Assembly (NCBI GenBank): GCA_016194585.1 | Contig: JACQBG010000011.1 | Location: 1-64,000, forward strand | Length of the DNA: 64,000 nt | Direction of reading: 5' to 3' | Origin: Gemmatimonadota bacterium | GTDB lineage: Bacteria > Gemmatimonadota > Gemmatimonadetes > Gemmatimonadales > Gemmatimonadaceae | Shown: positions 1 to 64,000 of the stretch, in pieces | How positions within the stretch are numbered: the first letter of the stretch is position 1 | How the letters are laid out: every line of letters begins with the position of its first letter | Notes under the pieces: generated by a model | The model's database searches: none | What the model was told of the DNA's origin: nothing | Seen by the model: only the letters and a program-made list of their open reading frames with translations | Made by a program: the position numbers and the translations under genes

Positions 1-55
1 AAAGGGGGAGGGGGAGGGAATCACGGCGGGGGGAGGGGAGAGGGGAGAGGGGGCG
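1..55 (+). repeat. G/A-rich low-complexity tract
   Basis: Runs of GGGGAG/GGGAGG units inside the partial acyl-CoA ligase frame. A similar tract occurs between genes at 17818-17886. The runs of three or more G could form quadruplexes. Whether the tract continues upstream cannot be seen. Confidence 0.6.
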
Positions 56-1324
56 AAGATCTGGTCGTGGGGGGAGTGGCTCAGGAATGGGGAGCGCGCC
101 CTCGGCGACGCTGGCGTGGCCGCGGCGCTGGAGCGCGCGCAGCGCGAGTCGCAGGGGAGCGACATCGCGGTGATGATCTACACGTCGGGGAGCACGGGGC
201 GCCCGAAGGGCGCGTGCATCTCTCTCGAGTGCCTGCGGGCCTCGGCGGCGAGCACGCAGGCGACGCTCGGGCTGACCGACGCCGACACGAGCCTCTCGTT
301 CCTGCCGTTCTCCCATGCCGGGGAGCGCATGTTCGGGTTGTACACGCGCATCCAGGCAGGGATGGCGGCGATGGTCGTGCGCGACATCGCCGAGGTGTGG
401 GACGCGGCGCGTGCCTACGAGCCGACGCTCTTCGGCGGATTGCCTCGCTTCTATGAAAAGGTGTCGGAGGCGCTTCGGCTCGCCGAGCGGCAGGGAGCGG
501 ATGCGGAGGGGCGTCGCGCGATCGTGCGGCGGCACTTCGGCGGGAAGTTGCGCGTGGCGACGTCGGGGGGCGCGGCGCTCCCGGTGGACGTGGCGCGGCA
601 TCTAGAGGCGAACGGGCTCGTCGTGCTGGGCGCGTACGGGCAGACCGAACATCTCTGTGCGACGTTCCATCGCCCGGACCGGTATGGATTCGACTCGGTC
701 GGCTGGCCGATGCCGGGCACCGAGCTGCGGATCGCGGAAGACGACGAGGTGCTGGTGCGTCGCAGCGCGCTCACGTTCAGCGGCTACCACGGGCGCGCGG
801 ACGAGACGCGCGCGGCGTTCACGGCCGACGGCGAGTGGCTGTACACCGGCGACCTCGGCGCCCTGACCGACGACGGGCAGCTCGTGATCAGCGGGCGCAA
901 GAAGGAGTTGATCGCGCTCTCGACCGGCAAGAAGATCGCGCCGCTCCCCATCGAGGCCGCGCTCACCGACGGCCTGTGGATCTCGCACGCGATGCTGTAT
1001 GGCGAGGGGCGCAAGTTCATCTCGGCCCTGTTGTGGCTGGGGCGTCCGGCCGCCGAGGCGTGGGCGCGCGAGCATGGCGTCGCGGCCGATCTCGAGGCGC
1101 TCGCGCGGCACCCCGAGGTGCGTGAGGCGGTGCGGCAGGCGGTGGAGCGTGTGAACGCGAACCTTTCGCGCCCCGAGCAGGTGCGGGAATGGGTGCTGCT
1201 CGGCGTGGAGCCGTCGGTCGCCGGCGGCGAGCTGACGCCGACGCTCAAGCTGCGCCGCCATGACATCGCGGCGCGCTACGGCGCGTCGCTCGAACGCTTC
1301 TATCACGGGGCGGGGGATCGATGA
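2..1324 (+). CDS. Long-chain acyl-CoA synthetase, 5'-truncated
   Basis: AMP-forming ligase that activates fatty acids to acyl-CoA (family knowledge). The frame is open to the window edge, so the N-terminal part lies outside; about 440 codons remain. Visible motifs in order are the P-loop YTSGSTGRPKG, the YGQTE adenine motif, GEWLYTGDLG, the hinge SGRKKELIALSTGKK and the C-terminal TPTLKLRR lysine region. The last pattern resembles the FadD15-type long-chain ligases. The first 55 bases are a G/A-rich low-complexity tract read as Gly/Glu-rich residues, probably a variable surface loop. The stop overlaps the next start as ATGA, so it heads a translationally coupled operon. Family is secure; chain-length preference is not. 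Confidence 0.85.
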   Translation, partial: KGEGEGITAGGGERGEGAKIWSWGEWLRNGERALGDAGVAAALERAQRESQGSDIAVMIYTSGSTGRPKGACISLECLRASAASTQATLGLTDADTSLSFLPFSHAGERMFGLYTRIQAGMAAMVVRDIAEVWDAARAYEPTLFGGLPRFYEKVSEALRLAERQGADAEGRRAIVRRHFGGKLRVATSGGAALPVDVARHLEANGLVVLGAYGQTEHLCATFHRPDRYGFDSVGWPMPGTELRIAEDDEVLVRRSALTFSGYHGRADETRAAFTADGEWLYTGDLGALTDDGQLVISGRKKELIALSTGKKIAPLPIEAALTDGLWISHAMLYGEGRKFISALLWLGRPAAEAWAREHGVAADLEALARHPEVREAVRQAVERVNANLSRPEQVREWVLLGVEPSVAGGELTPTLKLRRHDIAARYGASLERFYHGAGDR

Positions 1325-1800
1325 AGCGGCTCGTGCTCGCGCTCGTGATGCTGTCGTGCCTCACGGTGGGGGCCGGCTACGCCGGCGCGTTCCTCCCCGG
1401 CGGCGCGCCGGCATGGGCGCCCTGGTGCATGGCGATCGGCACGAATGGCGCGCTGATGTCGCTGATGGCGCTGGGGGCGACGCGGCGAGGCAGGTTGGCG
1501 CCGGCGCTGCGCTGGACGTTCATCGGGATGTTCGTGCTCTGCGCCGGCGCGTTCGCGTTCGCGTTGGGGATGCCGGCGGCCGAAGGGGCGGGCGGGGCGT
1601 TGCTGCTCGGGTTGCCGGTTCGCACCGCGGTGTTGCTGTACGCCGTCGGCGTGGTGCCGATCGTGATCCTGCCGTTCGCGTACGCGCTGACGTTCGAGAC
1701 GAGCACGCTGAGCGAGGACGACCTGACGCAGGTGCGCGCGGCGCACCAGGCGCTGCAGCGCGCCGTGGTCGAAGGGCGTGCGCAGGGTGGGGAGGCGTGA
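1321..1800 (+). CDS. Small multi-pass membrane protein, unknown
   Basis: A 159-residue protein with about four hydrophobic segments (roughly residues 3-25, 33-55, 63-85 and 98-122) and a charged C-terminal cytoplasmic tail. No family was recognised. It overlaps the upstream ligase by ATGA and the downstream symporter by TGATG, so the three are almost certainly translated from one message. Position directly before a sodium/solute symporter recalls the small membrane partners (DUF485 type) that precede some acetate symporters. I see no sequence motif proving that relation; it is inference from context. Confidence 0.7.
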   Translation: MKRLVLALVMLSCLTVGAGYAGAFLPGGAPAWAPWCMAIGTNGALMSLMALGATRRGRLAPALRWTFIGMFVLCAGAFAFALGMPAAEGAGGALLLGLPVRTAVLLYAVGVVPIVILPFAYALTFETSTLSEDDLTQVRAAHQALQRAVVEGRAQGGEA

Positions 1801-3305
1801 TGGCTCCCTTCCTGTTGCAGGCGTCGCTGCCGCCGCTCACGCAGCCGGCGATCGTCGGCATCGCGCTCGTGTACTTCGTGGTCGTCGCGGCGATCGCGAC
1901 GTGGGCGACGCGGCGCACGAAGAACGCGAGCGACTTCTTCGTCGCCGGCGCCGGGGTGGGGCTGTTCACGCTCGCCATCGCGAAGATGGCGGCGACGCTG
2001 AGCGGGTTCGCGTTCATCGGGGGCCCGGGGCTCGTCTACACGATCGGCATCGGGGCGGTGTTCATCATCCTGCCCGGCGCGATCACCAACGCGATGGGCG
2101 CGTGGGTGCTCGCGAAGAAGATGCGGTTGCTCGGCGAGGTGCGCGGGCTGATGACGGTGCCCGACGCGATCGGCGCGCGCTACCGCTCGCGCGCGGCGCA
2201 GGGACTGAGCGCGGTGGCGATCCTCATCGCGGTGGTCGGCTACATGGCGACGAACCTGCTCGCGCTCGGGTTGGTGATCGACGCCATCTTCGCGACGGGG
2301 CTCGCGCCGGGGATCTGGATCGGCACGGCGATCATCCTCGCCTATTCCGTGGCCGGCGGGATCCTCGCCGGCATCTACACGGACGTGTTCCAGGGGACGG
2401 TGATGGCGTGCGCGTCGCTCGTCGTCTTCCTGTTCGCGCTCAAGAGCGGCGGCGGGATGGGACAGATCTCGCACACGATCATGGCGGCCGACGCGAAGTA
2501 CCTCGGGCCGTGGGGGGAGGTGGGCCCCATCGCGGCGATCTCGTTCTTCTTCGTGTTCGGCGTCGGTTCGCTCGGGCAGCCGCACGTGGTGCACAAATTC
2601 TACATGCTGCGCGATCCGCGGCAGCTCAAGTGGTATCCGCTGCTGATGACGATCGCGCTCGCGGTGACGCAGCTGCTGTACGTGGGCGTCGGCGTGGCGA
2701 TGAAGGGGCTCGTGAGCGCGGGCACGATCGCGCCGCTCGGGAAGGCCGACCAGGCGACGCCGCAGTTCCTGCTGCACTTCACCCCGGTGTTCGTGGCTGG
2801 ACTCGTGTTCAGCGGCGTCGCCGCGGCGATCATGGCGACGGTGAACTCGTTCATCTCCGTGGGAGCGGCCGCGCTCACGCACGACCTGCCGAAGGCGTTC
2901 GGGCGCCCGGTGAAGAACGAGCTGCTCGTCGGCCGGCTCACGACGGTCGCGCTGGCCGTGGTGGCGGCGACCGTCGCGCAGGCGTCGGGGACGCTCGTCG
3001 CCTTCCTCGGGATCTTCGGTTGGGGGCTGTTCGGGTCGACGATCGTCCCGGCGCTCGCCATCGGGCTCAACTGGGAGAACGCCACGAGGGCCGGCGCCAT
3101 CGCCTCGATCGCGACCGGGCTCGGCATCACGCTCGCCGGCGAGACGCTCAGCTACTTCAAGGTCTACTCGCTCCCCACGGGAGTCTCGATCTCCGGGCTC
3201 TCGCTCATCGCGTCGCTGCTCGTGTTCTTCGGCGTGAGTTGGCTCACCCGGCACCGCGCGGCGTCGGAGATCGATCCCGACATCCAGCTCGTGATGGAGG
3301 TGTGA
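1800..3305 (+). CDS. Sodium:solute symporter (SSS family)
   Basis: About 501 residues with some 13 hydrophobic helices, the usual size and topology of SSS transporters (PutP, ActP, PanF relatives). It would import a small, probably carboxylic, solute with Na+ across the inner membrane. Typical family stretches include the TM2 region KMAATLSGFAFIGGPG and the GSLGQPHVVHKFYMLRD loop. The start chosen is the ATG sharing one base with the upstream TGA; longer frames upstream overlap the preceding genes and have no transporter character. The acyl-CoA ligase and MaoC neighbours suggest an organic acid substrate, which is inference. Confidence 0.9.
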   Translation: MAPFLLQASLPPLTQPAIVGIALVYFVVVAAIATWATRRTKNASDFFVAGAGVGLFTLAIAKMAATLSGFAFIGGPGLVYTIGIGAVFIILPGAITNAMGAWVLAKKMRLLGEVRGLMTVPDAIGARYRSRAAQGLSAVAILIAVVGYMATNLLALGLVIDAIFATGLAPGIWIGTAIILAYSVAGGILAGIYTDVFQGTVMACASLVVFLFALKSGGGMGQISHTIMAADAKYLGPWGEVGPIAAISFFFVFGVGSLGQPHVVHKFYMLRDPRQLKWYPLLMTIALAVTQLLYVGVGVAMKGLVSAGTIAPLGKADQATPQFLLHFTPVFVAGLVFSGVAAAIMATVNSFISVGAAALTHDLPKAFGRPVKNELLVGRLTTVALAVVAATVAQASGTLVAFLGIFGWGLFGSTIVPALAIGLNWENATRAGAIASIATGLGITLAGETLSYFKVYSLPTGVSISGLSLIASLLVFFGVSWLTRHRAASEIDPDIQLVMEV

Positions 3306-3307
3306 CG

Positions 3308-3724
3308 ATGCGCTTCGAGGAGTTGCAGGTGGGGATGTCCGCCGAGCGCACGCGCGTCGTCGACGACGCGCTGGTGCGCCGCTACGCCGACCTCACCGAC
3401 GACCACAACCCGGTGCACGTGGACGAGGCCGCCGCTGCGAAGTCGATGTTCGGCGCCCGCGTGGCGCATGGCATGCTGTCGGGCGGCTTCATCTCGGCGG
3501 TCATCGGCATGGATCTGCCCGGCCGCGGCGCGATCTGGCTCAAGCAGGAGATGCGATTCACGCGTCCGGTGATGATCGGCGACACGATCACGACGCGCGT
3601 CGAGGTGCTCGAGGTGATGCCCGCGAAGCGGCGGGCCCGCCTCCGGACGACATGTCGGAACCAGCGGGGCGAGACGACGCTCGATGGCGAAGCGCTGGTG
3701 CAGGTGATGGAGGACTCGGGATAG
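3308..3724 (+). CDS. MaoC-like (R)-specific enoyl-CoA hydratase
   Basis: A 138-residue single hot-dog domain, the length of PhaJ-type hydratases. The hydratase signature DHNPVHVDE contains the Asp32/His37 dyad spaced as in PhaJ, and the VAHGMLSGG segment of the substrate tunnel follows. The family hydrates trans-2-enoyl-CoA to (R)-3-hydroxyacyl-CoA, linking beta-oxidation with polyhydroxyalkanoate metabolism. The start ATG is two bases after the symporter stop, in the same operon. Its place between an acyl transporter and a PHB-depolymerase-type esterase fits a role in hydroxyacyl-CoA turnover. Confidence 0.88.
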   Translation: MRFEELQVGMSAERTRVVDDALVRRYADLTDDHNPVHVDEAAAAKSMFGARVAHGMLSGGFISAVIGMDLPGRGAIWLKQEMRFTRPVMIGDTITTRVEVLEVMPAKRRARLRTTCRNQRGETTLDGEALVQVMEDSG

Positions 3725-3826
3725 CCGGTGCGCGGCTGCGACCATCTCGCGCGGCCGGCACCCCATCACGTCGGATTGGACACACCCATCCCCTTCGCAG
3801 GCGATACCCTCTCAGGAGAACGTCGT

Positions 3827-6325
3827 ATGAAGCAAGTCACCATCGGACGGCTGGCCCGGGTCGTGGCGGCACTCGCCGCGCTGCCGGCGCTCGCGTTCGC
3901 ACAGAATGGCCGCATCGGCGGCACCGTCACCGACGGGGCGAAGAACCCCGTCGCTGGCGCGCAGGTGCTGGTGAACATCGCCGGGCTCTCGGCCGAATCG
4001 GGCGCCGACGGCAAGTACGTCGTGGTGAACGTCCCCGCGGGGACGTACTCGCTCAAGGTCTACCGCCTCGGCTTCAAGGTGACGTCGGTGGCGAGCGTCA
4101 CGGTGACCGCGGGAGCGACCGCGACGGCCGACATCTCGCTCGTGCCGGCGGCCGTGCAGCTCGGCGGCGTCGTCGTCTCGGCGTCGCGCCGGGTCGAGAA
4201 GATCACCGACGCCCCGGCGACGATCACCCACTTCGACGCCCAGCAGATCGAGAACACGATCGGCTCGTCGTTCGCTCCCGCCCTCAAGGAGGCGAAGGGG
4301 ATCGAGTTCATCCAGACCGGCGTGACCGGCGTGGCGATCAACGCGCGCGGGTTCAACTCGTCGTTCAACAACCGCATGCTGATGCTCGAGGACAGCCGCA
4401 TCGCCGTGCTCGTCGAGAGCGGGCTGCCGGTCGGCGCGCTGACGACGACCTCGAAGGTCGACCTCGCCGGTGTCGAGGTGCTCACCGGCCCGGGGTCGGC
4501 GCTCTACGGCCCCGACGCCTCGAACGGCGTGCTCTCGCTCACGACCAAGGACCCCAAGCAGTACCAGGGGTGGACGCTCGACCTCTCCGGCGGCAACCGC
4601 AACTTCTACGACGCGCAGGCCCGCTGGGCCCGCGCCACGAAGGACGGCAAGTGGGCGTACAAGCTCACCGGCGAGTACCAGGCGGTGGATGACTTCTCCA
4701 ATATCGTCTACTACCCCAACCCCAGCGCCGGCAAGCCGCCGGTGCTCGAGAACTCGCCGGACTTCCGCAACGACGCGACGCGCGGGTCGTTCGCCATCGC
4801 CCGCTACTTCGACGACGGTGGCCGCCTGATGTTCAACGCCGGCCTGAGCAAGATCAACGGTATCGGCGCGACGAACGTCGGCCGCAATCAGCTCGTGAAC
4901 TACGGCTATCGCGAGTACCAGCTCGAGTACACGTCGCCGCGCTGGTTCGCGCAGACGTACATCACGAACTCGGTGGGCGGCAGCACGTTCCAGCTCAACG
5001 GCTACACGCAGAACGCCGTGCGCTACCCGAACATCTCCACGGATTCGGCGCGCAAGCTCTCCGCCTTCCCGGGCGACGGGCGTGTGTACGCCGCCGAGGT
5101 GCAGAACAACTTCTCGATCGGGATGCTGACGAAGACCGGCAACTCCGTGGTCGACAACTCGCACATCACGTGGGGCACGCAGCTCCGCCGCGACCGCATC
5201 AGCACGTACGGGCACTGGCTGAGCGACGGCCAGACCGGCGTGCCGATCGTGCTTGCGCAGATGGGCGAGTACGCGCAGATCGAGTCGCCCCTCAACGACC
5301 AGTTCCGCCTCATCCTCAGCGGGCGCTACGACAAGCACGACCGCTACGACGCGCAGTTCTCGCCGAAAGCCGGCGTGCTCTGGTCGCCGGTGCAGGACCA
5401 GACGTTCCGCGTGACGTGGAACCGCGCGTTCAAGAGCCCGACGGTGCTCCAGACGGACTTCTACTTCCCGAACTTCGCGCCGTACATCGGCGTGTTCGGC
5501 AACGAGGACGGCTTCACCATCAAGAACGCCGCCGGCAACACCGTGGCGACGTACAACCCCATCAAGCCCGAGACGAACGACACGTGGGAGCTCGGCTACA
5601 AAGGGGTGATCGGCAACGACCTGTACGTCGACCTCACCGGCTACCGCACGAACTTCAAGGACTTCATGAGCCCGCTCGTCGTCATCGCGAATCCGCTGGC
5701 CGGTGCGGCCGCGACGACGGCGTATGACACGAAGACCGGCGCCAAGATCACCGACAAGGCGGGCGGCCCGCAGGTGGCGCTCACCTACTTCAACGTCGGC
5801 AAGGCGCAGATCACCGGCCTCGACGCGGGACTCCGGTACTATTTCACCGACAAGATCTCGGCGTCGGGGAATTTCAGCCTCATCCACGTCGACAGCATCG
5901 AGTCGAATCCGGCGGCCCCCGAGGCGACGGCGTTCAACTCGGCGTCGTCGCGCATCACGGCCGGCATGGACTTCGCCGACCTCGTCATGCCGAAGACGAA
6001 CAGCGGCTTCACGGTGCGCTACGTGAACGGCTACGACTTCCGCTCCGGCGTGAACCGCGGCCGCATCCCCGGCTTCGCCACGCTCGACTTCACGGCGAAC
6101 TACCAGATCCCCGACACCCACACCGCGCTCATGCTGCAGGTGCAGAACGCGTTCGCCTGCGTGCAGGGGACGAGCACGCCCCCGGTGCAGGGGATCAGCA
6201 GCGCGTACGCCGCGACCTACACCGACGGCCAGAGCTGCGGCTTCGGCAAGGCGCACTCGGAGATGATCAACGCCCCGCTCATCGGCACGATCCTGCAGCT
6301 CGGGGTCCGGTGGAGCGGCCGCTGA
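3827..6325 (+). CDS. TonB-dependent receptor with carboxypeptidase-regulatory domain
   Basis: An 832-residue outer-membrane receptor. Signal peptide residues 1-25 end in AFAQ. A CarboxypepD_reg-like domain (about 28-110, IGGTVTDGAKNPVAGAQV) precedes the plug (about 125-250, with ARGFNSSFNNRMLMLED and TGPGSALYGPDASNGVLSL). The barrel follows and ends in VRWSGR, with the usual near-terminal aromatic. The ATG has an AGGAGA ribosome site at about 3813-3818. A 102-base gap separates it from maoC with no clear terminator, and it overlaps the following esterase. Substrate is unknown; the context suggests a lipid, ester or hydroxyacid oligomer. Confidence 0.92.
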   Translation: MKQVTIGRLARVVAALAALPALAFAQNGRIGGTVTDGAKNPVAGAQVLVNIAGLSAESGADGKYVVVNVPAGTYSLKVYRLGFKVTSVASVTVTAGATATADISLVPAAVQLGGVVVSASRRVEKITDAPATITHFDAQQIENTIGSSFAPALKEAKGIEFIQTGVTGVAINARGFNSSFNNRMLMLEDSRIAVLVESGLPVGALTTTSKVDLAGVEVLTGPGSALYGPDASNGVLSLTTKDPKQYQGWTLDLSGGNRNFYDAQARWARATKDGKWAYKLTGEYQAVDDFSNIVYYPNPSAGKPPVLENSPDFRNDATRGSFAIARYFDDGGRLMFNAGLSKINGIGATNVGRNQLVNYGYREYQLEYTSPRWFAQTYITNSVGGSTFQLNGYTQNAVRYPNISTDSARKLSAFPGDGRVYAAEVQNNFSIGMLTKTGNSVVDNSHITWGTQLRRDRISTYGHWLSDGQTGVPIVLAQMGEYAQIESPLNDQFRLILSGRYDKHDRYDAQFSPKAGVLWSPVQDQTFRVTWNRAFKSPTVLQTDFYFPNFAPYIGVFGNEDGFTIKNAAGNTVATYNPIKPETNDTWELGYKGVIGNDLYVDLTGYRTNFKDFMSPLVVIANPLAGAAATTAYDTKTGAKITDKAGGPQVALTYFNVGKAQITGLDAGLRYYFTDKISASGNFSLIHVDSIESNPAAPEATAFNSASSRITAGMDFADLVMPKTNSGFTVRYVNGYDFRSGVNRGRIPGFATLDFTANYQIPDTHTALMLQVQNAFACVQGTSTPPVQGISSAYAATYTDGQSCGFGKAHSEMINAPLIGTILQLGVRWSGR

Positions 6326-7221
6326 GCCCGACGCAGGACGAATTCCTCGCCGGCGTCTTCAGGACCGACGCCGGCGAGCGACGCTACAAGCTGTTCCGGC
6401 CGGGGGCACTTCCCCCGGCCGGGCAGCGCTCGCTCGTCGTCGTGCTCCATGGCTGCACGCAGGACGCCGACGACATCGCGCGCGGCACGCGCTTCAACCA
6501 GGCGGCCGCGCGCGATGGGTTCATCGTGCTCTACCCAGAGCAGCCGGCGAGCGCGAACGCGCTCAAGTGCTGGAACTGGTTCCTCCCCGACCAGAGCGCC
6601 CGAGGACTCGGCGAGGCGGCGATCATCGCCGAACTCACCTCGAAGATCGTGCGCGAGGAGGGGATCGGCGCGGGACGCACGGGGCTCACCGGCATCTCGG
6701 CGGGCGGCGCGATGGCGGCGAACCTCGTCGCCGACTACCCGGAACTCTGGATGGCGGTCGCGCTCCACTCGGGATTGCCCGCCCACGCCGCACAGTCGCA
6801 GCCGGACGCGGTCGCGGTGATGACCCATGGGGCGGCCGACCCCGACACGCTCGGCCGCGCGGCGTTCGCCGCGATGGGTTCGCATGCGCGCGTCGTTCCC
6901 GCGCTGCTGCTGCACGGCGGCGCCGACCATCTCGTCTCACCACTCAACCTGCGCGCCACGGCGCGGCAGTTCGCCGTGATGAACGCGCTCGCCGCAGGCG
7001 CCCCCGTGCCCGAGCCGAAGGAGCTCCCGGCCGCCGACCCCCGTTGCGCGGGCCAGCGGTGGGCGCTCGCCGACGGCCGCGTGCTCGCCGAGAGTTGGCG
7101 GTTCGACGGCGTCGGACACGCCTGGAGCGGTGGCGACCGGAGCGGGAGCTACACCGAGCCCGCCGGACCCGACGCGACCGCGCTCGTGCTCGAGTTCTTC
7201 CAACGGATGCGGGCGCCGTGA
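6310..7221 (+). CDS. PHB-depolymerase-family esterase
   Basis: A 303-residue alpha/beta hydrolase of the esterase_phb type. Visible motifs are the oxyanion-site LHGCTQ, the lipase box G-I-S-A-G with Ser130, the acid segment GGADHLVSP and the catalytic His in GVGHAWSGG, a family hallmark. These enzymes cleave short-chain polyhydroxyalkanoates or related esters. The GTG start overlaps the receptor by 16 bases and no signal peptide is visible. The protein is therefore either cytoplasmic or exported by an unrecognised route, which is odd for an extracellular-type family. It overlaps the following ligase as GTGA. Confidence 0.88.
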   Translation: MERPLSPTQDEFLAGVFRTDAGERRYKLFRPGALPPAGQRSLVVVLHGCTQDADDIARGTRFNQAAARDGFIVLYPEQPASANALKCWNWFLPDQSARGLGEAAIIAELTSKIVREEGIGAGRTGLTGISAGGAMAANLVADYPELWMAVALHSGLPAHAAQSQPDAVAVMTHGAADPDTLGRAAFAAMGSHARVVPALLLHGGADHLVSPLNLRATARQFAVMNALAAGAPVPEPKELPAADPRCAGQRWALADGRVLAESWRFDGVGHAWSGGDRSGSYTEPAGPDATALVLEFFQRMRAP

Positions 7222-8753
7222 CGATCGCCGATTTCGCGACCTACACCGACCCCGTGCGCGCCTGGGCGCGCGCGACGCCGGACAAGTGCGCGATCGTGTC
7301 GACGACGCGCGACCCGCGCGCCACGGGCAGCCACCGCTCGCAGGTGAGCTACGCGCAGCTCGACGACGCGGCGGGCCGCTGGGCGGCGCTCCTCACGGCC
7401 GAGGGGATCGCGGCGGGCGACCGCGTGGCCGTGCTCTCGATGAACCGCGTCGAGCTGGTCGCGCTGCTCTACGGCTGCGGCCGCATCGGCGCGGCGCTCG
7501 TGCCGCTCAACTGGCGTCTCTCGAGCGCGGAACTGCAGCGCATCGTCGCCGACGCGCAGCCGAAGCTCATCGTCGGAGAGTCGCGCTTCGCCGATCGACG
7601 GGTCGCCGTCGCCGGCGACGTCACCTGGCTCGACCTCGACGCCGACGCGCCGACCGTCCTCGCCACGATGCGCCCGAACGCCGACGCCACGCTCGCGCTC
7701 GAGTCGATCGCGATCGTCCTCTACACCTCCGGGAGCACGGGCCGCCCCAAGGGCGCCATGCTCTCCCAGCGCCAGCTGCTCTTCAACGCGATCGCCACGA
7801 ACACCGGGTGGAACCTCGGCGCCGAAGACATCGCGCCGATCTCCACGCCGTTCTTCCACACGGGCGGCTGGAACGTGTTCTCCACCCCCATGTGGCTGGC
7901 CGGCGGCACCGTCGTGCTGCTCGACGGTTTCGACGCCGCGACCTTCCTCGACGCGCTCGCCGCGGAGCGGTGCACCGTCGCCTTCGGCGTGCCGACGCAA
8001 CTCGTGATGCTCGCCGAGAGCGCGGCGTGGGGGCGCGAGCTTCCCGACTTGCGCTGGTTCGCGTGCGGCGGCGCCCCCTGCCCGCCGCAGCTCGCGGCGC
8101 GCGTGCACGGCGCCGGATACAAGCTGCGCCTCGGATTCGGCATGACGGAGTTCGGCCCCAATTGCTTCGGCACGAGCGACGAGATGGCGGTCGCCAAGCC
8201 AGAATCCGTTGGCTGGCCGATGCCCTTCGTGCAGATGCGCCTCGTGGACGAACAGATGGCCGATGTCGCCACCGGCGAAGTGGGCGAGCTGCTGCTGCGC
8301 GGACCGCAGCTGTTCAGCGGCTACCTCAACGATCCCGTGCGAACGGCCGAGGCGATGACGCCCGACGGTTGGCTGCGCACCGGGGACCTCGCCTCGCGGG
8401 ACGCCGATGGCGCCTATACCATCCGCGGCCGGCGGAAGGACATGTTCATCTCGGGAGGCGAGAACGTCTTCCCCGGGGAGATCGAGGCCTCGCTCGCCGA
8501 CTGCGAGGGCGTCGCCGAGGCCGTGGTGGTGGGCGTGCCGCACGCGAAGTGGGGCGAGGTGGGGCACGGGTTCGTGCAGCCGCGCACCGGGGCGGCGCCC
8601 GACGTGAACGTGCTGCTGGCCACGCTGCGCGAGCGGCTCGCGCACTACAAGGTGCCCAAGGCTCTCGAGATCGTCGCGGAACTCCCGCGCATCGGCTCGG
8701 GCAAGGTCGACCGCGCGGCGCTGCGCCGGCGGGCGGAGGAGATGGCGCGATGA
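7218..8753 (+). CDS. Acyl-CoA synthetase (AMP-forming)
   Basis: A 511-residue complete class I adenylate-forming enzyme. Motifs are YTSGSTGRPKGAM (P-loop), FGMTEFGPNCF, GWLRTGDLASRD, the hinge IRGRRKDMFISGGENVFP and the catalytic lysine region PRIGSGKVDRAAL. This is the usual layout of medium-chain or aryl acyl-CoA ligases. The GTG start overlaps the esterase stop (GTGA); the longer open frame upstream runs through the esterase gene and is rejected. As the second ligase of the locus it probably activates the acid released or imported by its neighbours. Confidence 0.9.
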   Translation: MTIADFATYTDPVRAWARATPDKCAIVSTTRDPRATGSHRSQVSYAQLDDAAGRWAALLTAEGIAAGDRVAVLSMNRVELVALLYGCGRIGAALVPLNWRLSSAELQRIVADAQPKLIVGESRFADRRVAVAGDVTWLDLDADAPTVLATMRPNADATLALESIAIVLYTSGSTGRPKGAMLSQRQLLFNAIATNTGWNLGAEDIAPISTPFFHTGGWNVFSTPMWLAGGTVVLLDGFDAATFLDALAAERCTVAFGVPTQLVMLAESAAWGRELPDLRWFACGGAPCPPQLAARVHGAGYKLRLGFGMTEFGPNCFGTSDEMAVAKPESVGWPMPFVQMRLVDEQMADVATGEVGELLLRGPQLFSGYLNDPVRTAEAMTPDGWLRTGDLASRDADGAYTIRGRRKDMFISGGENVFPGEIEASLADCEGVAEAVVVGVPHAKWGEVGHGFVQPRTGAAPDVNVLLATLRERLAHYKVPKALEIVAELPRIGSGKVDRAALRRRAEEMAR

Positions 8754-9364
8754 ACGGGACGGCGATGCTGGCCAAGGGATCGACGGTGCGTGGCACCCTC
8801 GACTTCGTGCGCGAAGCGCTCGGCGCCGATGGCCTCGAACGGGTGCTCGCCACCCTCGATCCGCACGCGCGCGAGGCGGTGGAGCGCGCGACCGCGACCG
8901 ACGAAGTGGACTACGACGTGCTCGTCGCCCTGTGGCAGGCCGCCGACACGGCGTTCGGCGCGACCGACCCCGAGTGGATGGAGCGGGCCGGCGGCTACTC
9001 CATCGCGCGCGGCGGCACGGCGATGTACGGCGGCATCCTGCGCAAGAAGGACCCGATCGAATTCCTCACGCAGAGCGTGTCGCTCTTCCGGCTGTACTAC
9101 CACCCCGGCGACATGACGGTCGTCGAGCACGAGGGGAACCGCGCCGTGCTGCGGCTCGTCGGGTTCGACGCGCGCACGGGACTCTTCTGCCGCCGGCAGA
9201 CCGGTGGGCTCGCCATGGCGCTCGAGATCGCGGGCGGCGAGAAGCCGGTGGTGCGCCACGTGCGCTGCACGCAGGAAGGGGACGCGTACTGCGAATGGGA
9301 GATGACGTGGCAGGGTGTGGAACGCGCCCCGAGGGAGACCCCGGGGCGCGGCGTGCCGCGATGA
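8750..9364 (+). CDS. V4R/TIGR02265-like sensory-domain protein
   Basis: A 204-residue protein, predicted soluble. The N-terminal half is helical (STVRGTLDFVREALGADGL) and the C-terminal half is alpha/beta, ending in a Cys-containing segment (VRCTQEGDAYCEWEMTW) like that of 4-vinyl-reductase/heme-NO-binding-like domains. Such domains bind small hydrophobic ligands or act as sensory modules. The assignment rests on that pattern and is tentative. The ATG overlaps the ligase stop (ATGA); an alternative ATG lies at 8765. It is the last gene of the acyl-CoA operon and ends 6 bases from the convergent acyl-CoA dehydrogenase. Confidence 0.6.
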   Translation: MNGTAMLAKGSTVRGTLDFVREALGADGLERVLATLDPHAREAVERATATDEVDYDVLVALWQAADTAFGATDPEWMERAGGYSIARGGTAMYGGILRKKDPIEFLTQSVSLFRLYYHPGDMTVVEHEGNRAVLRLVGFDARTGLFCRRQTGGLAMALEIAGGEKPVVRHVRCTQEGDAYCEWEMTWQGVERAPRETPGRGVPR

Positions 9365-9370
9365 TGCGTC

Positions 9371-10531
9371 CTACTTGAGCAGCGCCTTGGCGATCGTCTG
9401 CAGCTGCATGTTGGACGTCCCCTCGTAGATCGTGCCGATCTTCGCGTCGCGATAGAACTTCTCCGCCGGGTAGTCCTTGGTGTAGCCGTAGCCGCCGAAC
9501 AGCTCCAGCGCGAGCGACGTCGCGCGCTCGCACACCTGGCTCGCGAGCAGCTTCGCCATCGCCCCCTCCTTCACGATGTCGTGCCCGGCATCCTTGAGGC
9601 GCGTCGCGTTGTACACCATGAGACGCGCCGCCTCCACCTCGGTCGCTGCCTGGGCGAGCTGGAACTGGATCCCCTGGAACTCGCTGAGCGACTTGCCGAA
9701 CTGCTTGCGCTCCTTGATGTACGCCGTCGCCGCGTCGAGCGCGCCCTGCGCGTTGCCGATCATCTGCGCCCCGATGCCGATGCGCCCCTCGTTCAGCGTC
9801 TCGATGGCGATCTTGTACCCTTGGCCGACCGGACCGAGCACGTTCTCCGGCGCCACCGGGACGTTGTCGAAGATGAGTTCCGTGGTGCTCGAGGCGCGGA
9901 TGCCAAGCTTGTCCTCCTTCTTGCCGACGCTGAACCCCGGCGCACCGCGCTCGACGATGAACGCCGTGATCCCCTTGTAGCCCTTCGACGGATCGGCGTT
10001 CGCGAACACGATGAACAGCCCGGCCTCGGCGCCGTTCGTGATCCACATCTTGCGCCCCGTGAGGCGCCACGTGCCGTCGACCAACTCGGCGCGCGTGGAG
10101 AGCGCGAAGGCGTCGGAGCCAGACCCCGCCTCGCTCAGCGCGTACGCGCCGACGGTGTCGGCCGTGAGGCGCGGGAGGTACTTCGCCTTCTGCGCGGCGG
10201 TGGCGTAGGTGAGCAGCGGGTAGAAGACGAGCGTGTTCTGCACGTCGACCATGATCGCCGCCGCCGCGTCGACCTTGCTGATCTCCTCGACGGCGATGGT
10301 GACCATCATCAGGTTGCCGCCCGCGCCACCGTACTGCTCGGGCACCTGGATCCCCATCAGCCCCAGCTCGAAATACTTCGGGATGAGGGTCGGGTCGATC
10401 TTGGCGTTGCGTTCCATCTCCGCGACGCGCGGGGCGACTTCGCCTCGGGCGAATTCGGCCACGGCGTCGCGGAACGCTGATTCGTCGTCGGAGAGGACGG
10501 TGAGGGGCTGGGCGGGGTGGTCGGTCGACAT
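9371..10531 (-). CDS. Acyl-CoA dehydrogenase
   Basis: A 386-residue flavoenzyme of normal family length. The N-terminal helical domain is followed by the FAD/substrate signature ALSEAGSGSDA and KMWITNGAEAG. The C-terminal helical domain has RKQFGKSLSEFQGIQFQLA and FGGYGYTKDYPAEKFYRD, with catalytic base Glu370 in IYEGTSNMQ. It catalyses alpha,beta-desaturation of acyl-CoA to enoyl-CoA, passing electrons to ETF. The position of the glutamate matches short/branched-chain enzymes. It converges on the acyl-CoA operon and supplies the enoyl-CoA that a MaoC hydratase would use. Confidence 0.95.
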   Translation of the reverse strand: MSTDHPAQPLTVLSDDESAFRDAVAEFARGEVAPRVAEMERNAKIDPTLIPKYFELGLMGIQVPEQYGGAGGNLMMVTIAVEEISKVDAAAAIMVDVQNTLVFYPLLTYATAAQKAKYLPRLTADTVGAYALSEAGSGSDAFALSTRAELVDGTWRLTGRKMWITNGAEAGLFIVFANADPSKGYKGITAFIVERGAPGFSVGKKEDKLGIRASSTTELIFDNVPVAPENVLGPVGQGYKIAIETLNEGRIGIGAQMIGNAQGALDAATAYIKERKQFGKSLSEFQGIQFQLAQAATEVEAARLMVYNATRLKDAGHDIVKEGAMAKLLASQVCERATSLALELFGGYGYTKDYPAEKFYRDAKIGTIYEGTSNMQLQTIAKALLK

Positions 10532-10547
10532 GGACGAGTGCTTGGCG

Positions 10548-10571
10548 GGAAGTCAGGGCGAGACGACTTCC
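10548..10571 (-). promoter_or_regulatory. Inverted repeat in acyl-CoA dehydrogenase leader
   Basis: Seven-base arms GGAAGTC and GACTTCC are separated by 10 bases, 17 bases before the start codon at 10531. A TATTCT box follows upstream at about 10577-10582 on the minus strand. The element could be an operator for a fatty-acid regulator or an RNA hairpin. No family was recognised. Confidence 0.3.
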
Positions 10572-10603
10572 GTTAAGAATAGCCGAGTCCCCGCACGCGC
10601 GCC

Positions 10604-11125
10604 CTAATGCCCGAGGCCGACCCGCACACCCACGCCGCCGGCGATCGGCGCGACCGACACGCGCGAAGGAACGGCCACCTTGCTCCACGTCTCGCGACCG
10701 TTGATGGCGCCGAGGATCATCCCCATCGTGGCCCCCGCGAGCGTCGTGCCGGTGCGCCAGCGCACGTCTGAGCTCGTGCGGCACTCTCTGGTGTCGCACG
10801 ACGGATTCGGCATCGCGAGTCCGAAGAAGAAACCGGTGGCAGCTCCAAGCACGACCCCCGTCCTCGCCCCCGCCCAGCGACTGCGCCCCGTGCTGCGGTC
10901 GAGCAGCGCGACGTCGGCGATCGGGCAGAGGATGCTCGCCCCGTCATCGTCGGTCACGCGCAGGGCGTCGGCACTGCGGCTGGTCACCGTGCCGGTGACG
11001 GGTGTGGCGCTCACCGACGGCGCGGAGAACTTGATCCGCGATCCGGGCTGGACGTCGGAAAGCTGTGCCCACGCCGTCGACGCGGCGAGCAGCAGCGGAA
11101 TGGCGCGGACAATAGAAGCACGCAT
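10604..11125 (-). CDS. Secreted hypothetical protein with glycine-rich segments
   Basis: A 173-residue protein with a signal peptide (cleavage near STAWAQ, about residue 20). A small beta-rich part follows (QPGSRIKFSAPSV...VTDDDG), then two Gly/Ala-rich hydrophobic stretches (about 88-105 and 128-142) of the glycine-zipper type that often insert in the outer membrane. One Cys pair occurs in SCDTRECR. The start is supported by GGAGG six bases upstream. No function is recognised. It stands alone, between the acyl-CoA dehydrogenase and the reductase gene. Confidence 0.7.
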   Translation of the reverse strand: MRASIVRAIPLLLAASTAWAQLSDVQPGSRIKFSAPSVSATPVTGTVTSRSADALRVTDDDGASILCPIADVALLDRSTGRSRWAGARTGVVLGAATGFFFGLAMPNPSCDTRECRTSSDVRWRTGTTLAGATMGMILGAINGRETWSKVAVPSRVSVAPIAGGVGVRVGLGH

Positions 11126-11273
11126 CGGAAACCTCCAGGGAGAGTGACGTCGTCGTCGCCGCCGCTACTGGCGCGGCCCCGGGGGGATTCCTTGAAGGTT
11201 GCTCGGGATTCGAAATGTCGGCAAGTCACCAGTCACCTGTGAGCCGGTGATGGACGCCTCCAATCGCCTCAGG

Positions 11274-11840
11274 TCAGGCGACCGGCTCGTAGCGGAGGAA
11301 CACGTTGCCGTTCGCGAACGCCCGCGACTCGATGCGGCGCAGCGCGAGCAGGTCGGTCACGCCGTCGAACATCGTGCGTCCGGCGCCGAGTACGACCGGG
11401 CAGACGACGAACTGGTACTCGTCGATGAGCCGCGCCTGCGTGAGCTGCGCGACGATGGTGCCGCTGCCGAGGATCACCATCCCTTGCCCCGGCCCGGACT
11501 TGAGCGCGCGCACCGCGTCGACGAGGTCGCCCGCGATGAGGGTCGTGTTGTTCCACGTCGCCGCGCTCAGCGATCGCGAGAAGACGACCTTGCGCAGCCG
11601 GTTCATCCCCGCCGCCACGTCGGGCATCATCTGCGCGGCCATCGGCGTGGGCCAGAACGAGGCCATCATCTCGTACGTCTTGCGGCCGAACAGGAGGGTG
11701 CCGTCGCCGCTCGCGTTGCCACCGACGAAGGCGTTCCACTCCGCGTCGTGCGGATCGCCCTTGGCGAAACTCATGTCGCCGTGAGCGTCGGTGAAGTAGC
11801 CGTCGAGGGAGATGGAATTGAAGACGGTGAGACGGCGCAT
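11274..11840 (-). CDS. RibD C-terminal/dihydrofolate reductase-like protein
   Basis: A 188-residue single RibD_C domain. It begins with the SISLDGYFTDAHGD strand, has the FGRKTYEMMASFWPT segment, and the nucleotide-binding ILGSGTIVAQL followed by LIDEYQFVVCPVVLGAGRTMF. Family members are NADPH-dependent reductases; most stand-alone members have unknown substrates. The start lies 9 bases after the stop of the EAL response regulator, so the two are probably cotranscribed downstream of metH. A reductase of folate- or pterin-like fold in a methionine/folate operon is suggestive, but a folate substrate is not shown. Confidence 0.85.
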   Translation of the reverse strand: MRRLTVFNSISLDGYFTDAHGDMSFAKGDPHDAEWNAFVGGNASGDGTLLFGRKTYEMMASFWPTPMAAQMMPDVAAGMNRLRKVVFSRSLSAATWNNTTLIAGDLVDAVRALKSGPGQGMVILGSGTIVAQLTQARLIDEYQFVVCPVVLGAGRTMFDGVTDLLALRRIESRAFANGNVFLRYEPVA

Positions 11841-11849
11841 CGGGAAGAG

Positions 11850-13031
11850 CTAGAAGATGGCGGCCGCGAAGGTCCCCGTCGGCTTCCCGAACAGGTTGCC
11901 CTGCATCAACTCCGCCCCGATCTTCACCAGCGCGTCGCGCTCACCGGCCGTCTCGACGGCCTCGGCGATCATCGGCACCCCGATCTCCCGCGCCAGCGCA
12001 TACATCCCGCGCACCAGACGGTGCCGGTCCGCGTCCTTGTCGAGTCCGGCGAGCAGCGTGCGATCGAGCTTCACGAAATCCGGCGCCATCCGCGCGAAGG
12101 CCAGCAATCCCGCCGCGCCCGTGCCGACGTCATCCACCGCGATGCGGAACCCGGCACCGCGCAGCTTGTCGATCTGCCCCGCCATCGCGTCGAGCTGTTC
12201 CACGCTCGCGTGCTCGCTCACCTCGAGGACGACGCTCCGCGCGATCGGCTCGAGTGGCGCCTCGCCACCCACGAGCAGCCCTTCCTGCGCGTCGTGCGGG
12301 TGCACGTTCACGAACAGCAGCGCGCCCTCGGGCAGCTCCGTGCACGCCGCGGCGATGCGCTGGTAGATCGTCCGCTCGAGCGCGGTGCGCCAGCCGATGC
12401 GGTCGGCGGCCTGCAGCAGCGCGCCGTAACTCGCGAACAGCGCTTCGTCGCACCGCATCAGCGCTTCGTACCCGATGAGCTTCTGCTCCTTCATGCTCAC
12501 CACGGGCTGGAACACCACGTGGATCGTGCCGAAGGCCTGGTTCAGCACCGCTTCGAGCGTCGCCCGGTCGCCGTACGGCAGTGACTCGCGCGACTGCTTG
12601 GCGAACGCGTCCCGCTTGTAGCGCGCCAACTCGCCGAGCGCCGCGGCGCGCCCCACCGCCTGCACCAGGGCGTCGGGCTCCACGGGCTTGAGCAGGTACT
12701 GCTGCGCGCCGTACTCGATCGCCTCGATCGCCGAGTCGAGCGTGGGGCCGGCCGTCATGAGGATGACGGGGACGTCGAGGTCGTGCCGCCGCAACTCGCG
12801 CAGGAAGTCGACGCCACTCAACTCCGGCATGATGATGTCGGTGAGGATGGCGTGGAACTTGTCCTTCTCGACGAGGCGCAGCCCGTCGCGCGCATTGTCG
12901 GCCGACGCGACCGTGAACCCGTGCCGCTCGAGCAGCAGCCCGAGCACGCGCAGCACCGCCGGTTCATCGTCGATGACGAGGATGCGGCGTCCGTTGGCCT
13001 TCACGGGCTGAGGTACTGTCGCAGGTGCCAT
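11850..13031 (-). CDS. Response regulator with EAL phosphodiesterase domain
   Basis: A 393-residue protein. The N-terminal receiver domain (about 16-130) has acidic Asp21/22, phosphoacceptor Asp65 (LTDIIMP), Thr93 and Lys115. The EAL domain (about 155-390) keeps YEALMR (Glu189), FVNVHP, LEVSEHA, VDDVGTG, VKLDR, AEAVET and QGNLFGKP. The main metal and substrate residues are therefore present, although DDFGTG reads DDVGTG and AEGVE reads AEAVE. It could hydrolyse cyclic di-GMP, possibly at reduced activity. The ATG follows the metH stop by 6 bases, so it is the third gene of the metF-metH unit. No partner kinase lies adjacent. Confidence 0.92.
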   Translation of the reverse strand: MAPATVPQPVKANGRRILVIDDEPAVLRVLGLLLERHGFTVASADNARDGLRLVEKDKFHAILTDIIMPELSGVDFLRELRRHDLDVPVILMTAGPTLDSAIEAIEYGAQQYLLKPVEPDALVQAVGRAAALGELARYKRDAFAKQSRESLPYGDRATLEAVLNQAFGTIHVVFQPVVSMKEQKLIGYEALMRCDEALFASYGALLQAADRIGWRTALERTIYQRIAAACTELPEGALLFVNVHPHDAQEGLLVGGEAPLEPIARSVVLEVSEHASVEQLDAMAGQIDKLRGAGFRIAVDDVGTGAAGLLAFARMAPDFVKLDRTLLAGLDKDADRHRLVRGMYALAREIGVPMIAEAVETAGERDALVKIGAELMQGNLFGKPTGTFAAAIF

Positions 13032-13037
13032 GCTGTA

Positions 13038-16742
<3,705 letters not shown>

Positions 16743-16758
16743 GAGGAGAAGCGGGTGT

Positions 16759-16800
16759 ACGGTTCACCGTGAACGGTTCACGGTGAACTGTCCACGGCCG
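16759..16800 (+). repeat. Heptamer-periodic palindrome in metF-metH junction
   Basis: Tandem 7-base units ACGGTTC, ACCGTGA, ACGGTTC, ACGGTGA, ACTGTCC follow each other from 16759. Bases 16762-16774 and 16776-16788 are exact reverse complements (13-base arms, one base between). Pairing extends to 16759/16791 with one G-T pair. The metF stop codon lies inside the element. In the metF-metH message it would form a long hairpin just before the metH ribosome site, possibly tuning metH expression or blocking 3' decay. Confidence 0.75.
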
Positions 16801-17668
16801 TCGGCGTGCCCGGCCGCAGGCCGAGTATGTGGCACAGCGCATACGTCAGGTCCGCTCGGTTGAGCGTGTAGAAGTGGAATTCCGAGACGCCCGCATCGGC
16901 CAAGCGCACGCACTGTTCGGCGGCGTAGGTGATCGCGACCAGTTTCCGCGTCTCGACGTCGTGCTCGAGTCCCGCGAACAGGTCGGCCATCGCGCGCGGC
17001 ACGGTGGTGCCGGCGGCGGCGGCGAAGTTCTTCGTCTGCGTGAAGTTCGTGACCGGCATGATCCCCGGCACGATCGGCACGGTGATCCCCGCCTTGCGGG
17101 CGCGGTCGACGAACTTGAGGTAGGTCCAGTTGTCGAAGAAGAACTGCGTGATGGCGCGGGTGGCGCCGGCGTCGATCTTCCGCTTGAGGTTGTCGAGCTC
17201 GGCGTCGAGCGACATCGAGTCGGGGTGTCCCTCGGGGAACGTCGCGACGCTCACCTCGAAATCGTGGCGCGCGCGCAGTCCGGCGACGAGCTCGCTCGCC
17301 CAGGCGTAGCCCCCCGGGGTGGGCGTGTACTTCGTCTCCCCCGCGGGCGGGTCGCCGCGCAGCGCGACGATGTGGCGCACGCCGGAGTTCCAGTAGTCGT
17401 CGGCGACGGCGTGGATCTCGTCGCGCGTCGCGCCGACGCACGTCAGGTGCGCCGCCGGCACGAGCGACGTCTCGGAGAGGATGCGGTGCACGGTGTTGTG
17501 CGTGCGTTCGCGCGTCGACCCGCCGGCGCCGTAGGTGACGCTCACGAAGCGCGGGGCGAGCGGCTCGAGCCGCTGGATGGCACGCCAGAGGTTCGCCTCC
17601 ATCTCCGCGGTCTTCGGAGGGAAGAACTCGAACGAGACGTGGAAGGGGGAGGGGAGGGAGAGGGGCAT
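16778..17668 (-). CDS. metF: 5,10-methylenetetrahydrofolate reductase
   Basis: A 296-residue TIM-barrel flavoprotein of normal bacterial length. Family segments are VSFEFFPPKT at the N-terminus, VSVTYGAGGSTRERT, ALRGDPPAGE, ITQFFFDNWTYLKFVD, VPGIMPVTNF and the C-terminal GVSEFHFYTLN. It reduces methylene-THF to methyl-THF, the substrate of the downstream metH. The start is the ATG at 17668. A longer frame from a GTG at 17713 would run through the terminator-like hairpin of the leader and adds no conserved residues. The ribosome site GGAG at 17671-17674 lies in a small hairpin (17672-17684), so translation may be regulated too. Confidence 0.96.
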   Translation of the reverse strand: MPLSLPSPFHVSFEFFPPKTAEMEANLWRAIQRLEPLAPRFVSVTYGAGGSTRERTHNTVHRILSETSLVPAAHLTCVGATRDEIHAVADDYWNSGVRHIVALRGDPPAGETKYTPTPGGYAWASELVAGLRARHDFEVSVATFPEGHPDSMSLDAELDNLKRKIDAGATRAITQFFFDNWTYLKFVDRARKAGITVPIVPGIMPVTNFTQTKNFAAAAGTTVPRAMADLFAGLEHDVETRKLVAITYAAEQCVRLADAGVSEFHFYTLNRADLTYALCHILGLRPGTPTAVDSSP

Positions 17669-17687
17669 GGCTCCGGGGTCCGGAAAC

Positions 17688-17735
17688 GAAAAATCCCGCT
17701 GCGCGAGGCGCACCGGGACGGCGCTTTAGCGGGAT
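17688..17735 (-). terminator. Terminator-like hairpin in metF leader
   Basis: On the minus strand ATCCCGCT (17728-17735) pairs perfectly with AGCGGGAT (17693-17700). The loop has its own short GCGCC/GGTGC stem, and a run of five T follows (17689-17693). The 5' arm is also the 3' strand of the SAM-II-like aptamer, so hairpin and aptamer are mutually exclusive. This is the expected geometry of a riboswitch expression platform. Confidence 0.65.
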
Positions 17736-17774
17736 GTTTAACGTGGCCGCAAGTTGCCTCGAAATCGCCACGGA
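17722..17774 (-). promoter_or_regulatory. SAM-II-like riboswitch aptamer (candidate)
   Basis: The metF leader shows the conserved SAM-II elements in order. P1 is CGTGGC (17767-17772) pairing with GCCACG (17742-17747). GATTT lies in the loop, CTTGC (17749-17753) just before the P1 3' strand, then GTTAAAC (17736-17742) and GCTAAAG (17724-17730). I recall these as the family's invariant blocks. The pseudoknot helix P2 is not obvious by eye: only short GC pairing between GCGG and CCGC is seen. It is therefore either a divergent member or partly misaligned. Position before metF-metH fits S-adenosylmethionine control. Confidence 0.62.
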
Positions 17775-17793
17775 ACGACAGTTGTCTTATATC

Positions 17794-17821
17794 AGTTTAT
17801 CCGGATGAACGGATTAGTCAA
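17794..17821 (-). promoter_or_regulatory. Putative promoter of metF-metH unit
   Basis: TTGACT (17816-17821) and TAAACT (17794-17799) on the minus strand are separated by 16 bases, resembling sigma-70 -35 and -10 boxes. Transcription would start near 17787, just upstream of the aptamer. Confidence 0.45.
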
Positions 17822-17886
17822 GGGCAGGGGGAGGGGGAGGGAAAGGGGGAGGGGGAGGGGGGGTGGAGGGCACGGAGGGGAGGAGG
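17818..17886 (+). repeat. G-rich (GGGGGA)n intergenic tract
   Basis: At least eight runs of three or more G separated by A or short spacers, between the divergent metF promoter and the Met/His-rich gene. It is strongly strand-asymmetric and could form a G-quadruplex. The same word occurs at 1-55 and in shorter form at the metF 5' end (17641-17665). Confidence 0.7.
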
Positions 17887-17935
17887 ATTGGCGGAGGAGT
17901 GGAAACCAGAACGTCGGTTGCCCATACTCCCTGTC

Positions 17936-18427
17936 ATGGTCCGCCGGACTCACCGCATCCTGGGCGCGCTCGCCGCCCTCTGGTCGCTCGTCGCGAGCGG
18001 CAGTCCGGTGCCGTTGCATCAGTGCCCGGTGAATTCCGCTGCGGTCGTAAATGGCGGCGACATGAACCACGCCGGCATGTACCACGCGGGCACGCACCAC
18101 GCGGGCATGCGGGACGGCGGGATGAGCCATGGCGACACGCTGGCTCCACGCACGTCGCCGTCGCACGTCGATCAGTCGATGGCGATGGCCGGCGGCGCAG
18201 AGATGCCGGCGGCACCGACCGCTCCCGCCAACGGCGACGACGACTGCTGCCACTGCCTCTCCGGCTGCTGCGCCTCGGCCGCCGTCGCGCTGCCTGCGCT
18301 GACGTTCGTGGTGCCGGCGGCGCGCGACGTCTCGGTGCGCGACGTTGCCTTCGCCGTGCCGCAGTCGCCGCGCGTCGAGCGGTTCGCGCACAGCCTCCCG
18401 TTCGGGAACGGTCCTCCCTCGGTCTGA
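17936..18427 (+). CDS. Met/His/Cys-rich secreted protein, probable metal binder
   Basis: A 163-residue protein with a signal peptide (about 1-24). A tandem Met/His/Gly region follows (about 42-65: HAGMYHAGTHHAGM and similar), then a Cys cluster DDDCCHCLSGCCAS (about 101-115), a hydrophobic stretch and a polar tail. Composition and its place just upstream of a TonB receptor resemble the DUF2946-type proteins found beside copper receptors. No DUF2946 motif is proved here. Clustered Met, His and Cys strongly suggest binding of copper or another soft metal in the periplasm. It is divergent from metF across the G-rich tract. Confidence 0.72.
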   Translation: MVRRTHRILGALAALWSLVASGSPVPLHQCPVNSAAVVNGGDMNHAGMYHAGTHHAGMRDGGMSHGDTLAPRTSPSHVDQSMAMAGGAEMPAAPTAPANGDDDCCHCLSGCCASAAVALPALTFVVPAARDVSVRDVAFAVPQSPRVERFAHSLPFGNGPPSV

Positions 18428-18486
18428 CCGCAGCACGGCGACTCCCGTCGCCGCCGCCGTCAGTCCGTCCGCCTTCCACAGGCGGC

Positions 18487-18507
18487 CGCGCATGCATCGC
18501 ATGCGCG
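18487..18507 (+). promoter_or_regulatory. 21-base palindrome before TonB receptor
   Basis: Nine-base arms CGCGCATGC and GCATGCGCG with a 3-base centre, 22 bases before the receptor start. It could be an operator of a metal-responsive repressor or an RNA hairpin. A smaller hairpin, CCGCCT/AGGCGG, lies just upstream. Confidence 0.4.
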
Positions 18508-18529
18508 AACGACCATTCGAGGACCCGTC

Positions 18530-20545
18530 ATGCATCTCAGGAACATCCTGCTCGCCGTCGCGGCGGGCAGTTCGCCGTTGTTCGCGCAGCGACCCGCCGC
18601 GCGTTCCGACTCCATCGCAGTCGCCGACTCGCTCGCCCGTCGCGCCCACGATCTCAAGGCGGTGACGATCGTCGCCGCGCCGACCGACGCTGGCCAGCCG
18701 AGCGGCATCCTCCACGTCTCGGCGCAGTCGCTGCGCGAGGTGCCGTCGAACAGCACGTGGGACCTGCTGCGTCAGACGACGGGGCTGGAGATCCATCAAC
18801 AGGGGCAGGGGCCGGGGTTCGCGTCGGACGCGTCGATGCGCGGTTTCAGTTCCGACCATTCCACCGACCTCGCGCTCTGGATCGACGGCGTGCCGGTGAA
18901 CGAGCCGGTGAACGGGCACGCCGAGGGGTACAACGACTGGAGCCTGCTCTTCCGCGGCGCGGTGCGCGACATCGACGTCATCAAGGGGCCGACGAGTCCG
19001 CTCTTCGGCAACTTCGCGCTCTCCGGCGTGGTGAACGTGCGCACGCTCGAGCGGTTCCGCGGGAGCGAGGTGTCGGTGGACGGCGGTTCGTTCGGTGTCG
19101 GGGGGGCGACGCTGCTGACCGGGTTCGACCACGGTGAGCGCGGCGGCGGGGTGTTCGGCCTGCACGCCGAGCGCGAGGATGGCTTTCGTCCGAACGGCGG
19201 CTTCGACGTGATGCAGGGGCATGCGCGCGTCGTGCACGAGCTCGGGCCGGGCGTGTCGATCGACGTGGGCACGGAGCTGTACGGCGCCGACTGGAAGTCG
19301 TCGGGGTTCCTGAGCGAGGACGAATTCGCGGCGCGCGACTATGGCATCGTCTCGAACCCGAGCGACGGCGGCATGAAGCGGCACGCGCAGGAGCGGGTGA
19401 GCGTGCGCGTCATCAGCGGGTCGCTCATCTGGCGGAGCACCGTCTACGCGACGCAGGGGAACTGGCAGCTCTTCCTCACCATCCCGCCGGCGGGTGGGAA
19501 GTTCGAGGGGACGGGGAGCCAGACCGAGGAGGAGGACCGGCGTTACGGGTTCGGCGCGACGACGGCGGCGACGTGGCTGCTGCCGAACGCCGAGTTGACG
19601 GTGGGCGCCGAGTCGCGGTGGGACCACGCGCGGTACGAGAACTATTTCACGACGGCGCACGTGCGCGATTCGACGCAGGCGCTCGTGGCCGCGACGCAGG
19701 GCTCGGGGGCGCTGTTCGTGCAGTCGCACGTGGACCTCACCGACCGGCTGCGCGTGGACCTCGGTGCGCGGGCCGATGCGTTCGACACGCGGTCGATGCC
19801 CGATAGCGCATCGGCGGTGAGCGCGTCGGCGGCCGTGTTCTCGCCGAAGCTCGGGATGCTGTACCGGTATACGCCGGCGGTCGCCGGCTACGTGAACGTG
19901 TCGCGCGGGTTCCGCTCGACCGACGGCGTGATCGGCGACCCGACATTGCCGCTCATCACGGCGTGGGCGTACGAAGGGGGCGTGCGGTACGACCGCGACG
20001 GCGTGGCGCTCTCGGCGGCGCTCTTCCGCATGGACGTGAGCAACGAGTTGACGTTCGACCCCATCGCGCGCGGGTCATCGAGCGGGGGCGCGAGCACGCG
20101 CCAGGGACTCGAGCTCGGCTGGAGCGTGCCGGTGGCGCGCGGGGTGCGCACGAGCGGCGAGTGGACGTTCAACGACGCGCGGTACAAGCACCAGACGATC
20201 ACGGACGACGCCGGCGCGCCGGTGGTGCTCGACGGGTTGCGCGTGTACAGCACGGCGCAGTACGTGGGGGCGGCGTCGGTCGATCTCGCGCCGGGCGCCG
20301 GCACGTGGCGCGTGCGCGTGGGCGGGAACTGGGTGGGACCGTACTCACCGTTCGACGAGCCGGGAGTGGTGCTCGGTGGCTACGGGCTCATGCACGCGAC
20401 GGTGTCGACGCGGTGGCTCGGCAGCGACATCGACGTCGGAGTGCGCAACGTGCTCGACCGGGCATATCCGGAACTCGTGGCCGGCCATCTCGTGGCGCCC
20501 GGGCAGCCGCGGGCGTTCACGGTGGGGGTGCGGCGGGGGTTCTGA
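18530..20545 (+). CDS. TonB-dependent receptor, probable metal or siderophore uptake
   Basis: A 671-residue outer-membrane receptor. The signal peptide ends at LFAQ (about 20). A possible TonB box is KAVTIVAAP (about 43-51). The plug (about 60-170) has RGFSSDHSTDLALWIDGVPVNEP and GPTSPLFGNFALSGVVNV. The barrel ends in TVGVRRGF with the terminal Phe. Unlike the receptors at 3.8 and 50.2 kb it has no carboxypeptidase-regulatory domain, and its length matches small-ligand receptors of the copper/siderophore/cobalamin type. GAGGA seven bases upstream supports the ATG. The preceding Met/His/Cys-rich gene points to a metal, probably copper; this is inference. Confidence 0.9.
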   Translation: MHLRNILLAVAAGSSPLFAQRPAARSDSIAVADSLARRAHDLKAVTIVAAPTDAGQPSGILHVSAQSLREVPSNSTWDLLRQTTGLEIHQQGQGPGFASDASMRGFSSDHSTDLALWIDGVPVNEPVNGHAEGYNDWSLLFRGAVRDIDVIKGPTSPLFGNFALSGVVNVRTLERFRGSEVSVDGGSFGVGGATLLTGFDHGERGGGVFGLHAEREDGFRPNGGFDVMQGHARVVHELGPGVSIDVGTELYGADWKSSGFLSEDEFAARDYGIVSNPSDGGMKRHAQERVSVRVISGSLIWRSTVYATQGNWQLFLTIPPAGGKFEGTGSQTEEEDRRYGFGATTAATWLLPNAELTVGAESRWDHARYENYFTTAHVRDSTQALVAATQGSGALFVQSHVDLTDRLRVDLGARADAFDTRSMPDSASAVSASAAVFSPKLGMLYRYTPAVAGYVNVSRGFRSTDGVIGDPTLPLITAWAYEGGVRYDRDGVALSAALFRMDVSNELTFDPIARGSSSGGASTRQGLELGWSVPVARGVRTSGEWTFNDARYKHQTITDDAGAPVVLDGLRVYSTAQYVGAASVDLAPGAGTWRVRVGGNWVGPYSPFDEPGVVLGGYGLMHATVSTRWLGSDIDVGVRNVLDRAYPELVAGHLVAPGQPRAFTVGVRRGF

Positions 20546-20583
20546 GCGGCGCGGTGCCGAGCGCGGGCGTACAGCAGCGCAGC

Positions 20584-21198
20584 TCAGCCGTCGAATCGCT
20601 CGTAGGGGATCTCATGGTGGGCCGGCAGTCCCGCGGCGGCGACGATGTCGAGGAGGCCGGCGCGCTCGTGGAACTCCATCCCGTCGCGGTCGATGACGAC
20701 GGTGTTCGGGTAGAGCGGCGCGAGCCGGCGGAACTCGGCGTCGATCAGGCGGAACCGGCGCACCATGTTCTCGGCCTGTTCGTGCGGCCGGTTGCGCAGC
20801 CGGATGTGCTTCTCGATGGTCGCAGTGCTCGACGTGAGGACGATCGTGCGGTCGGGATCCCAGCGGTCGCCCATCGCCAGCACGCCGCGCAGGCCGGCGT
20901 GGGTCTCCGGCGGGTACTCGGCGATGTGCGCCTCGAGGGTGATGCGCGCGCCCTCGAAGAAGATGACCTTGCCGGGGCGGTCGTGGTCGGCGGCATCGCG
21001 GTAGTTCGCGTCGTAGAGCGCGGCGAAGTACGCCGTGACGCCGACGGCGTTGCGCCCCATCGCGATGTCCTCGAGCACATCGGGATGCCAGACGCCCTTC
21101 TCCCCCTCTCCGTAGGATCCGTTGTGGTAGAGGTCCCCGAGCTGGCGCACGAGGGTGCTCTTCCCGATCCCGGGTCCGCCGACGATCGCGACGCGCAT
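20584..21198 (-). CDS. P-loop kinase, deoxynucleoside-kinase-like
   Basis: A 204-residue cytoplasmic protein. Walker A is GGPGIGKST at residues 7-15. VIFFEGARIT is in the position of the dNK catalytic Glu/Arg motif, and TATIEKHIRLRNRPHEQAE resembles the lid Arg segment of deoxynucleoside kinases. The length is typical of that group. AAA_28/NadR-type P-loop kinases are an alternative. It probably phosphorylates a nucleoside or other small molecule; the substrate is not evident. It is convergent with the receptor upstream and followed by nothing in its own direction. Confidence 0.65.
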   Translation of the reverse strand: MRVAIVGGPGIGKSTLVRQLGDLYHNGSYGEGEKGVWHPDVLEDIAMGRNAVGVTAYFAALYDANYRDAADHDRPGKVIFFEGARITLEAHIAEYPPETHAGLRGVLAMGDRWDPDRTIVLTSSTATIEKHIRLRNRPHEQAENMVRRFRLIDAEFRRLAPLYPNTVVIDRDGMEFHERAGLLDIVAAAGLPAHHEIPYERFDG

Positions 21199-21237
21199 CG
21201 GACTAAACTAGCAGCGTGATGCGCCCGGCGGCTCGCC

Positions 21238-23022
21238 TCAGCACGACTTGCACTTGTGGTTGTTCTTCGATCCGAGCTTCTCGAGCAGGGCGACGGTCTC
21301 GGGGAAGGGTGGGATGCGCTGCACGGGGCCGTTGGCCATGTCGGCGACCGTCTGGCCCGACCGGCTGAGCGCGTGCACGTCGGCGCCCTTCGAGATGAGG
21401 TACTCGATCAGTTGGTTGTCGCCGCGGGCCGCGGCGTGGTGCAGCGGGGTGTAGCCGTTGTGGTCGCGCGCGTTCACGTCGGCGTGGAGTTCCTCGACGA
21501 GATATCGCACCGACGGCAGCCACCCGTCGGGCGCGTGCACGTGGGAGTTGGCGGCGTACCCTTCGCCGTAGCCGACGCCCGACGCGGCGTGGATGGGATA
21601 GACCGCCGGTCCGCCGACGGCCACGGGGGGCACGCCGGAGAGATCCTTCGCCGCGCTGTCCCCTTCGGCGGGGGCGTCGGCCCCGCGCTGGCGCCCCGCG
21701 GGCTTGCGGGTGGGGATGGTCGGGTCGGCGCCGTACTTCACGAGCAGGCGCATGGCCGGCACGTCGGTGCCGTAGGCGGCGCGCCAGAACGGCGTCGCGC
21801 CGTCGGTGTTCACGCCGAGCAGGTCGAAGTTGTACGACATGTACCAGAGGTGCTTCTTGAGGCGCGCGTTCGGGTCGGCACCCGCCTTGAGGAGCGCCTC
21901 CATGAGTTCGAGATACGTCGTCTGCTGCTGGTACTGCGCGGTCGGCTGCGGGTAGAGCGACTTGGCCGCCCACTGGATGTTGATGGTGGCGTAGAGCGGG
22001 GTCGCGCCGGCGTCGCTCGCGAGGTGCACGTCGGCGCCGCGCGCGAGCAGCGCGCGCGCGAGGTCGAAGCGGCCGTTGACGGTGGCCATGAGGAGCGGAC
22101 TCGTGTGATCGCCGGCGCTCACCTGATTGACGTCGGCGCCGGCGTCGAGGAGAGCCGTCACGCTCTGCGCGTTGCCCTGCCGGACGGCGAAGAGGAGCGG
22201 CGTGAGGCCGCCCTTGTTGCCGACCATCTCGTCGTAGCTCATCGCGCGGTCGGCGGTGTCGTTGACGGCACGGCGCGGTCGCGCGACGGAGTCGGCGCGC
22301 GCCGTCGAGTCGTGGGCAGCGGCCTTCGGAGCGGTCGCGCTCGGACGGGGCGGCTGCTCCGCCGCCTTGAGCGCGGCGACGCGGCGCGTCCGCAGCTGGA
22401 GCGCCGCGCGATCGGCCTTCTCGCGCGCCGGCATGTCCTCGACGCGCGACGTGGCCTTCACGTCGGCGCCACGAGCGACGAGCAGCCGGATCGCGGCCAC
22501 CCGATCGTTGGCGGCGGCCCACATGAGCGGTGTCTGGGAGAACGCGCTCTCGCGCGCGTCGACGCGCGCTCCGCCGTCGAGCAGCGCGCCGACGATCGCT
22601 TCGTCGCCACGGGCCGCCGCGAAATGGAGCGCGGTCGCGCCCCCAGAGGTGGTCGCGGCGTTCACCGCCGCGCCGGCGGCGAGGAGCGCCTTCACGGCCG
22701 CGGCGTCGCCGTCGCGCGCCGCGAGGTGGAGCGGCGTGTAGTTCGCGTTGCGGGTCGTCGCGTCGAGACGCGCCCCGGCGGCGACGAGCAGTCGCACGAG
22801 CGCCGCGTCGCCGCGCGACGCGGCCCAGTGCAGCGCCGTCATGCCGTCGCCCTGCGCCGCGTTCACGTCGGCACCCTGCGCGATGAGCGCGCGCACCACC
22901 GCGTCGTCGCCCCGCATCGCCGCGTCGGCGACGGGAGCGATGGGCACGGCCGTCGCGCGCGCGGCGGCGGTGCAGAGCAGCGCGACCGCGATGGCGGCGG
23001 CCGTCCGGCGGAGCGCGGTCAT
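21238..23022 (-). CDS. Secreted ankyrin-repeat protein
   Basis: A 594-residue protein with a signal peptide (about 1-24, TAAARATA). It has roughly ten ankyrin repeats showing the TALHWAA/TPLHLAA and VxxLLxAGADVN patterns. They are interrupted by an Ala/Pro/Arg linker (about 215-260) and by a long insertion around residues 415-470. The C-terminus ends in a Lys/Cys-rich NNHKCKSC. It is a periplasmic protein-binding scaffold by family analogy. The start at 23022 puts the signal peptide first. An ATG at 23070 overlapping the DUF1552 stop is possible but would add 16 unrelated residues. It forms a trio with DUF1552 and DUF1592. Confidence 0.88.
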   Translation of the reverse strand: MTALRRTAAAIAVALLCTAAARATAVPIAPVADAAMRGDDAVVRALIAQGADVNAAQGDGMTALHWAASRGDAALVRLLVAAGARLDATTRNANYTPLHLAARDGDAAAVKALLAAGAAVNAATTSGGATALHFAAARGDEAIVGALLDGGARVDARESAFSQTPLMWAAANDRVAAIRLLVARGADVKATSRVEDMPAREKADRAALQLRTRRVAALKAAEQPPRPSATAPKAAAHDSTARADSVARPRRAVNDTADRAMSYDEMVGNKGGLTPLLFAVRQGNAQSVTALLDAGADVNQVSAGDHTSPLLMATVNGRFDLARALLARGADVHLASDAGATPLYATINIQWAAKSLYPQPTAQYQQQTTYLELMEALLKAGADPNARLKKHLWYMSYNFDLLGVNTDGATPFWRAAYGTDVPAMRLLVKYGADPTIPTRKPAGRQRGADAPAEGDSAAKDLSGVPPVAVGGPAVYPIHAASGVGYGEGYAANSHVHAPDGWLPSVRYLVEELHADVNARDHNGYTPLHHAAARGDNQLIEYLISKGADVHALSRSGQTVADMANGPVQRIPPFPETVALLEKLGSKNNHKCKSC

Positions 23023-23062
23023 CGCGCCGCGCCGCGCCGGGAGCCGCGCCACACGCGGATCC

Positions 23063-24454
23063 TCACGCATTCGCGCGGAGGCTCATCGCCTCGGTGCTGT
23101 CGCCGAACGCCGAGACGTCGTTCACCCCAAGCGAGTGCATGAGGCCGAGCATCGCATTCGCCATCGGCGTGCCGTCGGGCGCCTTGAGGTGCACGCCGCC
23201 GGCGAGCGTGCCGCCGGCCTTGCCGAGCACGATGAGCGGGCACCGCCGGTGGCTGTGGAGGTTCGAATCGGCCATCGGCGAGCCGTAGACGATCATCGTC
23301 TTGTCGAGCAGAGTGCCGTCCATCTCCTGGATCGACTTCAGCTTGTCGAGGAAGTGCGGCAGCTGCGCGACGTGGTACTTGTTGATCATCTGGAAATCGG
23401 TCACGCCCTTCTTGTTGCCGCCGTGGTGCGACGCCGGGTGGAACGGCTTGTCGGTGCCGCTCTCGGGGTACGTCCGCGCGGACCCGTCGCGTCCCATCTT
23501 GAACGAGAACACGCGCGTGATGTCGGATGCGAACGCGATCGCCTGCAGGTCGAACATCACGGAGACGTGCTCGGCGAACGAGTCGGGCACGCCCGCCGGC
23601 GCCTCGGGGAGCTCGCGCGTCTCGCCGCTGGTGTTCCGGGCTTCGATGGCCTGGATGCGGCGCTCCACCTCGCGGATGTCGGTGAGGTAGCTGTCGAGCC
23701 GCAGCCGGTCGGCGGCGCCGAGCGATCCCTTGAGCGACGTCATCTCGCTGGCCACGAAATCGAGGATGCTGCGCCGCGAACGCCGGCGGGCGAGCCGCTC
23801 CTCCGTCGTGCCGCCGACGCCGAACAGCTTCTCGAACGCGACGCGCGGGTCGCGGATCACGGGGAGCGGCTCGGTGGGCGACGCCCAGCTGATGGAGTCG
23901 GTGTACACGCAGGCGTAGCCATAGGCGCAACCGCCCGCCTGGTCGACGTTCTCGATGCAGAGCTGCATCGAGGGGATGGGCGTCGACTGTCCGAACCGGC
24001 GCGCGTACATCTGGTCGATGGACTCGCCGACGTGGATGTCGGAGCCCTCGGTCTGCCGCGGATGCGACTGCGTGAGGAACACCGCGCTCGACCGGAAGTG
24101 GTCGCCGCCGATCTCCTTGGGCGAGCTCGGCTCCGCGTTGCGGCAGTCGGTGTTGCTGATGATGGTGAGGTAGTCGCGGTATGCCTCGAGCGGGGCGAGC
24201 GCCGAGGGGGAGAGGTCGAAGCCGCGTCCGACGGCGGCGGGCGCCCAGAGGTTCATCGACGCGCCGAGTTCGTTGCAGCCGGCGGCGCCATGCACCATCT
24301 CGATGGCGACGAAGCGCGGCGCCTGGTTGGCCATGAGGAGGCGCGACGCCTTGCCCGCCGGGAACATGGCGTCGAGCATCGGCAGCGCGATCGTCGAACT
24401 CATCGCCTGCAGGAAGGTGCGTCGCGGGAGGGCCTTGCCGCCGAGGAAATGCAT
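23063..24454 (-). CDS. DUF1552 domain protein, Tat-exported
   Basis: A 463-residue protein. A twin-arginine signal (PRRTFLQAMSSTIALPML) occupies residues 10-28. The remainder is a full DUF1552 domain with DHFRSSAVFLTQSHPRQTEG, SIDQMYARRFGQSTPIPSMQL, CAYGYACVYTDSISW and HHGGNKKGVTDFQMINKYH. The family is related in fold to the alkaline-phosphatase/DUF1501-like proteins and has no established function. In planctomycetes, acidobacteria and similar genomes it is paired with DUF1592/DUF1588/DUF1585 proteins, as here. A metal-dependent hydrolase role is possible but unproved. Confidence 0.92.
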   Translation of the reverse strand: MHFLGGKALPRRTFLQAMSSTIALPMLDAMFPAGKASRLLMANQAPRFVAIEMVHGAAGCNELGASMNLWAPAAVGRGFDLSPSALAPLEAYRDYLTIISNTDCRNAEPSSPKEIGGDHFRSSAVFLTQSHPRQTEGSDIHVGESIDQMYARRFGQSTPIPSMQLCIENVDQAGGCAYGYACVYTDSISWASPTEPLPVIRDPRVAFEKLFGVGGTTEERLARRRSRRSILDFVASEMTSLKGSLGAADRLRLDSYLTDIREVERRIQAIEARNTSGETRELPEAPAGVPDSFAEHVSVMFDLQAIAFASDITRVFSFKMGRDGSARTYPESGTDKPFHPASHHGGNKKGVTDFQMINKYHVAQLPHFLDKLKSIQEMDGTLLDKTMIVYGSPMADSNLHSHRRCPLIVLGKAGGTLAGGVHLKAPDGTPMANAMLGLMHSLGVNDVSAFGDSTEAMSLRANA

Positions 24455-24478
24455 GAGTCGCGTGCTCCTGTGGGTTCG

Positions 24479-27013
24479 TCAGCGCGCGCCGGGCGCGCTC
24501 TTCACGCCGGCGTCCGTGGGGGTGGCGGCGGGGGGCACCCGCCGCATGCGGAACGCGTCGCTCGCCACGACGCCCAACACGAGGTCCTGCATGCGATAGC
24601 CGCCGGGCTCCGCGGCGGCGACGATCCGGCGGATCGCCGGCTGGTCGTAGTACTCGACGCACCGGCCCAGCGCGTAGGCCATGAGGTTCTGCGTGAACGT
24701 GCGAAGCAGCGGCGTGGGCATGCGGAGGAGCGCGGCCCGCAACTCGGGGAGCGTCGAGACCGGCGTGCCGTCGTAGAGCTGCCCGTGCGTGTCGAGTGCC
24801 GCGCCGTTCTCGCGGATGCGCCAGTGCCCCGTGACGTCGAAGTTGTCGAGCGCCAACCCGATGGGGTCGATCACGCGGTGGCACGAGCGGCAGTTCGGGT
24901 TCTCGCGGTGCATCTCCATGCGCTCGCGGGTCGTCAGCAGCCGGCCATCCTTCGCTTCACCCGTCTTCTCGAGGTCGGGCACGTTCGGCGGCGGCGGAGG
25001 CGGTGGCGACCCGAGCAGCACCTCCATCACCCACTTGCCGCGCAGTACCGGCGACGTGCGGTTGGCGTGCGACGTGAGCGTCAGGATGCTCGCCTGTCCG
25101 AGGAGCCCGCCGCGACGGTCGTCGGCGAACCGCACGCGCCGGAAGTCCTCGCCCGTCACTCCGGCGATGCCGTAGTGACGGGCGAGCGGCTCGTTGACGA
25201 AGGTGTAATCGGCGCTGAGCAGCTCGAGCGCGCTCCGGTTCTCCCGCACGAGGTTCTGGAAGAAGAGCTCCGTCTCGCGCCGCATGTCCGACGCGAGCTG
25301 TTCGCTGAAGTCGGGGAACTGGAGCGCATCGGGATGCACCTTGTCGAGGTCCTGCAGCCGGAGCCACTGCGCGGCGAAGCGCGTCGAGAGTGCCTCCGAC
25401 CGGGGGTCGGCGAGCATGCGGCGCGCCTCGGCGCGCAACCCTTCGGGGGTCGAGAGCCGCCCGCTGCGCGCGACCGCGAGCAGGGCGGCGTCGGGCGGCT
25501 CGCCCCACAGGAAGAACGAGAGCCGCGAGGCGAGGTCGACGTCGCGCACGGCGTAGCGCTCTCCCGGCTTCGCATGCGGCGGGAGCTCCTCGATGCGGAA
25601 GATGAAGTGCGGACTCGCGAGCATCGCCTCGATCGCCCAGCGCACCCCTTCCTCGAATCCGCCGTCCTTGGTCCCCTTGTCGTAGAACGCGAGCAGCGCC
25701 GAGACGTCGGGGCCTGAGAGCGGCCGGCGATAGGCCGCGGCGCCGAGGCGCGTGAGGATGCGCGCGGCGCACGGGCGCGCCTCGTCGGCGGACATCGGGC
25801 GGCACGTGAAGATGCGACGCCGGCTCGGCGTGTCGGAGAGCCCGGTGGCGTCGAACGGCCCGGTGATGGTCAGCTCGCGCAGGTGCGGCAGCGCGGTGAC
25901 GGCGTCCTGCGACCCGATCTGCGTGTCAGCGAGACTGTGGCCGATGGGGGCGATGTTGTCGTTCACCGGGCCGTCGAACGTCTTCACGAACGCCGCCGAG
26001 ATGCGCTGCGGGCCGGCGCGCACCGGTACGGGAGCGGTCTTGAGGTCCATCCCCGTCGGATCGGCCTGCGACATCCACCGGTCGATGGCGATGAGCGCGA
26101 CCCGTTCGCCGTTCACCGAGATCTCGATCTTCTCGTCGAACGGCGCCGCCGACCCGAAGAGCTGGCCGGTGGGGATCGCATGCAGCATCACGGTGAAGAC
26201 GTACTCGCCGTCGGCGGGGAAGGTGTGGATCACCGAGACGCCACCCCGCGTGCCGAATGGCGCGCCGTCGACGTGCTCGAGCTGCGACGCGAGGCGCGGG
26301 ACCTTGTAGCTGTGCGACGTACGGCCGGAATTCGGATCGCCGACGGCGAGCCGGCTCACGCTGCTCGCGGCGTCGAGGTAGCCCTCGAGCATGGTCGCCG
26401 ACGGGAGCTGCACGTCGGCGATGTTGTCGAAGTTCGCGCTCTTGGTGTCGAGCGGGAGCCACGACGAAGCATCGACATCGAGCGCCAGCACGTCGCGGAT
26501 CGAGCTCTCGTATTCCGCGCGATTGAGGCGCTGGAAGGTGCGGGTGCCTGGCTCCGGTGCGAGCGCCGCGGCGCGGTCGACGATCGACTCGATGCGGCTC
26601 GCGAGCTGGAGCAGCGTGTCGCCTGCCGGACGGTTCTCGCCGACGGGGGGCATCATGCCGGCGCGCAGCTTGGAGATGATCTTCTCGCTCACCTCCGGAT
26701 GCTGCGCCGCGGCGCGCACGTCGAACGCCTCGAGCGACAGTTGTCCTTTCCGTTTCTCGTCGCTGTGGCAGTCGTCGGCGCACGTCTCGCGCACGACCGA
26801 CGTGAGCGCGTCGTTGGTGAGGCGTCGCGCATGCCGGATCGCGTGTGGTTCGACGCGCGCGGCAGCGGCGTCGCGTGCCGTGCGCGCCGGCGTCGCCGCG
26901 TCGACGACGCGCGGCGAGCGCGCGAGTGGCCGGGGCCCGGGCGTGACGAAGCCTGCAATCCCTGCGACAGCAACCCCGAATGCGGTTGCTGTCGCGAGTG
27001 CGAGTGGTCTCAA
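24479..27013 (-). CDS. DUF1592/DUF1588/DUF1585 protein with haem-c motifs
   Basis: An 844-residue exported protein beginning with a TTG codon (GGAG eight bases upstream) and a signal anchor (about 5-25). An N-terminal cytochrome-like part contains CADDCHSDEKRKG (CxxxCH). DUF1587, a carbohydrate-binding-like beta domain and DUF1592 (RRPLSGPDVSALLAFY) follow, then DUF1588 (GLLGQASILTLTSHANRTSPVLRG) with CRSCHRVIDPIGLALD (CxxCH), and DUF1585 at the end. This architecture is known from planctomycete-type genomes and its function is not established. It may be a periplasmic redox or polymer-processing partner of the DUF1552 protein 24 bases downstream. Confidence 0.92.
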   Translation of the reverse strand: MRPLALATATAFGVAVAGIAGFVTPGPRPLARSPRVVDAATPARTARDAAAARVEPHAIRHARRLTNDALTSVVRETCADDCHSDEKRKGQLSLEAFDVRAAAQHPEVSEKIISKLRAGMMPPVGENRPAGDTLLQLASRIESIVDRAAALAPEPGTRTFQRLNRAEYESSIRDVLALDVDASSWLPLDTKSANFDNIADVQLPSATMLEGYLDAASSVSRLAVGDPNSGRTSHSYKVPRLASQLEHVDGAPFGTRGGVSVIHTFPADGEYVFTVMLHAIPTGQLFGSAAPFDEKIEISVNGERVALIAIDRWMSQADPTGMDLKTAPVPVRAGPQRISAAFVKTFDGPVNDNIAPIGHSLADTQIGSQDAVTALPHLRELTITGPFDATGLSDTPSRRRIFTCRPMSADEARPCAARILTRLGAAAYRRPLSGPDVSALLAFYDKGTKDGGFEEGVRWAIEAMLASPHFIFRIEELPPHAKPGERYAVRDVDLASRLSFFLWGEPPDAALLAVARSGRLSTPEGLRAEARRMLADPRSEALSTRFAAQWLRLQDLDKVHPDALQFPDFSEQLASDMRRETELFFQNLVRENRSALELLSADYTFVNEPLARHYGIAGVTGEDFRRVRFADDRRGGLLGQASILTLTSHANRTSPVLRGKWVMEVLLGSPPPPPPPNVPDLEKTGEAKDGRLLTTRERMEMHRENPNCRSCHRVIDPIGLALDNFDVTGHWRIRENGAALDTHGQLYDGTPVSTLPELRAALLRMPTPLLRTFTQNLMAYALGRCVEYYDQPAIRRIVAAAEPGGYRMQDLVLGVVASDAFRMRRVPPAATPTDAGVKSAPGAR

Positions 27014-27062
27014 CGGGTGGACTCCTGCGTCTGGTGCGGCCGCCGGGCGGTGGCGGAACGAC

Positions 27063-27068
27063 TATATA
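27063..27068 (-). promoter_or_regulatory. Putative -10 box of the DUF1592 operon
   Basis: TATATA within a short AT-rich island (27061-27071) in otherwise about 70% GC sequence, about 50 bases before the TTG start. No clear -35 box is seen. The 97-base gap between this gene and the creatininase stop holds nothing else. Confidence 0.4.
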
Positions 27069-27111
27069 AAGTGGGGGCGTCCGGCGAGGTGCTGCAAGGG
27101 CGAAGGCAGGG

Positions 27112-27954
27112 TCAGCGTTTGGCCGGGATCCAGCCGCGGATCTGGCGTATGGCGTACTCCACCTTCATGTCGAAAACCTTCTTGCCGAGCTCGGCGGTCG
27201 ACCGGCGTCCGTCACCGGTTATCCCGTTATTGACGCGCCGCGCGTTCGGATCGCTGGACTGGCCCGGAATCGGCATCGGATCGCCCAGCGCTGCGGGGAT
27301 GAGATCCTTGCGCACCCATCCGAGATCTCCGCCCAGATAGAGCATCTCCGACGTGTCGGGGATGCCGGCGTGCCCGCTCACGGGATAGCCGTTCGCGAGC
27401 AGCCACGCATCGTAGTCGGCCTGCTGCTTGGCGTACACCTCGTCGCAGTAGTAGACGTGGATCCCCTGCGAGGCGTACTTGTCGTCGAGCCGCTTGGCGA
27501 CGTCGCGGTAGGTATCGGGCTGTCCGCCGCCATGGTCGCCCATCAGGACGACGTTCCTGAAGCCAAGGGCGATCGCCTGTTCGCTCACCCGCTCGAGCAC
27601 GGCGCCGAGGAGCTGGGGGGTGAGTCCGATCGTCCCCGGCAGCGCGGCGTTCGCGTTGTTGGGCGTGTACGGCAGCACGGGCATGGCGATGGCGTCGCCG
27701 AGCGCGAGCGCGATCGCCTTCACGAGTGCGCGTCCCATGAGCGTATGGCCGCCATTCACGTTCTGCGGGCCGCGCTGCTCCGTGCCGCCCGTGTAGAACA
27801 GCGCGGTGGTCTTCCCGTCCGCCATCGCCTGCTTCACCTCGGGCCAGGTCATGAGCTCGAACTCGACGAGCGGCGCCTGCGCGGGGCGCGACTGCGCGCC
27901 CGAGCGCGCGGTGGAGAGGGCGAGGAGAGGGATCAGGATCAGGGTGCGGCTCAC
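27112..27954 (-). CDS. Creatininase-family protein, secreted
   Basis: A 280-residue protein with a signal peptide (about 1-21). It has the creatininase fold motifs TGGTEQRGPQNVNGGHT (canonical GSTEQHGPHLPLGTD), VLMGDHGGGQ and SGHAGIPDTSEML (canonical HAGxxETS). Several metal-ligand positions differ from the canonical set: EQRGP replaces EQHGP and GGHT replaces GTD. Amidohydrolase activity is therefore uncertain. Known family members act on creatinine or similar amides. GGGAG six bases before the GTG supports the start. It follows the multicopper oxidase operon by 85 bases and may be its last gene. Confidence 0.85.
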   Translation of the reverse strand: MSRTLILIPLLALSTARSGAQSRPAQAPLVEFELMTWPEVKQAMADGKTTALFYTGGTEQRGPQNVNGGHTLMGRALVKAIALALGDAIAMPVLPYTPNNANAALPGTIGLTPQLLGAVLERVSEQAIALGFRNVVLMGDHGGGQPDTYRDVAKRLDDKYASQGIHVYYCDEVYAKQQADYDAWLLANGYPVSGHAGIPDTSEMLYLGGDLGWVRKDLIPAALGDPMPIPGQSSDPNARRVNNGITGDGRRSTAELGKKVFDMKVEYAIRQIRGWIPAKR

Positions 27955-28039
27955 GGTTGACTCCCGGGGTTGGTCGTCGGGTGAACGGAGCGGGATGTGC
28001 CGACTGCGGATCGGGCCGGCGCGTGCGCGCGGCCGACTC

Positions 28040-29764
28040 CTACCTGCGAGCCGCGTCGTCGTCGCCCACGTGCATCACGGCCATCATCCCGGAGCCCAGG
28101 TGCTCGGCGATGTGGCAGTGGAGCATCCACGCGCCGGGATTCGACGCGTCGATGAGCAGGTCCACCGTCGAGCCGACGGGGATGATGGCCGTGTCCTTCC
28201 AGGCGAGGTTGCGCATGCGGACGCCGTCGCGCGACACGACGAGCATCCGCTGGCCGTGCAGATGGATCGGGTGCTGCATGGGGTGGAACGACTTCGGGTC
28301 GTTGAACATGCGGAGCTTCACGACGGAGCCCGTCTTCACCCGCCAGTCGATGTCCATGTTCTCGCGTCCGGTGGCGTCGTCGCGCAGGATCCACGTCACC
28401 TGCTTGCTCGTCGAGAGCCAGTTCATGTCCGGCATCCCGTCGACCCATTCGATGGGGGCGAAGTAGGCCGTGTCGACGTTCATGAACTGCACCGTCGCGA
28501 GCGGGAGCGAGTTCGTCCGCACGGTGAGCGTGAGCCGCTTGTCGGGTGGCTTGTCGAAGTACGGGCGGAACCGGTCGATGTCGGCCGTCACGGCGGGGAC
28601 GTCGCGCAACAGCGAGAACTGCTTGCCGTAGTCAGGAGTGACCGGCGCACCGCTCACGGTGACGGTGCCGAGCGTGTCGACCATCGGCTCGAACTCGCCG
28701 AGATAGTGGTTGATCGCCTGGATGGCATTGACGACGGCGAACTTCCCCGCGTGGTCGAAGCGCACCTCGACCACGTAGCGCTCGGCCGGCGCGAGGACGA
28801 CGCTCCGCACCCACTCCTCGTGCTCGAAGCGGCTCACGTCGGAGGCGACGACCTTCATCGGTGCGCCGCCGAAGGAGAGGTTGTACGTGCGCGAGTTGGA
28901 GACGTTCGTGAGATAGAAGCGCACCACCTCGCCCTTCTTCGCGGCGAGGCGATAGCGCGTCTCGCCGTTCACCGTGAGCACGTTGCCGACGCGCCCCATG
29001 AGCGCGTAGTCGGGCGCTTCCTTGCCGAAGGGGATGAGCGTGTCGGCGTTGATGAGCAGGTCGTCGAGCACGAGCGCCTGCTCGCGGTTGGCGGGCGAGT
29101 AGTAGTCACGCTCGGGCGCGTCGACGAGCATGTTGCCGAACAGTCCCATCGCCTGCTCGATGTCCTCGCGCACGTGGGGGTGGTACCAATACACCCCCGC
29201 ATCGGGGAAATGCACGCGGTAGGTGTAGTCCCTGCCGGGCGCGACCTCGTCCTGCGTGAGCCCGGGGACGCCGTCGTCGCGGTTCGCCTGGCGCAGCCCG
29301 TGCCAGTGCACGGTGCTGGGCAGGTCGATGCGATTGTGGAAGCGCACGGTGATCGTCGCGCGCTGCGCGACGCGGATGACCGGCCCCGGCACCATCCCGT
29401 TGAAGGCGTACATCACGAACGTGTGTCCGTCGATGGTGCGGCGCACGAGTCCGGCGGTGAGGTCGAGCGTGTCGCCGTCCTTCAGGCGGAAGGTGCGCGT
29501 CGGGCGCACCGCGGGGACGGTGCGCGGGTCGATCCCCGAGCCCGGCAGGAAGGGCGCGACGGGGGGCGTGAGCCCGACGAGTCCGGGGATCATCGGCATC
29601 CCCTTCGGCATGGGGATGGGCATGGGCGTGGACATGTCCATGCCGGCCATGTCGTCCATCGACATCGCCGCCGGCTTGGCGGGCGGTTTGCGCTTCGGCG
29701 GCTTCTGCTGCGCGACGAGCGCGACGGGAGCCACCGCGAGGACGAACAGGCGGAGCGAGCGCAT
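28040..29764 (-). CDS. Multicopper oxidase with Met-rich N-terminus
   Basis: A 574-residue secreted protein. Signal peptide (about 1-18), then a Pro/Lys segment and a Met-rich stretch (about 34-60, MSMDDMAGMDMSTPMPIPMP) typical of periplasmic copper proteins. Three cupredoxin domains follow. Copper ligands are visible as HWHG (153-155), WYHPH (195-197), HPIHLHG and HCHIAEHLGSGMM near the C-terminus, with the Met axial ligand. It would oxidise Cu(I) or organic substrates with O2. The ATG at 29764 puts the signal peptide first; an upstream start at 29827 would overlap the preceding gene. It is third in an operon with the LVIVD propeller. Confidence 0.94.
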   Translation of the reverse strand: MRSLRLFVLAVAPVALVAQQKPPKRKPPAKPAAMSMDDMAGMDMSTPMPIPMPKGMPMIPGLVGLTPPVAPFLPGSGIDPRTVPAVRPTRTFRLKDGDTLDLTAGLVRRTIDGHTFVMYAFNGMVPGPVIRVAQRATITVRFHNRIDLPSTVHWHGLRQANRDDGVPGLTQDEVAPGRDYTYRVHFPDAGVYWYHPHVREDIEQAMGLFGNMLVDAPERDYYSPANREQALVLDDLLINADTLIPFGKEAPDYALMGRVGNVLTVNGETRYRLAAKKGEVVRFYLTNVSNSRTYNLSFGGAPMKVVASDVSRFEHEEWVRSVVLAPAERYVVEVRFDHAGKFAVVNAIQAINHYLGEFEPMVDTLGTVTVSGAPVTPDYGKQFSLLRDVPAVTADIDRFRPYFDKPPDKRLTLTVRTNSLPLATVQFMNVDTAYFAPIEWVDGMPDMNWLSTSKQVTWILRDDATGRENMDIDWRVKTGSVVKLRMFNDPKSFHPMQHPIHLHGQRMLVVSRDGVRMRNLAWKDTAIIPVGSTVDLLIDASNPGAWMLHCHIAEHLGSGMMAVMHVGDDDAARR

Positions 29765-29775
29765 CACGCGGCGGC

Positions 29776-30300
29776 TCACGGCGGCAGCCCGCGGAAGAGC
29801 GGATGCGAGAGGAAGGTCTGCAGCCATCCGCTCGGCGACGTGCCGTGGAGCACGGTGGGGCCGTTATGCACCGTGACGGCGCTGTCGGGCTCCGCGGTGA
29901 TGACGAGGAGGAACTTGTTCATCTCCGCGTGGCCGACGGTGCTGCCGCCGTTGCGCACGCTGCCGAGCCGATGCCAGGTGGCGAGGTCGGTCGTGACCTC
30001 CCACGCGACGAAGGCGCCGAAGGCGCCGAGCGTCGACGGGTCGGGGAGTCCCGTCGCCGTGATCTGCACGTCGTAGCTCGCGCGCCCGTCGCTCGTCACC
30101 GCGATGCCGAACGGCGACGACGCGAACACGAGGCGTGCGTACCCTCGCGCGGCGGGCGCGGTGGGCGTGCTGAACAGCGCGATGTCGAACGGCCCGTCCG
30201 CGGCCGGCCACGCGAGGATGGCCGCCGAGAAGAGGACGGCGCCGCGCGTCGCGCGCAGCGCCGTCCATGCATTCTCGAGCGTCGCGCGGAGTGGACGCAC
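29776..30300 (-). CDS. Hypothetical exported protein between propeller and oxidase
   Basis: A 174-residue protein starting with GTG four bases after the LVIVD stop and ending 11 bases before the oxidase start, clearly in the same operon. A hydrophobic segment near residues 17-33 (RGAVLFSAAILAWPAA) may be a signal anchor. The rest is Thr/Ser/Ala-rich and beta-prone, with WEVTTDLATWHRLGSVRNGGS and GHAEMNKFLLVITAEP. It resembles an anti-sigma-like or fibronectin-like extracellular domain, but no family was recognised. Conserved position suggests a partner of the copper oxidase. Confidence 0.68.
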   Translation of the reverse strand: MRPLRATLENAWTALRATRGAVLFSAAILAWPAADGPFDIALFSTPTAPAARGYARLVFASSPFGIAVTSDGRASYDVQITATGLPDPSTLGAFGAFVAWEVTTDLATWHRLGSVRNGGSTVGHAEMNKFLLVITAEPDSAVTVHNGPTVLHGTSPSGWLQTFLSHPLFRGLPP

Positions 30301-30304
30301 GCGC

Positions 30305-31675
30305 CTAGTGCATCTTCGGCTTGTTGATCCGCTCGGGTCCGCGATCCCAGTCCTGCACGCTCGAGATGTTCGGCATGCCGTAGTCGTGCCCGTTCCAGCC
30401 GTTGAAGCCGTCCATCTTGAACAGCCAGAGTCCGGTGCGCATGTCGGAGAGCACGACGAGGCCGTCGTAGTTGCGCACGTCGACGCCGAAGGCGCCCTGC
30501 TCGACGCTCGTCCCCTGCCACCCGTTGTCGGGCGTGCCGCCGAACCCCTTCTCGTGTTCGCATTCGCACGTGAAGTAGCGTCCCTCGGTCACGGGATGCT
30601 TCGGGTCCTTGAGGTTGAACACGCCGAGCCCGTCCTCGTACGCGGAGACGAAGACGTACGGCCAGCGCACTTCATGGTTGTGCGAGAGGTCGCGCCAGTC
30701 GGCGGTCCAGGCGCTGATGGGCTGGTCGATGTTCTGCGTCTTGCCGTCCTGCCCGGGCTTGAGGTCCCAGATGCGGAGCGGCGTGTACTGGTACTCGGTC
30801 TCGGTCACGGCGTAGCGGCCGTCGGGGGAGGGGGTGAACGTGTGCGCGACGTCCATGCCGAGGCTGGTGATCGTGAACAGTTGCTTCGGCGCCTCCGGCT
30901 TCGTGACGTCCCACACGGAGTAGCCGCCCAGTCCCGCGCCGTAGAACTTGTCTTTCTCCGTGGCCGGATCGTAGCCGACGTAGAAGTCGTGGTAGCCGCC
31001 GCCGCCGATCTGCCGGAACGGCGTCGGGTTCGGCACTTCGCCGATGAGCCATGTCTTCGGGTCGGCGCCGCTCACGACCTTCTCGAGGTCGTAGACGAGC
31101 GCCTTCGACTGGTTCACCGTGGCGAAGTAGAGCGCGCGACCGTCGGAGTGCTTGTACGCGAAGGTGTTGTGGAACCCGCCCGGCGACTGCGGATACCGGA
31201 TGCGGGCGACGACCTTCACCGACGCCGGATCGGGGAGGCCGGTGACGTCGAAGATCACCGCGCCGAGGTCGGCGTCGGGGCTTCCCTGCATGAACTGATA
31301 GGATTGGGCGTAGTAGTAGCGCTTGCCGATCTTGAAATACTTCCCGTCCATCGCGCCGATGCCGCGGTGGAGCTCGGGGTTCTCGATCGTCCAGGTGAAG
31401 ATCTTCTTCGGCGCCGCGGTGTTGCCGATGTCGTAGATCTGCACGTCGAAGTTGACGAAGCCGCAGAGATAGACGTACGGGCGGTCGCGGTCCTGTTCCA
31501 TCTCGATGTCGGCCGCCTTCCACGCGCCGTCGTGGGCGGGGATGCGCGACAGCACGTGCAGCTTCTCGCTGCCGCCGACTTTCTTGTCGAAGTCGATCAC
31601 CGGGACGCCGGGATCCTGCGCCCTCGCGGGGGCGGCGATCACGATGAGCAAGGCCAACGCGAAGAAACGGCGCAT
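30305..31675 (-). CDS. LVIVD-repeat beta-propeller protein
   Basis: A 456-residue secreted protein. Signal peptide (about 1-20, APARAQ), then a seven-blade-type propeller of LVIVD repeats: VQIYDIGNTAAPKKIFTW, AVIFDVTGLPDPASVKVV, YSVWDVTKPEAPKQLF, LGVFNLKDPKHPVTEG and LVVLSDMRTGLWLFKM. A Cys pair occurs in FTCECEHEKG. Such proteins sit on cell surfaces or in the periplasm as binding scaffolds. The start is the ATG at 31675 with AGGAGG five bases upstream; the adjacent in-frame GTG at 31678 abuts the ribosome site and is unlikely. It is the first gene of the oxidase operon. Confidence 0.88.
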   Translation of the reverse strand: MRRFFALALLIVIAAPARAQDPGVPVIDFDKKVGGSEKLHVLSRIPAHDGAWKAADIEMEQDRDRPYVYLCGFVNFDVQIYDIGNTAAPKKIFTWTIENPELHRGIGAMDGKYFKIGKRYYYAQSYQFMQGSPDADLGAVIFDVTGLPDPASVKVVARIRYPQSPGGFHNTFAYKHSDGRALYFATVNQSKALVYDLEKVVSGADPKTWLIGEVPNPTPFRQIGGGGYHDFYVGYDPATEKDKFYGAGLGGYSVWDVTKPEAPKQLFTITSLGMDVAHTFTPSPDGRYAVTETEYQYTPLRIWDLKPGQDGKTQNIDQPISAWTADWRDLSHNHEVRWPYVFVSAYEDGLGVFNLKDPKHPVTEGRYFTCECEHEKGFGGTPDNGWQGTSVEQGAFGVDVRNYDGLVVLSDMRTGLWLFKMDGFNGWNGHDYGMPNISSVQDWDRGPERINKPKMH

Positions 31676-31904
31676 CACTCCTCCTGGAGCATCAAGTCAC
31701 GGCGCTCGCATAGCGCAACCGTCGCGGGGGGTACGCGAGAGGGCGAGCGGAAGATGCGCGGAGCGCGCGGCGTTGGCTAGCTCGATGCCGCGCTCGGGTG
31801 GGGGAGACACGGTCGAACGCGTGTCGGCGGCACCGGCGCCCGGTGCGCGTGTCGCGGAGCGGAACCCCCGGTCCGGCCGGAGTCGTCGTCGCGTCAGGAC
31901 GACT

Positions 31905-32735
31905 TCAGTAGCTCCTTGTCCAGACGGCGATCACGGCGCACGCGTCGTCGAGGAACTCCGCCGGGATGCGCGCCGGGCCGCTGTAGATCTCGATCGCCTG
32001 GATCGACGACGGGGAGAGCTCCTTCAGCGTCTCCGTGACCTCGTCGCCGGCGATGCCACCCCCGTTCGCGTCCGACGGATTTCGCAGCGAGATCCCGACG
32101 CCCGTGCGCCGCACGCCGTCGACGTACAGCTGCACGTGCGCGCCCGGCGCCGCGCCCGACTGGCCCTTGGTCGGCAGGGCCAGATTCGTGAACTCCTTGC
32201 ACCGCTGGAAATTCACGCCGCGGTCGTTGACCTGCACCGCGGGGAGCGTCTCGAGCAGCGAGACCATGTCGGCCGGATTGCGCCGGATGATGTCGTCGCG
32301 CGTGATGAAGGTTCCCCATCCGCGCGCCGCGCGCGCGTACACCTCTTCGTAGCGGGGCGGCACCTTGAGCAGCTTCCCCTCGATGCGCACCGTCGTGAGC
32401 GACTGCGGCAGCCGCTTCAGCGAGAGCGACTGGTCCACCCACTGGTCGTCCTCGATCGTGAACACCTGGGCGGCCGGCACGTACCCGGGGAGCCGCACGC
32501 GCAGCGTGTAGAGGCCGGCCGGGACGCTGAGGAACTGGAAGCGGCCGTCGCTGTCCGTCCCCTTCATGAGCGAGGTGCCGAGAAGCTCGACCTCAGCGCC
32601 GGGGATCGGGAGCGTGTCGCCCTCGACCGTGATGCGGCCGCGCAGCACGCCGCCCGAGGCAGCCTGCGCCCCGAGGGGCGCGGCACACGTCACGAGCAGC
32701 AGGAGCGATCGGGACCACCCCGGGGGGAGTCGCAT
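31905..32735 (-). CDS. Receptor plug without barrel (carboxypeptidase-regulatory plus plug)
   Basis: A 276-residue exported protein. Signal peptide (about 1-24), CarboxypepD_reg-like domain (about 30-108, GRITVEGDTLPIPGAEVEL), then a TonB-receptor plug-like domain (about 125-275). The plug part includes TRDDIIRRNPADMVSLLETLPAV, VQLYVDGVRRTG and SSIQAIEIYSGPARIPAEFLDDACAVIAVWTR. It stops exactly where a barrel would begin. There is no remnant barrel downstream, so it is either a purpose-built plug-only protein or an old truncation. Such forms recur in related genomes, which favours a real function. The 225-base gap before the LVIVD gene shows only Arg/Gly-coding noise. Confidence 0.82.
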   Translation of the reverse strand: MRLPPGWSRSLLLLVTCAAPLGAQAASGGVLRGRITVEGDTLPIPGAEVELLGTSLMKGTDSDGRFQFLSVPAGLYTLRVRLPGYVPAAQVFTIEDDQWVDQSLSLKRLPQSLTTVRIEGKLLKVPPRYEEVYARAARGWGTFITRDDIIRRNPADMVSLLETLPAVQVNDRGVNFQRCKEFTNLALPTKGQSGAAPGAHVQLYVDGVRRTGVGISLRNPSDANGGGIAGDEVTETLKELSPSSIQAIEIYSGPARIPAEFLDDACAVIAVWTRSY

Positions 32736-32921
32736 ACCTCTTCATATGGGGGATACCGGCCGCGCGCGCAAGGCGAGTGACGGCCGGGTGACGGCAATCT
32801 CGTGAGTTGCGCGGCGTGGATCCGATGACGCGCCGCCCCCATTCCCGCCTCACATTGCCTCTCGTTCACGGAGTGGGTCCGTCATCCCGCCGTGGCGCTG
32901 CTCAGGAGGGGAGCGAGGGAC

Positions 32922-33617
32922 GTGCCGACCACCAGCGCACGTGTCCGGAACGTGTCCGGCGGCGCGCGCGCCCGACGCGCGTGGTGCGGCGTGGCGGCCT
33001 GGACGGCCGGCACGACGGCGCTGCCGCAAGTGGTACGCTGGACGGCGCGCCGGTTCGCGCCGTACGGCGACGCCGGCGCGATCGAATGGTGCTCGGCCCT
33101 CGCGTGGATCACGGTCGTCGCGTGTGGCGCGTCCGTCGCGATGCGATGGGGCCCAGTGGGCGCGGGGATCGCGGCGCGGCGGCGTTGGTGGACGGACGGC
33201 GCGATGCGCTTCGTCGTGGCCGCCGGAGCCCTCGTGACTCTCGTCTCGACTCGCGTGGAACCGCCGGCGGGCGCGTTCGACGCGGACCGCGCGCTCACCC
33301 TGGCGCGCACGGCGCTCCTTCCCGCCCTGACGGAAGAGATCGCCTTTCGTGGCGTGTTGACCGCGGTCGTGGGCTCGCTGCTCGCGACCGTCGTCGGGGA
33401 GCGTCGCGTGCGCGCGGCGCTGTCGCTGGCCGTCGTCTCGATGTCATTCGCCCTCGCGCATGGGGGCATCACCTGGCCCGCCGTCGGCTGGCCACTCATC
33501 GCCGCGCGGTCTGCCGCGGGGCTCGTCTTCGGTGCGCTGGCGCTCCGCGATCGCTCGCTGCTCGCGGCCATGCTCGCCCACGCGATGTACGACGCCGCCG
33601 TCGCACGCTGCTGGTGA
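32922..33617 (+). CDS. CPBP-family intramembrane metalloprotease
   Basis: A 231-residue protein with about six membrane helices. The conserved motifs are EEIAFRG (EExxxR), FALAHGG (FxxxH) and HAMYDAA (HxxxD) in the last three helices. They provide the Glu and His residues of CAAX-prenyl-protease/bacteriocin-processing (Abi) enzymes. GGGGAG eight bases upstream supports the GTG at 32922; a GTG at 32892 is an alternative. Substrate is unknown. The lipoprotein gene follows after 53 bases. Confidence 0.85.
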   Translation: MPTTSARVRNVSGGARARRAWCGVAAWTAGTTALPQVVRWTARRFAPYGDAGAIEWCSALAWITVVACGASVAMRWGPVGAGIAARRRWWTDGAMRFVVAAGALVTLVSTRVEPPAGAFDADRALTLARTALLPALTEEIAFRGVLTAVVGSLLATVVGERRVRAALSLAVVSMSFALAHGGITWPAVGWPLIAARSAAGLVFGALALRDRSLLAAMLAHAMYDAAVARCW

Positions 33618-33670
33618 GGGAGGGGCGGCCACGGCCGCGCCCCACCATCCAGCAGTGGAGAACCGTTGCC

Positions 33671-34570
33671 ATGCATACCACTCGACTCGCGTTCCTGGGC
33701 GCCGTCGCCCTCGCCGTCGCCGCCACCGCGGTGGCCTGTTCCGACTCGCCCCGCGCGGCGGGACCGGTCGCGCCCGCCGCGGAGCGCGCCGACGTCGTCA
33801 CGCCGCGCACCCCCGACGCGCGCGCCAACGACGATCCCGCGACCTTCCGCCGCATCCCCGCGAAGTACCGGTGGGTCGGGGAGGAGCACAATCGGTTGCT
33901 GAATCTCGCCATGCAGAAGGCGAAGGCGGCGCACGACGATGACCCCGCCACGTATCAGCGCATGAAGAGCGACTGCGGCTGGGTGTTCGTCTCGATGCGC
34001 GACAACATGGAGCCGTCGGCCCAGCGCGGCGGCTTCGCCTCACGCCGCGACGAGGCCATCCGCGCGGCGCGTCAGGGCATCGCCAACCTCCCGCAGTGCC
34101 GCGGTTCGGCGCTCCCGTCGCTTGCGCTCTTCGCGGCACCGCTTCCGTCGGCGTCGTCGGCGGCGCTCGGCGAGTACGAGGACATCAGTGACGCGACGCT
34201 CGCGGCGATCTCGTCGATGGTCGGCGACATCGCCGAGGCCGGTTCGCCTGCCGACATCGACGCGGCGATCGCGCGCGCGGCCGGGGTGGCGGCGAGTCTG
34301 CCGGGAAATCAGGGGGACGCCGTGTACTCCGCGGCCTCGCTCGCCGCCGGTTCGGCCGCCTACTGGAGCTACGCCCTGCCGTCGTCCAACCTGCTCGCAC
34401 TGTTCGCGCGCACGAGCGACTGGCAGCGGTTCCGGGGCGCTGTGGCAGCCGACGCGGGCGGCTGCGCCGGTTTCCTCACGGCGTTCGGCCGGTGGCCGCT
34501 GCCGTGGCAAGTGAAGATCGCCGGCTGCCTGCTGACCGGCGCGGCGGCGTCCGCGATGACGCTCTTCTGA
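33671..34570 (+). CDS. Hypothetical lipoprotein
   Basis: A 299-residue protein with a short signal sequence and a lipobox-like TAVAC (Cys near residue 22), so probably lipid-anchored. An acidic/Pro region follows, then a motif RRIPAKYRWVGEEHNRLLNLAMQKAKAA and helical Ala-rich parts. The C-terminal third is hydrophobic (SAYWSYAL...WPLPWQVKIAGCLLTGAAASAM). No family was recognised. Four further Cys could form disulfides. GGAGAA lies about nine bases upstream of the ATG. The next gene, a 62-residue membrane protein, follows after 20 bases. Confidence 0.72.
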   Translation: MHTTRLAFLGAVALAVAATAVACSDSPRAAGPVAPAAERADVVTPRTPDARANDDPATFRRIPAKYRWVGEEHNRLLNLAMQKAKAAHDDDPATYQRMKSDCGWVFVSMRDNMEPSAQRGGFASRRDEAIRAARQGIANLPQCRGSALPSLALFAAPLPSASSAALGEYEDISDATLAAISSMVGDIAEAGSPADIDAAIARAAGVAASLPGNQGDAVYSAASLAAGSAAYWSYALPSSNLLALFARTSDWQRFRGAVAADAGGCAGFLTAFGRWPLPWQVKIAGCLLTGAAASAMTLF

Positions 34571-34590
34571 ATCATGGAGGCGAACACACC

Positions 34591-34779
34591 ATGAAGCGAC
34601 CGAATGCGTTGTACTTCGTGGCGACGATGGCGTGGAACTTCCTGGCGATCCACGGCCTGATGTCGCTCGCCGGGGTGGGGGACGTACGCAAGTCGGTGGA
34701 GGTGACCGCCGTCGTCGCGGTCGCGGCGCTGATCACGACCGTCCTCCTCGTCCGTCGCGGCCACGAGATCCGGTTCTGA
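34591..34779 (+). CDS. Small two-helix membrane protein
   Basis: A 62-residue protein with two hydrophobic helices (about 8-28 and 36-55) and a basic C-terminus RRGHEIRF. A strong GGAGG ribosome site is at 34576-34580. No homologue was recognised. It closes the CPBP protease-lipoprotein group and may be a partner or immunity-like component of either; that is speculation. Confidence 0.62.
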   Translation: MKRPNALYFVATMAWNFLAIHGLMSLAGVGDVRKSVEVTAVVAVAALITTVLLVRRGHEIRF

Positions 34780-34807
34780 CCTGAGCGGTTGAGCGGAGCG
34801 GAGCCGA

Positions 34808-34850
34808 GCGCGGGGTGGTGGCCGTCGATCCGACGGCCGCTGCCCCGCGC
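34808..34850. terminator. Bidirectional terminator hairpin
   Basis: Outer arms GCGCGGGG (34808-34815) and CCCCGCGC (34843-34850) and inner arms GGCCGTCG/CGACGGCC (34820-34838) flank a 4x4 internal loop. It sits between convergent genes and serves either strand. No T-run is present. Confidence 0.65.
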
Positions 34851-34855
34851 GTGCG

Positions 34856-35146
34856 TCACCCCGCGAGCGCGCGGACGGCCTCGACGCTCACGCCGGCGAC
34901 TTCGACGACCTTGGAGCGCGAGCCTTCGCCGCTCACGATCCGCACGTCGCGCTTCGCCACGCGCAGCGCGTCGGCGAGCACGGCGATGACGGCGTCGTTC
35001 GCGGCCCCGTCCACGGGCGGCGCGTGCACGCGCACGCGGAGCGCGTCGCCGTGCACGCCGTCGACGCCGGCCCGGCTCGCGCGGGGCTGCACGCGCACGG
35101 CGAATCGCACGGCGCCTTCCCGCGGCGTCACCGGGAACGCGCTCAC
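34856..35146 (-). CDS. DUF167/YggU-family protein
   Basis: A 96-residue small alpha/beta protein. Typical DUF167 segments are VRFAVRVQPRASRAGVDGV, LRVRVHAPPVDGAANDAVI and VRIVSGEGSRSKVVEVAG. Function is unknown in the family, and it is commonly encoded next to yggT, as here. The GTG start overlaps the YggT stop as GTGA; the much longer open frame upstream runs through the YggT gene and is rejected. Confidence 0.88.
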   Translation of the reverse strand: MSAFPVTPREGAVRFAVRVQPRASRAGVDGVHGDALRVRVHAPPVDGAANDAVIAVLADALRVAKRDVRIVSGEGSRSKVVEVAGVSVEAVRALAG

Positions 35147-35733
35147 CAGAGACGCAGCAGGAACGACTGCAGGATGTTGAGGAACAGGTACGCGATGATC
35201 GGCGTCACGTCGATCATGCCGATCGTCGGGATGATGCGCCGCAGCGGGCGCAGCAGCGGCTCGCTCAGGTTGTACGACCAGCGCACGATCCAGTGCCCGG
35301 GGCGCACCCGCACCCACGAGAGGATCACGCGCGCGATGAGCGCGAGCTGCAGGATGGCGAACGTCCAGCTGACGAGCACCCGGTAGGCGCCTCGCGGCCC
35401 GCTCTCCATCGAGTAGAGGAGGAAGGCGAGCTGGTTGCGCACGAACTCGAGCAGCGAGATGAGCACGATCCCGGCGAGCACCACGAACACGAGCGCCCAC
35501 CATGGCGCCGCCTGCGGCAGTCCGCCGGCGCGTACCACCCGGCGTTCGACCGGCGCGATGAGGGGGTCGAAGGTGCCGCGCATGAACCGCGCGACCGGGC
35601 CGAACGGGTTCAGCCGCCGCGACCGCACGAGCCAGTCCACCACGCACACGCCGCCGAGCACGAGCGCGACGCCGAAGAAGCCGCCACGGATGACGCCGAG
35701 CGCCGCGTCGTAGGAACGGAAGAAGGTGTCCAC
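35143..35733 (-). CDS. YggT-family membrane protein
   Basis: A 196-residue integral membrane protein with a duplicated YggT unit: residues about 10-95 and 115-196, each with two helices and an RxxNPFGPVARFMRGTFDPLI / SYNLSEPLLRPLRRIIP amphipathic segment. YggT/Ycf19 proteins are linked to membrane-protein or division functions and osmotic tolerance. The gene lies 7 bases after the aldehyde dehydrogenase stop and overlaps the DUF167 gene. Confidence 0.9.
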   Translation of the reverse strand: MDTFFRSYDAALGVIRGGFFGVALVLGGVCVVDWLVRSRRLNPFGPVARFMRGTFDPLIAPVERRVVRAGGLPQAAPWWALVFVVLAGIVLISLLEFVRNQLAFLLYSMESGPRGAYRVLVSWTFAILQLALIARVILSWVRVRPGHWIVRWSYNLSEPLLRPLRRIIPTIGMIDVTPIIAYLFLNILQSFLLRLW

Positions 35734-35740
35734 GCGGCTC

Positions 35741-37363
35741 CTAGAGCGGGCGCTTGGGGGCGAAGAGGATGCGCAGGAACGCCGGGATCGCCAGCACGCG
35801 CTCGACGACGCTCGGCGAATGCGCGAGCCGCACGTAGGCGTCGAGCCCCGCCGCGTGCGACGCCGAATAGCCGTACCACCACGCCTGCCGCCACGCGCTG
35901 AACTGGTCGGCGACCACGGCCTTGGTGCGCACGCACTCGGCGAGCCCTTCCATGCCGTGCGACCGACCGACGCCGCTCGTCTTCACGCCGCCATGCGGCA
36001 CCTCGACCATGCCCGGCGCGACGATCGCGTCGTTGATCGTGACGCTCCCCGTCTCGATGCGCGCCGCGAGCGCGGCGGCCCTGGATGTGTCGCCGCTCCA
36101 GATGCTGCCGGAGAGGCCGAAATCGCTCGCGTTGGCGCGCGCCACCGCGTCGTCGGCGTCGCGCACCTTCACCACCGGGAGGAGCGGCCCGAACGTCTCC
36201 TCGACGAGCACGCGCGCGTCGGCGGGGACGTCGGCCAGCACCGTCGGCGCGAAGTAGCTCCCGCCCGTGGTGGGCGCCGCTGCCGTGGCCACGACGCGGG
36301 CGCCGCGCGCGAGCGCGTCGTCACGCTGCGCGGTGAGCGTCGCGACGGACGACGGCCGGATGACCGCCGTGACGTCGGTGTCGGGCGACGACCCGGGGCC
36401 GACGCGCAGCGCGCCGACGACCTTGCCGAGCTCGGCGACGAACGCGTCGTACACCGGCGCCTCGACGAACACCCGCTTCGGCGCGACGCAGGTCTGCCCG
36501 GCGTTGCTGAACCGTCCCCACGCCACGCCGCGCGCGGCGTGGGCGACGTTCGCGTCGGCGAGCACGATCGCGGCGTCGCTCCCCCCGAGCTCGAGCGAAC
36601 AGGGGATGAGCCGCTCCGCGCAGGCGAGCGCGACCTTGCGACCCGTGGCCACGCTGCCCGTGAAGAAGACCTTGTCGACGTCGCCGCGCGTGAGCGCCGC
36701 GCCGACCGCGCCGTCGCCCTGCAGCACCGTCACGACCCCGGCCGGCGCTCCGGCCTCGGCGAACAGTTCGCCCAGCAGCGCCCCCGTCGACGGCGTGAAC
36801 TCGCTCGGCTTCATGAGCACCACGTTCCCCGTCGCCAGCGCCGGGAGCGCTTCGGCGGCGGCCAGCATGAAAGGGTAGTTCCAGGGCGCGACGATGGCGA
36901 TGACGCCGTACGGCTCGTGCAGGATGCGCACGCGCTTGCGCTTCATGGCGAGCGAGAGTCCCATGCGCCACGACGGCCGCAGGAAGCGCGGCGCGCGCGC
37001 GGCGTAGTAGCGCGCGAAGTCGAGCGTGGTGGCGATCTCGGTGCTGAACGCCTCGGCGGCCGACTTGCCGTTCTCGCGCGTGAGCACGGCCGCGACGTCG
37101 TGCCGGCGCCGGTAGAGCACCTCGTGAAAGCGGCGCAGCAGGCGCACCCGGGTGCCCAGGGGGGCGGCCGCCCACGCGGGGAGGGCCGCGCGGGCCCTGG
37201 CGATGGCCGCCGCGACCTCGTCCGGGGTGGCGGCCGCGTAGCTCTTCCAGACCTCGCCGGTGGCCGGGTCGCGGGATTCCACCGGCCGGCCGGCCGGGGG
37301 AACGGACGTCGCCCCGCGGGGTGTCTCACTGGTGGCCGGTGAGGGAGAAAGCGAGGTCGTCAT
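35741..37363 (-). CDS. NAD(P)+-dependent aldehyde dehydrogenase
   Basis: A 540-residue ALDH-superfamily enzyme, somewhat long because of a Pro/Ala-rich N-terminus and a C-terminal extension. Catalytic Cys292 lies in NAGQTCVAP and the general base Glu258 in LELGGSDAAIV. Cofactor-site segments are VAPWNYPFMLAAAEALPAL and FTGSVATGRKVA. The final 60 residues include a hydrophobic amphipathic stretch (WWYGYSASHAAGLDAYVRLA...AIPAFLRILFAP). That stretch recalls the membrane-associating tails of fatty-aldehyde dehydrogenases. Long-chain aldehydes are thus a plausible substrate. The start ATG has no strong ribosome site. It heads the operon with YggT and DUF167. Confidence 0.92.
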   Translation of the reverse strand: MTTSLSPSPATSETPRGATSVPPAGRPVESRDPATGEVWKSYAAATPDEVAAAIARARAALPAWAAAPLGTRVRLLRRFHEVLYRRRHDVAAVLTRENGKSAAEAFSTEIATTLDFARYYAARAPRFLRPSWRMGLSLAMKRKRVRILHEPYGVIAIVAPWNYPFMLAAAEALPALATGNVVLMKPSEFTPSTGALLGELFAEAGAPAGVVTVLQGDGAVGAALTRGDVDKVFFTGSVATGRKVALACAERLIPCSLELGGSDAAIVLADANVAHAARGVAWGRFSNAGQTCVAPKRVFVEAPVYDAFVAELGKVVGALRVGPGSSPDTDVTAVIRPSSVATLTAQRDDALARGARVVATAAAPTTGGSYFAPTVLADVPADARVLVEETFGPLLPVVKVRDADDAVARANASDFGLSGSIWSGDTSRAAALAARIETGSVTINDAIVAPGMVEVPHGGVKTSGVGRSHGMEGLAECVRTKAVVADQFSAWRQAWWYGYSASHAAGLDAYVRLAHSPSVVERVLAIPAFLRILFAPKRPL

Positions 37364-37449
37364 GGGCGGGACTCGGTCGGCTGGGGGAGTGACTGGAAGA
37401 TGTCCAGAAGGGAGGGCGTTGGCGAGCCGAGGGGCAGGTGACGGCGGGC

Positions 37450-37464
37450 TTACCCTGAGGGTAA
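37450..37464. promoter_or_regulatory. 15-base palindrome in divergent promoter region
   Basis: TTACCC and GGGTAA arms around TGA, followed by AT-rich ATGGATAATG, in the 201-base gap between the aldehyde dehydrogenase (-) and the ECF sigma gene (+). It could be an operator or part of a promoter. The GTAACGTCC element at 37531 is a second possible promoter piece. Confidence 0.35.
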
Positions 37465-37564
37465 TGGATAATGAAGCGTGGGACGCAGGGTGCGGGGTCA
37501 AGTCGGGTGGCGCGTCGTTCGGCGGCTGGGTAACGTCCGGAATGTCTACCGGGTCAGGCACAGC

Positions 37565-38107
37565 GTGAACGAGATCGATCCAGCCATCCCCCTGCGGGCG
37601 AGATCCGGCGATGAGAAGGCGTTCATCGAGATCGTGGAGTTCTATTATCCGCGATGCCTCCGGTTCGCGCGCAACATGCTGGGTAACGATCAGGACGCGG
37701 AAGAGGCGGTGCAGGACGCGTTCACCCGGGTGTACGACAGTTTTCCGCGGTTCCGGGAGGATGCGCGCTTCGATCCCTGGCTGTTCCGGATCCTGGCGAA
37801 CCGGTGCCGGACGAGCATGGCGCGGAGCCGGCGACACCGGCAGATGATCGAATACGGCGAACTGCCGTTGATGGCGGTCGCGGCCGCTCCCGAGGAGGAG
37901 TTCGGAGCGGATTGGGCGGAGGAAGTGCGGGTGGTCCTTGAGACCCTACCGCCGGAGCAGCGGGAGGCGTTCCTGCTGCGGCACGTGGAGGATCTCTCCT
38001 ATGAAGACATTGCCGCGGTGACCGGTGCTGGTCTCTCGGCCTTGCGGATGCGGGTCAAGCGCGCGTGTGACGCGCTGCGGGCCCGACTCGAGAAGGTGGA
38101 ACGATGA
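37565..38107 (+). CDS. ECF-type RNA polymerase sigma factor
   Basis: A 180-residue ECF sigma factor. Region 2 (about 25-90) has FYYPRCLRFARNMLGNDQDAEEAVQDAF and RFDPWLFRILANRCRT. Region 4 (about 120-175) has LETLPPEQREAFLLRHVEDLSYEDIAAVTG and LRMRVKRACDALRARL, a complete helix-turn-helix. It directs polymerase to alternative promoters, normally under control of a cotranscribed membrane anti-sigma. The GTG at 37565 is taken as start; the frame is open further upstream but lacks conserved residues. The stop overlaps the next gene as ATGA. Confidence 0.94.
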   Translation: MNEIDPAIPLRARSGDEKAFIEIVEFYYPRCLRFARNMLGNDQDAEEAVQDAFTRVYDSFPRFREDARFDPWLFRILANRCRTSMARSRRHRQMIEYGELPLMAVAAAPEEEFGADWAEEVRVVLETLPPEQREAFLLRHVEDLSYEDIAAVTGAGLSALRMRVKRACDALRARLEKVER

Positions 38108-38697
38108 TCGTGGAAGAACGGGATGAACTGATCGATCGCGCGGCTCGGGCGCTGGCGGCGTTGCCGCCGGCGGACCCGTTGGCCGTGATGCAGATCGTGT
38201 CGCTCGCGAGGACGCGGCGCGGAACGCGCCACCCGCTGGCGGCGCGCTTCGCGGGGTGGATGCGCACGCCGTCGTTCTCGCTCGCCTCGGCGACGATGTT
38301 CGCCGCGGCGACATTGGTGATCGGGTTCGTGTCGGGGAATGCGGTCGAGCGGGCCGCGAGCGGCTCCCCGGCGTCGGCCACGCGTGCGGTGGAGCTCATG
38401 CCCGCGGCCGACGTCGGCGCCGCGGCGCGCGCCGTGGCCGTGCCGATGGTGCTCGACGCGCGCTCGGCGACCACGGTGTCTGTCGTGGGCGACTTCAACA
38501 ACTGGGACGCGACGGCGACGCCGATGCAGCGGTTCGGCGGCGACGGTCCGTGGACGGCGACGGTGCTCGCGAAGCCGGGGCGCCACGTCTACGCGTTCAT
38601 GGTCGACGGCGTGCTGACCGCCGACCCGCGGGCCCCCAAGGCTCGTGACGTGGACTACGGGGGCGAGGCCTCCGTGCTGATGGTGACCAAGCCATGA
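38104..38697 (+). CDS. Membrane-anchored E-set (glycogen-binding-like) protein, probable anti-sigma
   Basis: A 197-residue protein. The N-terminal cytoplasmic part (about 1-55) is acidic/helical (ERDELIDRAARALAAL). One membrane helix follows (about 58-78, FAAATLVIGFVSGNA) and an outward-facing C-terminal E-set/AMPK1_CBM-like domain (about 113-197: VSVVGDFNNWDATATPM...RHVYAFMVDG). Topology and ATGA overlap with the sigma gene are those of a membrane anti-sigma factor, but no classical zinc-binding anti-sigma motif is visible. The E-set domain may sense a glucan or an envelope protein. Anti-sigma function is inferred from position. Confidence 0.82.
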   Translation: MIVEERDELIDRAARALAALPPADPLAVMQIVSLARTRRGTRHPLAARFAGWMRTPSFSLASATMFAAATLVIGFVSGNAVERAASGSPASATRAVELMPAADVGAAARAVAVPMVLDARSATTVSVVGDFNNWDATATPMQRFGGDGPWTATVLAKPGRHVYAFMVDGVLTADPRAPKARDVDYGGEASVLMVTKP

Positions 38698-39332
38698 CGA
38701 TGCGATCGACCGCGGCCTACGTGGCCGCCGCCATGCTGGTGCTGGCCGCGTCGGCCAGCGCGCAGGACGCGCGCCTGTCGCTGATCCGCGACGACGCGAC
38801 GCGCGACGCGGTGCGGGCGCAGTTGCGCAGTGCGACGTCGCGCGGGCTCCCCGCCGACCCGTTCATGTCGAAGGCGCTCGAGGGCGTGGCCAAGAAGGCG
38901 TCGACGAAAAGCATCCGCGCGGCGATGGCGGCGCTCGAGAAGCGCATGCGCGCGGCGCACGCGGCGCTCGCGCCGTCGTCGGATGTGGACGAACTCGCCG
39001 CGGGCGCCGACGCGCTCTCGGTGGGAGTGCCGGAGAAGGCGCTGAAGCAGCTGCGCGCGACGGCGCCGGGGCGCTCGATCTCGGTGGAGCTCGGCGTGTT
39101 GACGGAACTGGTGGCGCGCGGCGTACCCGTGAAACAGGCCACCAAGGCAGTGCTCGACCTGATGGCGCGAGGCGCGACGGGTGTGCAACTTACGGCACTC
39201 GGACGGGACGTGCAGGGCGACGTGGCGGCGGGACTGAAGCCCGACGTGGCGCTCGACCTGCGCGGCCGGAATGTTCTCTCACTTCTGCCGCCGCCGCCAA
39301 CTGTGTCGAACGTCAATGTTCGTCCTCGGTGA
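38694..39332 (+). CDS. Periplasmic helical protein of unknown function
   Basis: A 212-residue protein with a signal peptide (about 1-24, SASAQD). The mature part is mostly helical with heptad-like Ala/Leu spacing (MSKALEGVAKKASTKSIRAAMAALEKRMRAA) and two related segments GVPEKALKQL and GVPVKQATKAVLDLM. It ends in a Pro tract and a basic tail. No family was recognised. It overlaps the E-set gene by ATGA, so it belongs to the ECF operon and may link the anti-sigma to the outer-membrane product. Confidence 0.72.
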   Translation: MTMRSTAAYVAAAMLVLAASASAQDARLSLIRDDATRDAVRAQLRSATSRGLPADPFMSKALEGVAKKASTKSIRAAMAALEKRMRAAHAALAPSSDVDELAAGADALSVGVPEKALKQLRATAPGRSISVELGVLTELVARGVPVKQATKAVLDLMARGATGVQLTALGRDVQGDVAAGLKPDVALDLRGRNVLSLLPPPPTVSNVNVRPR

Positions 39333-39347
39333 GGCCATTCTGACGGA

Positions 39348-40487
39348 ATGAGCCCACGCGTCATCGCGTGGGCGCTCCTCGCTGCCGCATGGCGCGCCGT
39401 GGGCGCGCAGTCGCCGCAGGACGTGCAGTTGGACGCGGGGTATGCCCGCGTCCAGCAGCGCGCGCGCGACGAGCGGGGCGCGGGCATTCTGGGCGTCACG
39501 TGGCGCGTGAGCGACCTGCGCGTCTCGTCGCTGCTGTCGGCCGCCCTCACCAACACCGGCGATTCGCTGGCCGCCGGCCAGATCCTCGGCGCGATCGCGA
39601 TGCGGCCGACGAGCGCGCGGTGGGCGGTGCTCGAGGCGGGGGCCGGGCTCAACATCTTCGGCATCACCAACAGCGGGCGCGGCGGCAATTTCAGCGGCTA
39701 CCTGCGGCCCCGGGTGAGCTTCGGCGACGGCGGCGCATGGGTCGGCGTCTCCGACGGCTCCACGGTGCGTGACGGCAATCCCAGCCATGGCACGACGGTC
39801 GAGGCGGGCGGGTGGTACCGGCTGGGCGACGTGACGGCCACGGCGTCGTTCTCGCGCCTCCGCACCGACGACTGGCCGCTCCTCGAGGCGGCGGGGATCT
39901 ATCTCTCGCGGCCGGCGCTGATGGCCGACATGGACGACGCCACCGTCGGGCTGCACTACGCGCGCGGCCGGTTCACCGCCGACCTCGCGAACAGCTGGCG
40001 GGAGGGGCGGCGGGCGAGTCCGGTGTCGCAGGAGGCGCTGCTGTGGTCGGCGTCGTGGGCGTTCACCGACCGTGTCGCGCTGGCGTTGTCGGGCGGGCGC
40101 ATGCTCGCCGATCCGGTGCGCGGCACCCCCGACGCGTCGCTGACGATGGCGGTGCTCCGTTTCACCTGGCGGCCGAAGGAGAGCGAGGCCGACGTGCCGG
40201 GGGTCGCCTCGTACGCCCGGGTCGCGCCGCAGGCGGGGGGCGCGATGCTCCTCCTCGCCATCGTCGCGCCGTCGTCGGTGGCGGTGGACGTCGCCGGCGA
40301 CTTCTCGAACTGGGAGCCGACCCCGCTGGTGCGGACGCCGAACGGCTGGGAATTCCAGACGTTCCTGAAGCCGGGGCGCCATCGCGTGGCGGTGCGTTAC
40401 GACGGCGGCCCGTGGCGCGCGCCGGGGAACCTGGCCAGAATGAAGGACGAATTCGACGGCGAATACGGCTTGATCATCGTACCCTGA
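39348..40487 (+). CDS. Outer-membrane barrel with C-terminal E-set domain
   Basis: A 379-residue protein. Signal peptide (about 1-20, RAVGAQ), then alternating beta strands over about 25-295 with aromatic residues and Gly-rich turns (SGYLRPRVSFGDGGAWVGVSD, GGWYRLGDVTATASFSRL). This pattern is like an outer-membrane barrel. A short linker precedes a C-terminal E-set/AMPK1_CBM-like domain (about 305-379: VAVDVAGDFSNWEPTPL...GRHRVAVRYDG). That domain resembles the one in the second gene of the operon. Barrel assignment is by pattern only. It lies 15 bases after the helical protein gene. Confidence 0.75.
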   Translation: MSPRVIAWALLAAAWRAVGAQSPQDVQLDAGYARVQQRARDERGAGILGVTWRVSDLRVSSLLSAALTNTGDSLAAGQILGAIAMRPTSARWAVLEAGAGLNIFGITNSGRGGNFSGYLRPRVSFGDGGAWVGVSDGSTVRDGNPSHGTTVEAGGWYRLGDVTATASFSRLRTDDWPLLEAAGIYLSRPALMADMDDATVGLHYARGRFTADLANSWREGRRASPVSQEALLWSASWAFTDRVALALSGGRMLADPVRGTPDASLTMAVLRFTWRPKESEADVPGVASYARVAPQAGGAMLLLAIVAPSSVAVDVAGDFSNWEPTPLVRTPNGWEFQTFLKPGRHRVAVRYDGGPWRAPGNLARMKDEFDGEYGLIIVP

Positions 40488-40494
40488 GGACGCC

Positions 40495-41787
40495 ATGACT
40501 GATCGTCGCACGTTCGTGAAGAGCCTTGCCGGCGCGGGTGCCGCCCTCCCCATGATGCGCGAGAACGCCTTCGCGCAGATCTTCAAGGCGAACGCCATCG
40601 CCGGGGACCGGGCGCCGCAGGACGTCGCCGAGGACGAGCTGTACTGGGCCCAGATCCAGCGCGCGTTCGACGCCGACCGCACGATGATCAACCTGAACAA
40701 CGGCGGCGTGTGCCCGACGCCGACGCACGTGCTCGAGCAGCTGTTCCGCGACCTGCGGTTCACGAACGAGCTGCCGGTGGAGCACATGTGGCGCGTGCTC
40801 GAGCCGCGCATGGAGAGCACGCGGCGCGACCTCGCCCGCGAGTTCGGCTGCGATCCCGAGGAGATGGCCGTCGTCCGCAACGCGAGCGAAGCGAACGAGA
40901 TCATGATCTTCGGGCTCGACCTCAAGCGCGGCGACGAGGTGGTGGTCACCAACCAGAACTACCCGCGCATGATCACGTCGTGGCAGCAGCGCGAGCGCCG
41001 CGAGGGGATCGTCCTCAAGCAGGTCTCGTTCAAGGTGCCGCCGCCGAGCGACGACTACATCGTCGAGCAGTTCCGGCAGGCGATCACGCCGCGCACGAAG
41101 GTCATCGAGGTCACGCACATCACGAACCTCACCGGGCAGATCATGCCGGTGCGGAAGCTCGTCGACATGGCGCGGCCGCTCGGCATCGAGGTGTTCGTCG
41201 ACGGCGCGCACGCCTTCAGCCACTTCCCCTTCAAGCGTGACGAGCTCGACTGCGACTACTACGGCACCTCGCTGCACAAATGGACGCTCGCGCCGATCGG
41301 CACGGGGTTCCTCTACGTGCGCCAGGCGAAGATCCCGCAGCTCTGGTCGCTGATGGGGTCGGGCGAGGGGAACCGCGCGAACATCCGGAAGTACGAGGAG
41401 ATCGGCACGCACCCCCAGGCGAACTTCAACGCCGTGTCGGCCGCGCTCGCGTTCAGCCGCGGCATCGGCGCGGAGCGCAAGATCGCGCGGCTCCGCTACC
41501 TGCGGAACCGGTGGGCGAACCGCCTGCTCGCCGAGAGCGACCGCGTGCAGGTGCTCACTCCGCTCACCGGCGAGCGGAGCGGCGCCATCTGCATGTTCGA
41601 CGTGAAGGGGATGGATCCGGGCAAGCTCGGCGGCTGGCTGCTCGACAAGTACAAGATCGTCACCACGCCCATCGTGCATCCCGAGTTCCACGGCATCCGC
41701 ATCACGCCGAACGTGTACACGTCGGTGGACGAGATCGACACCTTCGGGGACGCGGTGACGAAGGCGATCAAGAAGGGGATCGCGTAA
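40495..41787 (+). CDS. Tat-exported class V aminotransferase-fold PLP enzyme
   Basis: A 430-residue protein. The twin-arginine signal RRTFVKSLAGAGAAL (4-18) suggests folded export. The catalytic core is of the isopenicillin-N-epimerase/cysteine-desulfurase group: RNASEANEIMIFGL, VFVDGAHAFSHFP with the PLP Asp, and Lys262 in SLHKWTLAPIG forming the Schiff base. Substrate is unknown; epimerase or desulfurase-like reactions are possible. GAGGA four bases upstream of the ATG. It follows the E-set barrel by 7 bases, so it may be the fifth gene of the ECF operon. A strong terminator follows. Confidence 0.88.
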   Translation: MTDRRTFVKSLAGAGAALPMMRENAFAQIFKANAIAGDRAPQDVAEDELYWAQIQRAFDADRTMINLNNGGVCPTPTHVLEQLFRDLRFTNELPVEHMWRVLEPRMESTRRDLAREFGCDPEEMAVVRNASEANEIMIFGLDLKRGDEVVVTNQNYPRMITSWQQRERREGIVLKQVSFKVPPPSDDYIVEQFRQAITPRTKVIEVTHITNLTGQIMPVRKLVDMARPLGIEVFVDGAHAFSHFPFKRDELDCDYYGTSLHKWTLAPIGTGFLYVRQAKIPQLWSLMGSGEGNRANIRKYEEIGTHPQANFNAVSAALAFSRGIGAERKIARLRYLRNRWANRLLAESDRVQVLTPLTGERSGAICMFDVKGMDPGKLGGWLLDKYKIVTTPIVHPEFHGIRITPNVYTSVDEIDTFGDAVTKAIKKGIA

Positions 41788-41804
41788 CGGCAGGGGAGGC
41801 AACG

Positions 41805-41843
41805 GCGGGTGGACGGTCTACCGTCGACCGTCCACCCGCTTTT
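41805..41843 (+). terminator. Rho-independent terminator built from heptamer repeat
   Basis: Perfect 13-base arms (41805-41817 and 41827-41839), 9-base loop, then TTTT at 41840-41843. It is made of 7-base units ACGGTCT, ACCGTCG, ACCGTCC in register from 41813, the same periodicity as the metF-metH palindrome. It ends the ECF-aminotransferase unit. Confidence 0.85.
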
Positions 41844-41859
41844 CATCTTGGAGTGGTCG

Positions 41860-42495
41860 ATGGCCGCGAAGAAGAAGGCCGCTGCGAAGAAGAGGGCCGT
41901 GCCGAAGAAGCCGGCGGCCACGAAGCCCGCGGCCGCCCGGCCGAAGGTCGCGTCGCCGAAAGCGTCGCCGAAAACCGCGGCGCCGGCCGGCGGTCCATGG
42001 GCCGCCGCGTTCGCGCCGCGCGCCGAGGGGGAGCGGCGCTACTGGCTCGTGAAGAGCGAGCGCTCCGTGTTCTCGTTCGACGACCTCCTCGCCTCGGCCG
42101 GCCAGCGCACCTGCTGGGACGGCGTGCGCAACTACGCCGCACGCAACTTCCTGCGCGACGGGATGAAGCGCGGCGACCTCGTCTTCTTCTACCACTCGAT
42201 GGACGAGCCGCAGTCGATCGTCGGCGTGTGCGAAGTGGTGCGCGAAGGCTATCCCGACCACACGGCGACGATGCGCGGCCACGCGCACTTCGACGCCGAG
42301 AGCGATCCGGGAGCCCCCACCTGGTTCATGGTCGACCTGCGCGCCGTCGAGCGGCTCCCGCGCGCCGTCACGCTGCCGGCGATCAAGGCGCGCGCCGAAC
42401 TCGCGGGGATGGCGCTGCTCCGCATCGGCCGGCTCTCGGTGACGCCGGTGACGCCCTCCGAGTGGGCGGTGATCCGGGCGATGGGCGCGAGCTGA
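41860..42495 (+). CDS. EVE-domain protein with histone-H1-like tail
   Basis: A 211-residue protein. The first 48 residues are a Lys/Ala/Pro tail (AAKKKAAAKKRAVPKKPAA) like bacterial histone-H1-type DNA-binding tails. The rest is an EVE domain of the thymocyte-nuclear-protein-1 type: RRYWLVKSERSVFSFDDLL, TCWDGVRNYAARNFLRDGMKRGDLVFFYHS and the PUA-like C-terminal strands. EVE domains bind modified bases in DNA or RNA. The tail suggests nucleic-acid association independent of the pocket. GGAG six bases upstream of the ATG; a terminator separates it from the upstream genes. Confidence 0.92.
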   Translation: MAAKKKAAAKKRAVPKKPAATKPAAARPKVASPKASPKTAAPAGGPWAAAFAPRAEGERRYWLVKSERSVFSFDDLLASAGQRTCWDGVRNYAARNFLRDGMKRGDLVFFYHSMDEPQSIVGVCEVVREGYPDHTATMRGHAHFDAESDPGAPTWFMVDLRAVERLPRAVTLPAIKARAELAGMALLRIGRLSVTPVTPSEWAVIRAMGAS

Positions 42496-42523
42496 TCGTC
42501 CACGGATCACGCCGCACCGGACG

Positions 42524-43648
42524 CTACTTCACGACGCGATTCTCCTTCGACCCGTTGCTGATCTGCAGGTCGAACCCCTCGGGCGTCGTCGTGTGATAGC
42601 TCTTGTAGATCACGTTCGGATCGTGGATGTCGCCCTTGCCGCCGGTGTCCTCGCGCGCCGTGAGCCCGCGCGCGGCGAGCGCCCCGCGGACGGTGTCGGC
42701 GTCGAACGGTGAGATGCCGAAGGAGACGTGGTTGATCACCGCGCGGCGCGGCGCCGCCGGCGCGCCCGGCGCCGGCGCGGGCGCCATCCCCCGGATGATG
42801 ATGTTGCCGACGTCGTCGGCGAGCTCCGTCTGGTTCTGGTCCCCCTCGTCGCCCGTCGGCTTCCATCCGAGCAGTGCCGCGTAGAACGCCGTGCTCTCCT
42901 TGTAGTTCGACACCGCGAACGAGATGTGGTCGAGCCAGGTGCTCTTCCAGTCCGTTCCCGCGAACGGGGCGGGCGCGACGAGCGTCGCACTTGCCGCACG
43001 GGCCTTGCGAGCCCTCAGGTGCGCGTCGTTGCTGATCTGTACGTCGAAGCCGTCGGGGTCCTTCACGTGGAAGCTCTCGAAGCCATGCCCGTCGTTGTCG
43101 GCGACCGGGTGGAGCCCTCGCTTCTCGAGCTCGGCCTCGACCGTCTTCGCGTTCCATGGCGCGATCACCCAGCAGAACGAATCCCACACCGCGTGCACGG
43201 GCGCTCGCGCGCCGCCCCGCCCCCCGCGTCCGCCGCGCGCGGCGGTGCTGTCGCCGGCCGGCGGCGCCGGCGGCACCTGCAAGCCCCCGCGGATCTCCAC
43301 GCTCCCGATGTCGCCGATGTCGAGCACCGCCTTCGTGCCGTCGTCGCTGCGAACGCGCCAGTTCATCAGCGCGGCGTAGTAGGCCGCCTCGCGCTTGTAA
43401 TCGCTCACCTGCACCGAGAAGTGGTCGAGGGCGACGGTCTTCCAGCCGGTGGGCGCGAACGGCGGCTTGGCCGGCGTCGTGTCGCACGGCGCGGTCGCGC
43501 GCCCCATGGCGCAGCGGCTCTGGCCGCGTGCGGCGAGCGGCAGCAGCGCCGCGAGCAGCGCGAGCAGGGTGAGCGAACTCACGAACGCGCCGGTGCGGCG
43601 CGCGCCGCGGAGAGCGGCGTCCGGGAGGGGCGGACGAACATGCGGCAT
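42524..43648 (-). CDS. Secreted protein with two VOC/glyoxalase domains
   Basis: A 374-residue protein. Signal peptide (about 15-41, LLALLAALLPLAARGQ) and two VOC-type modules (about 66-215 and 235-370). Each module begins with an LDHxSxxVSxYKxxxxFYxALLxW pattern and ends with GFDVQISN or GFDLQISN. An Arg/Gly-rich linker separates strands within the first module. VOC enzymes act on vicinal-oxygen substrates with a metal; the ligand set is incomplete by eye, so it may be a binding protein. The ATG at 43648 has GGAG six bases upstream; an upstream ATG at 43732 lacks support. Confidence 0.85.
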   Translation of the reverse strand: MPHVRPPLPDAALRGARRTGAFVSSLTLLALLAALLPLAARGQSRCAMGRATAPCDTTPAKPPFAPTGWKTVALDHFSVQVSDYKREAAYYAALMNWRVRSDDGTKAVLDIGDIGSVEIRGGLQVPPAPPAGDSTAARGGRGGRGGARAPVHAVWDSFCWVIAPWNAKTVEAELEKRGLHPVADNDGHGFESFHVKDPDGFDVQISNDAHLRARKARAASATLVAPAPFAGTDWKSTWLDHISFAVSNYKESTAFYAALLGWKPTGDEGDQNQTELADDVGNIIIRGMAPAPAPGAPAAPRRAVINHVSFGISPFDADTVRGALAARGLTAREDTGGKGDIHDPNVIYKSYHTTTPEGFDLQISNGSKENRVVK

Positions 43649-43688
43649 GCGGTGCTCCGGGGGGATGAGGTGCGTCAAAATGCGCGCG

Positions 43689-45152
43689 TCACGCGCCGCT
43701 GTCGAGCGCCGCCGTGAGGCGCGCGACGCCATCGAGCAGCGCCACGAAGTCGCTCCACTGGCTGCGGTGGTTCGTGCAGCTCACCCGCAGGATGTAGCGG
43801 CCGCCGAGCTGCGACCCGCTCGGGATGGCGAGTCCCTCCTCCTGGATGCGCAGGAGCAGTTCCTTGTTGAGCGCGTCCTGCACCTCCGGCGCGACCCCCG
43901 GCGGCGCGTAGCGGAAGCACACCACATTGAGCGACACCGGCGCGACCACCTCGACGTGCGCGATGCGCGCCACGGCGGCGCCGAACGCACGCGCCTGCGC
44001 CACGTTCTGCTCGATCACGTCGGCGATGCGCCCCACGCCCTCGGCCTTGAGCGTCATCCACACCTTGAGCGCCTTGAAGCCGCGCGTCAGCTCGGGGCCG
44101 CGGTCGGCGAACGGCAACCCGCCGGCGATCACGCCGCGCCCTTCGTCGCGGAGGTAGGTGGGGGTGAGCGCGAACGTCGCCCGGTGCGCCTCGGCGTCGC
44201 GCACGAGCACGCAGGCGATCTCATAGGGGAGATACCCCCACTTGTGCAGGTCGAAGGCGAGCGAGTCGGCGCGCTCCATGCCGGCGACGAGCGGCGCGAG
44301 CTCGGGCGAGAGCGCGGCGAGCGCGCCGAACGCGCCGTCGACGTGGAACCAGAGATCCTCGGCCTTCGCGAGATCGGCGAGCGCGTGGAGGTCGTCGATC
44401 GCGGCGCTGTTCACCGTCCCCGCCGAGCCGATGATGCAGATGGGGCGCTCTCCGCGGGCGCGGTCGGCGGCGATCGCGGCGCGCATCGCCGCGACGTCGA
44501 CCCGCAGTGCCGCATCGACGGGCACGCGGCGGAGCGACGCGTTCCCCATGCCGAACAGCTCGACCGCCTTCTGCGCCCAGCTGTGCACCTCGGTCGACGT
44601 GTACACGGTGAGCCGCGGTCCGCCGAACATCCCCTCCTGTCGCACGTCGTAGCCGGCCTTCGCGTGGCGCGCCACGGCGAGGCCGAGGATGTTCGCCATC
44701 GAGCCGCCGCTCACGAGCAGCCCCGAGGCGTCGCGCGGGAACCCCATCGACTCGGCGAGCCAGGCGATGACCTGCAGCTCGACGAGCTTCGGCGCCTGGT
44801 CGAGGCCGGCGAGGTGCGCGTTCATCCCGGCGGCGAGCATGTCGGCCATCATGCCGAGCGCGGTGCCGTTCCCCTGGATCCATCCCCAGAAGCGCGGGTG
44901 GCGGTTGCCGTTGGTGTACGGGAGCACGCGCTCGAAGAACTCGTCGTACACGCGCTCCGCGCCCTGCGGTTCGTGCGGGAGCGGTTCGGCGGTGAGGGCG
45001 GCGCGCACGTCGGCGGGGATCGGGGTCCACGGCGCCCGGTCGCGCAGCGTGGCCATGTGGTCGAGCGAGTCGTCGACCATGCGATGGGCGAGGGCGCGGA
45101 AGGCGTGCCAGTCGTCCGGGTCGAGCGTGAGGTCGTCTTGGTGGTTACGCAT
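43689..45152 (-). CDS. PLP-dependent decarboxylase (aromatic amino acid type)
   Basis: A 487-residue group II decarboxylase. Family segments are NRHPRFWGWIQGNG, LLVSGGSMANILGLAVARHAK, SAGTVNSAAIDDL, WFHVDGAFGALAAL with the PLP Asp, and Lys304 in FDLHKWGYLPYE. It would remove CO2 from an aromatic or similar L-amino acid. The N-terminal helical lid (LDPDDWHAFRALAHRMVDDSLDHM) is typical. The ATG at 45152 is preferred; an upstream start at 45236 adds 28 unrelated residues. It is divergent from the FMN reductase gene across 89 bases. Confidence 0.93.
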   Translation of the reverse strand: MRNHQDDLTLDPDDWHAFRALAHRMVDDSLDHMATLRDRAPWTPIPADVRAALTAEPLPHEPQGAERVYDEFFERVLPYTNGNRHPRFWGWIQGNGTALGMMADMLAAGMNAHLAGLDQAPKLVELQVIAWLAESMGFPRDASGLLVSGGSMANILGLAVARHAKAGYDVRQEGMFGGPRLTVYTSTEVHSWAQKAVELFGMGNASLRRVPVDAALRVDVAAMRAAIAADRARGERPICIIGSAGTVNSAAIDDLHALADLAKAEDLWFHVDGAFGALAALSPELAPLVAGMERADSLAFDLHKWGYLPYEIACVLVRDAEAHRATFALTPTYLRDEGRGVIAGGLPFADRGPELTRGFKALKVWMTLKAEGVGRIADVIEQNVAQARAFGAAVARIAHVEVVAPVSLNVVCFRYAPPGVAPEVQDALNKELLLRIQEEGLAIPSGSQLGGRYILRVSCTNHRSQWSDFVALLDGVARLTAALDSGA

Positions 45153-45241
45153 GCCAAGAACTCTAGTGGCGGCACGGCGCACGGTCGACCCGGTTGTTGC
45201 GGTCCCCGGAACGGCGGACGCGTTCGCTACGTTCACACCAT

Positions 45242-45817
45242 ATGCTCCCTCTCCTCCAGATCGTCATCGTCAGCACGCGCGAAGGGCGCGCGGGTCCCGC
45301 CGTCGCGCGCTGGTTCACCGGCGTCGCCGGATCGCACGGGAAGTTCCGCATCGAGGTGGTCGACCTCGCCGAGGTGAACCTCCCGCTGTTCGACGAGCCG
45401 CACCATCCCGTGCTGCGCAAGTACACGAAGGACCACACGAAGGCGTGGAGCGCGATCGTCGACCGCGCCGACGCGTTCGTGTTCGTGACGCCGGAGTACA
45501 ACTACGGCGCGCCGCCATCGGTCGTCAACGCCATCGACTTCCTCTCGCACGAGTGGGCCTACAAGGCGGCCGGCTTCGTGAGCTACGGCGGCGTGTCGGG
45601 GGGTGTGCGCGCGGTGCAGTCGATCAAGTCGATCATCACGAGCGTGAAGGTGATGCCGATGTTCGAGGCGGTGAGCCTGCCGTTCTTCGCGCAGCAGCTC
45701 GATCGCGCGACCGGCGTGTTCTCGCCGCCGGCGATGCAGGCCGAAGCCGGGGTGAAGATGCTGGACGAGTTGCGGAAGTGGAGCGACGCGCTGGCGGTGC
45801 TGCGGGTGAGGGGCTGA
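45242..45817 (+). CDS. NADPH-dependent FMN reductase-like flavoprotein
   Basis: A 191-residue single flavodoxin-fold protein. The phosphate-binding loop is STREGRAGPAVARW. The family signature VFVTPEYNYGAPPSVVNAIDF is intact and the isoalloxazine-side SYGGVSGGVRAV is present. Relatives reduce FMN, quinones, azo dyes or chromate with NAD(P)H. A C-terminal helical segment completes the normal length. There is no strong ribosome site before the ATG; the leader may be very short. Confidence 0.92.
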   Translation: MLPLLQIVIVSTREGRAGPAVARWFTGVAGSHGKFRIEVVDLAEVNLPLFDEPHHPVLRKYTKDHTKAWSAIVDRADAFVFVTPEYNYGAPPSVVNAIDFLSHEWAYKAAGFVSYGGVSGGVRAVQSIKSIITSVKVMPMFEAVSLPFFAQQLDRATGVFSPPAMQAEAGVKMLDELRKWSDALAVLRVRG

Positions 45818-45845
45818 GGCGACTGCGGCCGGGGTTCGCGGCGAG

Positions 45846-45874
45846 TTGTCACCGCTGTGAAGGTTACGTACGTT
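45846..45874 (+). promoter_or_regulatory. Putative sigma-70-type promoter
   Basis: TTGTCA (45846-45851), 17-base spacer, TACGTT (45869-45874). It is placed to transcribe the membrane protein gene at 45916 with a leader of about 35 bases carrying GGAGGT. Confidence 0.45.
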
Positions 45875-45915
45875 CTTCTACTGAACGTCCCGTCCCCTGA
45901 CCTCCCGGAGGTGTC

Positions 45916-46473
45916 ATGACCGGTCTACATGCGCTGTGGCTGCCGATCGTGCTGTCTGCCGTCGTCGTGTTCGTGCTGAGTTCGGTGATCCACATGATGA
46001 TGCCGTGGCACAAGGGGGATTACGCCAAGGTGCCGAACGAGGACGAGGCGATGAACGCGGTGCGGGCCATGAACCTCGCGCCGGGCGACTACATGGCGCC
46101 GCGCCCCTCGTCGATGGAGGACATGAAGTCCGCGGCCTTCACGGAGAAGGCGAAGCGGGGACCGCGCTTCGTGATGACGGTGATGCCGGGCTATACCGGG
46201 ATGGGGCAGCAGCTCGGGCAGTGGTTCGTCTACACGCTCGTCGTCAGTGCGTTCGCGGCGTACGTGGCGGGGCGCGCGCTCGCGGTGGGGGCGCCGTATC
46301 TGCACGTCTTCCGCTTCACGGGCGCGATGGCGTTCGCGTCGTACGCGTTGGCGCTGGCGCAGCTCTCGATCTGGTACGGGCGCTCCTGGCGCATCACGAT
46401 CACGACGGCCTTCGACGGGCTGCTCTACGCGCTCTTCACGGCGGGGATCTTCGGCTGGTTGTGGCCGCGGTGA
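45916..46473 (+). CDS. Four-helix membrane protein, unknown
   Basis: A 185-residue protein with hydrophobic helices at about 6-28, 103-122, 130-150 and 160-182. A loop between the first two contains [36 protein letters not shown]. No named family was recognised, although this loop looks conserved-type ([14 protein letters not shown]). A good GGAGGTG ribosome site lies upstream. A strong hairpin directly follows the stop, so it is a single-gene unit. Confidence 0.75.
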
Positions 46474-46477
46474 GGTA

Positions 46478-46508
46478 GCCGGCGCGCCGCCAACGGCGGC
46501 GCGCCGGC
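46478..46508 (+). terminator. Strong GC hairpin terminator
   Basis: Perfect 14-base arms (46478-46491 and 46495-46508) around AAC, four bases after the stop of the membrane protein gene. No T-run follows. Confidence 0.7.
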
Positions 46509-46609
46509 CCCGCGTTGACGAGAGGCTCTCACCGGCGCTCGCGCCCTGAACGCCCCGCGGTAGATTCGTGGGCGTCAGCGCTCCGCCGTTCCGTCTCTCG
46601 AGGATCCCC

Positions 46610-49600
46610 GTGATACGTCCCCAGCCGTCCCTTCGTTCCGGCGTCCTGTTGTTCGCGCTCGCCCTCTCGGCGCACGCTTCGTTCGCGCAGCGCGGCGGGG
46701 GACGCGGTGGCGGTGGCGGGGGCGGCGCGACGGCGGTGCAGCCACCGCGATTCGAGTACGTCGGTCCCGACAACGGCGGGCGCATCGCCAGCGCCACGGG
46801 GATCCCCGGCGACACGATGACGTACTATTTCGGCGGCGCCTCGGGCGGCGTGTGGAAGACGACCGACGGCGCGAAGACCTTCCAGCCCGTGTTCGACGAG
46901 CAATCGGTGCAGGCCATCGGCGCGCTGGCGGTGGCGCCGTCGAGTCCGCGCACGGTGTGGGCGGGGACTGGGGAGGCGTGGGCGATCCGCGACGCCGACG
47001 TGATGGGCGACGGCATCTACAAGTCGACCGATGCAGGCGCGACGTGGCAGAACATGGGGCTCAAGGACGTCGGGCGGATCGGCCGGATCATCGTCCATCC
47101 GACGAACCCGAACCTCGTGTACGTCTGCGCACTCGGCCGCACCACCGGACCGCAGCAGGAGCGCGGCGTGTACCGCACGAAGGACGGCGGCACGACGTGG
47201 GAGCGGGTGCTCTTCGTGAACGAGAACACGGGATGCTCCGGCCTCTCGCTCGACGCGAACCATCCGGAGAACCTCGTCGCCGGCACGTGGGAAGTGGTGA
47301 TGCACACGTGGGGGATGTTCGGCGGCGGCGCGGGGAGCGGCGTGTACGTGTCGCACGACAGCGGCTCGACGTGGACGCGCGCCACCGATGCCGGGCTCCC
47401 GAAGTCCCCGGTGGGGAAGGTCGACGTCGCCATCGCGCCGTCGAACGGCAAGCGCATCTATGCGCTCATCCAGACGCCGAACCAGGGCTCGGTGTGGCGC
47501 AGCGACGACGGCGGCAACAAATGGAAGGTCGTGAGCTGGGACCGCTCGCTCATCGGCCGCGCCGGCTACTACATCCACATCGCGGTGAACCCACAGAACG
47601 ACCTCGAGGTGCTGGTCGCGAACTCGACGTTCAAGCGCTCCTACGATGGCGGCGAGACGTGGCCGATCAGCGACCGCGGGTGCGGCGACTGCCACGACAT
47701 CTGGATGGATCCGCGCAACCCCTCGCACTGGATAGAGACGGGGGACGGCGGCGCCGGGATCACGCGAAACCACGGCGTGAGCTTCACGCAGTCGTCGCTC
47801 CCGGTGGGGCAGATGTACCATGTGGCGATCGACGACCGCCTCCCGTACTGGATCTACGCGAACAAGCAGGACGACAGCCGCTCGGTGCGGGCGCCGAGTT
47901 CGGCGCGCATGACGGTGGCGAACGTGCCCGGCTACGGCCGCGGCGGGGCGCGCGGCGGCGGTGACGGCGGCGACTTCGGCGGGTTCGGCGGCCGCTTCGG
48001 CGGCGCCTCGCCGTGGGAGGGACCGCTCGGCGGCTGTGAGTCGGGGTTCACCATCCCGACGCCGGGGAACCACGACGTGGTGTGGGCCACCTGCTACGGC
48101 AACACGGTGACGCGCTACGACCACAAGGTCGGCGAGGTGCACTCGGTGAGCCCGTGGCGGCACACGCTCGACTGGGAGCCGAACGCCGCGAAGTACCGGT
48201 GCCACTGGACGCCGCCGCTGGCGATCGACCCGTTCGACCCGAACACGGTCTACTACGGCTGCCAGGTGATCTTCAAGACGTCGAACGCGGGGCAGAGCTG
48301 GAGCGTGATCAGTCCCGACCTCTCGACGCAGGACCCGTCGCGCATCGTCTCGAGCGGCGGCATCATCGGCGACAACCTCGGCCAGTTCTACGGCGAGGTG
48401 GTGTTCGCGATCGCGCCGAGCGAGGTCCGGCGCGGACTCATCTGGGCCGGCACGAACGACGGCAAGATCTGGAACACGACCGACGGCGGCGTGAAGTGGA
48501 ACGACCTGACGAAGAACGTCGGGATGGCGCCGTGGGGGACGATCCGCAAGATCGAACCGAGCCGGTTCGACGCGGGCACGGCGTACATGACGGTGGACTA
48601 CCACCTGATGGACGACCGCAAGCCGTACATCTACAAGACGACCGACCTCGGCAAGACGTGGACGCGCATCAGCGACGGGCTGCCGCAGGACCATCCGCTC
48701 TCGTACGCGATGTCGATCGCCGAGAATCCGAACCGCAAGGGGATGCTGTTCGCGGGCACGGGGCACCAGCTCTTCTACTCGCTCGACGACGGCGCGAAGT
48801 GGACGGTGCTCAAGGCCGGGCTCCCGGCGTCGCCGGCGACGTGGATCGTGTTCTCGAAGGCGCAGCACGACGTGATCGTGTCGACGTACGGACGCGGCCT
48901 CTGGGTGCTGCGCGACATCACGCTGCTCGAGCAGAGCGACAAGCCGGTGGCCGACGCCGCGCTGCACATCTACGAGCCGCGTCCCGGCATCCGCACGCCG
49001 CGCGGTGGGAGCGCCGACATCACGTTCACGATGAAGGAGGCGCCGAAGGATTCGATCGACGTCTCGATCCTCGACTCGGCGGGCACGGTGGTGCGCGACA
49101 TCCGCACGATGGCGCACGCGGGGACGAACCGCGTGACCTGGGACCTGCGGTACGAAGGTCCGAAGCAGCCGGCGCTGCGCACGACGCCGGCCGATAACCC
49201 CCGCATTTGGGACGAGCCGCGTTTCAAGGACAAGACGACGCGTATCGTCGACCACTGGGGGATCCAACAGCCGCAGCGCGCCGGCGCTCTCGCCGCGCCG
49301 GGGCGGTATTCGGTGCGCATCCTCGCGGCGGGTGCGACGGCGACGCAACCGTTCGTCGTCGTGAAGGACGCGTCGCTCCCGACGACCGCGGCCGACATGG
49401 TGGCGGCGACGGCGGCGCAGGTGCGGGCGGTGCGGGCGATCGATGGGTCGGTGGACCTCATCAACCGCCTCGAGATCCTGCGCAAGCAGGTGGAGGACCT
49501 CACGACGAGCGACACGACGAGCGCATCGTCGAAGGCGGCGCTCGCCGACATCGAGAAGAAGGCGCTCGACGTCGAGCTGCAGCTCCTCTCGAAGGAGGAG

Positions 49601-49900
49601 CTCAACAGCGACGACAAGTGGTTCACGGAGCGGCACCGGCTCTACATGAGCCTCGTCTGGCTCTCGGCCGAGGTCGGGACGGGGGGTGGCGACGTCGCCG
49701 GCGGCGCGGAGTACCGCCCGACCGACGCGCAGGGGGCGACGCTCGTCGAGCTCGAGAAGGACCTGGTGACGGCGAAGGCGGCGTTCACGAAGTTCATGGA
49801 GAAGGACGTGAAGGCGTTCAACGCGTCGATGGCCGGGAAGCTGGCGCCACTGAGCGACGAACTGCCGAAGGGGCCGCCGAAGCCGGCGATCCTGCCGTAG
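46610..49900 (+). CDS. Giant secreted VPS10/BNR beta-propeller protein
   Basis: A 1096-residue exported protein. Signal peptide (about 1-26, HASFAQ), Gly/Arg-rich stretch, then two propeller regions (about 40-750) with BNR/Asp-box repeats (VSHDSGSTWTRATDAGLP, KTTDLGKTWTRISDGLP, SLDDGAKWTVL). A beta-sandwich and a helical C-terminus (LINRLEILRKQVEDLTTSD...FNASMAGKLAP) follow. Such proteins are called sialidase-like or glycosyl-hydrolase-like, but no glycosidase site is evident; a binding or protein-processing role is equally likely. GAGGA before the GTG at 46610 supports this start over a GTG at 46568. It contains CGDCHDIW, a CxxCH match. A paralogue lies at the window end. Confidence 0.9.
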   Translation: MIRPQPSLRSGVLLFALALSAHASFAQRGGGRGGGGGGGATAVQPPRFEYVGPDNGGRIASATGIPGDTMTYYFGGASGGVWKTTDGAKTFQPVFDEQSVQAIGALAVAPSSPRTVWAGTGEAWAIRDADVMGDGIYKSTDAGATWQNMGLKDVGRIGRIIVHPTNPNLVYVCALGRTTGPQQERGVYRTKDGGTTWERVLFVNENTGCSGLSLDANHPENLVAGTWEVVMHTWGMFGGGAGSGVYVSHDSGSTWTRATDAGLPKSPVGKVDVAIAPSNGKRIYALIQTPNQGSVWRSDDGGNKWKVVSWDRSLIGRAGYYIHIAVNPQNDLEVLVANSTFKRSYDGGETWPISDRGCGDCHDIWMDPRNPSHWIETGDGGAGITRNHGVSFTQSSLPVGQMYHVAIDDRLPYWIYANKQDDSRSVRAPSSARMTVANVPGYGRGGARGGGDGGDFGGFGGRFGGASPWEGPLGGCESGFTIPTPGNHDVVWATCYGNTVTRYDHKVGEVHSVSPWRHTLDWEPNAAKYRCHWTPPLAIDPFDPNTVYYGCQVIFKTSNAGQSWSVISPDLSTQDPSRIVSSGGIIGDNLGQFYGEVVFAIAPSEVRRGLIWAGTNDGKIWNTTDGGVKWNDLTKNVGMAPWGTIRKIEPSRFDAGTAYMTVDYHLMDDRKPYIYKTTDLGKTWTRISDGLPQDHPLSYAMSIAENPNRKGMLFAGTGHQLFYSLDDGAKWTVLKAGLPASPATWIVFSKAQHDVIVSTYGRGLWVLRDITLLEQSDKPVADAALHIYEPRPGIRTPRGGSADITFTMKEAPKDSIDVSILDSAGTVVRDIRTMAHAGTNRVTWDLRYEGPKQPALRTTPADNPRIWDEPRFKDKTTRIVDHWGIQQPQRAGALAAPGRYSVRILAAGATATQPFVVVKDASLPTTAADMVAATAAQVRAVRAIDGSVDLINRLEILRKQVEDLTTSDTTSASSKAALADIEKKALDVELQLLSKEELNSDDKWFTERHRLYMSLVWLSAEVGTGGGDVAGGAEYRPTDAQGATLVELEKDLVTAKAAFTKFMEKDVKAFNASMAGKLAPLSDELPKGPPKPAILP

Positions 49901-49936
49901 GCGCGGCGCACCACGGCTGGGCGCGAGGCTGTCGGG

Positions 49937-49978
49937 AGGGGATCGGGACTGATCTGGGGCGATCAGGGCTGATCCCCT
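49937..49978 (+). terminator. Hairpin after the propeller gene
   Basis: Arms 49937-49954 and 49961-49978 pair over 6+7 bases (GATCAG side and GGGGATC/GATCCCC side) with a small internal mismatch loop. It lies 37 bases after the stop. Confidence 0.5.
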
Positions 49979-50069
49979 CTGCATTTCGTGCGAGGCCGCT
50001 CGCTGTGTCGCGGCGCATCCGGGCCGCCCCGCTTGGCGCGTGCGGTGAACCCTTTGGTACGGGCGTCCG

Positions 50070-50223
50070 TATTAATAACGGTGGTCTTGCTCCGCTCGAG
50101 AGAGTGGCGCCAAGACCAGGCAACCTCTTGTCGCATCGCCGGTTCTAACTGGGCGTGCCTCGCTCACGCCCACCGCGATCGCGACGCCCGGTGCGCCCGC
50201 CGATTCCTCGACTTCCTGCTCCA
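50070..50223 (+). promoter_or_regulatory. Promoter and structured leader of large TonB receptor
   Basis: The 323-base gap before the receptor holds a -10-like TATTAAT (50070-50076). Immediately after it comes a perfect 7-base stem GGTCTTG (50083-50089)/CAAGACC (50111-50117), then AGGCAACCTC. The RNA would begin with this hairpin. The AGGCAACC word resembles the conserved part of SAM-I-type elements, but the remaining SAM-I core is absent. The leader is unassigned and no clear ribosome site is seen before the GTG at 50224. Confidence 0.4.
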
Positions 50224-53200
50224 GTGACGCTGCGCCGACTGCTCGTCCTGCTCTCGTTCCCTATCGTCTCGGTCGCCGCGCGCCCCGTGCACGCGCAGCA
50301 GGCGGACGTCATCCGTGGCCGCGTGATCGGCGTGGATTCACAAGCCATCGAGGGCGTGCGGGTGACGGTCACGTCGCTCTCCGGGGCGGTGAACCGTCAG
50401 GCCCGCACCGACAAGAACGGCCGCTTCACGGTGACCTTCCCGAACGGCGAGGGGGACTACTTCGTCAGCTTCAGCGCGATCGGCTACGCGGTGAAGCGGT
50501 TCGAGGTGAAGCGCACGGCCGACGAGGACATCCTCGTCGCCGACGCGAAGCTCTCGCGGACGCAGGATCTCGACGCGATGCGCATCACGGCGCCGCGCGA
50601 CCGCGTCGATCGGAACTCCGTGAACGCCGACGTGTCGGGCACCGAGAAGCAGGTCAACGCCAACGCGCTCACCGCCGATCAGCTCGGCGATCTGGCGAGC
50701 ATGGCGGCGTCGATCCCGGGGATCACGCTGGTGCCCGGGTCCGACGGCGATCCCTCCGGGTTCTCGGCGCTCGGGCTCTCCCCCGACCAGAACAACACGA
50801 CGCTGAACGGCGCCCAGTTCGGCGGCGCCAACCTCCCGCGCGACGCCGCCATCACGAGCTCGCTGGTGACGTCGCCGTACGACGTGAGCCGTGGCGGCTT
50901 CAGCGGTGGCCAGTTCTCCATCAGCACGCGGGGCGGATCGAACTACATCGTGCGGTCGAGTTCGCTCAACGTCGACGCGCCGCAGATGCAGTGGACCGAC
51001 CCCGCCGGGCGCGCGCTCGGGCAGCAGTACTCGAATCTTTCGCTGGGTGGACTCCTCGGTGGTCCGGTGAAGCTGGACGAGTCGTCGTACATGTTCAGCT
51101 ACCAGCTCGGCCGCCGGGCGAACGACCTCCAGACGCTGCTCAACACCGACCCGCTCGGCCTGCAGACGACCGGCATCGCGGCGGATTCGGTGGCGCGGTT
51201 GCGCGCGATCCTCGGCGGGCTGCGCGTGCCGACGACGGTGAGTGGGATCCCGAGCGAACGGCTCGCCGACAATGGGCTGGTGCTCGGCACGTACAACGTC
51301 GCGCCGGCGAGCTCGAAGAGCGGCACGGCGCTGACCGTCACCTATCAGGGATCGTGGAGCAACCAGTCGCCGGCGACGAGTTCGCTGACGTCGGAGTTCC
51401 CGGCGCACAGCGGCGACCGCACGAACTGGAGCGGCTTCGTCTCGGCGCGGCACTCGACGTACTTCGGCTTCGGCATCCTGAGCGAGACGCAGCTCTCGGT
51501 GAACCAGTCGCGCAACTGGGGCACCCCGTATCTGGCGATGCCCAACGGCAACGTGCTCGTGAACTCCGCGTTCCCCGACGGGACGAACGGGGTGAAGTTC
51601 GTGTCGTTCGGGGGCAATCCCAGTCTCGGGGTGAGCTCGCGCAACGGCAGCGTGGCGTTCAGCAACCTGCTGAGCTGGTTCAGCGAGAACAACAAGCATC
51701 GCATCAAGCTGAGCACCGAGCTGCGGCGCGACGGCTACACGCAGGACCAGACGACGAACCTGCTCGGCACGTTCAGTTTCAACTCGCTCGCCGACCTGCA
51801 GGCGGGCCGGCCCGCGATGTTCACGCGGCAGCTCACGCCGCGGCAGCGCACGGGCGCGCAGTTCGTGGGCGCCATCGCGCTCGGCGACTCGTACAAGGCG
51901 AGCAAGGACCTGCAGGTGCAGTACGGCGTGCGCCTCGACGGCAACCAGTACGAGGGCGCGCCGGCGCGGAACCCGCAACTCGAGCAGCTGTTCGGCGTGC
52001 GCAACGACCACGTGCCGAACCAGGTGTACGCGAGCCCGCGCGTCGGCTTCTCGTGGGCGTACGGCACGGCGCCGCAGATCGGTGGGTTCGAGGGAGCGAT
52101 GCGCGGACCGCGCGCCGTCGTGCGTGGCGGCGTCGGCATGTTCCAGAACACGCCGGGCACGACGCTGCTCGGCAACGCGATCGACAACACGGGGCTGCCG
52201 GGCGCGGTGCAGCAGGTGAGCTGCTACGGGCCCGCGGCGCCGACCCCGGATTGGAACGGGTACGCCGGCGATCCCGCGGGGATCCCGACGATGTGCGCCG
52301 ACGGCACGCAGGGGACCATCTTCGCGAACAGCGCGCCCAACGCGGTGCTGTTCGCGCGCGACTACGCCGCCCAGCGTTCGCTCCGCTCGAACCTGCAGTG
52401 GAGCGGTCCCATCCTGAACAACGCGTTCACGGCGACGTTCGAGGGGACGTATTCGCGCAACATGAACCAGCCCGGGTCGTTCGACCTGAACTTCTCGCCG
52501 GTGCAGCGGTTCACGCTGGCCGGCGAGGGGAACCGGCCGGTGTTCGCGAACCCGGCGAGCATCGACCCCGCGACCGGGACGATCGCGAGCCGCGACGCGC
52601 GCGTGTCGACGCTGTACAACCGGGTGAGCGAGATGCGCAGCGACCTCACGAGCCAGAGCTCGCAGTTCCAGGTGCGCCTCTCGCCGGCCACGTTCAGCAC
52701 CACGTGGAGCTGGAGCCTCGCGTACGTGTACGCGGACTACCGCGAGCAGTACCGCGGCTTCCAGAGCACCGTGGGGGATCCCACCCAGGTGGCGTGGGGA
52801 CGATCGGGGATGGACCAGCACCACCAGATCCAGTATTCGCTGGGCTACAACTTCTTCGACGCGGTGCGGGTGAACTGGTTCGGCAGCATCCGCTCCGGGG
52901 CGCCGTTCACGCCGACCGTCGCCAGCGACATCAACGGCGACGGCTACGCGAACGACCGGGCGTTCATCTTCGACCCCGCGAAGACCGCCGATCCCTCGGT
53001 CGCCGCGGCGATGCAGCAGCTCCTCGCGGGGAGCGCGAAGAACGTGCGCGACTGCCTCACGCGGCAGCTCGGCCAGCTCGCGTCGCGCAACAGCTGCGAG
53101 GGACCGTGGACGACGACGGCCAACCTCAACATCTCGTTCAACCCGCTCAAGCTCGGGCTGCCGCAGCGCGCGACGCTGACGCTCGGCGTCAACAACCCGC

Positions 53201-53958
53201 TCGGCGCGGCCGACCTGCTGCTGCACGGCGAGGACCACCTGAGGGGGTGGGGACAGACGCCGTTCGCCGACCCGCAGTTGCTGTACGTGCGCGGCTACGA
53301 CCCGGCGGCGCAGCGGTTCAAGTACGAGGTCAACCAGCGGTTCGGCGCGACGAGCCCGGCGTTCAACCAGTTCCGCAACCCCGTCGTCGTGACGGCGATG
53401 ATGCGCTTCGACCTCGGGCCGACGCGCGAGGCACAGGCGCTCACGCAACAATTGAACGCCGGACGCCGCACGCAGGGGAACAAGCTGAACGAGTCGGTGC
53501 TGCGCATGATCTACGGCAGCGGCGGCGGACTCGTGAACCCGATGTCGACGATGCTGCGGCAGGCCGACTCGCTCGGCCTCACGACGAAGCAGGCCGACAG
53601 CCTCGCGACGCTCAACCGGTGGTACGTGGTGCGCCTCGACTCGATCTGGAGTCCCGTGGCGAAGTACCTCGCGGCGCTCCCCGACCGCTACGACGAGGGG
53701 GCCGCGTACGCGAAGTACCGGGCGGCGCGCGAGGGCTCGGTCGACCTGCTCGTGCGACTCGCCCCCGGCATCAAGGGGCTCCTCACGCCCGAGCAGCGGC
53801 GCAAGCTCCCCTCGATCGTGGCGAGCTACATCGATCCCCGCTATCTCTCCGGCATCCGCAGCGGCACCGCCGGCGGCAGCTTCAACCCTTTCGGCGGCAT
53901 GGGTGGTGGCGCGCCGATGGGTGGCGACGGCGGCACCAGAATCATGATCGTCCGATAA
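50224..53958 (+). CDS. Large TonB-dependent receptor with LTxxQ periplasmic tail
   Basis: A 1244-residue Oar-like receptor. Signal peptide (about 1-25, RPVHAQQ), CarboxypepD_reg domain (about 28-115), plug (about 120-260, with ALGLSPDQNNTTLNGAQFGGANLP) and barrel to about residue 1065 (VTAMMRFDLG). Unusually, about 180 further residues follow, mostly helical. They carry two LTxxQ motifs, LTTKQ at about 1119 and LTPEQ at about 1187, as in Spy/CpxP periplasmic chaperones, and a Gly-rich end. The tail should lie in the periplasm. Start at GTG 50224 puts the signal peptide first; a GTG at 50155 is an alternative. Cargo unknown. Confidence 0.9.
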   Translation: MTLRRLLVLLSFPIVSVAARPVHAQQADVIRGRVIGVDSQAIEGVRVTVTSLSGAVNRQARTDKNGRFTVTFPNGEGDYFVSFSAIGYAVKRFEVKRTADEDILVADAKLSRTQDLDAMRITAPRDRVDRNSVNADVSGTEKQVNANALTADQLGDLASMAASIPGITLVPGSDGDPSGFSALGLSPDQNNTTLNGAQFGGANLPRDAAITSSLVTSPYDVSRGGFSGGQFSISTRGGSNYIVRSSSLNVDAPQMQWTDPAGRALGQQYSNLSLGGLLGGPVKLDESSYMFSYQLGRRANDLQTLLNTDPLGLQTTGIAADSVARLRAILGGLRVPTTVSGIPSERLADNGLVLGTYNVAPASSKSGTALTVTYQGSWSNQSPATSSLTSEFPAHSGDRTNWSGFVSARHSTYFGFGILSETQLSVNQSRNWGTPYLAMPNGNVLVNSAFPDGTNGVKFVSFGGNPSLGVSSRNGSVAFSNLLSWFSENNKHRIKLSTELRRDGYTQDQTTNLLGTFSFNSLADLQAGRPAMFTRQLTPRQRTGAQFVGAIALGDSYKASKDLQVQYGVRLDGNQYEGAPARNPQLEQLFGVRNDHVPNQVYASPRVGFSWAYGTAPQIGGFEGAMRGPRAVVRGGVGMFQNTPGTTLLGNAIDNTGLPGAVQQVSCYGPAAPTPDWNGYAGDPAGIPTMCADGTQGTIFANSAPNAVLFARDYAAQRSLRSNLQWSGPILNNAFTATFEGTYSRNMNQPGSFDLNFSPVQRFTLAGEGNRPVFANPASIDPATGTIASRDARVSTLYNRVSEMRSDLTSQSSQFQVRLSPATFSTTWSWSLAYVYADYREQYRGFQSTVGDPTQVAWGRSGMDQHHQIQYSLGYNFFDAVRVNWFGSIRSGAPFTPTVASDINGDGYANDRAFIFDPAKTADPSVAAAMQQLLAGSAKNVRDCLTRQLGQLASRNSCEGPWTTTANLNISFNPLKLGLPQRATLTLGVNNPLGAADLLLHGEDHLRGWGQTPFADPQLLYVRGYDPAAQRFKYEVNQRFGATSPAFNQFRNPVVVTAMMRFDLGPTREAQALTQQLNAGRRTQGNKLNESVLRMIYGSGGGLVNPMSTMLRQADSLGLTTKQADSLATLNRWYVVRLDSIWSPVAKYLAALPDRYDEGAAYAKYRAAREGSVDLLVRLAPGIKGLLTPEQRRKLPSIVASYIDPRYLSGIRSGTAGGSFNPFGGMGGGAPMGGDGGTRIMIVR

Positions 53959-53966
53959 CGCAGCTC

Positions 53967-53991
53967 CGCGCGGGCCGACCGGGCCCGCGCG
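53967..53991 (+). terminator. GC hairpin between receptor and propeller genes
   Basis: Ten-base arms 53967-53976 and 53982-53991 with loop GACCG, eight bases after the receptor stop. It could terminate or attenuate into the next gene, 18 bases further on. Confidence 0.6.
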
Positions 53992-54009
53992 ATCTTCCGA
54001 TAACGAGCC

Positions 54010-55353
54010 ATGAACCTACCGACGAAGCTCATCCGCCTTTCCGCGATCGGCACCTGCGGCGCCCTAGTGGCCGCGACGGCCGGCGCGCAGCAGCCCACGG
54101 TGCGCGAGCGGCCGCTCGGGCCGATCGTGCACGCCTCGAAGGAATTGCTCGGCGCCGTGTCGGCCGTCCGCGGGCTGCCGAACGGCACCCTGCTCGTGAA
54201 CGACATCACGGGGCGGAAAGTCGTGCTGTTCGACTCGACGCTCTCGACCTACTCCGTCGTCGCCGACACGACGAGCGCGACGGCGAACGCGTACAGCTCG
54301 CGCGCCGGCGGCCTCATCCCGTGGAAGGGCGACACGACGCTGTTCGTCGATCCGAATTCACTCTCGATGCTCGTGCTCGACGGGGCGGGGAAGGTCGCCC
54401 GCGTGATGAGCGTGCCGCGCGCGAACGAGGCGCCGTTCCTCATCGGCGGCCCGAACGGCACGCCGGGCACCGATCCGCAAGGGCGGCTGCTCTTCCGCGG
54501 CATGCCGAACATGATGCGCATGATGGGCGCGCTCAGTGGCGGCGGCGCGCCGTCGATGCCCGACTCGGCGCCCCTGCTCCGCATCGATCTCGCGACGCGC
54601 AAGCTCGACACCGTCGCCGCGCTGAAGATCCCGAAGCAGAACGTGTCGATCAACCGGAGCGACGACGGCCGCGTGAGCGTGAACGTCACCGTGAACCCGA
54701 TGCAGGTGGTGGACGATTGGGCGATCCTCCGCGACGGCTCGGTGGCGGTGCTCCGCGGGCAGGACTATCACATCGACTGGGTGCGTCCGGACGGGTCGCA
54801 CGCGTCGACGGCGAAGATCCCCTTCGACTGGAAGCGGATGAGCGACGAGGACAAGATCGCGTTCATCGATTCGTCGCGCGTGGCGATGGAGAAGCTGCGC
54901 GCCGCGGCGCTCTCCGGGAACCTCAACGCCGCCGCCGCCGGGGCGGGCGCGGTGATGGGGGGCGGACAGCAGGTGCGCATCGAGATGCGAGGTGACGGAC
55001 CGATGCCGCCGCCGCGCGGCGGCGGAGCCGGCGACCGCTCGGGCGGACCGGGAGGCGTCGGGAACGTGAACGTGCCGCCGATCACCATGGTCTCGCCGAG
55101 CGAGCTTCCCGATTACGCGCCGCCGTTCGCCGCGGGCTCGGCGCGCGGCGACCTCGACGGCGACCTCTGGGTGCGCACGAGCAAGGTGGTGAACGGCGGA
55201 TCGGTGTACGACGTGATCGACGGCAAGGGGCAGCTCGTCGACCGGGTGCTCGTGCCCGCCGGCCGCGTCATCGCCGGGTTCGGCCCGGGCGTGGTGTACA
55301 TGGGCGTCCGCGATGGCGCCGGGGTGCGATTGGAGATCGCGCGGGTCAAGTAG
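54010..55353 (+). CDS. Secreted beta-propeller-like protein
   Basis: A 447-residue protein. Signal peptide (about 1-26, TAGAQQ). Repeated blades of the six-bladed/NHL type follow: AVRGLPNGTLLVNDITGRKVVLFDSTL, LFVDPNSLSMLVLDGAGKVARVM, RDGSVAVLRGQDYHIDWVRPDGS and VVNGGSVYDVIDGKGQLVDRVLVPAGR. A Gly/Pro/Arg-rich insertion occupies about 305-355. No catalytic motif is visible. It follows the large TonB receptor by 51 bases across a GC hairpin, suggesting a shared role in surface recognition or nutrient handling. It converges on the hybrid kinase gene, 12 bases away. Confidence 0.75.
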   Translation: MNLPTKLIRLSAIGTCGALVAATAGAQQPTVRERPLGPIVHASKELLGAVSAVRGLPNGTLLVNDITGRKVVLFDSTLSTYSVVADTTSATANAYSSRAGGLIPWKGDTTLFVDPNSLSMLVLDGAGKVARVMSVPRANEAPFLIGGPNGTPGTDPQGRLLFRGMPNMMRMMGALSGGGAPSMPDSAPLLRIDLATRKLDTVAALKIPKQNVSINRSDDGRVSVNVTVNPMQVVDDWAILRDGSVAVLRGQDYHIDWVRPDGSHASTAKIPFDWKRMSDEDKIAFIDSSRVAMEKLRAAALSGNLNAAAAGAGAVMGGGQQVRIEMRGDGPMPPPRGGGAGDRSGGPGGVGNVNVPPITMVSPSELPDYAPPFAAGSARGDLDGDLWVRTSKVVNGGSVYDVIDGKGQLVDRVLVPAGRVIAGFGPGVVYMGVRDGAGVRLEIARVK

Positions 55354-55365
55354 TCGCGGCGCACC

Positions 55366-57882
55366 TCACCGCCCGCCGTCGTCCGTCGCGAGGGCGCCGC
55401 TCACGGCGCGCAGGAAGCTGGCCGCCGAGAACGGCTTCGCGACGATCGCCCTCACGGCGGCCGGGAGCGGCGCGCTCCCCTTGCTCTCGGCAGCGAACCC
55501 CGTGACGACGATGATCGGCGTGCCCGGGCGCATCGCCGTGAAGCGCGCGATCACCTCTCGTCCCGAGACGACCGGCATCATCATGTCGGTGACGAGGATG
55601 TCGATCTGGCGCGCCGCGTCCGCGGCGACGGCGATCGCCTCGCCCCCGCTCGCGGCCTCGATCACGCTGAACCCCGCGCGCTCGAGCATGCGGCGGCTGA
55701 GGCGGCGCACGCCGGTCTCGTCGTCGACGAGGAGCACGACGCCGCGGCCGCGCGGTTCGGCGGCCTCCGGAGCGACGACCGTGGATTCGGGCGACGTGCC
55801 GCGCGCGAGCGGCAGGTGCACGGCGACGGTCGTCCCGGCCCCCGGCGCGCTCTCCACCGTCACGTGTCCGCCGGCGCGGCGCACGATGGTGTCGACCATC
55901 GCCAGTCCGAGGCCGGTGCCGAGTCCGGGCGCCTTGGTCGTGAAGAACGGCTCGAAGATGTGGCGCAGGTCCTGCTCCTCGATGCCGACGCCGCCGTCGC
56001 GGATGCGGACGACGACCCGTGCCGCCGCCGCGTCGTCGGTCGTGGGGGACGACGGCGGCTCGACGTCGAGCGACACGCCGATGACGCCGCCCGCCGGCAT
56101 CGCGTCGCGTGCGTTGGCGACGAGGTTCACGAGCACCTGTTCGAACTGCGCGCGATCGAACAGCACGTGCGCGTGCCGGTCGGCGAGCGAGAGGTCGATG
56201 GTCGTGCCGCGCGGGAGCGAGCGGCCGAGTGCCGGTACCAGCGCCTCGATGGTCGCCGCCACGGGGAGGTGCACCGGCTGGATGACGTGGCGCCCGCTGA
56301 ACCCGAGCAGTTGACGGGTGATGCCCGCGCCACGATCGGTCGCCGCGCGGATCGACGCGATATCCTCGCGCGCGGCGGGCAAGTCCTGCAGCTGGACCGA
56401 GAGCAGTTCCGCGTGACCGGCGATCACCGCCAACAGATTGTTGAACGTGTGCGCGATACGCCCCGCGATGTCGTGCAGCGTCACCAGCGTCGCGGTGCGA
56501 CGCAGGCGTTGCTCGAGCGCACGCTCGCCTGAGACGTCACGGCCGTTCACGATGAAGCCGCGCACTCGCGGATCGTCGCGACGATCCGCGATCCGGAGTT
56601 CGAGTTGCGACCACGCGCCGTCTTTGCCGCGTACGCGGCAGGTGAGCGGGAGCGCATCGCCCTGCGGCGTCGCTCCGCCGAGCCAGCGCATCGTTCGCTC
56701 CCGGTCGTCCGGGTGGATCACGTCGGAGAAGGCCTCGCCGATACGCACGAGGTCGGTGCACGAGGGACTCGTCCACGCGACGCGGTACGCTCCGTCGACG
56801 ACTGCGATGCGGTCCGACGCGTTCGTGAGCAGGGCGAGGAATCGCTCTCCCTCGGCGAGCGTCGCCCGCGCGAGCCGCTGGTTCTCCGTCAGCTCGGCAC
56901 GCTGGCGCACGATCAGTAGCGCGGTCATGAGACTGGCGGCGACAGCGATCAGCATCGCGTCGGGCCCTTTCTCGAGGACGATCACGGCGAGCAGCAGGTA
57001 GGCCGCCGCCACGAACGCGGTCGGGGCGATGCCGCTGCGGTACGACACCTCGACATCGTCGGCGCCCGTCACCTGCATGCGCTGCGTCGCGTGCCATGCG
57101 TAGCGCGCCGACGCCCAGCGCACGATCCAGCTCGCGAACCACAACGCGTCGACCGCGTCGCCCGGCCGATAGAGCGTCTCTGCTTGACTCCAGAAGAAAT
57201 CGGCGAGCACGCCCCAGACGATGGCCGCCATCGAGAGCGCGATGGCCGTCCTCATGACGCGGCTTCGGGAGCGGAGGTACGCGAACGCGGCGGTGGTGAA
57301 TACGACCAGGTCGCCGATGTTCGAGACGTAGTCGTCGACGCCAGGTCGTATGGATGACACGTACATCGCCCGGCCGGAGAAGTACCATGACACGGTCATT
57401 CCCGCGGTCGCGAGGAGGAGGGCGTCAAGAAGTGCTCGCCGATCGCGAAGGGTCACCTGCGCTGCACGCGGAAAGAGGAGATATCCCGCCGTCGCGAGCG
57501 GCAAGGAGGCGTCGGTCAGCCACCTCGACCAGCCCGGGTCGGGCAAGGACGGGCTTCCGTGAAGGAGCTTCCAAGCCGTCCACGCCGCACCACTGACGAA
57601 GATCATGGTCGCCGATGCGGCGAGCATCCCCCAGGCTTGCCGCGTGCGACGGTCGAACAGTCCGGACCGGGCAATCTGAATTTGCGCGAGGATGGTCGCA
57701 ACGGCGAGGCCGAAGTACATGACGATGTCCGCGGACCTCAGCCAGCCGGGGCCGACCTGTGTGAGCGCGTGCACCACCAGGTACGCGAGCGAATACGCGG
57801 CGACGAAGCAATCCCAGCGCGTACATCGGAGCAGACGACGCCCCGCCAGAGTGCCCGTCGCGACGCCGGCGGTCGGTGTCAT
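55366..57882 (-). CDS. Membrane hybrid histidine kinase with receiver domain
   Basis: An 838-residue protein. The N-terminal half (about 20-330) has nine or ten membrane helices. A PAS domain (about 355-465) precedes the dimerisation helix with phospho-His478 in RIAHTFNNLLAVIAGHAEL. A full ATPase domain follows: N-box NLVANARDAMPAGG, DGGVGI, FTTKAPGLGTGLGLAMV. The C-terminal receiver has VDDE, phospho-Asp in LVTDMMMP and VAKPF. It is a complete NtrB-like hybrid kinase. The ATG overlaps the upstream kinase stop (ATGA), giving strict coupling. The ligand sensed by the membrane part is unknown. Confidence 0.94.
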   Translation of the reverse strand: MTPTAGVATGTLAGRRLLRCTRWDCFVAAYSLAYLVVHALTQVGPGWLRSADIVMYFGLAVATILAQIQIARSGLFDRRTRQAWGMLAASATMIFVSGAAWTAWKLLHGSPSLPDPGWSRWLTDASLPLATAGYLLFPRAAQVTLRDRRALLDALLLATAGMTVSWYFSGRAMYVSSIRPGVDDYVSNIGDLVVFTTAAFAYLRSRSRVMRTAIALSMAAIVWGVLADFFWSQAETLYRPGDAVDALWFASWIVRWASARYAWHATQRMQVTGADDVEVSYRSGIAPTAFVAAAYLLLAVIVLEKGPDAMLIAVAASLMTALLIVRQRAELTENQRLARATLAEGERFLALLTNASDRIAVVDGAYRVAWTSPSCTDLVRIGEAFSDVIHPDDRERTMRWLGGATPQGDALPLTCRVRGKDGAWSQLELRIADRRDDPRVRGFIVNGRDVSGERALEQRLRRTATLVTLHDIAGRIAHTFNNLLAVIAGHAELLSVQLQDLPAAREDIASIRAATDRGAGITRQLLGFSGRHVIQPVHLPVAATIEALVPALGRSLPRGTTIDLSLADRHAHVLFDRAQFEQVLVNLVANARDAMPAGGVIGVSLDVEPPSSPTTDDAAAARVVVRIRDGGVGIEEQDLRHIFEPFFTTKAPGLGTGLGLAMVDTIVRRAGGHVTVESAPGAGTTVAVHLPLARGTSPESTVVAPEAAEPRGRGVVLLVDDETGVRRLSRRMLERAGFSVIEAASGGEAIAVAADAARQIDILVTDMMMPVVSGREVIARFTAMRPGTPIIVVTGFAAESKGSAPLPAAVRAIVAKPFSAASFLRAVSGALATDDGGR

Positions 57883-60005
57883 GCGAACGCACTCGGCAGG
57901 AATATCGCGGTGCACGCCTGCCCGCCCGCCTCGCCGGCGGCGACCGCCCCACCGATCTCGCGGACCGCGACGTGCACGAGGAGTGTGCCGAGGTCGCCGG
58001 GCGACGTCTCCCAGTTGTCCGCCAATTGCGGAATCGCGAACCGAGAGTGCGGCACGCCGTCGTCGTGCGCCGCGCCGACGCGAACCACGATGAAATGGCC
58101 CGGCGCCAACTCGAGGCGGCCCGCGTCCGCGGCATCGAGAGTCTCGACGGCGAGCCCTACCGAAGCGCGGATGTTCGACGGACGCGCCACGAGGTGCTCG
58201 CTCAGGAGTACGTCCAGGGCGTGCCGCAGCGACGCCGCGTCAGCGCGCACGACGAGGCGTTCGTCCTGGGCCAGGTGCGAGGCATCCAACCCTGCCGACT
58301 CGAGGCTGTCGTGCACGAGACGACCGACGTTGACGAGCTCGAACGACTCCTGCTTGCGACGGCTGAGCGTCAGAAGGGCGTTCGTCACGGCGAACGTCCG
58401 GTTCGTCGCCTCTTGGATCGTCTGCAGATCGGCCAGCGCCTCCGGCCGTGACGCCGGAACTTCGGCGCGCAGGAGCTCGACATGCGATCCGACGACGGTG
58501 AGAAAGTTGTTCAGGTCATGCGCGAGCCCTCCCGCGAACACACCGAGCGCCTCGGCCTCCTTCGCGGCCTGGATCTGCTGCGCGAGTTCGACCTCGCGCG
58601 TGATGTCGTGGCCGTTGATGACGACGGACGCGACGAGCGGATCGTCGCGAAGATCCTGGAAACGCGCCTGCAGCTCGTGGCGGCCGCCGTCTCGCGACTC
58701 GATGCGCAGCAGGAGGAGGGTCGGGGCGAAGGGATGTTGTGCCAGAAGATCGGTCGCACGGGCGCGGTCGTCGGGATGCAGGGCGGAGAACAACTCGGAC
58801 ACCGCCTTCTTTCCAGGCGCGACAGAGAAGAGTCGCTCCGATGCCGGACTCGCGTAGCTGACCTGACCGTCGCCGTCCACGAGCACCAGCACGTTGTACG
58901 CGTGATCCAGGACCGTGCGGTGCCATGCCATCCTCCCGAGACGCACCTCGTCAAGCCGTTCGTATTCCCGCAATTCGACGATCTGCCGCGCCACGAGGAG
59001 CGCGGCCATCACGCCACTCCCGAGGGTGAACAGCGAGGTCTCGGTGAGACCGAGTGCGAGTTGGATCAACAACACGCCCGGCACCGCGGCGACGAACAGG
59101 TACGGCAGGGCGCCGCTCACGTACCCCTCGGTCGCGTCCGGACCGACGCTGGTGGGCGTGCCGAGCGTGGTCAGCGCGCGTCGGGCGGCGACGTACTTGA
59201 GCGCCCACACCGAGAAGAAGGCGATGTCGATCCAGTCGCCGGGGTGGAACGTCGCGAGGTGCCTGCCCGTCAACCACGCGTCGGGAACGACGTGCAGCAG
59301 GTGCGAGATGAGCAGGAGCAGCGCGACGCTCCGCGTGAGCGGACTGCCGCTCCGCAGGTACAGCACCGCGGCGAGCACGATGGCGAGGGAGTCGCCTGCG
59401 GTGTTCACATAGTCGGACAGCGTCACCTGCGGCTTGCCGAGCAGGTTCGGCTCGATTGCCAGATACCACACGAGCAGGATGCTGCCGACCAGCACGACCA
59501 GGGCATCGAGGACGAAGCGCCGTCGATCGGCGCGTCGGCGCGGAGCACTCGGGAACGCGAGCAGCGCCGCGCTGCTGAACACGGCGTGCAGCGCGATGAG
59601 GGCGGTCAGCCAGACCGGGAGCGTGCCGGCGCGGCCCGTGAGCAACAACGCGCTCCAGAGGTTCCCCGAGACGAACCGCGAGAACGACGCCGCGGCGAGC
59701 AGCCGCCATGCGAGCCGATCGCGTGCGTCGCCCACTTCCCCCGCGACGTGCAGCTGGAGCCAGCCGACGACGAGCCCGAGGGGCAGGAAGGCCGCGAAGT
59801 CGATGGCCGCCGCGAGTTGCTCTCCTCCCCATTCGAATGCGATCCAGCCCAGGAACGCGGCCGTATAGGCGAGCGCGGCGAAGTCGCCCGCCCGCCAGCG
59901 CGCCCATCGAGCGGCCGAAGCGGATGGGGTGTCGCGGATCGCGGGGAGGGAGGCGGACATCGCGCTCTCGAAGTGTGGAGCTGGTGCTCGACGTTCCGAA
60001 GCCAT
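57879..60005 (-). CDS. Paralogous membrane sensor kinase with degenerate ATPase domain
   Basis: A 708-residue protein with the same layout as its neighbour: about ten N-terminal helices, PAS (about 375-485) and a dimerisation helix with His496 in GLAHDLNNFLTVVGSHVELL. The ATPase domain is degenerate. The N-box position reads LLSEHLVARP with no Asn, the G1 DxGxG is replaced by GAAHDDGVPH, and no GxGLG motif exists (DLGTLLVHVAVREIGG). No receiver follows. It probably cannot bind ATP and may act as a pseudokinase regulator or heterodimer partner of the hybrid kinase. An alternative start is ATG 59960. Confidence 0.9.
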   Translation of the reverse strand: MASERRAPAPHFESAMSASLPAIRDTPSASAARWARWRAGDFAALAYTAAFLGWIAFEWGGEQLAAAIDFAAFLPLGLVVGWLQLHVAGEVGDARDRLAWRLLAAASFSRFVSGNLWSALLLTGRAGTLPVWLTALIALHAVFSSAALLAFPSAPRRRADRRRFVLDALVVLVGSILLVWYLAIEPNLLGKPQVTLSDYVNTAGDSLAIVLAAVLYLRSGSPLTRSVALLLLISHLLHVVPDAWLTGRHLATFHPGDWIDIAFFSVWALKYVAARRALTTLGTPTSVGPDATEGYVSGALPYLFVAAVPGVLLIQLALGLTETSLFTLGSGVMAALLVARQIVELREYERLDEVRLGRMAWHRTVLDHAYNVLVLVDGDGQVSYASPASERLFSVAPGKKAVSELFSALHPDDRARATDLLAQHPFAPTLLLLRIESRDGGRHELQARFQDLRDDPLVASVVINGHDITREVELAQQIQAAKEAEALGVFAGGLAHDLNNFLTVVGSHVELLRAEVPASRPEALADLQTIQEATNRTFAVTNALLTLSRRKQESFELVNVGRLVHDSLESAGLDASHLAQDERLVVRADAASLRHALDVLLSEHLVARPSNIRASVGLAVETLDAADAGRLELAPGHFIVVRVGAAHDDGVPHSRFAIPQLADNWETSPGDLGTLLVHVAVREIGGAVAAGEAGGQACTAIFLPSAFA

Positions 60006-60154
60006 GAAACCGATACTTACTTGTAGCGCGTCCGGGAGAAGCGCGCCAGCGGGCCTACCGGTTCCCGGCCCTCCCCTGCCGTCGGCGCGCGCTCAACGAA
60101 GCGACGACGGGCGACGTTGGGACTGCACCGACGAACCTCACCGGAGGAATCAAG

Positions 60155-62128
60155 ATGCGCCGTGCTTTCTGGCCCACTCCGCGCGCCGCGCTGGCGTTGC
60201 TCGCTCTCGTGCCCGCGACGGCCTTCGCGCAGCGCGGCGGAGCGATGACCCCACAGCAGCAGAAGGCCCGCTGGGACACCGAGCGCGCGCTGCAGGACGC
60301 GGCGGTGATCGAACGCAAGGTGATGGTGCCGATGCGCGACGGCAAACGCATGGCCGCCGACGTCTACTATCCGAAGGATGCGTCGCAGAAGTACCCCGCG
60401 ATCTTCAGCCGTACGCCGTACAACTTCAATTACTGGGACGTGCGCAACGGCGTCCCCGCCGACATGACGTCGATCCTCGACGCCGTCAAGCGCGGCTACG
60501 CCATGGTCATCATGAACGAGCGCGGGCACTTCTTCTCCGAGGGGGACTACGACATCCTCGGGCCGCCGACCACGGACGGCTATGACGAGATCCAGTGGAT
60601 CTCGACGCGCCCGTGGTCGAACGGCAAGGTGGGACTCATCGGCTGTTCGTCGACGGCCGAGTGGCAGATGGCCGTCGCCGCGACCGCCCCGCCCGGGCTG
60701 TCGGCGATCATCCCGCAGGGGTTCGGCGCCGGCGTCGGTCGGGTGGGGCCGTACTACGAGCAGGGGAACTGGTACCGCGGCGGCGCCGTGCAGAACCTTT
60801 TCATCGACTGGATCTACGGCGAGCAGAACCAGGTGCGGCCGATGTTCCCGGCGAACACCTCGCAGGAGGACCTCGTCCGCGCGTCGAAGGCGTTCGACCT
60901 CGCGCAGCAGCTCCCGCCGGTCGACTGGAACGAGGCGTTCAAGCACCTGCCGGAGGTGGACATCATCAAGTCGGTGGATGGTCCGCACGGGATCTTCGCC
61001 GATTCGATGCCCGGCATCGCCACCGGCGGCGCGATGATCAAGCGCACGCCGAACGACCCCGCGTGGTACAAGGGCGGGCTGTGGCACGACGACATGCCGA
61101 TCAACGTGCCGGGACTCTGGTTCATGTCGTGGTACGACGTCTCGGTCGGCCCGAACCTCGCGGTGTACAACCACGTGCGGAAGACGGCGCGCCCCGACAT
61201 CGCGAACCAGCAGTACGCGGTCATCGCGCCGACGCTGCACTGCTCGTACAAGCGCGCCACCGAGAACCTCGTCGTCGGCGAGCGCAACGTGGGGGACGCG
61301 CGCTACGATTACGACGCCCTCACGTACGGCTGGTTCGACATCTTCCTCAAGGGGGACAAGTCGTCGAAGCTGCTCGACACGCTGCCGAAGGTCCGCTACT
61401 ACACGATGGGCAGCAACAAGTGGCAGACGACCGACACGTGGCCGCCGCGCGGCGCGCAGTCGCTCACGTACTATCTCAGCAGCGGTGGCAGCGCGAACAC
61501 GCTGAAGGGCGACGGCGTGCTCACGACGGCCGCGCCCAAGGCCGACAAGCCCGACGCCTTCACCTACGACCCGCTCAACCCCGTGCCGTCCACCGGCGGC
61601 AACGTCTGCTGCCAGCCGGGACTCGTCGGCGGCGCCGTCGACCAGCAGAAGGTCGAGCAGCGGCCGGACATCCTCGTGTACACCTCGGATCCGCTCAAGG
61701 AAGGGATGGAGGTGAGCGGGCCGATGACCTTCAACGTGTTCGTCTCGAGCGACCGCAAGGACACCGACATCACCGTGAAGGTGATCGACGTGTATCCTGA
61801 CGGCCGCGCGTACAACCTCGACGAGACGATCCAGCGGCTCCGCTATCGCGACGGCTACGACAAGCCGCTCGCCTGGATGGAGCCCGGCAAGGTGGTGAAG
61901 GTCGCGCTCCAGCCGATGACGACGAGCAACTTCTTCGAGGCGGGGCACCGCATCCGCATCGAGGTGTCGAGCTCCAACTTCCCGCGCTTCGACCGCAACC
62001 TGAACACGGGCGGGAAGAACTGGGACGAGACGCAGCCGCTGGTCGCGCACAACAGCGTGCACCACTCGGCGCAGTATCCCTCGTCGCTCACGATCACCGT
62101 CGTCAAGAAGCCGACGCGCGTCGAGTAG
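60155..62128 (+). CDS. CocE/NonD-family hydrolase (X-Pro dipeptidyl-peptidase-like)
   Basis: A 657-residue secreted serine hydrolase. Signal peptide (about 1-26, TAFAQR). The alpha/beta-hydrolase core has [19 protein letters not shown], the [11 protein letters not shown] segment and Ser165 in [11 protein letters not shown] (usual motif GxSYxG, here GCSSTA). The Asp region is [12 protein letters not shown] and the His region [14 protein letters not shown]-terminal jelly-roll ([23 protein letters not shown]) completes the PepX_C architecture. It may cleave esters, amides or X-Pro peptides; the altered nucleophile elbow is noteworthy. GGAGG lies 8 bases before the ATG. Confidence 0.92.
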
Positions 62129-62147
62129 ACGCCGGGCGCTGGATGCG

Positions 62148-62181
62148 AACGGGGGCCGCGCGACGCCGCGCGGCCCCCGTT
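62148..62181. terminator. Bidirectional terminator hairpin
   Basis: Perfect 15-base arms (62148-62162 and 62167-62181) around ACGC, between the convergent hydrolase and propeller genes. Highly stable; no T-run. Confidence 0.75.
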
Positions 62182-62197
62182 CCTACTGGTCGAGCCC

Positions 62198-64000
62198 TCA
62201 GGAGATCGTCTTGCGCGGTGGGACGTAGACGGCCGGGAGCCCGAGCTCCTGCAGCATCTTGTTGAACGCCGCGAGGTCGCCGTCCTCGAGCTGCTGGAGG
62301 CGCTGCAGCACCACGTTCAGCTTCCCGCTCAGGTCGTCGGCGACTTCGCCGTGCTGCTTCGTCGGACCGTAGTCACCGGTCTGGATCTGGGCGTTGAGCG
62401 AGAGCAGCATGTTGTACAGCTTGATCGGCTGGTCGAGCGTGCACTCGTCGACGTGGCAGCCGACCTCGTACAGCTCCGTGCGCAACCCCTCGAACTTCTG
62501 CCGCAGCGGCGTCGCCGCGTCGGCCACGCGCTTCGCGAACGGCTGCTCCTTGCTCTGTGCCGTGCGCTGGTCGACCTGTGCCTGGACGTCCTCGATGCGC
62601 GTCGCCGACTCGACGAGCTCCGAGATGCGGTCGCGCACGCGGAGCGCGGCGCGGAACTGCGCCACGAGGTCGGCGTCGGGGGTCTTGACGCGCGGATCCT
62701 TCACGACGGTGAACCGCCGCGTCAGGGTGTCGGCGCCGGCGATGAGGCGCACCGCGTAGTTCCCCGGCGGCGCGACCGGGCCGTCGAGCGTCCCCTCGTC
62801 GAGCACCGTGTTCTTCATCGACTTCGCGCCGGGATACCGCAGATTCCACACGAACCGGTCGGCACCGGGGCGCGCGGCGACCAGGGAATCGGCGGCGTCG
62901 TAGGCGAGGGAGTCGCGCGCCGCGGCCGCCGCGGCGCGCGCCGCCGAGTCGGCGCCGGCGAGCCCGGAATCGCTCGGCGCGGCGCCGCTCTCGTACGTGC
63001 GGATCACCGCCCCCGCCCCATCGAGGAACTGCAGTTTCACGCCATCCTTCGGGCGCTCGCGCAACCAGTAGTCGATCACCGCGCCACCCGCGGGGTTCTC
63101 CCCCTCGGTGAGGCTGCGCCCGCCGCCGCCGAACCAGCGCACCGCCGGCGCGGGCTGGAACAGATGCGCACGCTTCGCCGTCACGCTGTCGGCCATCTCC
63201 CGCAGCGACGACACGTCGTCGAGCGACCAGAAGGCGCGGCCGTGCGTGGCGGCGATGAGGTCGTTGCCGTGGATCGTCAGGTCCCGCACGCTGGAGCGCG
63301 GCAGGTTGAGCTGCAACGGCTCCCAGTGCGCGCCGTCGTCGAGCGACACGTACACGCCGATCTCCGTGCCGGCGTACAGCAGCCCGCGACGCACCGGATC
63401 CTCGCGGATCGTGCGCGCGTAGGCGCCCACGGGCAGTCCTGCCGCGATCGCCGTCCAGCTGCGCCCGTAGTCGGTCGTCTTCCAGAAGTAGGGCTTGAAG
63501 TCGTCCTGCTGGTACCGGTTCGCGGCGACGTAGGCGGTGCCCGCGTCGTGCGGCGACGCCTCGATCCCGGCTGTGCGCGTGAAGGTGCCGTAGCCCTTCG
63601 GCGTCACGTCGTCCCAGTGCGCGCCGCCGTCCTTCGACACGTGCACGAGGCCGTCGTCGCTCCCCGCCCAGAGCACGCCCTTCGTCCTCGGCGACTCGGC
63701 GAGCGCGTAGATCGTCGCGTACCACTCCGTGCCCGTCATGTCGCCGTGGATCGGGCCGCCCGATCGCACCAGCGTCGCCTTGTCGTGCACGGTGAGGTCG
63801 GGCGAGATCCGCTCCCAGCTCTGCCCCTCGTTCGTCGAACGATGCACGTACTGCGACGCGACGTAGAGCGTGTTCGGATCGTGCGGCGAGAGGAGCACCG
63901 GGAACGTCCACTGGAAGCGGAACGGCACGTCGCCCGCCGCCCAGCCGTCATAGTTGTACAGCCACGTCGAGATGTCGCGCTCCTGCCGCGTGCGTCGGTC
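62198..64000 (-). CDS. VPS10/BNR-type secreted propeller protein, 5'-truncated
   Basis: The frame is open to the window edge; about 600 C-terminal residues are present. BNR-type blades are visible (HRSTNEGQSWERISPDL, VHVSKDGGAHWDDVTPKGYG, KTTDYGRSWTAIAAGLP, YVSLDDGAHWEPLQLNLP). A beta-sandwich and a helical C-terminal region (VAQFRAALRVRDRISELVESATR...LQELGLPAVYVPP) follow. It is a paralogue of the 46.6-kb protein without the Gly-rich inserts. No glycosidase site is seen. Two Cys occur in EVGCHVDECTLDQP. Confidence 0.88.
   Translation of the reverse strand, partial: DRRTRQERDISTWLYNYDGWAAGDVPFRFQWTFPVLLSPHDPNTLYVASQYVHRSTNEGQSWERISPDLTVHDKATLVRSGGPIHGDMTGTEWYATIYALAESPRTKGVLWAGSDDGLVHVSKDGGAHWDDVTPKGYGTFTRTAGIEASPHDAGTAYVAANRYQQDDFKPYFWKTTDYGRSWTAIAAGLPVGAYARTIREDPVRRGLLYAGTEIGVYVSLDDGAHWEPLQLNLPRSSVRDLTIHGNDLIAATHGRAFWSLDDVSSLREMADSVTAKRAHLFQPAPAVRWFGGGGRSLTEGENPAGGAVIDYWLRERPKDGVKLQFLDGAGAVIRTYESGAAPSDSGLAGADSAARAAAAAARDSLAYDAADSLVAARPGADRFVWNLRYPGAKSMKNTVLDEGTLDGPVAPPGNYAVRLIAGADTLTRRFTVVKDPRVKTPDADLVAQFRAALRVRDRISELVESATRIEDVQAQVDQRTAQSKEQPFAKRVADAATPLRQKFEGLRTELYEVGCHVDECTLDQPIKLYNMLLSLNAQIQTGDYGPTKQHGEVADDLSGKLNVVLQRLQQLEDGDLAAFNKMLQELGLPAVYVPPRKTIS

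Follow-up and report, generated by a model that had tools for sequence, protein, structure and literature searches.

An outer membrane barrel with a periplasmic domain, an anti-sigma factor with a single transmembrane (TM) segment and an ECF sigma factor together make up FecA-FecR-FecI, PupB-PupR and FoxA-FoxR, the described systems closest to the module analysed here, which has the same three elements (PMC7186176, PMC9249621, PMC11637429). At its end the periplasmic part of PupR carries an STN subdomain that is homologous to the signalling domain of PupB, and the two proteins form a complex (PMC7186176). For FoxA and FoxR the matching domains were modelled to pair, a contact that protects the anti-sigma factor when there is no signal, and the signalling domain was proposed to be cleaved, bridging the gap between the membranes (PMC11637429).

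The module lies at positions 37,565 to 40,487 of the window, by which we mean the whole 64,000-nucleotide stretch of a Gemmatimonadota genome that was analysed (GCA_016194585.1, JACQBG010000011.1:1-64000). Its four genes encode an ECF sigma factor (SIG), an anti-sigma-like protein with one TM segment (ANTI), a periplasmic helical protein (PER) and an outer membrane protein (OMP). As in PupB-PupR and FoxA-FoxR, the C-terminal periplasmic domain of the anti-sigma protein is homologous to a domain of the outer membrane protein. In contrast to the FecA-FecR-FecI type, the barrel is 14-stranded and porin-like and has no plug, TonB-receptor or STN domain; an E-set takes the place of STN and forms the C-terminal domain of the barrel protein, PER is an additional component, and the usual gene order is SIG-ANTI-PER-OMP. 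Because searches for TonB-receptor, plug, STN and FecR domains found none, we place the module outside that family. Our best reading is that it would work in the manner of FecA-FecR-FecI or PupB-PupR without being a member of the family.

A second comparison is offered by sigmaE-RseA-RseB, in which an anti-sigma factor with one TM segment and a periplasmic partner control an ECF sigma factor. The module resembles it in having all three elements but differs in that neither ANTI nor PER matches the Pfam domains of RseA or RseB/MucB, that PER is all-helical and that an outer membrane protein belongs to the conserved unit. The initial annotation held that no system of this layout had been described. 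Literature on AMPK1_CBM, CBM48 or early-set domains in connection with sigma or anti-sigma factors, and on anti-sigma and ECF factors of Gemmatimonadota, contains no description of the module, most subscription work being outside this scope. As far as that literature reaches, the E-sets, the porin-like barrel and the third, helical protein are new, whereas homologous domains on an outer membrane transducer and its anti-sigma factor were already known in the form of STN (PupB/PupR, FoxA/FoxR; PMC7186176, PMC11637429).

Components of the operon

All four open reading frames lie on the plus strand at the positions first described for them, and they overlap or nearly touch, as had been claimed: SIG and ANTI share 4 nt, ANTI and PER share 4 nt, and 15 nt separate PER from OMP. 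SIG (37,565..38,107) begins with a GTG at 37,565, a start backed by the N-terminal start motif that its orthologues have in common. It matches Pfam regions 2 and 4 only (Sigma70_r2, 9e-16; Sigma70_r4_2, 1e-14), with no region 3, and may belong to a group already numbered in the published ECF reclassification.

ANTI (38,104..38,697, plus strand) consists of about 57 N-terminal residues, a single hydrophobic stretch around residues 58-76 and an E-set at its C-terminus. The initial annotation had observed that this gene stands where an anti-sigma factor belongs and yet lacks the usual anti-sigma motif; this proved to be so across the family, as 30 members gave no match to an anti-sigma domain of Pfam and none to FecR at E 0.1. 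Nevertheless, the anti-sigma reading is strengthened by paralogues (L064, L146, L147, L137 and L139) that occupy the same operon position and carry a longer N-terminal domain, with a (D)L-x-R-Y-L-D-G-E-L-like start, then a stretch predicted to be helical and, just ahead of the membrane, an R-V-M-like motif. The YLDGEL pattern is, we assume, typical of class I anti-sigma domains; a PDB sequence search with one of the fuller paralogues, aimed at the four-helix domain of that class, gave no match. The N-terminus of the window's ANTI (residues 1-57, 38,104..38,274, predicted cytoplasmic) aligns solely with the later part of the longer domain, and it looks like a shortened class I anti-sigma domain, judged from its place ahead of the TM segment and from these paralogues. 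Members without zinc are frequent among class I anti-sigma domains, and such regulators are over-represented in Gemmatimonadetes (PMC7406223). The same genome holds a second SIG-ANTI pair, which is accompanied by neither PER nor OMP.

PER (38,694..39,332, plus strand) had been noted as a helical periplasmic protein, and its structural model bears this out: an all-helical repeat of ten helices, signal peptide included, predicted at a pLDDT of 91.7. Its family is an orphan, with no match in Pfam, NCBIfam or PHROGs and none in Foldseek at E 0.001 or better; nor was PER found on plasmids. The best VIA match was to designed helical repeats (Z 9.7), a value within the range expected of a common arrangement, and we did not take these as relatives.

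OMP (39,348..40,487, plus strand) was described as barrel-like from its sequence. The model (pLDDT 86.5) has a signal peptide, a barrel of 14 strands (residues 24-273, 39,417..40,166), a loose linker and an E-set (residues 287-378, 40,206..40,481). The barrel starts directly after the signal peptide, leaving no plug, and 26 OMP orthologues gave no match to TonB-receptor, plug or STN domains of Pfam. A sequence search of the barrel against the PDB found nothing; by structure (VIA-align) the closest solved barrels are the 14-strand porins CymA (Z 20.3, 3.2 A over 235 residues) and OmpG (Z 19.6). With these OMP shares barrel size and shape, but sequence identity in the structural alignments is 5-10%, and OMP differs further in its C-terminal periplasmic E-set and in its conserved association with an ECF operon. 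The modelled barrel has its long loops (174-192, 253-262) at one end and its short turns at the other, where both termini are also found. In known barrels the short-turn end is the periplasmic one. Since the barrel has an even number of strands and its termini lie among the short turns, the OMP E-set should be in the periplasm. The two E-sets should therefore face the same compartment, one tethered to each membrane, and not lie on both sides of the envelope as was originally thought.

The E-set of ANTI (approximately residues 111-194, 38,434..38,685, predicted periplasmic) matches AMPK1_CBM (6.8e-9) and CBM_48 (1.1e-8), both over the Pfam cut-off, and an E-set match was obtained for all 30 ANTI orthologues. 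For the window's OMP the AMPK1_CBM match (0.005) is under the cut-off; 22 of 26 orthologues match, the best at 2e-7. Searched against the PDB, the ANTI profile found E-sets of pullulanase and AMPK beta (E 8e-12 and 2e-10; best structures between 8e-12 and 1e-9), the OMP profile found the same E-sets more weakly, and the two profiles match each other. In a tree of 118 E-sets, whose deep forks are uncertain since it was built on few columns, the 56 OMP E-sets all group in a single clade (support 95/87) beside those of ANTI, and several of its sub-clades mirror ANTI sub-clades.

A fifth gene (40,495..41,787, plus strand) starts 7 nt 3' of OMP and is a probable member of the unit. It encodes a class-V aminotransferase-like protein with a Tat signal (Aminotran_5, 2e-39), which resembles PvdN at a score far below the cut-off of that model (118 bits against 650). 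Directly 3' of its stop codon lies a terminator-like stem of 15 pairs (41,804..41,840, plus strand), found by a consensus scan that is weak taken alone (one stem, against 1.7 in shuffles); we read the stem as a terminator because of this position. Together, the fifth gene and the stem probably end the transcript, which may thus hold five genes. An Rfam search of the region gave no match.

Conservation, co-divergence and promoter elements

Relatives of the module are widespread in the phylum. Of the 298 genomes in a Gemmatimonadota sample, which represent 119 genera, 184 genomes from 79 genera match the PER profile, with up to five copies each, and within the genus, family and order of the window relatives of ANTI and OMP occur in 36 and 32 of 41 genomes, respectively. 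The named relatives are Gemmatimonadota MAGs, several of them from lakes to judge by isolate names. Among named genomes, a search with a narrower alignment, which distant relatives elsewhere may escape, gave matches in Gemmatimonadota only.

Conservation of gene order in related genomes had been set beforehand as one point on which the original proposal could fail, and the module was found to be kept across the phylum. In 78 loci picked through PER, which are mutually related and not independent samples, a SIG gene and its co-directional ANTI neighbour stood directly upstream of PER in every case (78/78), and an E-set OMP was nearby in 72. The order SIG-ANTI-PER-OMP accounts for 54 loci, seven of which, all within the family of the window, have the aminotransferase behind OMP and one a divergent sigma-like gene; four more show this order with a duplicate of PER behind OMP. 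Elsewhere OMP precedes SIG-ANTI-PER (five loci), lies on the opposite strand (five) or stands ahead of PER (four), and six loci have no detected E-set OMP. The recurrence of the four families in 72 of 78 loci is more than chance. One relative (G003) lacks the module: the beginning of SIG is fused to the tail of OMP in a short frame, and the aminotransferase is retained. A single deletion appears to have removed the module. Two apparent fusions were set aside: the SIG-ANTI frame of L133 seems to stem from a frame shift where SIG ends, and L122, one of the loci counted with OMP ahead of PER, is really PER-OMP in one frame, an in-frame run-on that keeps its internal signal peptide.

The components have diverged at unequal rates, the barrel being the most variable (mean identity 22%) and SIG (48%) and the ANTI E-set (46%) the most conserved, a pattern that fits the expectation of a conserved relay with a variable sensor. 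Across components, 37-55% of operons have the same nearest neighbour, compared with 2% after shuffling; all components thus co-diverge, in part reflecting the shared ancestry of linked genes. Linker lengths of ANTI (5 to 56 residues) and OMP are uncorrelated (rho -0.02), and length compensation was dropped as a sign that the two proteins span the periplasm directly.

Two promoter-like elements precede SIG on the plus strand. P1 (37,438..37,465) is of ECF type, GTGAC-N16-GGGTAAT; its pattern has no other match in the window, where 0.04 would be expected, and four matches genome-wide. P2 (37,506..37,533), GGTGGC-N17-GGTAA or equivalently GTGGC-N16-GGGT, is a variant copy that lies some 30 nt ahead of SIG, and an alignment of the upstream regions of 17 congeners shows it to be conserved. 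A slightly stricter P2 pattern occurs in 16 of 18 genomes of the genus, at 17 sites of which 16 are at this operon; as this form matches the operon almost exclusively, P2 was rejected as a regulon-wide motif. When 75 upstream regions were searched for any two-part word, GTGAC-N16/17-GGGT, the phylum-wide motif that P1 fits, was found in its exact form upstream of SIG in 29, whereas no word exceeded seven in shuffles. A weight matrix, evaluated on the very loci used to train it, scored above 10 in 79% of them and in 3% of shuffles, most commonly some 25 nt ahead of SIG. Given the position and conservation of the motif, the predicted autoregulation of the operon by SIG is well supported. A stricter form of the motif occurs 44 times in 150 genomes of the phylum, against 20 for the reversed pattern, and its matches include SIG promoters, sites ahead of a second PER gene in two genomes, and others ahead of several proteins predicted to be secreted, which is suggestive of a wider regulon.

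A proposed signalling model and its alternatives

We propose that the operon represents a self-regulated ECF signalling module, used throughout Gemmatimonadota, that reports on the outer membrane, and we give this reading a probability of about 0.5. The cytoplasmic N-terminus of ANTI would hold SIG, while ANTI would span the inner membrane once and expose its E-set in the periplasm. On the opposite side of that compartment, the 14-strand porin-like barrel of OMP would present the second E-set, with PER acting as a soluble adaptor built of helical repeats. Should the barrel change, whether through ligand, occupancy or failed assembly, the way in which the OMP E-set, PER and the ANTI E-set touch one another would be altered; ANTI would then free SIG, probably by proteolysis, and SIG would transcribe its own operon. 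As some ANTI linkers have only about five residues, with no compensation in OMP, such contact would need a go-between, be it PER or some other bridge, or an OMP E-set that has been released. In favour of a signalling module we counted the association of SIG, ANTI, PER and OMP, which is kept through several rearrangements, the co-divergence of the components, the mirrored E-set sub-clades, the contrast between variable barrel and conserved relay, the promoter motif, the apparent loss of the whole module at once in G003 and the precedents of PupB-PupR and FoxA-FoxR; against it we counted the uncorrelated linker lengths, the six loci without an E-set OMP, the SIG-ANTI pair that stands alone and the want of an anti-sigma Pfam domain in ANTI. 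A more specific form of the proposal, which we advance tentatively and with slightly less conviction, is that the homologous E-sets on barrel and anti-sigma factor talk via PER, making this a distinct class of transenvelope sigma system, typical of Gemmatimonadota, with paralogous copies tuned to different outside cues.

The same short linkers, too short in some cases for two anchored E-sets to meet, would also suit an envelope-assembly sensor resembling sigmaE-RseA-RseB, in which OMP serves at once as target and as readout, its E-set having access to ANTI or PER only before insertion, so that the system monitors OMP assembly and not an outside ligand. That an apparently autoregulated operon holds an outer membrane protein and a periplasmic protein, and that some promoter-motif matches in relatives precede predicted secreted genes, is consistent with such a sensor. 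However, the barrel diverges far beyond the relay, which suggests diversification of ligand or loops, and no RseA, RseB or other anti-sigma family of Pfam was found; we consider this explanation unlikely.

ECF operons often contain their own targets. The SIG-ANTI pair could accordingly do no more than induce an operon of envelope proteins, OMP and PER having no feedback on ANTI, and it is true that in most loci these two genes merely lie downstream and that the second PER-like gene of some relatives carries its own copy of the promoter motif. Yet co-regulation of this kind would leave unexplained why ANTI and OMP bear homologous, co-diverging E-sets and why the association persists where OMP has moved place or strand, and we think it less probable still.

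The E-sets themselves bear on a further possibility. They share with AMPK beta and CBM48 domains the fold family and a conserved tryptophan, W100, but they sit on an anti-sigma-like protein and an outer membrane barrel, whereas those of AMPK beta and CBM48 sit on a kinase or enzyme. Four contact positions of the AMPK beta glycogen site are W100, K126, W133 and N150 in AMPK beta numbering. W100 is present in every ANTI and almost every OMP E-set, and K126 in none of either. W133 is kept in 65 of 69 OMP E-sets, which thus have both tryptophans nearly throughout, and in 42 of 57 ANTI E-sets outside the genus; N150 is kept rarely in OMP and in 26 of these 57. Within the genus, all 17 ANTI E-sets have Leu and Ala at positions 133 and 150, so that the window's ANTI has lost three of the four positions and kept W100. 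Of the glucan- or protein-binding roles first suggested for the E-sets, direct glucan sensing by the anti-sigma factor is accordingly unlikely here. The annotated genes that recur around the 78 loci (fatty-acid oxidation, RsgA, proline dehydrogenase, MFS, methionine synthase and peptidases) include no CAZymes, and a glucan operon context was dropped. Glucan-responsive uptake, with the barrel as a CymA-like oligosaccharide channel and the E-sets binding an alpha-glucan signal, would draw on the structural likeness to the cyclodextrin channel CymA and to OmpG and on the paired tryptophans of OMP, but these residue losses, the neighbouring genes and the fact that 14-strand barrels share a fold whatever their ligand make it improbable.

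Soils and lakes hold abundant Gemmatimonadota, a phylum that has been little studied. If the proposed reporting on the outer membrane is true, the module would be a widespread way for these bacteria to sense their outer membrane or their surroundings, and PER would be a new protein family. The logic of FecA and FecR, in which an outer membrane sensor and an anti-sigma factor carry matching domains, would then also exist with another domain and a barrel that is not a TonB receptor.

The region behind OMP

Directly behind OMP, the barrel protein with a C-terminal E-set domain, lies a Tat-signal class-V aminotransferase-like gene (40495-41787), which resembles PvdN at a level below the cut-off and is followed by a terminator-like stem (41804-41840). 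This gene is retained behind OMP in the window's genus and is also found there in the fetched loci L118 and L134; in the relative G003 (L072), it remains although the module has apparently been deleted. A second gene resembling PER, the secreted all-helical protein, follows OMP in L203, L204, L061, L064, L146, and L147, and a separate copy of the promoter motif accompanies this second gene in L203 and L204.

Neighbours of the module in other genomes

Fatty-acid oxidation genes (FadB-like, thiolase) adjoin 12-15 of the 78 module loci, among them L120, L121, L122, L123, L125, L127, L132, L158, L159, L162, L164, and L166. An M14 zinc carboxypeptidase gene lies close to several SIG-ANTI-PER loci in which no E-set OMP was detected (L127, L158, L164, and L166, and also L121).

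Additional sigma-like genes and motif copies

In L068, L148, L170, L171, and L172, a second, divergent sigma-like gene adjoins SIG, the ECF sigma factor, and OMP is on the opposite strand or was not found. The window's own genome encodes another SIG-ANTI(E-set) pair (L053, 4525-5593; G000:C30), which lacks PER and OMP and is adjoined by a threonine dehydratase-like gene. Promoter-motif copies also occur upstream of predicted secreted or lipoprotein-like genes in L188 (near 1502, minus strand), L184, L189, and L197, with approximately half of such matches expected by chance; one of these motif-preceded genes is divergent from the module.

Follow-up and report, generated by a model that had tools for sequence, protein, structure and literature searches.

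The 64,000-nucleotide stretch of DNA analysed here (the window) carries two adjacent genes for paralogous membrane sensor kinases, one of which, gene A, has lost the catalytic motifs of its ATPase domain, and the question raised by this locus is what such a protein does next to its paralogue, gene B. The usual assumption is that histidine kinases are homodimers, and the origin of heterodimeric kinases is little known. The first-pass annotation saw in the pair a heteromeric sensor in which a catalytically dead partner is either phosphorylated in trans or regulates the hybrid kinase. The pairing and the degeneracy proved to be kept in 11 pairs, so that this part of the reading stands; the hybrid kinase itself is not a normal complete one, given that its own phosphoacceptor box is degenerate. 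The description of the two proteins as ten-helix PAS kinase paralogues whose genes overlap by ATGA was accurate: the genes lie on the same strand and overlap at 57882-57879, and both products have a PAS domain and a DHp besides the ten predicted helices. All starts are predicted, and the start of B was taken as the ATG at 57882, the 57915 of the open reading frame list being an upstream GTG.

57879..60005, minus strand: gene A, 708-aa sensor pseudokinase (ten-helix membrane domain, PAS, HisKA and degenerate ATPase domain, without receiver)
55366..57882, minus strand: gene B, 838-aa hybrid kinase (ten-helix membrane domain, PAS, DHp, HATPase_c and receiver)
57879..57882, minus strand: ATGA overlap of the A stop and the B start, read from the sequence

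In the AlphaFold2 models (mean pLDDT 78 each, from 19 aligned sequences for A and 16 for B), ten long helices, the PAS fold, the DHp helix pair and an ATPase-like fold are seen in both proteins, and a receiver in B only. The membrane domain has no Pfam match in either A or B and was hardly probed by the fold search. This ten-helix membrane sensor domain (window 57819-56815 and 59921-58899) recurs, besides A and B, in numerous single hybrid kinases of the order.

The domains of A are as follows (here and below, rows are those of the 41-row alignment used for the column counts).

58899..59921, minus strand: A ten-helix membrane domain and linker, residues 29-369 (AlphaFold2 helices; no Pfam match over that part)
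58605..58898, minus strand: A PAS domain, residues 370-467 (weak sub-cut-off Pfam PAS matches; model strands; PAS-kinase structures in the fold search)
58350..58601, minus strand: A DHp/HisKA, residues 469-552, with intact H-box HDLNN (HisKA 30.6 bits, above the cut-off; HD[LV]NN in 11/11 A rows)
58518..58520, minus strand: A His496, putative phosphoacceptor (invariant in 11/11 A rows)
57882..58349, minus strand: A pseudo-ATPase domain, residues 553-708 (Bergerat-like fold; catalytic motifs lost, by column counts; no HATPase_c match)

The H-box of A, A-H496-D-L-N-N, is a HisKA phosphoacceptor box of the form H-[DE]-x-x-[NT], as it is in all 11 A rows. HATPase_c, with its N, G1 and G2 boxes, has no Pfam match in A of the window at E<=10, and at E<=1 it was found in none of the eight A proteins scanned (one of them cut inside the domain), all eight of which match HisKA; the search of PHROGs with A gave just weak or unspecific matches. 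The initial claim that this kinase keeps His496 and is without the N-box Asn, DxGxG and GxGLG is thus confirmed by the column counts given below. A is not a pseudokinase of the DivL type, in which the phosphoacceptor His is replaced: the phosphoacceptor position of DivL is a Tyr, and the PDB title of the DivL structure in the fold search says tyrosine kinase, whereas the His is present in 11/11 A rows. A fits the sequence definition of Amin et al. (PMC3591291) for HisKA proteins without HATPase that keep HE/DxxN/T; in a SMART count, 1,556 of 42,417 HisKA proteins were without HATPase, 711 with this motif (PMC3591291, partial text).

The CA part of the A model retains a kinase ATPase fold, matching ThkA (3a0y) with Z 14.1 and rmsd 2.8 across 129 residues; pLDDT is below 50 at residues 661-669, in the region of the ATP lid. 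The alignment behind this model includes active relatives, so that the modelled fold may be partly imposed and supports, at most, that A keeps the shell of the ATPase fold without the motif residues. A normal ATP lid and Mg site did not appear in the model, which has the fold only, a low-confidence lid stretch and lost motif residues; nor did relatives with an active A appear, the motif set being absent from every A orthologue whose ATPase domain can be read. We rejected the possibility that A is a decaying pseudogene: the frame is open in all A rows and full length in the eight that are not cut by contig ends, and the DHp is conserved. Between the window genome (G000) and genome G257, A is 41% identical in the CA part and 66% in the DHp, the respective values for B being 73% and 79%. 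That A keeps H, D and N invariantly while its ATPase part diverges fast argues that the A histidine is in use.

The lesion of B lies elsewhere.

56815..57819, minus strand: B ten-helix membrane domain and linker, residues 22-356 (AlphaFold2 model)
56536..56814, minus strand: B PAS domain, residues 357-449 (AlphaFold2 model; PAS_3 below the cut-off)
56284..56517, minus strand: B DHp, residues 456-533, with altered H-box HTFNN and Arg at H-3 (HisKA 19.2 bits, below the cut-off; B-specific columns)
56446..56451, minus strand: B His478-Thr479, acid lost at 479 (Ala (10) or Thr (1) in 11/11 B rows)
55798..56283, minus strand: B ATPase (CA) domain, residues 534-695, motifs intact (HATPase_c 89.2 bits; N590, D629, G631, G633, G655, G657 and G659 in 11/11 B rows)
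55384..55743, minus strand: B receiver, residues 714-833, phosphoacceptor Asp766 (Response_reg 68.1 bits; D766 and K816 in 10/10 readable B rows)

B had been credited with intact H, N and G boxes and a receiver. This holds for the ATPase motifs, with HATPase_c (89 bits), and for the receiver (68 bits), both of which have the catalytic residues of a HisKA hybrid kinase and are matched by Pfam in 8/8 scanned B proteins. It does not hold for the H-box, A-H478-T-F-N-N, where His478 is kept and Thr479 replaces the Asp or Glu that follows the histidine in HisKA hybrid kinases, HisKA scoring 19.2 bits against a Pfam cut-off of 26.9. The DHp of B is also changed at H-3 (Arg in 11/11 rows, Gly in A and the others), at H-8 (His in 10/11 B rows) and after helix 2, where the Arg of the L/F-S-R motif is missing (Gly in 10, Asp in 1); A retains the letters of the relatives at H-3 and H-8 as well as this Arg. 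CckA, VirA-like and AtoS models were among the matches for B, and the CckA and ZraS structures were among the structure matches.

The losses in A and B are conserved reciprocally, A being of the HD type and B of the H-Ala/Thr type in 11 of 11 pairs. Profile searches of the family, together with a protein search over 250 genomes of the order, detected A in 10 of the 179 family genomes; at the chosen thresholds, each of these 10 has B as well and no genome has one gene without the other. The lowest-scoring A reached 683 bits versus 322 for the next protein outside the pairs, and the lowest B 884 versus 534. Over 395 genomes of the phylum, the A profile found 8 genomes with A, all in this family (Gemmatimonadaceae). 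The eleventh pair came from a scan of named GTDB contigs and is located on L081 (JAGWOC010000124.1), from a bin labelled Chloroflexota, with 49% (A) and 59% (B) identity to the proteins of the window; this contig, with its Gemmatimonadaceae-type pair, is likely mis-binned. In all 10 readable junctions, the A stop overlaps a possible B start (ATGA, TGATG or GTGA). The genomes are largely multi-contig assemblies (G036 is the sole single-contig assembly among the ten pair-bearing genomes of the family): A and B of G280 are on different contigs, and most of A of G242 is on another contig than B.

Columns were counted over 41 rows, comprising 11 A, 11 B, 12 single-gene relatives and 7 Acidobacteriota sequences. 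The phosphoacceptor H and the Asn at H+4 are present in 41/41. At H+1, D is found in 11/11 A rows and in 19/19 single-gene or Acidobacteriota rows, and Ala (10) or Thr (1) in 11/11 B rows. Outside A, all the ATPase motif columns counted are invariant (30/30 for N586, N590, D629, G631, G633, G655, G657 and G659). In A, N586 occurs in 0 of 10 readable rows; D629, G633 and G655 in none of the 11 rows, one or more of which are cut there; and the counterpoints to the loss are an Asn at the N590 column in one row (G144) and single glycines left in some rows (G631 in 1, G657 in 2 and G659 in 4). The A row of G280 ends before the ATPase domain and that of G242 is cut inside it; in the C-terminal A piece of G242, which lies on the other contig, inspection by eye showed no G box either. 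Chance loss in one genome was rejected given that the reciprocal losses are kept in 11 pairs; these pairs trace to one event per loss, such that the 11/11 counts measure conservation, not independent origins.

The residue after the histidine is also acidic in most H-boxes recognised in the window genome. A motif scan over the 51 places with a HATPase_c match, with categories counted by hand, recognised an H-box in 38 and none in thirteen. D or E follows the histidine in 35 of the 38, the rest being B itself (T, L187), L205 (Q) and a doubtful match, L201; among the boxes recognised by the scan, the other FNN-type ones (H-x-F-N-N) are acidic at H+1 in 17/17 cases (16 D, 1 E). L205 (G000:C24:38716-39940) is another kinase with a non-acidic residue after the histidine (SAHQLGTPLSSL; HQLGTPL) and has a GWGIGL G-box; non-acidic boxes may, therefore, not always be dead.

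An acidic residue after the His is required for the autokinase activity of HisKA kinases, its replacement abolishes kinase but not phosphatase activity in CrdS, HK853, HK4262 and HK1190, NtrB E140 mutants behave alike with kinase-minus phenotypes, and Asn/Thr at H+4 is the phosphatase residue (PMC3510030, partial text). Because these mutants lose the kinase activity only, B should be kinase-dead on its own histidine yet phosphatase-competent, the consequence of H-Ala/Thr in B being transferred from these other kinases; A should be phosphorylatable and unable to use ATP. Among the four combinations of histidine and ATPase domain, only the A histidine with the B ATPase has all parts, so that kinase output would need both proteins. 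From these sequence patterns, we consider it likely that the two proteins make up a split histidine kinase, an obligate heterodimer in which the B ATPase phosphorylates His496 of A and this histidine feeds the B receiver. Heterodimerisation we infer from the co-occurrence and overlap of the genes and from the correlation of their distances (see below).

In the proposed mechanism, the DHp helices of A and B would pair in one bundle, the ATPase domain of B would phosphorylate A His496 in trans, and the phosphoryl group would pass to Asp766 of the B receiver and then to a putative output partner; since A is without a receiver, transfer to that of B is the simplest next step. If the DHp were of a strictly cis type, the B ATPase would not reach the A histidine. 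The Asn at H+4, used for phosphatase activity, is present in both DHps, such that the pair could also run backwards as a phosphatase. With a membrane and PAS sensor on each protein, the pair could act as a two-input AND gate. As the phosphoacceptor box of B is degenerate too, the pair reads as reciprocal, not as one active kinase plus a dead regulator.

The latter arrangement is nevertheless an alternative to be weighed: A might be a regulatory pseudokinase, itself not phosphorylated and with a vestigial histidine, that acts much as DivL or RetS do, binding B and modulating its active homodimer. The ATPase motifs of A are indeed lost, and pseudokinase or inhibitory regulators of hybrid kinases are known, namely, DivL/CckA and RetS/GacS (PMC9491836, partial text). 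We find this explanation unlikely, given that H, D and N of the A-box are invariant in 11/11 although the A ATPase domain diverges fast, and that B has lost, in 11/11, exactly the acid that is needed for kinase and not for phosphatase activity in the kinases of PMC3510030 (partial text). Somewhat less probable still is that B autophosphorylates its own His despite Ala/Thr at H+1, which would make it an ordinary hybrid kinase and A an extra phosphoacceptor. His478 and Asn482 are retained in 11/11 B rows, and Gln stands at H+1 in one further kinase of the genome; however, replacement by Ala, Gly, Gln and even Asp killed the kinase activity of CrdS, the change of acid to Ala made three further HisKA kinases kinase-deficient (PMC3510030, partial text), and the exceptions to the acidic residue in the genome-wide scan are B, L205 and one doubtful match.

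The split-kinase model leaves the retention of His478 in 11/11 B proteins unaccounted for, except via phosphatase or back-transfer use. The H-Ala-x-x-N box resembles the kinase-minus, phosphatase-plus mutants (PMC3510030, partial text), as would be expected if the B DHp were a dedicated phosphatase, with the B ATPase taking part in no kinase reaction and a third kinase phosphorylating the A histidine. This scenario, against which stand the fully conserved ATPase motifs of B, the strict co-occurrence of A and B and their correlated distances, we regard as highly improbable.

The split-kinase principle that we favour for A and B is already known, and reciprocal complementation at the DHp level in a membrane hybrid-kinase pair appears to be new. 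A and B have the same family of DHp and ATPase domains as the HisKA kinases of the NtrB/ZraS/CckA type, which are homodimers with both activities on one chain. As proposed for A and B, neither CheA3 nor CheA4 of Rhodobacter sphaeroides autophosphorylates alone, one giving the histidine and the other the ATPase; these proteins are of the CheA family, with whole domains absent (P1 from CheA4; P3 and P4 from CheA3; PMC3591291, partial text), whereas A and B are both membrane PAS kinases with a DHp each, and their losses are point-level or degenerate. FasB and FasC of group A Streptococcus are, like A and B, two adjacent kinase-like membrane proteins, for which the authors proposed a heterodimer with the FasB kinase domain phosphorylating His246 of the pseudokinase FasC; they are predicted to have six transmembrane domains, and the response regulator, FasA, is a separate protein, with no receiver on the kinase (PMC12675982, partial text), unlike A and B with their ten helices, PAS, receiver on B and loss of the acid in the B DHp. 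Hik36/Hik43 of Synechocystis, termed a split histidine kinase, have the Hpt and ATPase parts on separate proteins but, unlike A/B, are chemotaxis-like (Hpt, CheW-interaction domain) and encoded far apart (PMC7656254, partial text). In DivL/CckA and RetS/GacS, a pseudo- or inhibitory kinase is partnered with a hybrid kinase, as in A/B (PMC9491836 and PMC12189002, partial texts); according to such partial texts, DivL needs neither its ATPase domain nor the autophosphorylation residue, whereas A keeps a complete phosphoacceptor box, and RetS and GacS can form homodimers too. Searches of an open-licence library, covering mostly titles and the starts of abstracts, brought up no such pair in Gemmatimonadota and no natural pair with the acid lost in the partner with the active ATPase. 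Beside the known split kinases, the searches did not list residue-level reciprocal loss in the partner, family-wide conservation or complete cousins.

These cousins and the history of the pair were approached through two trees. The first comprised 47 rows, the partial sequence S_G024 being dropped; for the second, with 41 rows, ten more single-gene relatives were dropped (seven with a different C-terminus, three long-branched) and only the membrane and PAS columns were used, the DHp/ATPase columns being left out, so that neither trait was in the data. Both trees recovered the same groups of A, B and the Acidobacteriota copies (X), with support in the second tree of 100/99 for the A clade, 100/98 for B, 100/99 for Acidobacteriota and 100/100 for the three together versus the single-gene relatives. 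Since A and B are separate clades, each loss is needed only once, on the stem of A and on the stem of B, and each has stayed for about nine substitutions per site (summed branch length within each clade). The distances within A and within B correlate (r 0.83, with 1 of 10,000 permutations as high). The order of the A/B split and the Acidobacteriota divergence hangs on the grouping of B with X, which has support of 80/47.

Two such kinases, of which a single one has a receiver, occur in each of three Acidobacteriota genomes, at the following places.

L088:109-4724: Acidobacteriota kinase pair, adjacent
L230:5537-10167: Acidobacteriota kinase pair, adjacent
L223 with L228: Acidobacteriota kinase pair, on two contigs

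HD and a complete set of ATPase motifs are found in all these kinases and in the lone one of G515, and the 12 single-gene relatives are likewise catalytically complete by their motif columns. The first-pass annotation had suggested checking whether relatives keep the same degenerate pair; this is the case for the 11 pairs, and the next outgroup, Acidobacteriota, has pairs with both members complete. By these motifs, there are tandem pairs that share the receiver asymmetry of A and B and in which both partners are apparently complete; this may be the ancestral state or may reflect a separate duplication. The A/B pair probably arose by duplication followed by complementary loss. We lean slightly towards a more specific history, in which A and B were born by tandem duplication, the needs of autophosphorylation were divided between them through reciprocal losses at the residue level (His-Asp but no ATPase remained in A, the ATPase but no Asp in B), and the result was fixed in the family as an obligate two-sensor AND gate, the tandem pairs of the other phylum having both partners complete.

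The sequences by themselves provide a hypothesis open to testing: the two lesions complement each other, orthologous pairs are numerous, and cousin pairs that look undamaged are available for comparison. If true, it would provide a clean natural case of duplication-degeneration-complementation that turned a homodimeric enzyme into an obligate heterodimer and separated the kinase and phosphatase roles; in theory, bifunctional split kinases can give switch-like responses (PMC3591291, partial text). Annotation by domain presence labels A and B as ordinary or broken kinases, and neither label may fit. A Chloroflexi contig, L090, suggested by a regex search as a second independent pseudokinase pair, was dropped; its protein has readable N- and G-box-like motifs.

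Comparison of the neighbourhoods of the pair loci identified no neighbour gene common to all pairs, and a shared neighbour as the output partner was rejected, none being found across genera. In Acidobacteriota, an ABC transporter and a permease follow the L088 pair and also follow the receiver-less member in L087; a search for them among 16 other fetched loci gave one weak match only. A large protein family encoded at window 62198-64000 (minus strand) has members close to the A/B pairs of G050, G144 and G088, as well as to the Acidobacteriota pair L088; it may simply be abundant. Two genes lie downstream of the pair in the window (50155-55353), one encoding 1267 aa with a CarboxypepD_reg domain and the other 447 aa with no Pfam match; G050 (L032), from the same genus, has them next to its pair in this order as well.
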